From contig JAPKZH010000297.1 of assembly GCA_026393905.1 (NCBI GenBank), forward strand, positions 1 through 33,264: DNA of 33,264 bases. The letters are read 5' to 3'. This DNA comes from Candidatus Aminicenantota bacterium (GTDB lineage: Bacteria; Acidobacteriota; Aminicenantia; Aminicenantales; UBA4085). Under the pieces are notes generated by a model. The model saw only the letters and a list, made by a program, of their open reading frames with translations. It was not told where the DNA came from and searched no databases. Positions 1 through 33,264 of this stretch are shown here, one piece after another (position 1 is the stretch's first letter; the number at the start of each line of letters is the position of its first letter). Made by a program: the position numbers and the translations under genes.

Positions 1-510
1 GACGCCGCGGCACTTGCCGTTTTCCGCGGTCAGCTCGGTGACCAGCCATTCGTTGTAAAATTTGACATTTTTCCGAAAGGACTGTTCGAACAATGTATGA
101 ACCAAAACGTGGCCGGTCCTGTCCGCGGCGTAACATGTCCTGGGAAAACCGGCCCCGCCAAAGGGCCGCTGGGCGATCAAGCCTCCGGGCAAGCGGCTGA
201 AGGGCGTGCCCATGTGCTCGAGCTCGTAGATCGTGGGGATGGCCTTTTGGCACATCAGCTCGGCAGCGTCCTGATCGGCCAAATAATCGCTGCCCTTGAT
301 CGTATCGAAGGCGTGTTTCTCCCAAGTGTCATCCTGTCCCTTGGGATTATTGGCCAGGGCCGCATTGATACCGCCCTGGGCCGCCACGGAATGAGAACGC
401 AGGGGATGAACTCTGGAGATGACGGCGACATCAAGGCCGGCAGAGCTGGAAAGGGCGGCAGAAAGCCCGGCCAGGCCTCCGCCGATGATCAGGATGTCGT
501 GACTAATCAT
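1..510 (-). CDS. sdhA: succinate dehydrogenase/fumarate reductase flavoprotein subunit, N-terminal part (truncated by window edge)
   Basis: Minus-strand translation [54 protein letters not shown]... has the FAD-binding GGGLAG and [13 protein letters not shown] motifs; start overlaps the upstream stop (TGATG). Confidence 0.93.
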
Positions 511-818
511 CAATAGTTCCGAGTGAAATACACCACGAGCAGGCCGGCGCTGAGGACAAAGCCGAGGATGGTGAAAATCCAGAAGAGAAGCTTTTCCTTC
601 CGGACGCCGAGGTCGATGATGACCGTCCTCAACCCGTAGAGGGCGTGGAAGATGACAGAGGCGATGAGCAGAGAGTCGATGAGCGGATTCGTGTGAAGGA
701 CGAGCGCCCAGTCAGGCTTCTGGTTTTTCGTCATTAAGAAAAATGACGTGAAAATTTTGAAGCTGAGAGTTACGATCAAGATGAGGCCGGTGATCCGATG
801 AAAAAGCCAGACAAACAT
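510..818 (-). CDS. sdhC: succinate dehydrogenase cytochrome b / membrane anchor subunit
   Basis: 102 aa, three predicted TM helices, HRITG near the N-terminus and a [14 protein letters not shown] haem-ligand-like motif; immediately upstream of sdhA. Confidence 0.8.
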
Positions 819-852
819 GGATGGCCTTCCTTTTCTGGATTATGAGAGACTA

Positions 853-882
853 TTAATAATGGAAAAAAGAGCGCCCTGTCAA
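853..882 (-). promoter_or_regulatory. putative sigma-70 promoter of sdhCA
   Basis: Minus strand TTGACA - 18 nt - TATTAA, about 35 nt upstream of the sdhC start. Confidence 0.45.
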
Positions 883-950
883 GGTAAAAAAGGGACGCAG
901 AAACATCGAATGATGGCCGGGATCATAGGAGCTGAGAGGAAGGGCTTCGC

Positions 951-2039
951 TTAGAAGTACTTGGTCTTCCCCTTCTTGGCCAGGGCTTCCAGGACCTGTC
1001 TCACGCTCTGGTCCTGGTCTTTATGGCAGACAAGCAAAGCGTCTTTGGTGTTGATGACGATGAGGTCTTTGACGCCGATAAACGCCGTGAGCTTTCCAGG
1101 ATTGAAACAGATTGAGTTGCTCGTGTCAAGGACGATGCACTCTCCTTTGAAGGCATTCCCAAAATCGTCCTTCTTCCAGATATCGGCCAGCGAGGACCAG
1201 GCTCCGACATCCGACCAGCCGAAATTTCCCTCGCAGACAAGCACGCCCTTGGCCTTTTCCATGAGGGCATAATCGATGGAAATGGAGGGAATCTCCTCGA
1301 ATATCGACCTCATCCGGGCCGCGGATTTCGCCTTGAGCGCTTCCAACATTTTCAGCCAGTAGACATAGAAATCGGGGGCATGGCTGCGGAGTTTTTCGGC
1401 AAAGACATCGGCCCGCCAAAGGAACATTCCCGAATTCCAATAATAATCTCCCGATTCGATGAAGAGCCTGGCCTGCTCATAGTCCGGCTTTTCCTTGAAC
1501 TCCAGGACTTCGCAAAATTTCTCGCCGACGACCCTTTTTTGGCCGGCTTTCGAATAATGGATATAGCCGTATCCCGTGGAGGGAAAGGCGGGAGGGATCC
1601 CGAACGTGATCAGGCTTTTTTCACGACTGGCGGCCTCGGCGGCGGCCAACATTTTTTTCGCAAACAGCGGGTTGTCCAGGATGAGATGGTCAGAGGGAAG
1701 CGCGGCCACCACGGCCTCGGGATTTTGAAGGTAAATCCGGGCCGTAGCCAGGACGAGCGACGGCGCCGTATTCTTCCCTACGGGCTCGACGAGAAGATTT
1801 CCTTTCCGCAGGCGCGGCAGCATCCTCTGAATGGTCTGGGTCTGCCTGCGGTTGGCGATCGTATAGATATTCGGGTAGGAGATGATGGGCAGCAGCCTTT
1901 CGACGGTCTCCTCAATCATCGTCTTATCGCTGACGATCGGGAGAAACTGCTTGGGCGTCCGCTTCCGGCTGAGCGGCCAGAACCGGGTGCCGCTCCCGCC
2001 GGCCATGATGACCGCCCGAATATCCAAGCCCTTTTTCAT
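951..2039 (-). CDS. manC: mannose-1-phosphate guanylyltransferase
   Basis: VIMAGGSGTRFWPLSRKRTPKQFLPI signature, and FKEKPDYEQARLFIESGDYYWNSGMFLW. Confidence 0.93.
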   Translation of the reverse strand: MKKGLDIRAVIMAGGSGTRFWPLSRKRTPKQFLPIVSDKTMIEETVERLLPIISYPNIYTIANRRQTQTIQRMLPRLRKGNLLVEPVGKNTAPSLVLATARIYLQNPEAVVAALPSDHLILDNPLFAKKMLAAAEAASREKSLITFGIPPAFPSTGYGYIHYSKAGQKRVVGEKFCEVLEFKEKPDYEQARLFIESGDYYWNSGMFLWRADVFAEKLRSHAPDFYVYWLKMLEALKAKSAARMRSIFEEIPSISIDYALMEKAKGVLVCEGNFGWSDVGAWSSLADIWKKDDFGNAFKGECIVLDTSNSICFNPGKLTAFIGVKDLIVINTKDALLVCHKDQDQSVRQVLEALAKKGKTKYF

Positions 2040-3406
2040 GATTTTTCCAATTTTTTTATAGCCCTCTCAACCGCCCCCTTCACTTCCGTTTTGATGGCCT
2101 CCAGGTCATTCTCGGTCTCCGCTTCGAACCGGAGGACCAGGACGGCCTGCGTGTTCGAAGCCCGGACCAACCCCCATCCTCTCGGAAAGATTGCCCGCAC
2201 CCCGTCGATATCGATCACCCGATATTTCTGGGCAAGCTCCTTCCGGACCTCGTCCACGATCTTGACCTTGACTTCTTCCGAGGCATAGATCCGGATTTCC
2301 GGCGTGCTGTATGTCTTGGGCAGCCCGGCCAGCATCTGCGATAGTTTTATATCGGAGCGCGAGAGAAGCTCCAAAAGCCTAGCCGAAGAATAGATGGCGT
2401 CATCGAACCCGAAAAACCTGTCGGCAAAGAAGATATGTCCGCTCATCTCCCCTGCCAGGAGCGCCTTTTCCTCTTTGATCTTCTTTTTGATCAGGGAATG
2501 CCCGGTCTTCCACATGATCGGCTTTCCGCCCAGTTTCTCGATTTCCTCGTAGAGAATCTTGGTCGCCTTGACTTCGGAGATGATCGTCGCTCCCGGGTTT
2601 GTTTTTAAGATGTCCCGGGCAAAAAAAATCATGAGCTGGTCGCCCCAGATGAGATGTCCTTCGTCATCGACGATCCCGATCCGGTCGGCATCCCCATCGT
2701 ACGCCACTCCGAGGTCGGCCTTCGCCTCCCCGACCGTCTTGATCAGGTCCCGCATGGCATCCGGGAGGGTCGGGTCGGGATGATGGTTGGGAAAGCGGCC
2801 GTCCATATCACAATAGAGCTCCACGACTTCACATCCCAGTTTCATAAAGATCGGGACGGCGACGACTCCCCCTGTCCCGTTACCGGCGTCGACGACCACC
2901 TTCAGCTTCTTTTTGAGGCTGATATTCTTCAGGACGTAATCTTCGTATTCGGGGACAATGTTGTAGGCGCGCCGCGGCCCCTCTTTGTCCTTGATGATCT
3001 TATCGTCTTTGATCAGGCGATAAACTTCCTGGATCGTCTCCCCGTAAAGCGTCTCTTTTCCCGACATCAGCTTGAAGCCGTTATAATCCGGCGGGTTGTG
3101 GGACCCGGTGATCATGACGCCGGCTTCGAACGATTTGTAATAGATCGCGAAGTAGAGGAGCGGTGTGGGAATCGTCCCCAAATCGACGACGCTGCACCCG
3201 GTCGAAAGCAGGCCTTTCGCTAGCGCCTCCGAATACGCCGGCGAGCTCAAGCGGCAATCCCTGCCCACGGCCACTTCACGCCTGTTCTGCCGGCGAAAAT
3301 AGGTTCCCATGCCCTTTCCTAAGGTCTCGACGACGTCGAGGGTCAGGTCTTTATCGACGATTCCCCTGATATCATACTCTCTGAAGATATTTGGATTGAT
3401 CTCCAC
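2036..3406 (-). CDS. manB: phosphomannomutase/phosphoglucomutase
   Basis: IFREYDIRGIVDKDL, ITGSHNPPDYNG active site and GDADRIG motif. The GTG start at 3406 with an upstream GGAGG fits better than the longer ORF (to 3661), which runs into kdsC. Confidence 0.9.
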   Translation of the reverse strand: MEINPNIFREYDIRGIVDKDLTLDVVETLGKGMGTYFRRQNRREVAVGRDCRLSSPAYSEALAKGLLSTGCSVVDLGTIPTPLLYFAIYYKSFEAGVMITGSHNPPDYNGFKLMSGKETLYGETIQEVYRLIKDDKIIKDKEGPRRAYNIVPEYEDYVLKNISLKKKLKVVVDAGNGTGGVVAVPIFMKLGCEVVELYCDMDGRFPNHHPDPTLPDAMRDLIKTVGEAKADLGVAYDGDADRIGIVDDEGHLIWGDQLMIFFARDILKTNPGATIISEVKATKILYEEIEKLGGKPIMWKTGHSLIKKKIKEEKALLAGEMSGHIFFADRFFGFDDAIYSSARLLELLSRSDIKLSQMLAGLPKTYSTPEIRIYASEEVKVKIVDEVRKELAQKYRVIDIDGVRAIFPRGWGLVRASNTQAVLVLRFEAETENDLEAIKTEVKGAVERAIKKLEKS

Positions 3407-3428
3407 GCCGCTCCTCCCGTTCAGACTT

Positions 3429-3968
3429 TTATAATTTCCTGTCGAAAATTTTCTTAAACCCGGATGTGATGACCTCCCATTTTTTCTGGGCGCCGATGAT
3501 ATATTCGATGAATTCCCGGAAAGCCCCGCTGCCGCCTTTTTTTTTGCAGACATAATGGGCGCTTTTCTTGACGATGGGATGGGCGTCCGCGACGGCGGCG
3601 GAGAAGCCGACGCTCCTGATGACCTCGAGGTCGCCCAGGTCATCGCCGATATAGGCGACATCCTCGGCGGCGAGCCGGTTTTTTTCCAGGATCTCGTCCA
3701 GGACCTTTTTTTTATCGATAATGCCCTGGTAGATCTCGGTGATCTTCAGCCGCTCGGCCCTTTTTTCCAGGCCCTTAGAGATCTTTCCGGTAATAATGCC
3801 GAGCTTGAGCCCCGCCAGCTGGGCGAGCAGGACTCCCATTCCGTCTCTCACGTTATACGTTTTGATCTCTTCGCCGTCCGGGAGCACGGCCAGGGTCCCA
3901 TCGGTCAGAGTGCCGTCCACGTCCATGAGGACCATCTTGACCCGGCCGGCTCTGGCTTTGTTTCTCAT
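3429..3968 (-). CDS. kdsC: 3-deoxy-D-manno-octulosonate 8-phosphate phosphatase (HAD family)
   Basis: MVLMDVDGTLTDG, IITGK and YIGDDLGDLEVI motifs. ATG at 3968 overlaps the kdsD stop (ATGA); an alternative start at 3989 is possible. Confidence 0.9.
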   Translation of the reverse strand: MRNKARAGRVKMVLMDVDGTLTDGTLAVLPDGEEIKTYNVRDGMGVLLAQLAGLKLGIITGKISKGLEKRAERLKITEIYQGIIDKKKVLDEILEKNRLAAEDVAYIGDDLGDLEVIRSVGFSAAVADAHPIVKKSAHYVCKKKGGSGAFREFIEYIIGAQKKWEVITSGFKKIFDRKL

Positions 3969-4939
3969 CAGAACATCTCTGTCCGCCACAGGTCGTGAAG
4001 GTGGATGATCCCCTCCATCTTTCCGCCCTTGTTCTTGATGACGAGGGAGGTGATCTTTCTCTTTTCCATGATGTTGAGGGCTTCGGTGGCCAGGTCGGAT
4101 TTGTCGATCGTGACGGGATTAAGCGTCATGCAGTCCTGGGCCGTTTTTTGAAGGGCTGCCTCTTTGTATTTTCTGAGCATTCTGCGCAGGTCGCCGTCCG
4201 TGATGATGCCGACCAGAATTTTTTCGGGATTCACGACGCACGTCATGCCCAGCTTCTTCTGCGTCATTTCCTCGATGACTTCGCCCATCGGAGTCTCCGG
4301 CCGGACGCAGGGAATCTCCTGCCCTTTGTGCATGAGGGTTTCGACCCGGAGAAGCTTTTTGCCGATCTGGCCCTTGGGATGGACAAAAGCAAAATCGCGC
4401 TCGTTGAAGCCTTTTTTCTTCATGACGGCAATGGCCAGCGCATCGCCAAGGGCCAGGGCCGCTGTGGAGCTCGCCGTCGGGACAAGGCCGCTGGGCTCGG
4501 CTTCTTTCTCGACTTTTGATTCAAGGACGATATCGCTGTACCTGGCGATTTTCGAATTCTTGTCGCCGGTTATGCAAATGAGCTTCACGCCGATCCTCTT
4601 GATGAAATCCAGGAGGTCGATGATCTCGCGCGTCTCTCCACTGTACGAAACGGCAATGATGACGTCTTCCCGAAGGATCATTCCGAGGTCGCCGTGGCCG
4701 GCTTCGGCCGGATGGACGAACATGGCCGGCGTGCCGCAACTGGCCAGGGTGGCCGCGATTTTTCTCCCGACGAGGCCGGATTTCCCGATGCCGGTGACGA
4801 TAACGCGGGATTTCGTTCGATAGATGAGATGGACGGCTTTGACGAAATTCTCATCCAGCTTCGAACTCAGAGCCTCGACCGCCTTGGCTTCAATCTGGAG
4901 GACTTCCTTCCCTGTCTGAATGATGTCTTTTTTTGTCAT
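3968..4939 (-). CDS. kdsD: D-arabinose 5-phosphate isomerase (KpsF/GutQ: SIS domain + two CBS domains)
   Basis: VIVTGIGKSGLVGRKIAATLASCGTPAMFVHPAEAGHGDLGM SIS signature plus C-terminal CBS pair. Confidence 0.93.
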   Translation of the reverse strand: MTKKDIIQTGKEVLQIEAKAVEALSSKLDENFVKAVHLIYRTKSRVIVTGIGKSGLVGRKIAATLASCGTPAMFVHPAEAGHGDLGMILREDVIIAVSYSGETREIIDLLDFIKRIGVKLICITGDKNSKIARYSDIVLESKVEKEAEPSGLVPTASSTAALALGDALAIAVMKKKGFNERDFAFVHPKGQIGKKLLRVETLMHKGQEIPCVRPETPMGEVIEEMTQKKLGMTCVVNPEKILVGIITDGDLRRMLRKYKEAALQKTAQDCMTLNPVTIDKSDLATEALNIMEKRKITSLVIKNKGGKMEGIIHLHDLWRTEMF

Positions 4940-4949
4940 CCCCTTCCCT

Positions 4950-5735
4950 TCAAACGGCGTTTTTTATCCTGACCAAGGTTTTGAGCAAACTATTTAAATC
5001 ATTTATATTCAATGAGTTATATCTGTCGGAAAGAGCTTTTCGCGGGTCGTCATGGACTTCCAAAAAAACACCATCCGCGCCCACACTGACCCCAGCCTTG
5101 GCTATATAAGGGATGAATTCATGCTCTCCGCCGGAAGTTGCGCCCTGGCCGCCCGGCTTCTGGATGCTGTGGGAGGCGTCGATGACGACTGGATACCCCC
5201 AGCCCTTCATGATGGGAATGGACCGGACGTCAAAAACCAAGTTGTTGTAGCCGAACAAAGTGCCCCGCTCGGTAAGGATGATCTTATGATTCCCTGTACT
5301 TTCGACTTTATCGATGACGTTTTTCATTTCGGGCGGAGCCAGGAATTGCCCTTTTTTTATGTTGACCGGTTTTTTCGTCCGAGCGGCTTCTAAGATCAGA
5401 TCCGTCTGGCGGCAGAGGAAAGCGGGGATTTGAATAACGTCCAAGACCTCCGCCGCTTTTTCGATTTGCCAGGTTTCATGGACATCCGAAAGCACCGGCA
5501 GGCCGAACTCTGCCTTGATCTCGCCCAGGATCTCCAGCCCTTTCTCGATGCCCGGGCCTCTGTATGACTTTAGCGATGAGCGGTTGGCCTTGTCGAAGGA
5601 GGCCTTGAAGATAAACGGGATGCGCAACGTCCGGCAGATCTCAATGACGCACGGACCGGCGATCAAGAACAGCCGGCCGGCGCCGCCGATCTTGACGGTC
5701 GGGCTAATCTTTATTTCTCTTGCGGCGATGGGCAT
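4950..5735 (-). CDS. kdsA: 3-deoxy-8-phosphooctulonate synthase (Cys-type, probably metal-dependent)
   Basis: LIAGPCVIE, FKASFDKANRSSLKSYRGPGIEKGLEIL, QIPAFLCRQTDLI and NIKKGQFLAP. About 14 residues appear to be missing after GPCVIE (see findings). Confidence 0.9.
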   Translation of the reverse strand: MPIAAREIKISPTVKIGGAGRLFLIAGPCVIEICRTLRIPFIFKASFDKANRSSLKSYRGPGIEKGLEILGEIKAEFGLPVLSDVHETWQIEKAAEVLDVIQIPAFLCRQTDLILEAARTKKPVNIKKGQFLAPPEMKNVIDKVESTGNHKIILTERGTLFGYNNLVFDVRSIPIMKGWGYPVVIDASHSIQKPGGQGATSGGEHEFIPYIAKAGVSVGADGVFLEVHDDPRKALSDRYNSLNINDLNSLLKTLVRIKNAV

Positions 5736-7314
5736 AGCTGGCTCCGATGAAATCTTTAAACAAGGGATGGGGCTTCAAGGGCTTGGATTTGAACTCGGGA
5801 TGAAACTGGCAGCCGAGAAACCAGGGATGGTCCTTGATCTCGATGACTTCGACAAGCCCGTAGTCCGGGTTCTTTCCCGAGAAAAAGAGGCCGGCTCCCG
5901 CCAATATCGACTCGTATTCGGGGTTGAATTCGTAGCGGTGGCGGTGGCGTTCATAAATATCACATTTCCGATAGGCTTTGTAAGCAAAAGATTTCTTCTC
6001 CAGACGGCAGAGGTACTGTCCGAGCCTCATCGTTCCGCCCAGGTCCTGGATTCCCTTGATCTCTCTCCACTTGAAAAAGATCTTGTGTGGGGTGTCCTCG
6101 TCGAATTCCGTGCTGTTGGCCCGCTTGAGACCGGCAACATTCCGGGCAAACTCTATGGACGCGCATTGCATCCCGAGGCAAATCCCGAAAAATGGGATTC
6201 TATTTTCCCGGGCAAAAGCAGCGGCCCGGATCTTGCCTTCGATGCCCCTATGGCCGAAACCGCCCGGGACGAGGATCCCGTCTTTGTCGCCCAAGATCTT
6301 TTCTGCCTTTTTTCTTTCGAGGTCCTCGGCTTCGATCCAGGAAATTTTCACTTTAAGGTCATTGGCGATCCCGCCGTGACAGAGGGCCTGTTTCAAACTG
6401 AGATAGGAATCCTGGAATCCCGCATACTTGCCGATCACCGCGATGTCCACTTCATCCTTCGGCCGGCTCATTCCTTTGATCAGCGCGTTCCACAGGACCA
6501 TGTTTCTTTTTCTGGGCGCGAGCTTCAGTTGTTTGATGATGATCGTATCCAGTCCTTCTTTGGCGAATATCAGAGGGACTTCATAGATATTATCCACATC
6601 CTTGGCGGTGATGACGGCTTCGACGGGAACATTCGTGAACAGGGAGATCTTTGTCTTAAGGTCGGGGGTCAGGAACCGGTCGGTCCGGCAAAGAAGGATA
6701 TCGGGCTGGATGCCGATAGCCCGCAACTCCTTGACGGTATGCTGGGTAGGCTTGGTCTTCTGCTCGCCCGATGTTTTGATGAAAGGGACGAGAGTCAAAT
6801 GGACAAACAGCGTATTTTCATTTCCGAGCGTAAGCCTCATCTGCCGGGTGGCCTCGAGGAAAGGGAGGCTCTCGATATCTCCGACCGTTCCACCGATCTC
6901 CACGATGACGATATCGTTATTGCTCTGGACCGCACGGAACGCGTTCTTGATTTCATCCGTGACATGGGGAATGACCTGGACGGTCTTGCCGAGGTACTCC
7001 CCTCTCCGCTCCTTCTTAATGATCACATCATAGATTTTTCCTGCCGTCCAGTTGTGGAATTTCGTCGTCCTTGTCGAGGTGAACCTCTCATAATGACCAA
7101 GATCCAGGTCGGTTTCGGCGCCGTCATCCGTCACATAGACCTCGCCATGCTGAAAGGGATTCATCGTGCCGGGGTCTACGTTGAGGTAAGGGTCGAATTT
7201 TTGGAGCGTAATTTTCAGCCCGTGGCTCTCGAGCAGCCTGCCGATTGATGCAGCGGCAATTCCTTTGCCGAGACCAGAAAGCACACCTCCGGTGACGAAA
7301 ATGTATTTACTCAT
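5704..7314 (-). CDS. pyrG: CTP synthase
   Basis: MSKYIFVTGGVLSGLGKGIAAASIGRLL N-terminus; FGICLGMQ glutamine amidotransferase motif. Confidence 0.97.
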   Translation of the reverse strand: MSKYIFVTGGVLSGLGKGIAAASIGRLLESHGLKITLQKFDPYLNVDPGTMNPFQHGEVYVTDDGAETDLDLGHYERFTSTRTTKFHNWTAGKIYDVIIKKERRGEYLGKTVQVIPHVTDEIKNAFRAVQSNNDIVIVEIGGTVGDIESLPFLEATRQMRLTLGNENTLFVHLTLVPFIKTSGEQKTKPTQHTVKELRAIGIQPDILLCRTDRFLTPDLKTKISLFTNVPVEAVITAKDVDNIYEVPLIFAKEGLDTIIIKQLKLAPRKRNMVLWNALIKGMSRPKDEVDIAVIGKYAGFQDSYLSLKQALCHGGIANDLKVKISWIEAEDLERKKAEKILGDKDGILVPGGFGHRGIEGKIRAAAFARENRIPFFGICLGMQCASIEFARNVAGLKRANSTEFDEDTPHKIFFKWREIKGIQDLGGTMRLGQYLCRLEKKSFAYKAYRKCDIYERHRHRYEFNPEYESILAGAGLFFSGKNPDYGLVEVIEIKDHPWFLGCQFHPEFKSKPLKPHPLFKDFIGASYAHRRKRNKD

Positions 7315-8032
7315 CGTTTCTCTTCTTCAGGAAATTTTCTACTTTGATTATATCGTGCGGGGTATCCACACTCAAGGTGGCAATCGGGATTTCGATCATT
7401 TTAATCCTCAGGCCGTTCTCCAGGACCCTCAGCTGTTCCAGCTTCTCGATTCTTTCCAGCCTCGACGGGTCCAGCCTATGAAAATTGAGCAGGAAATCTC
7501 TTTGGTAGCCGTAGATCCCGACATGCTGATAATAAAAATCAACGGTCTGATAGGGGAGAGGCGCCCGAGAAAAATAGAGAGCATAACCATTTCTATCCGA
7601 AATGACCTTGACGATGTGGCCTTCCTCGAACTGGCCGAAATCGTAGACCTTGGCCATAAGAGTGGCCATTGGAATGGATTCATCCTGTAATGCCCCGACC
7701 AGGCCGTCCAGCATATTGCCTTCGACGAGGGGCTCATCTCCTTGGATGTTTATAACGATAGGCGCATCCACTTTGGCCGCCACTTCGGCGGCTCTTTCGG
7801 TGCCGGAGAGATGTTCGGCCGAGGTCATCATGACTTCGGCTCCGATTTTTTCGGCGGTCCAAAAAATCCTGTCATTGTCCGTGGCGATGATAATTCTCTC
7901 GAGGAGTTTCGCTTTTTTCGCCCCCTCAAAAACCCATTGGATCATGGGCTTCCCGAGAATCGGGGCCAGAGGCTTTCCCGGAAATCTCGTGGAGTGGAAA
8001 CGGACAGGAATAACGCCCAGAGCTTTTTTCAA
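7307..8032 (-). CDS. kdsB: 3-deoxy-manno-octulosonate cytidylyltransferase (CMP-KDO synthetase)
   Basis: VIPVRFHSTRFPGKPLAPILGKPMIQWV and NIQGDEPLVEG motifs. Confidence 0.95.
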   Translation of the reverse strand: MKKALGVIPVRFHSTRFPGKPLAPILGKPMIQWVFEGAKKAKLLERIIIATDNDRIFWTAEKIGAEVMMTSAEHLSGTERAAEVAAKVDAPIVINIQGDEPLVEGNMLDGLVGALQDESIPMATLMAKVYDFGQFEEGHIVKVISDRNGYALYFSRAPLPYQTVDFYYQHVGIYGYQRDFLLNFHRLDPSRLERIEKLEQLRVLENGLRIKMIEIPIATLSVDTPHDIIKVENFLKKRNDE

Positions 8033-8034
8033 TG

Positions 8035-8427
8035 CTATTTACCGGATTTTTCTTTCAAATCTGCACTCGGCAAAGGAACCTGCTCGGCGGTCTGGCAGTT
8101 GGCTTCCAGATAGGCGCCTTCTTCCACGACCAGCTTCGGGGTCAAGATCGTGCCCGTCACTCGACCGTTACTGTTGATCTCCACCTTTTCCACGGCTTTG
8201 ATATTTCCCTTGAACTCGCCGTTGATGATAATAAAACCAACATGCGCTTCAGCCTCGACTTTCCCTTTATCACCGATAATCAGCATTGAATCGGACTCTA
8301 TTTTTCCCTGGAAATAGCCGTCGATGCGGAAAGACCCCTTGAATTTCAATTCTCCCTTAAACTCCGTCCCATTGTCAAAAAAGCCCGTGATTTTTGTGTC
8401 TTCCATTTCCTTCCTCTTATCTTTCAT
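8035..8427 (-). CDS. bactofilin (polymer-forming cytoskeletal protein)
   Basis: Repetitive beta-helix pattern: FRIDGYFQGKIESDSMLIIGDKGKVEAEAHVGFIIINGEFKGNIKAVEKVEINSNGRVTGTILTPKLVVEEGAYLEANC. Confidence 0.9.
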   Translation of the reverse strand: MKDKRKEMEDTKITGFFDNGTEFKGELKFKGSFRIDGYFQGKIESDSMLIIGDKGKVEAEAHVGFIIINGEFKGNIKAVEKVEINSNGRVTGTILTPKLVVEEGAYLEANCQTAEQVPLPSADLKEKSGK

Positions 8428-9269
8428 AAATTGACTCCTTTGATGAGATCACAGATCCTATTGAGCTCATCCAAAGAAAAATAGAATATTTTGATCACTC
8501 CTTTTTTCTGGCTTCCGGTGATATCGACTTTTGTCCCCAAAAACTTCAACAAGTCTTCCTGCAAAGCTTCGAGGTTAGGGTCGGATTTGGCCTTTCTGGG
8601 AGGCGCGGACGTTGGTTTGCGTTTTGAGACAAGCCTTTCCACTTCCCTGACCGACAGGTTCTTCTGAATGATCTTGCGGCACAACTCCGCCTGGAACTCC
8701 GGGATTTCAACGCCAAGAAGGGCCCTGGCATGGCCCATGGAAATTTTCCCTTCTTTGAGGCTCTCCTGAACCTCCTGGGGAAGCTTGAGCAAGCGCAAGA
8801 AATTAGTTACCGAGGTCCGGTCCTTGCCGACCTTATCGGCTACGTCCTGCTGCGCGTAGTCCAACTCTTCGATCAACCTCTGATAAGCGTTGGCGATCTC
8901 GATCGGGTTCAATTCCTCTCTCTGAAGATTTTCGATGAGGGAAATCTCCAATTGCTGCTCTTTGGGGATATTCCTAATTATGACGGGGACTTTCCGGAGG
9001 CCGGCCTTTTGAGCGGCCCGCCACCTTCGCTCGCCGGTAAGGATCCTATAATAGCCTTCCTCAGGAACACAAAGGATCGGCTGGAGAACGCCCGCCTCCT
9101 TGATCGACCTGGCCAGTTCATCGATGGCCTTTTCATCAAACTTCATTCGCGGCTGGATCGGATTCGGCTTGATCTCGTCGAGGTCCAGTTCGGCGTACCT
9201 CTCGTTCTTCAAGATGCCATATTCTTCCGGAATAAACGCTTTGATCCCCTTGCCTAAAGCTTTTTTCAT
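8424..9269 (-). CDS. parB: chromosome partitioning protein ParB (ParB/Spo0J family CTPase)
   Basis: GERRWRAAQKAGL and ENLQREELNPIEIANAYQRLI motifs; HTH GKDRTSVTNFLRLLKLP. Confidence 0.95.
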   Translation of the reverse strand: MKKALGKGIKAFIPEEYGILKNERYAELDLDEIKPNPIQPRMKFDEKAIDELARSIKEAGVLQPILCVPEEGYYRILTGERRWRAAQKAGLRKVPVIIRNIPKEQQLEISLIENLQREELNPIEIANAYQRLIEELDYAQQDVADKVGKDRTSVTNFLRLLKLPQEVQESLKEGKISMGHARALLGVEIPEFQAELCRKIIQKNLSVREVERLVSKRKPTSAPPRKAKSDPNLEALQEDLLKFLGTKVDITGSQKKGVIKIFYFSLDELNRICDLIKGVNL

Positions 9270-10024
9270 TTTTGGAGAATCTCCTCGGCTAAATTGAGAT
9301 ATGCCTCTGCTCCTTTGGATTTTATATCATAAAGCACGATGGGCTTGCCGAAGCTGGGGGCCTCGGCCAACCTGACGTTTCGAGGAATGATGACGCTATA
9401 CACGATTCCCTTGAGAGACTTTCTGACCTCTTCTTCTACCTGCCTGGAAAGATTGGTCCGCTCATCAAACATGGTCAGAAGGATCCCTTCGATTTTAAGA
9501 GAAGAATTAAAGTAGGTCCTGACATCATTGAGAGTCTGAAGAAGGTCGGGAATCCCTTCCATGCAGAAGAATTCAGCCTGAACGGGGATGAGGACAGAAT
9601 CTGCGGCGGATAAAGCATTGATCGTCAGATATCCCAAGGAAGGGGGGCAGTCAATGAAGATAAAATTGAACCTTGCCCTGACCTTCGCCAGTACGTCACG
9701 AAGCTTTCCCTCTCGGTTATCCTGGGAAAAGAGCTCCGCTTCCGCGCCGGCGAGTTCCGGCGAGGAGGCGCAGAAATAAAGGTTATCAAGCTTGGTCCCC
9801 TGGATATTTTCCAGGATATCGTGCCCGTTCATCAAGGCTTGGTAGATGCCTTTTTTGGGCTCTTTGGCGATTCCCAGGCCGGCCGTTGCCATTCCCTGGG
9901 GGTCAAAGTCTATGAGAAGAACCCTCATCTTTTTCATGGCCAGGGAAGCGGATAGGTTTATGGCGGTAGTTGTCTTCCCCACCCCTCCCTTTTGATTGGC
10001 GACCGCGATGATTTTATTCACCAT
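9266..10024 (-). CDS. parA: chromosome partitioning ATPase ParA (Soj)
   Basis: [29 protein letters not shown] deviant Walker A. The ORF extends to 10048 (MFHVEHWRM) only because parS is translated; the ATG at 10024 is the likelier start. Confidence 0.95.
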
Positions 10025-11897
10025 CCTCCAATGTTCCACGTGAAACATTATGCCTGCCGGACCTCATTTTCTTCTGCAGGCTGAGATGAACATAGACGCT
10101 GAAGATATCGGAAGGCGTCAGCCCTGGGATTTTCTTCATTTCACGGACCGTCTCGGGCCTGTATTTTTCCATTTTCTCGATTGCTTCTCGTGTCAGGCCG
10201 TGGATCTTCTTGAAATCGGTGTTTTCGGGAATCTTGACCCCATCGATCTTCAAGATCCTTGCGATTTCTTTTTCCTGCTTCTTAAGATAACCTTCGTACT
10301 TGACCTCTGCCTCGATATGCCTGACTTCTTCGTCTGTCAAAGACACAGGAATCTTTTCGTATTCTAGCACATTATTCAGATGAATTTCAGGTTTTTTTAG
10401 GTAGTCTTTCAGGGAAATCTTATCTTTATTCTCCAGGGAAATCTTCTTCTTCTCCAGCATAGCCAAAACCGACTGGATCCTCTCCTGCTTGCCAAGGAAT
10501 GAGTCGAAATCCGCTTTTTTTATCAGGCCGAGCTCATTTCCGTATCCCATCAATCGTTTATCGGCATTATCGATTCGAAGCATGAGACGGTATTCGGCGC
10601 GTGAAGTAAAAAGACGGTACGGCTCTTCCACCCCTTTCGAGATCAGGTCATCAATAAGTACCCCGATATAAGCTTCATCCCGGCGTATGATAAAGGGCTT
10701 TCTTTTGTTGATTTTCAAAGCGGCGTTTATTCCGGCCATAAGCCCCTGGGCTGCCGCCTCTTCGTAGCCGGAAGTGCCGTTAATCTGGCCGGCCAAGTAC
10801 AGGCCTTCAATGATTTTAGTTTCCAGAGTCGGAAGAAGCTGGGTCGGCGCCACGGCATCATATTCAATTCCGTAGGCAGGTCTTAATATTTTTGCCCGGT
10901 CCAGGCCGGGGATGCTTTTTAATATCGCCCTTTGTGTCTCGTAGGGCAGGCTTGAAGAAACTCCGTTGATATAGATCTCGGAAGTTTCCACCCCTTCCGG
11001 CTCCAGGAAGAACTGATGGCGGGAATGATGGGGAAATTTGACGACTTTGTCCTCGATCGAAGGACAGTAGCGAGTGCCGATGCCCGTGATTTTTCCGCTG
11101 TAAAGAGGAGATTTGTCCAGGTTATCCCTGATGATATCGTGCGTCTGTTGATTTGTATAGCCGATAAAGCAGACGACTTTGTTCTCGAGCTTCTTTTTCG
11201 TCCGGTAGGAGAAGGGGACGGGCTTGTCATCGCCCGGCTGAGGGTCGAATTTATCCCAATCGATCGTGTACTTGTCGAGGCGCATCGGAGTGCCTGTTTT
11301 CAGGCGAAACGTCCGAAAACCCAGCTTTTTTAAGCATTCGCTCAATTCGTGGGCTGCCGGTTCATTCGCCCTTCCGGCCGGATAGCTCTTGAGGCCGATA
11401 TGGATAAGCCCATTCAAGAACGTTCCCGGGGTTACTATGACGGCTTTTCCTAAAATCGCGCTCCCGTCCATGGTCAGGACTCCCCTGGCTTTCCCCTTTT
11501 CAACCAGGATTTCATTGACTATTCCCTGAAAAACGGTCAAATTAGGCACATCTTCGAGCCATTTTTTCATGGTCAATCTGTAGAGGGCTTTATCACATTG
11601 GGCCCGGGGCGCCTGGACTGCTCCGCCGCGGCTCCGGTTCAAGAGTCTGAATTGTATGCCTGTTTCGTCGGCAAGAAGCCCCATGATTCCACCGAGGGCA
11701 TCGATCTCCCGGACTAAATGGCCCTTGGCAAGCCCCCCGACGGCCGGATTACAGGACATCTGGGCAATCGTTTCCAGATGTATGGTCACAAGGCAGGCCC
11801 GAAGCCCCATCGTGCTTGCGGCATACGCCGCCTCACAGCCGGCGTGTCCGGCGCCGACCACAACAACATCAAAAGCGTCTGCTGAGGGTTTTTTCAT
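10014..11897 (-). CDS. mnmG: tRNA uridine-5-carboxymethylaminomethyl modification enzyme MnmG (GidA)
   Basis: [41 protein letters not shown], and [17 protein letters not shown]. Confidence 0.97.
10032..10047. promoter_or_regulatory. parS centromere-like ParB binding site
   Basis: TGTTCCACGTGAAACA read directly; matches the bacterial parS consensus (TGTTnCACGTGAAACA). Confidence 0.95.
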
Positions 11898-11898
11898 C

Positions 11899-13281
11899 TC
11901 ACTTGCCGAGGCAAAACCGGCTGAAAATATTTTCGATCACATCGTCTGCATGGATTTCACCGGTGAGCCGCCCGACGACGGGGACGATCTTTCGGATTTC
12001 TTCGGCATAAACCTCTTCGGGGAATCCCGATTCGAGAAGCTCCCTGCCATTCTTCAAATGATCGAGTATCTCTTCGATAAGAAGCTTCTGCCTAAGATGG
12101 AAAATGACATCTTCCCCGTCCTTGAGTTTTGGCAGAAAAATCTCATAAATCTTATTTTTTAAATGAATTAGATTCGTCCCTTTGAGCGCCGAGATGTCCA
12201 GAGAAGGAAGGTCCCTATACCGATTCTTGATTTTTGCCGCATCCATCTTGGAGGGAAGGTCGATCTTGTTAAAAACAAGGAGAATTTTCTTTTGCTTATA
12301 TTTTTCGATGAGGGCGAAGTCCTCTCTCGTTTCCTTTCGGGACACATCTATTAACACCAAAAGCCCTTCCGCTTGCGAAGCGATTTTATTCCCTTTTTTC
12401 ATGCCCTCTTTCTCGATCAAAGAAGAAGCTCTGCCGAGCCCGGCCATGTCAACAAGGTTGATGACGGCGTCTTTGATCCTTATTTTTTCTCTCAAATAAT
12501 CCCGCGTAGTTCCGGGGTATGGCGTGACAATGGCCCGCTGCTCCTCCAGCAGAGCATTAAAAAGGGTCGATTTGCCGACATTCGTCCTTCCCGTAATGGC
12601 TATCATAAGCCCCTCGGTCAAAGCCTTGCCCGCATCGTAGCTCGCCACCAGCTTTTCCAGAAATTCAATCATTTTTTCAAAAGCCAGCGCGATTTTTTTA
12701 GGAGTTATCCGGAGGTTTTGGTCGGGAAATTCAATGGCTGCCTCGATTTGAGAGAGAAGGTGGACGATCTTATCGCGAATTTCCGAGATCTGCCTGGAAA
12801 GCCTGCCTTCAAGGTGGCCGAAGGCAATCCTGGCTTGTTTGATCGACGCCGCCCTGATCAAATCATTGACCGCCTCGGCCTGGATGATATCGATTCTGCC
12901 TTTCCAATAAGCCCTGAGTGTGAATTCTCCAGGGTGGGCATGCCTGGCCCCCGCTTTTATGCCGAGCCGGATAACATTCTCCATGACTGCCGGGCTGCCG
13001 TGGCAGCTTATCTCAACGACATTTTCTCTTGTATAGGAGCGAGGAGCCGGGAAAAAAATCAGGTAGGCTTCATCAAATATCTCGTTGTTCTCAAAATCGA
13101 TGAGGTTTCCGATGATAGCCTGTCCAGGCAAAACCCTGGCCCCGGGCTTTTTTTTGGGCCGGAATATCCTTATGGCGATCGGAAGGGCCTTTTTCCCGCT
13201 CAATCGAATGATTCCAATTCCTCCATAGCCGGGCGGCGTCGAAATTGCGATAATCGTATCGTCCAGGCTATATTCGAACAT
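11899..13281 (-). CDS. mnmE: tRNA modification GTPase MnmE (TrmE)
   Basis: [38 protein letters not shown]1 box, and C-terminal IFSRFCLGK with the conserved Cys. Confidence 0.97.
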
Positions 13282-13413
13282 TTTTTAATTTTAATAGAGC
13301 GTCAATGATTAGTAAAGAACAAAAGAGCCTTTAAAAGGGATATCCTGCCGAGTCTTATTATTGCTTAGCTGGGCGGGGCGTATGCCGCGAAAAAGCCCGT
13401 CGACCTTTTATAT

Positions 13414-13476
13414 CCCCCCTAATTCGCTAGGGGGGGTAGGGGCGACATGTTAATCCCCCCTAATTGCCTAGGGGGG
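13414..13476. repeat. two tandem short C/G-rich palindromes (CCCCCCTA-N6-TAGGGGGG)
   Basis: 13414-13435 CCCCCCTA ATTCGC TAGGGGGG and 13455-13476 CCCCCCTA ATTGCC TAGGGGGG; identical 8-bp stems 41 bp apart. Confidence 0.85.
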
Positions 13477-13495
13477 CAGGGGGATTAATAAATAT

Positions 13496-13790
13496 GGTTC
13501 TCTTCCATTTCGTGTGGGTAGAAAAGGGAAACGATCCGGAGACGGCTGAAGCGACCATGGAGGGTTTAGCCTTCCCGAGCCCTCCTTCGAGGGCAGCCGG
13601 CTCGGAAGAAGCCGGCCGGCGAAGTTGTCTGAGCTTCCCGGCAAACGTCCGTAAAATCGATGCCGGGAAGCGAGTTCTGAGCCGCCGAGAAGGAGGGCTC
13701 GGGAACGGCGTGAAAAACCCGGATGGGGAGCGAGGCCGTTTCCGGATCGTTTCCCAGACGATCTCTCCCCACACGAAATGGAAGAGAACC
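13496..13790 (+). mobile_element. MITE-like foldback element, copy 1 (295 bp, 23-bp perfect TIRs, 8-bp TSD ATAAATAT)
   Basis: GGTTCTCTTCCATTTCGTGTGGG at the left end with its exact reverse complement at the right end; direct repeats ATAAATAT at 13488-13495 and 13791-13798; homologous inverted copy at 17191-17484. Confidence 0.88.
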
Positions 13791-13897
13791 ATAAATATAA
13801 ATCTTCATTCTTTATTCATGCTTTTTTTAGTCCCCCCATAATTTTATTACTGCTCTTAAGGAGAGAAGAGCGAAGGAACGATGCCGAGCGGATTTTG

Positions 13898-14071
13898 AGG
13901 ATTTGTGTGTTTGAACACAAATCCTTGGGGATTCCAAAGGGGTATGCCCCTTTGGTCGCAGGACGAAAGTCCGAGAAGGGGAGGCAGGGAGCGAAGCGAA
14001 CGTTGGAAGGGGTCTTCCCCTCCAAAGTGCGCGAGCGGGAAAATCTGCGTGGCTTCGAGCGGCATATGCCG
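13898..14071. other. multi-hairpin cassette of unknown function downstream of jag
   Basis: Successive stems: 13898-13925 (11 bp), 13934-13955 (9 bp), 13961-13972 (GGAC-GAAA-GTCC), 14003-14025 (9 bp with a bulge), palindrome CGGCATATGCCG 14060-14071. Confidence 0.6.
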
Positions 14072-14076
14072 AGCCC

Positions 14077-14715
14077 TTATTTTTTATTTTTCTCGACGGG
14101 AAAGACTTTCACACGTTTGAGGAATCCTTCGCCCAAGCTCTCGCTGGTGATGCCGGGAACCTGGTTGACTTCGATATGGACGATTCTTCGTTCATAGGGG
14201 TTCATCAGGTCGAGGATTTCGTTTCTGCCCGTTTCATAAACCTGCCGGGCCACCTGCTGGGCATATTCCTTCAGCTCCTTCTCTTTCCGCTTCCTGAAAA
14301 ACTCGCAATCCACCTGGACTTTTTGCGACGAGATCTTGTTCAAAATATGCTGAAAAGCCAGCAGCAGGGAGCCGTCCTTCCAGAGCAAGAGCTGTTTGTC
14401 GTTTCCCTCGAAGATGACATAGACAAAGCCGTTCCGCTTCTTAATCTCATAGGATATTTCCAGCGGAAAATTGGGGAGGAGCTTGTCCAGAAAATTGGCG
14501 ACCGCGTTTTCTTCGGCTTCGATTTTCGGCCAGGCCCGGATGACGATTTCTTTGCTGATGCCGAAAAGTTTCGTCTTTTCGGTCACGATCTCATAGTTGA
14601 GCTCGGACCGCGGGATCTTCAGCCTATGCTCGGCCAGGCTGATGGCCTCTTCCAAGTTCTTGCCTTTAAATTCCGGCTTTTCTTCTTTCTCTTCAATCTT
14701 TTCGTCGTTTTCCAT
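14077..14715 (-). CDS. jag: Jag/KhpB (SpoIIIJ-associated) RNA-binding protein, Jag_N + KH + R3H
   Basis: N-terminal FKGKNLEEAISLAEHRLKIPRSEL, C-terminal R3H-like LMNPYERRIVHIEVNQVPGITSESLGEGFLKRVKV; lies downstream of yidC. Confidence 0.9.
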   Translation of the reverse strand: MENDEKIEEKEEKPEFKGKNLEEAISLAEHRLKIPRSELNYEIVTEKTKLFGISKEIVIRAWPKIEAEENAVANFLDKLLPNFPLEISYEIKKRNGFVYVIFEGNDKQLLLWKDGSLLLAFQHILNKISSQKVQVDCEFFRKRKEKELKEYAQQVARQVYETGRNEILDLMNPYERRIVHIEVNQVPGITSESLGEGFLKRVKVFPVEKNKK

Positions 14716-16381
14716 GGGACTCTCTTTTTTTCTTTTGGATCATACGATTCATGATATATTGCTGGCCGATCTGCAGAACGTTGGATGTGAGCCAATAGAG
14801 AACCAGCCCGCTTTGGAAATTCATGAAAAAAACCGTCATGATGACCGGCATGATGAGCATCATCTTAGCCTGGGAAGGGTCGGCCGAAGTCGGCGTCATT
14901 TTCTGGCTGATGAACTGGGTGATGCCCATGAGGATAGGCGTGACATAATAGGGATCTTTCACCGAAAGGTCCTTGATCCAAAACATAAAAGGACTGTGCC
15001 GGAGCTCGATCGAGACAGCGAGCAGTTTGAAGATTCCCCAGAAAACGGGGATTTGGATGATCATGGGCAGACAGCCGCCGGCAGGATTGACGCCGTGCTC
15101 CTTGTAGAGTTTCATCATTTCTTCATTCATTTGGCGGCGCTGGCCGATGTCCTGCTTGGCCTTTTTATACTTGGCCCTCAAGGCCTTGACCTTCGGCTGC
15201 AATTCCTGCATTTTGGCCATGGATTTAGTGCTGCTGTAGGTCAGCGGGAAAAAGACGATTTTGATCAGGATCGTCAAAATAATAATGGCGATTCCCCAGT
15301 TCGGGATGTATCTGTGGATAAATTTAATCGAGGCGAGAAGGATTTCGGCGATGAAGCCGAAAAAGCCGAAACGGACGATTTTTCTGGCATCGTGCCCGAA
15401 GGCCGTAAGCGTGTCGTATTCCTTGGGCCCGATAAAAGCCCGGCGGGGATTACTGACGGAGAGGAAGAAAAAAGAGGCTTTCTCCGTGTCTTTTTTCAAA
15501 AAAGCGGCCGTGCCACTCTCGGGAGCGGGGAGAAAAAGGGCGGTGAAATAGTTTTCATCATAGGCGGCCCAGTTCACGAAGTTGAAAGCGCTCTGCTCGG
15601 GCTTGTACTTCAACTCATCAACCCTGTAGAGATTGCCGGAGGCGAGGACGGTCACGCCGCTGCCCCCGACGAATCTATTCTTGAGCTCCAGAGCCGTCGG
15701 ATTTCCAATTCCCGGACCCCAAAGGAGGCGGGGCTCGACTCTTTGGCCGTTTCTACGAATATTGACGGCGATTTCAAGATCATATCTTCCGCCGTAGAAA
15801 GTCAAAACCTTTTCGACCTCGATCCCCTTCCCGTCTGAATATTGGAAGCGCACTTCGCCCTTCTGGCCGTCTTTGAGGTCAAGAGCCGGAACAAAAGTCT
15901 TATAAAAAGGGCTGTTGTAGGCATTCAATTTGATTCCGGCCAAATCGGCGTTGGCCGCTTCCGGACTTTCGTCCAGCAGGGCAAAGGGATAGATCCCGGT
16001 TTCTTTGGCGAATGCAGAAACCAGCTCGAGGTCTTCCTTTTTCTCATTCTTGTGAGCTCGGAGCTTCCAGCTCTGGAGGACTCCGCCTCGATTGCTCCAA
16101 ACCGCCTGATAGAGCGAAGTGGAGACGGTCACCAGATCTTCCCTCTGCGCCGCAACCTGTTCAAGATTGGGCTTCTCCACTTCGGGCTTTGATTCCTGGC
16201 CCTGCTTCGGGGCCGCAGCGGGCTCCTTCTGCTGCGGCGTTTGGGTTTGGACCTTTTCGACCTGGGGGGACACTATGGCGCCCGGTTGAGGCTCAGGGGC
16301 TTTTTTCATAAAAATAAGCTGGTACAGGAATAAGACTAGGAACGAAAGGACGATGGCCAAGATGATTCTTTTTGTATCCAT
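14693..16381 (-). CDS. yidC: membrane protein insertase YidC (Oxa1 family with large periplasmic domain)
   Basis: N-terminal TM plus periplasmic domain, and NWGIAIIILTILIKIVFFPLTYSSTKSMAKMQELQPKVKALRAKYK. Confidence 0.96.
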   Translation of the reverse strand: MDTKRIILAIVLSFLVLFLYQLIFMKKAPEPQPGAIVSPQVEKVQTQTPQQKEPAAAPKQGQESKPEVEKPNLEQVAAQREDLVTVSTSLYQAVWSNRGGVLQSWKLRAHKNEKKEDLELVSAFAKETGIYPFALLDESPEAANADLAGIKLNAYNSPFYKTFVPALDLKDGQKGEVRFQYSDGKGIEVEKVLTFYGGRYDLEIAVNIRRNGQRVEPRLLWGPGIGNPTALELKNRFVGGSGVTVLASGNLYRVDELKYKPEQSAFNFVNWAAYDENYFTALFLPAPESGTAAFLKKDTEKASFFFLSVSNPRRAFIGPKEYDTLTAFGHDARKIVRFGFFGFIAEILLASIKFIHRYIPNWGIAIIILTILIKIVFFPLTYSSTKSMAKMQELQPKVKALRAKYKKAKQDIGQRRQMNEEMMKLYKEHGVNPAGGCLPMIIQIPVFWGIFKLLAVSIELRHSPFMFWIKDLSVKDPYYVTPILMGITQFISQKMTPTSADPSQAKMMLIMPVIMTVFFMNFQSGLVLYWLTSNVLQIGQQYIMNRMIQKKKRESHGKRRKD

Positions 16382-16392
16382 GCTCTAACCTC

Positions 16393-16602
16393 TTAAGGAA
16401 CCGGGTCAAACCCTCCCTCGTGAAAAGGATGGCATTTCAGGATCCGTCTCATTCCTAGATAGACTCCTCGGAGGATCCCGAATTTTTCTATGGCTTGATA
16501 TGTGTAGTCGGAACACGTGGGAGCAAACCGGCAGTGACGGCCAACGAGCGGAGACATCAGCATTTTATAGGCTTTAATCAAAAACAGGACTATTCGCTTC
16601 AT
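16393..16602 (-). CDS. yidD: membrane protein insertion efficiency factor YidD
   Basis: [58 protein letters not shown]. Confidence 0.96.
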
Positions 16603-16607
16603 GCGTG

Positions 16608-16955
16608 TTATTTGTTCGCGCCGACGGCTTGGATCATGGAAAGATACTGGGCCCGCATATTTTCCCAGGAGGCGTCCTGGACGCCTTTCTTGGTGACGAC
16701 GATCATGTCAACGGGCAAAGTCATCAATTCTTTGTTCCTTCTAAACAACTCTCTGACTCTTCTTCGGACCCTGTTTCTCTGAACGGCATTGCCGATTTTT
16801 TTGCTGGTGACGACGGCCATTCGGGAATAGGACAAGCTATTGGGAAGATAAATCAGGTTGAAATACTTTCCTCTGGTTAAGCGGCCTTTTTTGTAAAGAT
16901 ACGAAAAATCTTTTTTCTTCCTAATCCTCTCGCGAGGACTATAGCTTTCACCCAT
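16608..16955 (-). CDS. rnpA: ribonuclease P protein component
   Basis: [23 protein letters not shown] and [24 protein letters not shown] signature. Confidence 0.96.
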
Positions 16956-17089
16956 TAAACAGCGAGGCGAGTCCTGCCTTTCTGTCTTCTTCTTTTGATG
17001 ACTTTCTGTCCGCCTTTGGAGCTCATCCTGACCAGAAAGCCGTGATTCTTATTTCTTTTTCTATTGTTCGGCCGGAAGGTTGGCTTCAT
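16955..17089 (-). CDS. rpmH: 50S ribosomal protein L34
   Basis: Absent from the ORF track because it is short. Minus-strand translation [44 protein letters not shown]; stop overlaps the rnpA start (TAATG). Confidence 0.97.
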
Positions 17090-17122
17090 CTTTCTATAAC
17101 CTCTACGAGAATTGAGAGTAGT

Positions 17123-17151
17123 ATGTTAATAAAGCTGCCCTTTTCTGTCAA
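17123..17151 (-). promoter_or_regulatory. sigma-70 promoter of the rpmH operon
   Basis: Minus strand TTGACA - 17 nt - TAACAT upstream of rpmH. Confidence 0.65.
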
Positions 17152-17190
17152 GGTGTAATTCTCACTCAGCCGTCCTCGGATTTATGAAAA

Positions 17191-17484
17191 GGTTCTCTTC
17201 CATTTCGTATGAAAAAAATTGTAAGGGAAACGACCCTGAAACGGCCTCGCTCCCTATCCGGGTTTTTCACGCCGTTCCCGAGCCCTCCTTTTCGGCGGCG
17301 AAGAACTCGCTTCCCGGCCTCGATCTTACGGATGTTCGCCGGGAAGCTCAGACAACTTCGCCGGCCGGCTTCTTCCGAGCCGGCTGCTCTCGAAGGAGGG
17401 CTCGAGAAGGCTAAACCCTCCATGGTCGCTTCTTCCGTCTCCGGATCATTTCCTTTTTTTACCCATGCGAAATGGAAAAGAACC
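17191..17484 (-). mobile_element. MITE-like foldback element, copy 2 (294 bp, inverted relative to copy 1)
   Basis: Reverse complement aligns along its length with 13496-13790; ends GGTTCTCTTCCATTTCG.../...CGAAATGGAAAAGAACC; flanks TATGAAAA/TAAGAAAA resemble an 8-bp TSD with one mismatch. Confidence 0.87.
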
Positions 17485-17550
17485 TAAGAAAATCCCTTGA
17501 TTTACGGGTTTCTTTCAATTCATGGGCGGCTTAAAGCAGGGAACCCGTGA

Positions 17551-17595
17551 CGAGCGGCTCCCCGGTGGCGAGCTATGGAGTATATTCGCCGCTCG
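17551..17595. repeat. inverted repeat CGAGCGGC-N29-GCCGCTCG
   Basis: Perfect 8-bp arms at 17551-17558 and 17588-17595 at the edge of the AT island. Confidence 0.5.
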
Positions 17596-17640
17596 CAAAA
17601 TGACCTAATAATGAACAGTTATTCATAAATCGTTCTATAT

Positions 17641-17760
17641 TATTTATAATAATATATTTAAATGCTTATATATTGAAATAATGTCCATTTATTAAACATT
17701 ATTTATGGTTTAATGATTTTACTTGAATTTCTATAAATACAACATATTAAATAAATTAAA
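17641..17760. other. extreme AT-rich island in the divergent intergenic region (candidate unwinding element or regulatory region)
   Basis: By hand count only about 15 of 120 bases are G or C; flanking coding DNA is far more GC-rich. Confidence 0.7.
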
Positions 17761-17774
17761 AGGTTCTCCGACTA

Positions 17775-17791
17775 TTGGCACCTTTCTTGCT
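17775..17791 (+). promoter_or_regulatory. sigma-54 (RpoN) -24/-12 promoter
   Basis: TTGGCACCTTTCTTGCT: GG and GC dinucleotides separated by exactly 10 nt, TGGCAC and TTGC cores intact; about 40 nt upstream of the GTG start at 17831. Confidence 0.8.
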
Positions 17792-17830
17792 TTTAATGAT
17801 TACGCAATGTGCCCGAAAGGAGCGAGGAAC

Positions 17831-18397
17831 GTGAAAAAAGCATGGCTGGTCTTCGTTATTTTTATCTTCCTCTGTTCCGCTGCTCTCGCTGAATCCGATC
17901 TTATTCTTGTCCTTATCGAAACGCCTCTCCCTGCGGCTCCGGCATCGCCTCTCCAAGACCTTGACCTCATCCCGGTCCCGGCGCCGGAAGTTCAGGACCG
18001 CTCCTTCCCCGTCATTGTCTGCACCGCAAGCCCCGCCTATTCCGGCCAAAAATTCGCCCTGCCGCATATCAAGGCCTCCGACCTTGGTGATTCTATCTAC
18101 AACGCATCCCTGATCTCACTTGCCGCCCTCAACGCCGCCGATTACTTCTCCACGTTAGAGGCGCTCAAATCTCCAGGTGTTGAAGAAAAGAACCACATGC
18201 TAAAGTCTGTGATCAAGGACCGCTATGCTTTTGCTGCGGTCAAGATCGGGTCTACAGCCTTGGCTTGTTACGGCTTGAAAACGCTGTACAAGAAGAGCCG
18301 GCCTTTAGCCTGGGCCCTCTCCATCGCCTCCAACCTCGCTTGTTCTTATGTAGTCTCCAACAATTTCCGGATCATCAACAGGTGCAAAACAAGATGA
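17831..18397 (+). CDS. exported/membrane protein of unknown function, DUF5658-like C-terminal membrane region (tentative)
   Basis: Signal peptide VKKAWLVFVIFIFLCSAALAES, Pro-rich linker, then hydrophobic helices with ALNAADYFSTLEAL...GVEEKNHML...AAVKIGSTALACYGL. GTG start preceded by AAAGGAGCGAGG. Confidence 0.7.
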   Translation: MKKAWLVFVIFIFLCSAALAESDLILVLIETPLPAAPASPLQDLDLIPVPAPEVQDRSFPVIVCTASPAYSGQKFALPHIKASDLGDSIYNASLISLAALNAADYFSTLEALKSPGVEEKNHMLKSVIKDRYAFAAVKIGSTALACYGLKTLYKKSRPLAWALSIASNLACSYVVSNNFRIINRCKTR

Positions 18398-18615
18398 ACA
18401 TGGTCGAATATCTTCAGTCCTACCTCGAGTCGAGGAAAAATTCGCCGGCCCAAAACGAGAACGAGTTCCCCACGCTTGAAGACTTAAGGAGAGAATATAT
18501 TCGTTATCTTCTCGAGGTCACCTTTCACAACATCAGCCTGACAGCGAAAATCCTCAACGTTTCCCGAACGACGCTCTACAACGCCTTGCCTAAACCCCTC
18601 CGCCGATCTTTTTGA
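18394..18615 (+). CDS. small stand-alone Fis/NtrC C-terminal-type helix-turn-helix protein (HTH_8-like)
   Basis: 73 aa ending ...DLRREYIRYLLEVTFHNISLTAKILNVSRTTLYNALPKPLRRSF; start overlaps the previous stop (ATGA). Confidence 0.8.
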   Translation: MNMVEYLQSYLESRKNSPAQNENEFPTLEDLRREYIRYLLEVTFHNISLTAKILNVSRTTLYNALPKPLRRSF

Positions 18616-18678
18616 GACATCGCCAATTCTCCCCGACGGGAAGGAGCGAGGTCAGTCTGCCCATTTTTTTTATTTTCA

Positions 18679-18707
18679 TTGACTCCTCTCCGGGAAATTC
18701 CTATAAT
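18679..18707 (+). promoter_or_regulatory. sigma-70 promoter of carD
   Basis: TTGACT - 17 nt - TATAAT; the -10 box ends 8 nt before the carD ATG. Confidence 0.8.
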
Positions 18708-18715
18708 AAGGGTTC

Positions 18716-19234
18716 ATGAATTCATTCAAGATTGGCGATAGAGTTATTTATCCCAATCAAGGCCTTGGCGTCATTGAGGATATCCAGCAAGAGGCCTACA
18801 ACGGGGAAAGCTTCAAAGTCTATCATCTGAGAATCCTCGCCAATAACACCCTGGTCCTCGTCCCCTCCACCTCCACCGACGAGATCGGAATCAGGAAACT
18901 CATCTCCAAGCTGTCCGTGAAGGAAATCTTCGACGTCATGAAAAACGGCGATGTCGAAGTGACCATGAACTGGAAAGGCCGTTACAAGGAACATGTCAAC
19001 TTGATGAAATCGGGGACGATCCTGGACATGGTGGCCGTCTTGAAAAGCCTGTTCTACCTCAGCCTGATCAAGCCTCTTTCCTTCCGAGAGAAAAAGATGA
19101 TGGAAAAGGCAAAGGAGCTGGTGGTCACCGAGATCTCGGTTGCCTCCTGCCTTCCCTCTGACCAGATCGAGCGGAAGATTTTTCACACGCTCTCCCACTG
19201 TTTTAAAGACGTCAAGGCCGACCTGGATATCTGA
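18716..19234 (+). CDS. carD: CarD/CdnL-family transcriptional regulator
   Basis: MNSFKIGDRVIYPNQGLGVIEDIQ...SFKVYHLRILANNTLVLVP (CarD/TRCF RNAP-interaction domain) plus helical C-terminal domain. Confidence 0.9.
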   Translation: MNSFKIGDRVIYPNQGLGVIEDIQQEAYNGESFKVYHLRILANNTLVLVPSTSTDEIGIRKLISKLSVKEIFDVMKNGDVEVTMNWKGRYKEHVNLMKSGTILDMVAVLKSLFYLSLIKPLSFREKKMMEKAKELVVTEISVASCLPSDQIERKIFHTLSHCFKDVKADLDI

Positions 19235-19245
19235 CCTCTGCCATC

Positions 19246-20499
19246 ATGCGTTTACCGGCTCTTCTTCTGTTCTTGTTCTTTGTCATCCTCAGCGCCTTTT
19301 TTTCCTCCTCGGAGACAGCCTTCATCAGCTCGAACCCCTACACGCTGGAATACCTGGAGAAGAAGGGTTCGTTAAAGGCCGGGGCCGTCCGAAAAATCCT
19401 GGCCCGGATCGATCATCTCCTGACGACCATTCTCATCGGCAATACTCTGGTCAACGTGGCCGCCGCCTCTGTGGCGACTTATATTTTTGTCTCCCTCATC
19501 CCCAATCAAAAACAGGCCGTCCTGCTGGCCACCGTCGCCACGACGCTGCTGCTTCTGATCTTCTCCGAGATCAACCCCAAGATCTATGCCGCTTATCATC
19601 CCTTGAAGCTTTCTTTTCTCTTTATCCATCCGCTCAAGATTTTCCTCGTCCTCTTTTATCCCTTCGTGAAAGCCTTCACCTTCCTGTCCAGCCTGATTTT
19701 TCGGTCCTCGCGCGAAGAGCGGCCGGGCATTTCGCGGGCGATGACGGAGGACGAAACAAAGGTGCTCTTGACCAAGGGCATCAAAGGCATGTCGGCCTTC
19801 CGCAAAAAAATGATCGAGGAAATCATGGACCTCGCCTCACGCCCGGTGAAAGAGATCATGACGCCGCGGCCTCAGGTCAAGGCCATCGAGATCGGTGCAT
19901 CGAAACAACAGATTCTGGAGATCATCCAGATCGAGGGATTTTCCCGGTTCCCGGTCTATCGCGGGCGCTTCGACCATATCGAAGGCCTGATTCACGCCAA
20001 GGACATTATTCCCTATCTTATTGATAATAAAGACATTGATTTGGCTAAGTTCCTGCGCAAACCGCTCTTCGTCCCGGAATCTGCCTCCGTGGAAAGAGTC
20101 CTTCTCCAAATGAAGGAGAGCGCGGTGCACCTGGCCTTTGTCGTGGATGAGTTCGGCAGTATGGAAGGGATCGTCACCTTCGAAGATATCATCGAAGAAA
20201 TTGTCGGCGACATCCAGGATGAGCACGACGACAAAGAAGAAGCCTGGTACCAGGCCGTCGCCGATCATGTCTTCATCATCAAGGGATCGGCCGCCATCAA
20301 GGCCATCAATGAAAAGCTGCCCTTGAAGCTGCCGGAGCTTAGGGAGTACACGACCCTGGCCGGATTCTTCTTATACGAGTTCGGCCGGATTCCCCACGAG
20401 AAAGAGGCCCTCGATTATGAAGGCCATCGATTCATCGTCGAGAAGATGAATAAAAGGCATATCAGCCTGATCCGGGTCGTCTCCAAGCCGGAGGCGTGA
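19246..20499 (+). CDS. CNNM-domain/CBS-pair/CorC_HlyC transporter (hemolysin-like)
   Basis: SAFFSSSETAFISSNP, MTPRPQVKAIEIG, AFVVDEFGSMEGIVTFEDIIEEIVGDIQDEHD. Confidence 0.93.
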   Translation: MRLPALLLFLFFVILSAFFSSSETAFISSNPYTLEYLEKKGSLKAGAVRKILARIDHLLTTILIGNTLVNVAAASVATYIFVSLIPNQKQAVLLATVATTLLLLIFSEINPKIYAAYHPLKLSFLFIHPLKIFLVLFYPFVKAFTFLSSLIFRSSREERPGISRAMTEDETKVLLTKGIKGMSAFRKKMIEEIMDLASRPVKEIMTPRPQVKAIEIGASKQQILEIIQIEGFSRFPVYRGRFDHIEGLIHAKDIIPYLIDNKDIDLAKFLRKPLFVPESASVERVLLQMKESAVHLAFVVDEFGSMEGIVTFEDIIEEIVGDIQDEHDDKEEAWYQAVADHVFIIKGSAAIKAINEKLPLKLPELREYTTLAGFFLYEFGRIPHEKEALDYEGHRFIVEKMNKRHISLIRVVSKPEA

Positions 20500-20503
20500 T
20501 GCC

Positions 20504-20956
20504 ATGAAAAGCATTTCCGTCAACAAGAAAGCCTTCTTCAACTACGAAATCTTCGAGAGCCTGGAAGCGGGCATCGCCCTGCAGGGCAGCGAAGTGAAAT
20601 CCATCAAAGAGGGCCGGATCAGCCTGAAAGACAGCTACGCCGAGATCAAGAACGGCGAAGTCCTCCTCGTCCAATGCCATATCAGCCCGTACGAGGCCGC
20701 CAACCGGTTCAACCACGACCCGCTGCGGCCGAGAAAGCTCCTCCTCCATCGCCGGGAGATCAAGCGCCTGACCGGAAAGATCAAGGAAAAGGGCTTCACC
20801 CTGGTGCCGACAAAAGTCATGCTCAACGACAAAGGCCGGATCAAGATCGAGATTTCCCTGGCCAAAGGCAAACGTGTCTATGAAAAGAAGGACGTCATCA
20901 AGGAACGGGACAGGGACCGAGAGCTGCGGAGAGAACTAAAAAGAGCGAGGCGATAG
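20504..20956 (+). CDS. smpB: SsrA-binding protein SmpB
   Basis: VNKKAFFNYEIFESLEAGIALQGSEVKSIKEGRISLKDSYAEI...VYEKKDVIKERDRDRELRRELK. Confidence 0.97.
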   Translation: MKSISVNKKAFFNYEIFESLEAGIALQGSEVKSIKEGRISLKDSYAEIKNGEVLLVQCHISPYEAANRFNHDPLRPRKLLLHRREIKRLTGKIKEKGFTLVPTKVMLNDKGRIKIEISLAKGKRVYEKKDVIKERDRDRELRRELKRARR

Positions 20957-21916
20957 CTCAGCCGCCAGCCGGATGGCTTCCGCCATGCTCCGGTGGCTGG
21001 CCCGGCCTTTTCCGGCAATATCGAAGGCGGTCCCATGGTCGGGAGAGGACCGGATAAAAGGCATCCCCAGGGTCACGTTGACACCCGTCTCAAAAGCTTC
21101 GAGCTTGAAGGCGATCAGGCCTTGGTCGTGGTAGAGCGCGACGACGATCTTCTCAGGATGCCCCAGGGCGGTGCGGAAAACGACGTCCGGGGGATACGGC
21201 CCGCTGAAAGGAAGCCCCGAAGCTTTAGCCTCTTCGATGGCGGGGATGATCTCTTCGGCCTCTTCCTTGCCCAGCAACCCGTCCTCGCCGGCGTGGGGAT
21301 TAAGACCGGCCACGAGGAATTCGTAGGGACCGGGCCGGGCCGTGTCCATGCTCTGGCGGAGGGTATGGAAAAACCTCAACAGGTTCTTTTTTTTAACTTT
21401 CCGGAGCGCCTCTTTCAACGGCACATGGTGGCTGAGCAGGGCCACGGTCAGCCGCTCCGACCAGAACGTCATCATGGCCTCCGGATAGAATTGCTCAAGG
21501 TATTCCGTATGCCCCCGCCAGGAAATCCCGCCCAGCTCCCAGGACAGCTTGGAGATGGGGGCCGTCACGATGGATTGGAGCTCACCCCGCCGAGCTTCCT
21601 GGACGGCCTCCTCGAAAAAAAGAAAAGAGGCCAGCCCGTTCTCTCCGAAAGCCTTCCCTTTCTTCACCGACGTGAACGGAGCCTTCACTTCCTTTAAAGA
21701 GATCCGGACGTTCTCCCGATCTTCTTTTTCGTCGTAATGCAGGCAATTTAAAGATTTTCCGAGAGTCCTCTCCGCCTCCTCGAGGACAGAGCGATCCCCG
21801 AAAAGAACAAGCTGAGCCCGAGGGAGGGCGCTCGTATCAAGAAGGGATTTGACAACGATTTCAGGGCCGATTCCCCCCGGATCGCCGAGCGTGATCCCGA
21901 TCCGAGGCAGGCTCAT
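20936..21916 (-). CDS. pdxA: 4-hydroxythreonine-4-phosphate dehydrogenase
   Basis: PRIGITLGDPGGIGPEIV, GHTEYL, LYHDQGLIAFKLEAFETGVNVTLGMPFIRSSPDHGTAFDIAGKG. Confidence 0.96.
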   Translation of the reverse strand: MSLPRIGITLGDPGGIGPEIVVKSLLDTSALPRAQLVLFGDRSVLEEAERTLGKSLNCLHYDEKEDRENVRISLKEVKAPFTSVKKGKAFGENGLASFLFFEEAVQEARRGELQSIVTAPISKLSWELGGISWRGHTEYLEQFYPEAMMTFWSERLTVALLSHHVPLKEALRKVKKKNLLRFFHTLRQSMDTARPGPYEFLVAGLNPHAGEDGLLGKEEAEEIIPAIEEAKASGLPFSGPYPPDVVFRTALGHPEKIVVALYHDQGLIAFKLEAFETGVNVTLGMPFIRSSPDHGTAFDIAGKGRASHRSMAEAIRLAAELSPRSF

Positions 21917-22323
21917 TTTTTATCGGTTTTCTCGGGTTCCTGGGAGTCCTTGTTTTCGTTGAGCTTGTACATATATTTGATATTGCTCTTGAAGACGAGC
22001 AGGTTGGCGGCTTTGTCGCGGTTGAGCTTAATGCAGTTGCGGTCGTACCATTCGATATATCCTTCGATCACCTGGCCGTCGTGGAAGACAACGGCCATCG
22101 GAGTCTTTTTGCTCATCTGCTTGAGGTAATAATAATTTTCGGCAAAGGTATCCGTCGGAGGATGGACTTTCTTCTGCGGCGGCTGTTGCTGCTGTTGCGG
22201 CTGTTGTTGCGGTTGCGGCTGTTGTTGCTGCTGTTGTTGCTGCTGCAGCTGCTTGGCCGCTTCGCTCGCTTTCATTTTGTCTTTAATCTCCGTGAAATTG
22301 GGCCGGATAAGTTTTCTATTCAT
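21913..22323 (-). CDS. hfq: Hfq-like RNA chaperone with Gln/Pro-rich linker
   Basis: Sm-like core AENYYYLKQMSKKTPMAVVFHDGQVIEGYIEWYDRNCIKLNRDKAANLLVFKSNIKYMYK preceded by QLQQQQQQQQQPQPQQQPQQQQQPPQ. Confidence 0.82.
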   Translation of the reverse strand: MNRKLIRPNFTEIKDKMKASEAAKQLQQQQQQQQQPQPQQQPQQQQQPPQKKVHPPTDTFAENYYYLKQMSKKTPMAVVFHDGQVIEGYIEWYDRNCIKLNRDKAANLLVFKSNIKYMYKLNENKDSQEPEKTDKK

Positions 22324-22442
22324 GGAATTTCTCCCGATCTTAGATTGGACCTTTGATTTGCTCTAATCCAGTTGAGAATATCATACCACCGTTTTTTTTA
22401 AACTTCAAGCATAAAAACGGGGAGACCGAGACGCCTGGCCAA

Positions 22443-23105
22443 TTACTTTGAAAGGAAGGGCTGAAGCTCGTCGAACCAATGGCGGGCAAGGTATCTGTAT
22501 CCCTCAAGCGAAGGATGGACGCCGGGGAGCAATCCCGGCTCTTTGAGAAAAAGCGTATAATGATCGACCAGCGGAATCCGTTCTTCCTGGCTGATGGATT
22601 TGAGGGCGGGATTGATCTCGGCGTCGACTCTCGCCACGGACTCCGGCGTGAAAGGGAAAGGCGTCCCTTCGGGAACAGGAGGAATCGTGGCCAGGAGGAT
22701 GACCGGAGTCTTCCCGGACCGGCTCTTGAAGCCCCGGAAGATCTCGATGATTCTTTTCATGTTGGACTTAAAAACAGGCGTCGGCGTTGAGTCGATGTCG
22801 GCCCGGACGTCGTTCGTGCCCAGTTCGAGCAGGATAAAATCCGGGCCTTCGGCTTCGAGCCGCGCTCCATTTTTTTCAAGGAAGCTCAAATACTCGCCCG
22901 ACGTATGGCCGTTCCGGCCGTAGTTGAGGACCCTGGCTTTCCTGCCTTCGCTGTTGAATATTCTTTGAAGAAAATGAGGGTAGGCTTCGGCGGTGATGCT
23001 GTCGCCCGCGCACAAAACGATGATCCCCTTCGGAGACGTCGAGCAGAACGAGATAAAAAAGGGCATCATCAACAGGACGGAATGTTTGCCCAGTCGGAGC
23101 TGCAT
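22443..23105 (-). CDS. SGNH/GDSL-family hydrolase, probably exported
   Basis: LCAGDSIT block I, LNYGRNGHTSG block II, LLELGTNDVR block III, PGVHPSLEGYRYLA block V; hydrophobic N-terminus. Confidence 0.88.
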   Translation of the reverse strand: MQLRLGKHSVLLMMPFFISFCSTSPKGIIVLCAGDSITAEAYPHFLQRIFNSEGRKARVLNYGRNGHTSGEYLSFLEKNGARLEAEGPDFILLELGTNDVRADIDSTPTPVFKSNMKRIIEIFRGFKSRSGKTPVILLATIPPVPEGTPFPFTPESVARVDAEINPALKSISQEERIPLVDHYTLFLKEPGLLPGVHPSLEGYRYLARHWFDELQPFLSK

Positions 23106-23117
23106 GAGAGTATTATA

Positions 23118-23146
23118 TTGACAAATCCGGATCAGGACAATACAAT
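23118..23146 (+). promoter_or_regulatory. sigma-70 promoter of the metal RND operon
   Basis: TTGACA - 17 nt - TACAAT, about 40 nt upstream of the ATG at 23185. Confidence 0.72.
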
Positions 23147-23184
23147 ATATCTGTTACTAATTCATTGAAAAATAAGTAGTTATC

Positions 23185-23472
23185 ATGATTGCCGTCAAGC
23201 CTGCCGGCCGGAAGCCGTTCCGGTCCCTGCTTTTTCTTTTCCTGCTCGTTCTCTTCTGCACAACCGTTATCTTTCATGATTATTTCTGCAGCGATCACCT
23301 CCACGAGCTCTGCAGCCCTCTTCATTCCTTCTATGACCATCCAGAGTCTTTTGAAGCCGGCTCTTTTTTTGGCAGTCTGCCGCCCCGAACGTACCTGCCT
23401 TCCCCCGACGAAAAAATCCATCCTGATGAGTTCATAAACAATATTTTCCACCCCCCCGATCTTCTTTCCTGA
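23185..23472 (+). CDS. small His/Cys-rich membrane-anchored or exported protein, first gene of the RND operon
   Basis: Basic N-terminus plus strong hydrophobic segment KPFRSLLFLFLLVLFCTTVIF followed by HDYFCSDHLHELCSPLHSFYDH; sits between the promoter and the TolC-like gene on the same strand. Confidence 0.6.
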   Translation: MIAVKPAGRKPFRSLLFLFLLVLFCTTVIFHDYFCSDHLHELCSPLHSFYDHPESFEAGSFFGSLPPRTYLPSPDEKIHPDEFINNIFHPPDLLS

Positions 23473-23524
23473 AAACCTCTCTCATCCACCCCTTCTTCCA
23501 GGTGTCTTTGTATGGAGGTTCGAT

Positions 23525-24760
23525 GTGAAAAGAATCCTATTTTTTATTCTTCTTTTAAGCGTGTATGCTCTCCCGGTCGTATTGGGCCAGGACGGCCTGA
23601 CCTTGGAGCGGGCTGTGAGCATGGCCCTCAGGCAAAATCCCGATATCGCGGCCGTCGAGAAGGAACTCGCCCGATCCCAGGGCAAACGGCTGCAAATGGA
23701 AGCCATCCCCGACCCTGAAATCGCGTTCAGCGAAGAGGGCATCGCCTTCGGCAAAACAGGCAAGGCCGCCTCCGGGGAGAGAGAGATCAGTTTCGGCATC
23801 CAGCAGAACCTCGAATTTCCTGGAAAACGGTCGCTCCGGGGGAAAATCGGGAAATATGGAGAGGACATCGCCTCTTTGGACCTCGAACAGACCCGGATGA
23901 TCATCCGGGCCAGAGTCAAAAGGGCCTACTACAAAGCCAAGCTCACGGAGCGGACGATCGCGGCCCTGGAAAAAACGTCCTCTCTTCTCGACCAGCTGAT
24001 CGAGACCATCACCATCCGTTATCAGGCAGGGGCGGCCGCTTACAGCGACGTCCTCAGGGCCAAAGTGGAAAAGGCCAGGCTTCAGAACCGGGTCCTTGAG
24101 GAACGAAAAGCCTGGACGGAGAATAGCGCCGAACTGAACCTGCTCCTCGGCAGGAATGGGGACGAGCCCCTGAACCTGCTCACGGACATCGCCTATGTCC
24201 CTTTTGATAAAAGCCTTCCTCAGTTCAAAGACGCGGCGTTGTCATCCAGGCCGGCCTTGAAAATCATGGGCTTGAGACTCGATCAGGCCGAAGCAGGCCT
24301 GAAGCTGGCGAACATGAATCGTCTGCCGGATTTTTCCCTTGGGCTTTTTTCCCCGAGCTTGAGAGGCGGGGCTTGGGGGTTCGCCCTCAGCTTTTCCGTG
24401 CCCTTGTACTGGTGGAAAAAGCAAAAAGGAGAGCTCCTGGAAGCCCAGGCCGACAGGGATATCAGCCGGATTGAGTCGGGAGCCCGGCAGAGGAGAATCC
24501 TGGCCCGGATCGATGCCGCCTATGCGTCCGTCAAGACGGCAGAGGAACAGGTCAAGGTTTTCGAGCAAAAACTCCTGGGTGAAATGGAGGATGAGCTCAA
24601 GATCAGCCTCGAATATTACCAGTACGGAAAGATGGAACCCTTCAGTCTTCTCGACCTCTACAGGACCTATACCACAACCAAGGTGGAACATTTAAAGGCC
24701 GTCTACCTTTATCTCGTTTCTTTGGCCGACCTGGAAATCGCCGGCGAAGAAAGGGAATAG
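23525..24760 (+). CDS. TolC-family outer membrane factor (CusC/CzcC-like)
   Basis: LTLERAVSMALRQNPDIAAVEKELARSQGKRLQMEAIPDPEIAFS; OEP repeats; GTG start. Confidence 0.9.
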   Translation: MKRILFFILLLSVYALPVVLGQDGLTLERAVSMALRQNPDIAAVEKELARSQGKRLQMEAIPDPEIAFSEEGIAFGKTGKAASGEREISFGIQQNLEFPGKRSLRGKIGKYGEDIASLDLEQTRMIIRARVKRAYYKAKLTERTIAALEKTSSLLDQLIETITIRYQAGAAAYSDVLRAKVEKARLQNRVLEERKAWTENSAELNLLLGRNGDEPLNLLTDIAYVPFDKSLPQFKDAALSSRPALKIMGLRLDQAEAGLKLANMNRLPDFSLGLFSPSLRGGAWGFALSFSVPLYWWKKQKGELLEAQADRDISRIESGARQRRILARIDAAYASVKTAEEQVKVFEQKLLGEMEDELKISLEYYQYGKMEPFSLLDLYRTYTTTKVEHLKAVYLYLVSLADLEIAGEERE

Positions 24761-24771
24761 CGGAGGAGAAC

Positions 24772-25890
24772 ATGAGAAAGATAAAAATCTTCATTCCGGT
24801 TTTGACCGTCATGATCTTCGCCCTGGTTTTTCAAAGCTGTAAAAACACCGGCACCGGCGATGCCGAATCGGCGGCGAACGAAGAAGCGGCCCCGAACACC
24901 GTGACGCTCACGGCGGAAGCGCTAAAGACGGCCGGCATCAAGGTCGAGCCCGTCCAGTTCAGGCCGGCGGCTCAAAAAATAAGGGTCGTCGGAGACATCC
25001 AATTCAATGCCAAGAAATATGCCCACATCACCTCCCGCGCCTCGGGACGCATCGAAGACATTCTGGCTTTCCCCGGAGACAAGGTGAAGCAGGGGCAGCC
25101 GCTCCTCAACCTCTACAGCCCCGACTTTCTTTCGCTGCAGGCGGAACTCGTCCAGGCTTCGGAGCGCTGGAAGAGGCTCAAGGGAGACGACGGAGAGCAG
25201 GCCACCGCCCGCGCCCTTTTCGAATCCGTGAAGCGCAAGCTCACTCTACTCAATGTCGCGGACGAAGAACTGGCGGAGATCGAAAGGGCCCGTACGATCC
25301 GGCCGCTTCTCGCCGTCCGGGCGCCTTTTTCCGGAAGCATCATCGAAGGCTCGGCCGTCGCCGGCGATTATGTGGAGCTCGGCGGAAGCCTTTTCAAAAT
25401 CGCCGACCTCTCGTCGCTCTGGGCCTGTGTCCACATCTACGAGAAAGACCTGTCGTTGGTCCGGCCCGGGTCGAGCGTCATCATCCGCGTCGGCGCTCTT
25501 CCCGGGGAGGAATTCCGCGGCAGCCTTCTCCTTGTCGGAGACGTGGTCGACGAAAAGACGCGCACGATCGAAGGGCGGGTCGAGGTCTCCAACCTGACGG
25601 GGAAACTCAAGCCCGGGATGTATATCGAGGCGGACATCATTTCGCCGGTCGAACGGAAAGCCCTCTTTATTCCCGGAGCCGCCGTCCAGGATCATGAGAA
25701 TAAAAAAGTCGTCTTTATCCGCACCGGAGAAAATATGTTTTCCCTCAGGGAAGTGACGACGGGGAGAGCATCGGACGGCCTTGTGGAAATTACGGGCGGC
25801 CTGAAAGAAGGGGAGAGCGTCGTCACCGGCGGGAGCTTCCTTCTCAAATCCGAGATGTTGAAGAAAAGCCTGGGAGAAGAAAAACCGTGA
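24772..25890 (+). CDS. RND efflux periplasmic adaptor lipoprotein (CusB/CzcB-like)
   Basis: Lipobox VFQSC, barrel-sandwich hybrid ASGRIEDILAFPGDKVKQGQPLLNLYSPDF, IPGAAVQDHENKKVVFI. Confidence 0.93.
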   Translation: MRKIKIFIPVLTVMIFALVFQSCKNTGTGDAESAANEEAAPNTVTLTAEALKTAGIKVEPVQFRPAAQKIRVVGDIQFNAKKYAHITSRASGRIEDILAFPGDKVKQGQPLLNLYSPDFLSLQAELVQASERWKRLKGDDGEQATARALFESVKRKLTLLNVADEELAEIERARTIRPLLAVRAPFSGSIIEGSAVAGDYVELGGSLFKIADLSSLWACVHIYEKDLSLVRPGSSVIIRVGALPGEEFRGSLLLVGDVVDEKTRTIEGRVEVSNLTGKLKPGMYIEADIISPVERKALFIPGAAVQDHENKKVVFIRTGENMFSLREVTTGRASDGLVEITGGLKEGESVVTGGSFLLKSEMLKKSLGEEKP

Positions 25891-28800
25891 TCGAAAACAT
25901 CATTTCCTTCACTTTGAAGCAACGTCTGCTCATCGTCATCTGCGTCCTCCTCCTGGTGGGCCTGGGCGTTTATTCCTTCCTGAAGCTCCCCATCGACGCC
26001 TTTCCGGACGTCACCAACATCCAGGTCGAGGTCCTCTCGACGGCCCAGGGTCTATCGCCGCTCGAAGTGGAAAAATTCGTCACCTACCCCATCGAAATGG
26101 CCATGCGCGGGCTTCCCCGGCTGAACCAGCTGCGGTCCGTCTCAAAGTTCGGGCTCTCGGTGGTCACCGTCGTTTTTGAAGACGGCGTGGACATCTATTT
26201 CGCCCGGCAACTCGTGCTCGAACGGCTGACCGAAGCCAAGGAAAAGGTACCGGAGGGCGTCAGCATTTCTATGGGACCCGTGGCCACGGCCATGGGGGAA
26301 ATTTACCAGTATACCCTGGAAGGTCTCGAGCCTCAGGACGAAAAGGAAAAAATCCGCTATTTGACCGAGCTCCGGACGATCCAGGACTGGGTGTTGAGCC
26401 CGATCCTCAAGTCCATCCCCAACGTGAACGAGGTCAATTCGTTCGGGGGATACATCAAGCAATATCAAGTCGTCGTCGATCCCGGTCAACTACAGAAATT
26501 CGATGTCTCCCTCGGCGACGTGGCGGACGCTCTGAAGCGCAACAACGTGAATGTCGGCGGCAACGTCCTCCAGAGCTACTCCCAACAGTACTTGATCCGG
26601 GGCATCGGGCTTTTGCAGACCGAGGAGGACATCCGCAATATCGTCTTGAGATCCGAGAATGGCGTTCCCGTCATCATCCGGGACGTCGCCGGAGTCCAGG
26701 TCGGGCAGGCCGTTCGCCAGGGCGCGTCGATCAAAGACGGCTACGGCGAAACGGTCGGCGGCGTCGTGATGATGCTCCGGGGCAGCAACAGCCGGGAAGT
26801 CGTCAAGCTTGTCGAAGAGCGGGTCGATGAGATTAACGCCGGCAGCATCCTGCCCGCCGGCATCAAGATCAAGCCCTACTACAAAAGGTCGGATATCGTC
26901 AGGAACAGCGTCCACACCGTGACCGAAGCTCTGATCATCGGCGCGCTCTTTGTCGTCTTTGTCCTCTATCTTTTTCTGAGGAGCTTTCGGGGCGCCTTCA
27001 TCGTCATCCTGGCTCTTCCCCTTTCCGCGCTTTTCACATTCATCATCATGCGGCAGTCCGGGCTCTCGGCCAACCTGATGTCCCTGGGCGGGCTGGCCAT
27101 CTCGATCGGCATGATCATCGACGCCACGATCATCCAGGTGGAGAACGTCCAGCGTCACCTTTCGGAAATCCCGGCGGGGGCAACGAAATTATCCACGGTC
27201 TTCAAATCCGTGCTCGAGGTCCGCAAGCCCAGTATCTTCGGCGAACTCATCATCGCCCTGACCTTTATCCCGATCATGACCCTCCAGGGCATCGAAGGCA
27301 AGATGTTTTCGCCCCTGGCCTTCACGGTGGCCATTGCCCTTTTCGCATCGCTCATCCTCTCCATCCTGGTCATCCCCGTCTTTTGCCTCCTCTTCCTCAA
27401 AGCCAAGAAAGAAAAGACCAGCCTCCTTGTCCGGGGCGCAAAAAGCCTCTATCTCCCCGTCCTGCGCTGGAGCCTGAGGCACAAGACGACCGTCCTCCTC
27501 ATGGCGGCCGCCCTGCTGGCAGGGTCGCTCTGTCTCATCCCCAGGCTGGGGACCGAGTTTATGCCGATCATGGACGAGGGGGCTTTCGATATGGACATCC
27601 AATTCCTCCCCGGCATATCGCTCCAGGAATCGCTGGAGATGTCCAAAAAGGTCGAGCAGAAGCTCATGGAGTTCGAGGAGCTCCAGACGATCGTCGGCAA
27701 AACCGGCCAGACCGGCATCGCCATTGAAGCCAGGGGTGTGGAAAAAACCGGCTACGTCGGGATGCTCAAGCCGCGCTCCGAGTGGAAAAATGCGAAAACA
27801 CGGGAAGAGCTGACGAACAAGATGCGCCAGGCCGTTTCCTCGATTCCCGGGATGGCTTTTTCGTTCAGCCAGCCCATCGCCTGCCGGATCGATGAGCTTG
27901 TGGCGGGAACCAAGGCCCAGCTCATCATCAAGCTTTTCGGAGAAAACCTGGAGACGCTCAAGAGCACAGCGGATGAGATCGCCGGGATCCTGGCGAAGAT
28001 CCGCGGCACCAGGGACTTGGTCGTAGAGAGCATCGCCGGTCAGCCCTATATTTCCATCAAGATCGACCGGGCCAGGATCTCGCGCTTCGGGATCAACGTC
28101 GATGATGTCCAGTCCATGGTCGAGACGGCCGTCGGCGGAAAGTCCGTCACACAGCTTTTCGAAGGGGAAAAATATTTCGACGTCGTGCTGAGGTTTCCGG
28201 AAGAAAAAAGGAATTCGCCGGAGGCCATCGGAAACATCCTTGTCGTTTCGCCCCGGGGCCAGAAAATTCCCCTGAACCAGCTGACGGACATCTACTCGTC
28301 GCAAGGGCCCGTCCAGATCAGCCGGGAATCCGGCCTCCGGAGGATCGGCGTCGAATGCAACATCTCGGGAAGGGACATGGGCGGCTTCGTGGCCGAGGCC
28401 AAGAGCCGGATCCAGAAAAATGTAAAACTTCAGCCAGGCTATTTCCTCACCTGGGGCGGCCAGTTCGAAAACCAGCAGCGGGCGATGAAGCGGCTGATGA
28501 TCATCGTCCCCGCGACGGTCGGGCTGATCTTTTTCCTGCTGTTTTTAACGTTCAGCTCTCTACGGCTGGCGGCCCTCGTCATCCTGAACCTGCCCTTCGC
28601 CTTGATCGGGGGTGTTCTCTCGTTGTTTTTGGCCGGCCTTTACCTGTCCGTCCCGGCCTCGGTCGGCTTCATCGCCCTGTTCGGGATCGCCGTGCTGAAC
28701 GGCGTCGTCCTCGTTTCTTACATCAACCAGATCCGCGAGGAGGGGCTGAGCGTCAAAGAGGCGGTCCTCAAGGGGTGCGAACACCGGCTCAGGCCCGTCC

Positions 28801-28991
28801 TGATGACCGCCTCGATTACGATCTTCAGCCTGATCCCCATGCTGTTCGCGTCCGGGCCGGGGTCTGAGGTCCAGCGTCCCCTGGCCGTTGTCGTGGTCGG
28901 CGGCCTCTTCACCTCGACATTATTGACGCTCTTGGTTCTCCCGGCATTATACAGTTGGGTCGCTCCGAAGCAAAATCAAAGCGGCAACTAA
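25887..28991 (+). CDS. heavy-metal efflux RND transporter (CusA/CzcA family)
   Basis: LPIDAFPDVTNIQVEVLSTAQGLSPLEVEKFVTYPIE; full-length 1034 aa RND architecture. Confidence 0.96.
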   Translation: MIENIISFTLKQRLLIVICVLLLVGLGVYSFLKLPIDAFPDVTNIQVEVLSTAQGLSPLEVEKFVTYPIEMAMRGLPRLNQLRSVSKFGLSVVTVVFEDGVDIYFARQLVLERLTEAKEKVPEGVSISMGPVATAMGEIYQYTLEGLEPQDEKEKIRYLTELRTIQDWVLSPILKSIPNVNEVNSFGGYIKQYQVVVDPGQLQKFDVSLGDVADALKRNNVNVGGNVLQSYSQQYLIRGIGLLQTEEDIRNIVLRSENGVPVIIRDVAGVQVGQAVRQGASIKDGYGETVGGVVMMLRGSNSREVVKLVEERVDEINAGSILPAGIKIKPYYKRSDIVRNSVHTVTEALIIGALFVVFVLYLFLRSFRGAFIVILALPLSALFTFIIMRQSGLSANLMSLGGLAISIGMIIDATIIQVENVQRHLSEIPAGATKLSTVFKSVLEVRKPSIFGELIIALTFIPIMTLQGIEGKMFSPLAFTVAIALFASLILSILVIPVFCLLFLKAKKEKTSLLVRGAKSLYLPVLRWSLRHKTTVLLMAAALLAGSLCLIPRLGTEFMPIMDEGAFDMDIQFLPGISLQESLEMSKKVEQKLMEFEELQTIVGKTGQTGIAIEARGVEKTGYVGMLKPRSEWKNAKTREELTNKMRQAVSSIPGMAFSFSQPIACRIDELVAGTKAQLIIKLFGENLETLKSTADEIAGILAKIRGTRDLVVESIAGQPYISIKIDRARISRFGINVDDVQSMVETAVGGKSVTQLFEGEKYFDVVLRFPEEKRNSPEAIGNILVVSPRGQKIPLNQLTDIYSSQGPVQISRESGLRRIGVECNISGRDMGGFVAEAKSRIQKNVKLQPGYFLTWGGQFENQQRAMKRLMIIVPATVGLIFFLLFLTFSSLRLAALVILNLPFALIGGVLSLFLAGLYLSVPASVGFIALFGIAVLNGVVLVSYINQIREEGLSVKEAVLKGCEHRLRPVLMTASITIFSLIPMLFASGPGSEVQRPLAVVVVGGLFTSTLLTLLVLPALYSWVAPKQNQSGN

Positions 28992-28995
28992 TACA

Positions 28996-29072
28996 AACGT
29001 AATAAATAAAGTGACAATGTATGGGCGGCGCTTAGGCCGCCCGAACGGGGATGTCATTTTAATTATTACGTT
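28996..29072. terminator. long interrupted palindrome with GC hairpin between convergent operons, probable bidirectional terminator
   Basis: 21-nt arms AACGTAATAAATAAAGTGACA/TGTCATTTTAATTATTACGTT (19/21 complementary) around GGGCGGC-GCTTAG-GCCGCCC. Confidence 0.65.
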
Positions 29073-29148
29073 GATATTAGCTCGATAGAAAGCCCCGTGC
29101 AGAATGGAAGATAAGAATAGATAGAACCTATCGCTCGAGATTCTTGGC

Positions 29149-32100
29149 TCAGCTTGAAGAGCCAAAAGTCGGCTGGGGATGTTCGGCAACCGCAGGATGC
29201 GGGATATCCACGGGCCGGGTTTTTTTCTTGAACAGCTTGTCGGCGATAACGTAAAAGGAAGGGACGACGACCAGGCTCAAGGCCGTGGACAGGACCAGCC
29301 CGCCGATGACGCCGATGGCCATGGGCATCCGGATCTCCGACCCCGGCCCGAGCCCGAGGGCCGGCGGGATGGCCGCCATCATCGTCGCCGTCGCCGGCAT
29401 CAGAATCGGCCTCAACCGGATGGGCCCCGCTTTTTCCATCGCTTCCCTGGCCCCGAATCCCTGGGCCTTGAAATTGTTGGCGTAATCGACCAGGATGATG
29501 GAATTCTTCTTGACGATGCCCATCAGGAGCAGAAGCCCGATCATGCTGAAGATGTTTAGGCTCTGGCCGGTGATCAAGAGAGCAAAGGCGGCCCCGGCGA
29601 TAGACAGGGGAAGAATGGTAATGATCGTTATGGGGTCTTTATAAGAATTGAACTGGGAGGCCAGGATCATATAGGCGATGGCGATCCCCAGGAACAGGGC
29701 GAACAGCAAGCTGCTCATGGATTCGCGGAAGGCCACGCTCGCCCCTCCGAGCACGATGCGGTTTCCGACCGGCAGGTCCCCGGCCAAGCTCTCGACGAGC
29801 TTGATCGCTTCATCCTGGGCATGGCCGGGAGCGACATTGGCGTAGACCGTAATGGCCCGTTCCCGGTCGCGGCTGGTGATGGCCTGGAGCGCGGGCAGCT
29901 CCTCGTAGGTCACCAGCGAGGACAGCGGGACAAGCTCTCCGGACCGTGTCCGCACCCGCAGCCTGGCGATGTCTTCCGGCCGGGACCTCTGGCTTGCCAG
30001 AAGTTTCAGGCGGACATCGATCCGACGTCCTCCCGAACTGTATTTGCCTACCCGCACGCCTCCGATTAAAGCATTAAGGGTCGTCGCCACTTCGTCGACC
30101 GAGACGCCGAGATCGGCCGCCACGGCCCGGTCGGGCGTTACGCGGAGCTCCGGCATTCCCAACTGGTAGTCCGTGTCCAAATCGACGACGACGCCGCTTT
30201 CCCTTAGCTTGCCCATGACGTTTTGGCTCAGAGAAATAAGCTGGTCCCAGTTCGAGCCCCGGACAGAAAACTCGACCGGGAATCCCCGCTGGGCCGTAAA
30301 GCCCTGCTGGGATAGGTCCTGGATGACCGCCCGTACGCCCGGGATAGAGTTCAGGTTCCTGCGCAACTCGGCCGAAATTTGGGCTTGGCTCATGCGCTTG
30401 CTGGGAGGGACCAGGGTGACGTTCATATTTCCCGAATTGACCCCGCCTCCGAAGCCGCCGATAAAAGTGAACATCTGCTCGACTTCGGGCCGCGCCGCAA
30501 CGATGCTTTCGCATTTTGTCATCAGCTTGTCCGTTTCCAGGAGACCCGAACCGACCGCGGTTTGGATACGGATCGACATCCGGCTCAGGTCCTGGGAAGG
30601 AACGAATTCGCTCGGCATGAGGCGCAGGACGGCCAAGGCGGCTACGAAGAGAAGAGCGCCCAGGACAAGGATCAGCCCGGGACGCCGGAGGCTGCGGCCC
30701 AAGACCTTGGAATAGGTCCTTTCCAGCCAACGAAAGCTATTGTCGACGACAAGCCCGAGACGGCTCCGGCCCTCGCGGGATGTTTTCAAAAATTGGGAAC
30801 AGCGGGCCGGGGCCAACGTTACGGCCTCGACATAGGACAGGAGAACGGCCAGGCAAAGAGTGATGCCGAATTGGAGGAAGAACCGTCCGATGATGCCCTT
30901 GACAAAGACGACGGGGACAAAGATCGCCACGACTGCCAGCGTCGCCGCCAAAGCGGCGAAGGCGATCTCCTTGGTCCCCTCCAAGGCGGCCTTGACGAGC
31001 CCTTTTCCTCCTTCGCGGTGGCGGAAGATATTCTCCATGACCATGATGGCGTCGTCGACAACGATGCCGACGGCCAAGGCCAATCCGAGCAGTGTAAAGG
31101 TATTGAAGGTGAATCCCAAAAAATAAATGATGGCGATCGTCCCCATCAGGGACATCGGTATGGCCAGGATGACGTTGAGGGTGCTGGAAAAAGAGCCGAG
31201 GAACATCCAGCAAATCAGGGCGGTCAGGATGACGGAGAGGACGAGTTCGAACTGGATTTCCTTGACCGAATCCTCGATGAATTTTGTCGAGTCGAAGACA
31301 ACGTTGATGCTCATGCCCTGGGGCATGGTCTTGCGGAAGCCGTCGAGGGTTTTGCGGACCGACTTGGCCACGGCCACGGCGTTGGCCCCGCGCTGTTTTC
31401 TGACGCTGATCCCCTGGGCTTGAACGCCGTTGACCCGGGCCATCCGGCGGACATCGTCAAAGCCGTCTTCGACCAGCGACACGTCGCTTAAATAGATGGG
31501 GCTTTCACTGACCTCGCGGACGACGATGTGTTTCAGGGTTTCGATATCGATGGCCTCGCCCAGGACGCGGACATTGACTTCCCTGCCCCTGGTTTCCAAA
31601 CGGCCGGCGGGGAGCTCGACGTGCTCGCGCTGGAGGGCCTGGATGACGTCCCTGACAGTCAAGCCCTTTTCATCGAGCTTCGTCGCGTCCAGCCAGACGC
31701 GGACGTTGCGGTCCTGGACGCCCATCACCGAGATCTCGCCCACCCCGGGAATGGTCTGGAGTTTTTCTTTCAGGTTATACTGGATATAATCGCTGAGGAT
31801 GCGGGCGGGGAACGGGCCGACCAAGGAAATCATCATGATCGGCTGGTCTTCCGGATTGGATTTGGAGATGGTCGGAGGATCGACATCCCTAGGCAGCGAC
31901 CGCTGGGCCTGGGAGACCTTGGCCTGGACATCCTGCATGGCGACATCGACGTCCCTCGACAGCTCCATTTCGACTGTGATGTTCGCCGACCCCATCCGTG
32001 AGTTCGAAGTCAGGCTCCGGACGCCTTCGACCTGGCTCAAGGATTCTTCCAGGACTTCGACGATATCATTCTCGACGACTTCGGGCGCCGCGCCCGGCCA

Positions 32101-32250
32101 GCTCACGGAAACCGAGATGTTGGGAAAATCGACATCCGGGAACTGGCTGATTCCGATCCGGGATGCGGCCACAATCCCGAAGACGATGGTGGCGGCCATG
32201 AGCATCCAGGCAAGGACGGGCTTTTTTACGCATACTTCCGTAAGATTCAT
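29149..32250 (-). CDS. hydrophobe/amphiphile RND efflux transporter (AcrB/MdtBC-like, HAE1 type)
   Basis: ISQFPDVDFPNISVSVSWPGAAPEVVENDI and LALAVGIVVDDAIMVMENIFRH with the DD motif. Confidence 0.95.
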   Translation of the reverse strand: MNLTEVCVKKPVLAWMLMAATIVFGIVAASRIGISQFPDVDFPNISVSVSWPGAAPEVVENDIVEVLEESLSQVEGVRSLTSNSRMGSANITVEMELSRDVDVAMQDVQAKVSQAQRSLPRDVDPPTISKSNPEDQPIMMISLVGPFPARILSDYIQYNLKEKLQTIPGVGEISVMGVQDRNVRVWLDATKLDEKGLTVRDVIQALQREHVELPAGRLETRGREVNVRVLGEAIDIETLKHIVVREVSESPIYLSDVSLVEDGFDDVRRMARVNGVQAQGISVRKQRGANAVAVAKSVRKTLDGFRKTMPQGMSINVVFDSTKFIEDSVKEIQFELVLSVILTALICWMFLGSFSSTLNVILAIPMSLMGTIAIIYFLGFTFNTFTLLGLALAVGIVVDDAIMVMENIFRHREGGKGLVKAALEGTKEIAFAALAATLAVVAIFVPVVFVKGIIGRFFLQFGITLCLAVLLSYVEAVTLAPARCSQFLKTSREGRSRLGLVVDNSFRWLERTYSKVLGRSLRRPGLILVLGALLFVAALAVLRLMPSEFVPSQDLSRMSIRIQTAVGSGLLETDKLMTKCESIVAARPEVEQMFTFIGGFGGGVNSGNMNVTLVPPSKRMSQAQISAELRRNLNSIPGVRAVIQDLSQQGFTAQRGFPVEFSVRGSNWDQLISLSQNVMGKLRESGVVVDLDTDYQLGMPELRVTPDRAVAADLGVSVDEVATTLNALIGGVRVGKYSSGGRRIDVRLKLLASQRSRPEDIARLRVRTRSGELVPLSSLVTYEELPALQAITSRDRERAITVYANVAPGHAQDEAIKLVESLAGDLPVGNRIVLGGASVAFRESMSSLLFALFLGIAIAYMILASQFNSYKDPITIITILPLSIAGAAFALLITGQSLNIFSMIGLLLLMGIVKKNSIILVDYANNFKAQGFGAREAMEKAGPIRLRPILMPATATMMAAIPPALGLGPGSEIRMPMAIGVIGGLVLSTALSLVVVPSFYVIADKLFKKKTRPVDIPHPAVAEHPQPTFGSSS

Positions 32251-32277
32251 GATTGGACTCCTCTAAGAATCCATCTT

Positions 32278-33264
32278 TCAGCGGCCCTTCGGCTTTTTCT
32301 CCGCAGGCTTGGCACCGGGAGCCTGGGACGGGCCGGACTTGACCGGAACGCCGTTCCGCAGGGCCTCGGCTCCGCGAATAACCAGGATCTCGCCCGCCTT
32401 GAGCCCGGACAGGACTTCCGCTTGGCCGTCTGCAGTCCTCATGCCCAGTGTCAGGACGCGCTCCACGGCCGCGTCATTTTCAACAACGTAGGCGATAAAT
32501 CCCCGTTCGCTGGGGCGGATGGCGATCTGAGGGATCACCGGCGAGGACCGGGCTGTACTCACCGGAATCGTGATCTCGGCGAATGCTCCCGGCCGCAAGA
32601 CCGGGTCCCTTGAGTCTATGATTTCGGCCGTGATGGGGACCATCCGGGAGACTTCATCGGCGGCGTCGGCGACATGGACGATCTTCGAGCTGAACTCTCG
32701 CGCATCGTCGCGCATCTTGAAGTTGGCCGGCATACCCGGCCGGAGCTGACTGGCGTCGCGCTCGGGGACCCTGAAACGGAGAAGCAGAGGATCCCGGCGG
32801 ACAAGGGTGGCCATAACGGTTCCGACCTGGACATACTGGCCTGTCTGTACGGTCCGTGTTTGGAGGATCCCGGAAAAAGGAGCTCTGACATAGGCATCAT
32901 GAAGGTTGAGCTTAGCCTGATTGAGGGCGGCCAGGGTTAGGGCGACGTCCGACATCGCCAGCAGGACCTTGGTCCTCCAAGTCTCAAGCTCTTCGCCCGG
33001 GATCAGGCCCGGCGTCTGGTTGATGACCGTCTCCCGCCGCTTCAACCCGGCCTCGGCATCCGCCTTTGAGGCCAGGGCCTTTTCGTAGGACGCCTGGGCG
33101 GCTTCGACCGCCAGCCGGTAGCGCTCCGGCTCGATTTCGACGAGTACTTGATCGACGGCCACCGTGTTTCCTTCGGCAAAAAGGACCCGGTCGACGACCC
33201 CCGAGACACGGGCTGTGACTTGGACTTTCTCGAAGGCATCGATCGACCCGACGGCGTTGACCGT
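32278..33264 (-). CDS. RND efflux periplasmic adaptor subunit (AcrA/MdtA-like), N-terminus beyond window
   Basis: Open frame continues to the window edge (TVNAVGSIDAFEKVQVTARVSGVVDRVLFAEGNTVAVDQVLVEIEP); AYVRAPFSGILQTRTVQTGQYVQVGT. Confidence 0.93.
   Translation of the reverse strand, partial: TVNAVGSIDAFEKVQVTARVSGVVDRVLFAEGNTVAVDQVLVEIEPERYRLAVEAAQASYEKALASKADAEAGLKRRETVINQTPGLIPGEELETWRTKVLLAMSDVALTLAALNQAKLNLHDAYVRAPFSGILQTRTVQTGQYVQVGTVMATLVRRDPLLLRFRVPERDASQLRPGMPANFKMRDDAREFSSKIVHVADAADEVSRMVPITAEIIDSRDPVLRPGAFAEITIPVSTARSSPVIPQIAIRPSERGFIAYVVENDAAVERVLTLGMRTADGQAEVLSGLKAGEILVIRGAEALRNGVPVKSGPSQAPGAKPAEKKPKGR

Follow-up and report, generated by a model that had tools for sequence, protein, structure and literature searches.

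The locus and its genomic setting

The window, i.e. the whole stretch of DNA analysed here, comprises 33,264 nucleotides of contig JAPKZH010000297.1 from a Candidatus Aminicenantota bacterium. It contains a two-gene operon preceded by a predicted sigma-54 promoter and two putative enhancers, and the genome also encodes a sigma-54 activator (bEBP) that appears to be cognate to the operon. The features are as follows, with palindrome centres counted from the first T of TGGCAC:

17601..17617, + strand: UAS2, distal enhancer-like palindrome TGACCTAATAATGAACA; 9/12 match, centre at about -167
17682..17698, + strand: UAS1, proximal enhancer-like palindrome TGTCCATTTATTAAACA; 10/12 match, centre at about -86
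17775..17791, + strand: predicted sigma-54 -24/-12 promoter TTGGCACCTTTCTTGCT; perfect TGGCAC-N5-TTGC, kept upstream of orthologues across the order
17815..17827, + strand: ribosome-binding site GAAAGGAGCGAGG, from sequence reading; 3 nt ahead of the GTG start
17831..18397, + strand: gene A, DUF5658 (PF18902, Pfam) exported/membrane protein of 188 aa; GTG start
18394..18615, + strand: gene B, stand-alone Fis-type HTH protein of 73 aa (HTH_8, Pfam); DBD-only paralogue
G000:C525:7205-8569, - strand: cognate bEBP of the window's genome; profile search, E 4e-213

An earlier, sequence-only reading had described a promoter with the GG-N10-GC hallmark and intact TGGCAC/TTGC cores in front of a translationally coupled gene pair. 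The element is indeed found at 17775-17791, and the ATGA overlap is borne out, as gene A ends at 18397 and gene B starts at 18394. Gene A, read there as a signal-peptide or membrane protein, belongs to DUF5658 (Pfam E 6.8e-9, 36.8 bits against a curated cut-off of 25.2). Its AF2 model (pLDDT 77) shows an N-terminal signal-like helix, followed by a low-confidence linker and three C-terminal helices (residues 82-112, 131-155 and 157-187). No significant match to the predicted fold was obtained in the PDB, and DUF5658 is mentioned nowhere in the literature searched.

Gene B had been claimed to be an HTH protein devoid of the AAA+ domain. Pfam places it in the Fis family as HTH_8 (PF02954; E 1.3e-7, 31.7 bits against a curated cut-off of 22), and a search of its 73 residues yields no sigma-54 interaction domain of the AAA+ type (PF00158). 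The top fold matches of its AF2 model (pLDDT 80) are the DNA-binding domains (DBDs) of bEBPs and Fis, which its sequence also matches in the PDB. Two other short HTH_8 frames of the same genome were rejected: an 83-aa protein on C105 is unrelated and carries an HTH (IHRNTLHNRAKTL) of a different type, and a frame on C88, a fragment at a contig end, is unrelated to the operon.

The genome has the machinery that the earlier reading had named for checking, namely rpoN (Sigma54_DBD match, E 2.7e-58) and about ten bEBPs, including the cognate one on C525. Perfect TGGCACN5TTGC sites number 14 in this genome, against 6 for a reversed control pattern. Several of the 14 (L032-L045) lie ahead of genes for exported or envelope proteins, namely a type IV pilin-like protein at L083 and signal-peptide proteins at L085, L089, L090 and L091; at L081 the site is followed by a small gene and then a dehydrogenase-like gene. 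These sites suggest that Aminicenantes may possess a broad envelope-related sigma-54 regulon.

The proposed location beside the replication origin is not supported: the 17.1-17.8 kb gap near the promoter contains no DnaA-box cluster and no clear GC-skew switch, and the operon lies in other surroundings in relatives, so the origin context was dropped. A dispersed repeat of about 290 bp occupies 17180-17490 and 13496-13790, in mutually inverted orientation and at 91% identity, the former copy being just upstream of UAS2 (17601-17617). One copy has 40-bp inverted ends; genome-wide, about 20 copies are nearly full-length, and 59 pieces match the repeat. From its sequence it resembles a MITE or REP element.

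Conservation, enhancers and the cognate activator

Orthologues of gene A occur in 28 of 60 relatives, and just upstream of most of them lies a TGGCAC/T-N5-TTGC element scoring 12-14 out of 14. Perfect promoter copies are present in 13 of the gene A loci fetched, and none was found elsewhere within 29 gene A loci of roughly 3.4 kb each. The same promoter picture emerges from 27 named GTDB loci, which come largely from the same genomes; every named relative is a MAG labelled Aminicenantes or 'Acidobacteria'. Where the contig continues, gene A is in most cases followed by a Fis-type HTH protein of 65-85 aa. Within the class, this small HTH occurs in genomes of the same order; outside the order, matches are weak and nearly all fall in long bEBP-like frames. 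The gene pair is conserved across an order of Aminicenantes; two of the refuting outcomes named by the sequence-only reading, absence of rpoN and absence of the pair beyond this strain, were thus not observed.

The two genes can also be separated. In four genomes, at L105, L108, L228 and L232, the small HTH has its own palindrome and sigma-54 promoter with no DUF5658 gene beside it, and in G026 DUF5658 stands alone at L016 and the HTH alone at L105, with upstream architecture identical in kind. At L026 (G024:C189) a gene A homologue has the promoter, the place of the small HTH behind it is taken by a stand-alone receiver-domain protein, and a cognate-type bEBP lies upstream. At L233 (G346:C356) two tandem combinations of palindrome and sigma-54 promoter are located downstream of the bEBP, with no recognised gene between the first and second promoter.

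Upstream of the promoters we found two 17-bp palindromes with the consensus TGTTCA-N5-TGAACA, which the earlier reading does not contain. Their centres are fixed among relatives, at about -82 to -88 for UAS1 and -159 to -173 for UAS2, and 23 palindromes score at least 10/12, where dinucleotide shuffles give 0.26 on average. In loci of the window's own lineage (f1/f6-type), the mean fixed-position score is 8.4 for UAS1 (shuffles 5.5, maximum 5.95) and 8.0 for UAS2 (shuffles 5.9, maximum 6.4). In genomes where the bEBP adjoins the operon (f5-type), the corresponding means are 11.2 versus 5.7 and 11.6 versus 6.1. In the window itself the palindromes deviate from the consensus (10/12 and 9/12), which is a point against the explanation that we favor below. 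A further such point is that IHF-like sites between the palindromes and the promoter are only weakly enriched. A broad palindrome regulon was rejected, since few perfect copies lie elsewhere (9 of 22, 60 genomes) and most of these fall within coding sequence or away from promoters; the copy at L175 is the only other one in the 60 genomes that is close to another sigma-54 site.

The palindromes resemble two kinds of known binding sites. TGT-N11-ACA is the enhancer form of NifA/FhlA-type bEBPs, and enhancers of this form usually lie 100-250 bp upstream (PMC6615313). High-affinity Fis sites have G at +/-7, where it is read by Arg85, together with T at -8, a Y-R step at 3-4 and an A/T-rich centre (PMC4784862), and the palindrome bases match this readout at each of these features.

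The cognate bEBP was located with a profile built from five bEBPs that directly adjoin the operon in f5-type genomes. In the window's genome the profile matches the C525 protein over its full length (E 4e-213), and the next of its own bEBPs listed is at about 7e-116; across relatives, the orthologues are likewise well separated from other bEBPs. They contain the AAA+ domain PF00158, and in a sample of 297 genomes of the phylum they are found only in this class. Gene A and the cognate bEBP occur together in 27 genomes, gene A only in 1, the bEBP only in 5 and neither in 27, with bEBP presence scored by an E cut-off and by reading fragments by eye (Fisher p 5.7e-11, uncorrected for phylogeny). 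Small HTHs occur essentially only together with this bEBP.

Judged from its sequence, the receiver domain of the cognate bEBP is degenerate and lacks the full conserved D, T and K of a phosphorylatable receiver. Every aligned orthologue has Gly in place of the Thr, the phospho-Asp is substituted in some, and the C525 protein is also devoid of the first acidic residues. A sister bEBP subfamily (L136 and L140; also L126, L190 and L192) has a similar N-terminus with a different recognition helix, of the RPALYRKL type, and adjoins small secreted proteins; in some of its copies an in-frame stop interrupts the matched stretch. The earlier proposal of an RpoN-dependent operon is supported by the conserved promoter, the palindromes, rpoN and the cognate bEBP, and the predicted regulatory wiring (promoter, palindromes, activator) is well supported by these comparisons.

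Origin and divergence of the small HTH

The small HTH of the window is identical to the DBD of the cognate bEBP at 28 of 43 positions (alignment score 144), with scores of 68 or less against seven other bEBPs of the same genome. Cognate DBDs outscore other bEBP DBDs for all 24 of 24 small HTHs. In a phylogeny of 65 DBD cores, with its resolution limited by 43 columns and with no Fis sequence included, the small HTHs form one clade (support 95/90, 96% of bootstrap trees) nested inside the clade of cognate bEBP DBDs (96/79 against other bEBPs); gene B is accordingly not assigned to Fis itself. Since the small HTHs form a single clade and score best against the cognate family, one ancient duplication of the DBD of the cognate bEBP is the simplest reading of their origin. 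Well-supported elements include, as far as sequence comparison goes, the promoter, the palindromes, the cognate bEBP, this common origin and co-regulation, as well as selection on the small HTHs: pN is well below pS in every pair tested, indicating that they evolve under purifying selection.

The DNA-contacting part has diverged differently among lineages. The small HTH of the window keeps 8 of 10 recognition-helix residues of its cognate bEBP, and the equivalent of Fis Arg85 is retained in 12/12 small HTHs of f1/f6-type and in 29/29 bEBPs, whereas it is lost in 10/12 small HTHs of the bEBP-adjacent (f5-type) lineages. Within the bEBP DBDs, conservation peaks in the recognition helix (mean identity 0.87-0.89); in the f5-type small HTHs, which retain the dimerisation helix, it is lowest there (0.27). 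An altered recognition helix could also confer a new DNA specificity instead of abolishing DNA binding.

The palindromes come closest to perfection where the small HTH is devoid of the Arg85-equivalent. This implies that the bEBP, rather than the small HTH, is the conserved binder there. We therefore rejected the small HTH as the main palindrome binder everywhere, considering that the bEBP keeps its Arg and the palindromes persist despite the loss of that residue from the small HTH.

Possible roles of the small HTH

bEBPs are hexameric AAA+ machines, usually viewed as gated by signals or curbed by unrelated anti-activators. NifL, PspA, HrpV and FleN are such anti-activators, with unrelated folds that act on the AAA+ or regulatory domain. 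A DBD devoid of the ATPase can occupy enhancers or dimerise, but cannot remodel the sigma-54 polymerase; negative feedback is therefore the most economical role for gene B. We consider it probable that the operon is a dedicated sigma-54 unit through which the activator induces a DBD-only paralogue of itself, most likely as negative feedback. The cognate bEBP with its degenerate receiver (C525 in the window's genome) would bind the two TGTTCA-N5-TGAACA palindromes, which lie some 110 and 190 bp ahead of the predicted start point, and would activate sigma-54 RNA polymerase at TGGCAC-N5-TTGC. The operon would then yield the DUF5658 membrane protein and the paralogue of the same bEBP, and the latter would presumably act on the bEBP or its sites to repress its own operon.

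The route of such feedback may differ across lineages. Since the recognition helix is kept in the window's lineage, the small HTH should either compete with the bEBP for enhancer sites there or form mixed dimers devoid of the ATPase. In the other lineages, where the dimerisation helix is kept and the recognition helix is changed, poisoning by mixed dimers, in an Id-like manner, is the likelier route. The sequence-only reading had proposed a feedback device or a competitor for enhancer sites. With 8/10 recognition residues kept, this stands as the leading hypothesis in the window's lineage, but plain competition for sites cannot account for all lineages, because the Arg is mostly lost where the bEBP adjoins (10/12). 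A more far-reaching version, which we put forward tentatively as possible rather than probable, is a bacterial counterpart of the ID proteins: an enhancer competitor that became a pure dimerisation poison after Arg loss where the genes adjoin, and an order-wide limiter of an activator with a degenerate receiver.

A DBD-only protein could also help its activator instead of hindering it. As a positive or architectural co-factor in the manner of Fis or IHF, the small HTH would bind or bend the upstream DNA, as its Fis-like predicted fold, the AT-rich upstream DNA, the Fis-like consensus of the palindromes (PMC4784862) and the recognition residues retained in f1/f6-type lineages would allow. We find this rather unlikely, since the protein would be made from the very promoter it aids and the palindromes are near-perfect in the bEBP-adjacent lineages where 10/12 small HTHs have lost the Arg85-equivalent. 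Nor does it stand beside the operon in some promoter-keeping genomes: G001, G005 and G006 keep gene A and its promoter with no small HTH next to gene A, a point that also tells against negative feedback, since the brake would then be dispensable.

Recognition helices that vary between lineages, stay constant within sub-clades and are under purifying selection would also suit an independent transcription factor with other targets, coupled to the bEBP signal merely by its operon position. This is an unlikely role, given that the small HTH is retained essentially only with the cognate bEBP and its enhancer-type promoter, and that no second target motif was found in this analysis. A decaying, functionless duplicate of the bEBP DBD might be suggested by the several lineages in which the key Arg is gone, but is disfavoured to the point of being scarcely credible: the small HTH has a single ancient origin, its pN is well below pS, and where it has parted from DUF5658 it has been kept independently under its own promoter.

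The sigma-54/bEBP/UAS part of the system is already known in kind. The regulons in PMC6615313 share with it the inverted repeat of the TGT-N10-12-ACA form (NifA/FhlA-type; the spacer is 11 bp), the presence of several UAS at 100-250 bp upstream, a -24/-12 promoter and control of a bEBP-neighbouring operon; in the Clostridiales groups covered there, one bEBP mostly controls one neighbouring operon. The difference is that in Aminicenantes the operon includes a gene for a DBD-only paralogue of the bEBP itself; the passages of that source consulted contain no counterpart. Nor did a literature search of partial coverage find such an operon described. Fis and lambda NinH (PMC7166090) are likewise small stand-alone Fis-type HTH proteins, and the palindrome core fits the 15-bp G/C-bounded AT-rich Fis motif. 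Unlike them, the Aminicenantes protein branches from within the DBDs of a single bEBP, belongs to the operon that this bEBP presumably targets and is devoid of the Arg85-equivalent in many lineages. The eukaryotic ID proteins (PMC3484135) are comparable in that the f5-type paralogue would keep the dimerisation part and lose the DNA contacts; they differ in fold and kingdom, and the Aminicenantes heterodimer is putative. With NifL, PspA, HrpV and FleN the candidate shares the role of a partner that would restrain a bEBP, but it is a copy of the DBD.

If negative feedback is correct, an activator-induced copy of the activator's own DBD would be a different way of limiting a sigma-54 switch, and the occupancy of enhancers, the dimerisation of DBDs and feedback could be tested together in one system. 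The natural series of recognition helices, from intact to lost, makes the question of competition versus heterodimer formation directly testable. DUF5658 becomes linked to a sigma-54 regulon, and the largely uncultured Aminicenantes gain a predicted sigma-54 regulon whose enhancer motif and activator are both defined.
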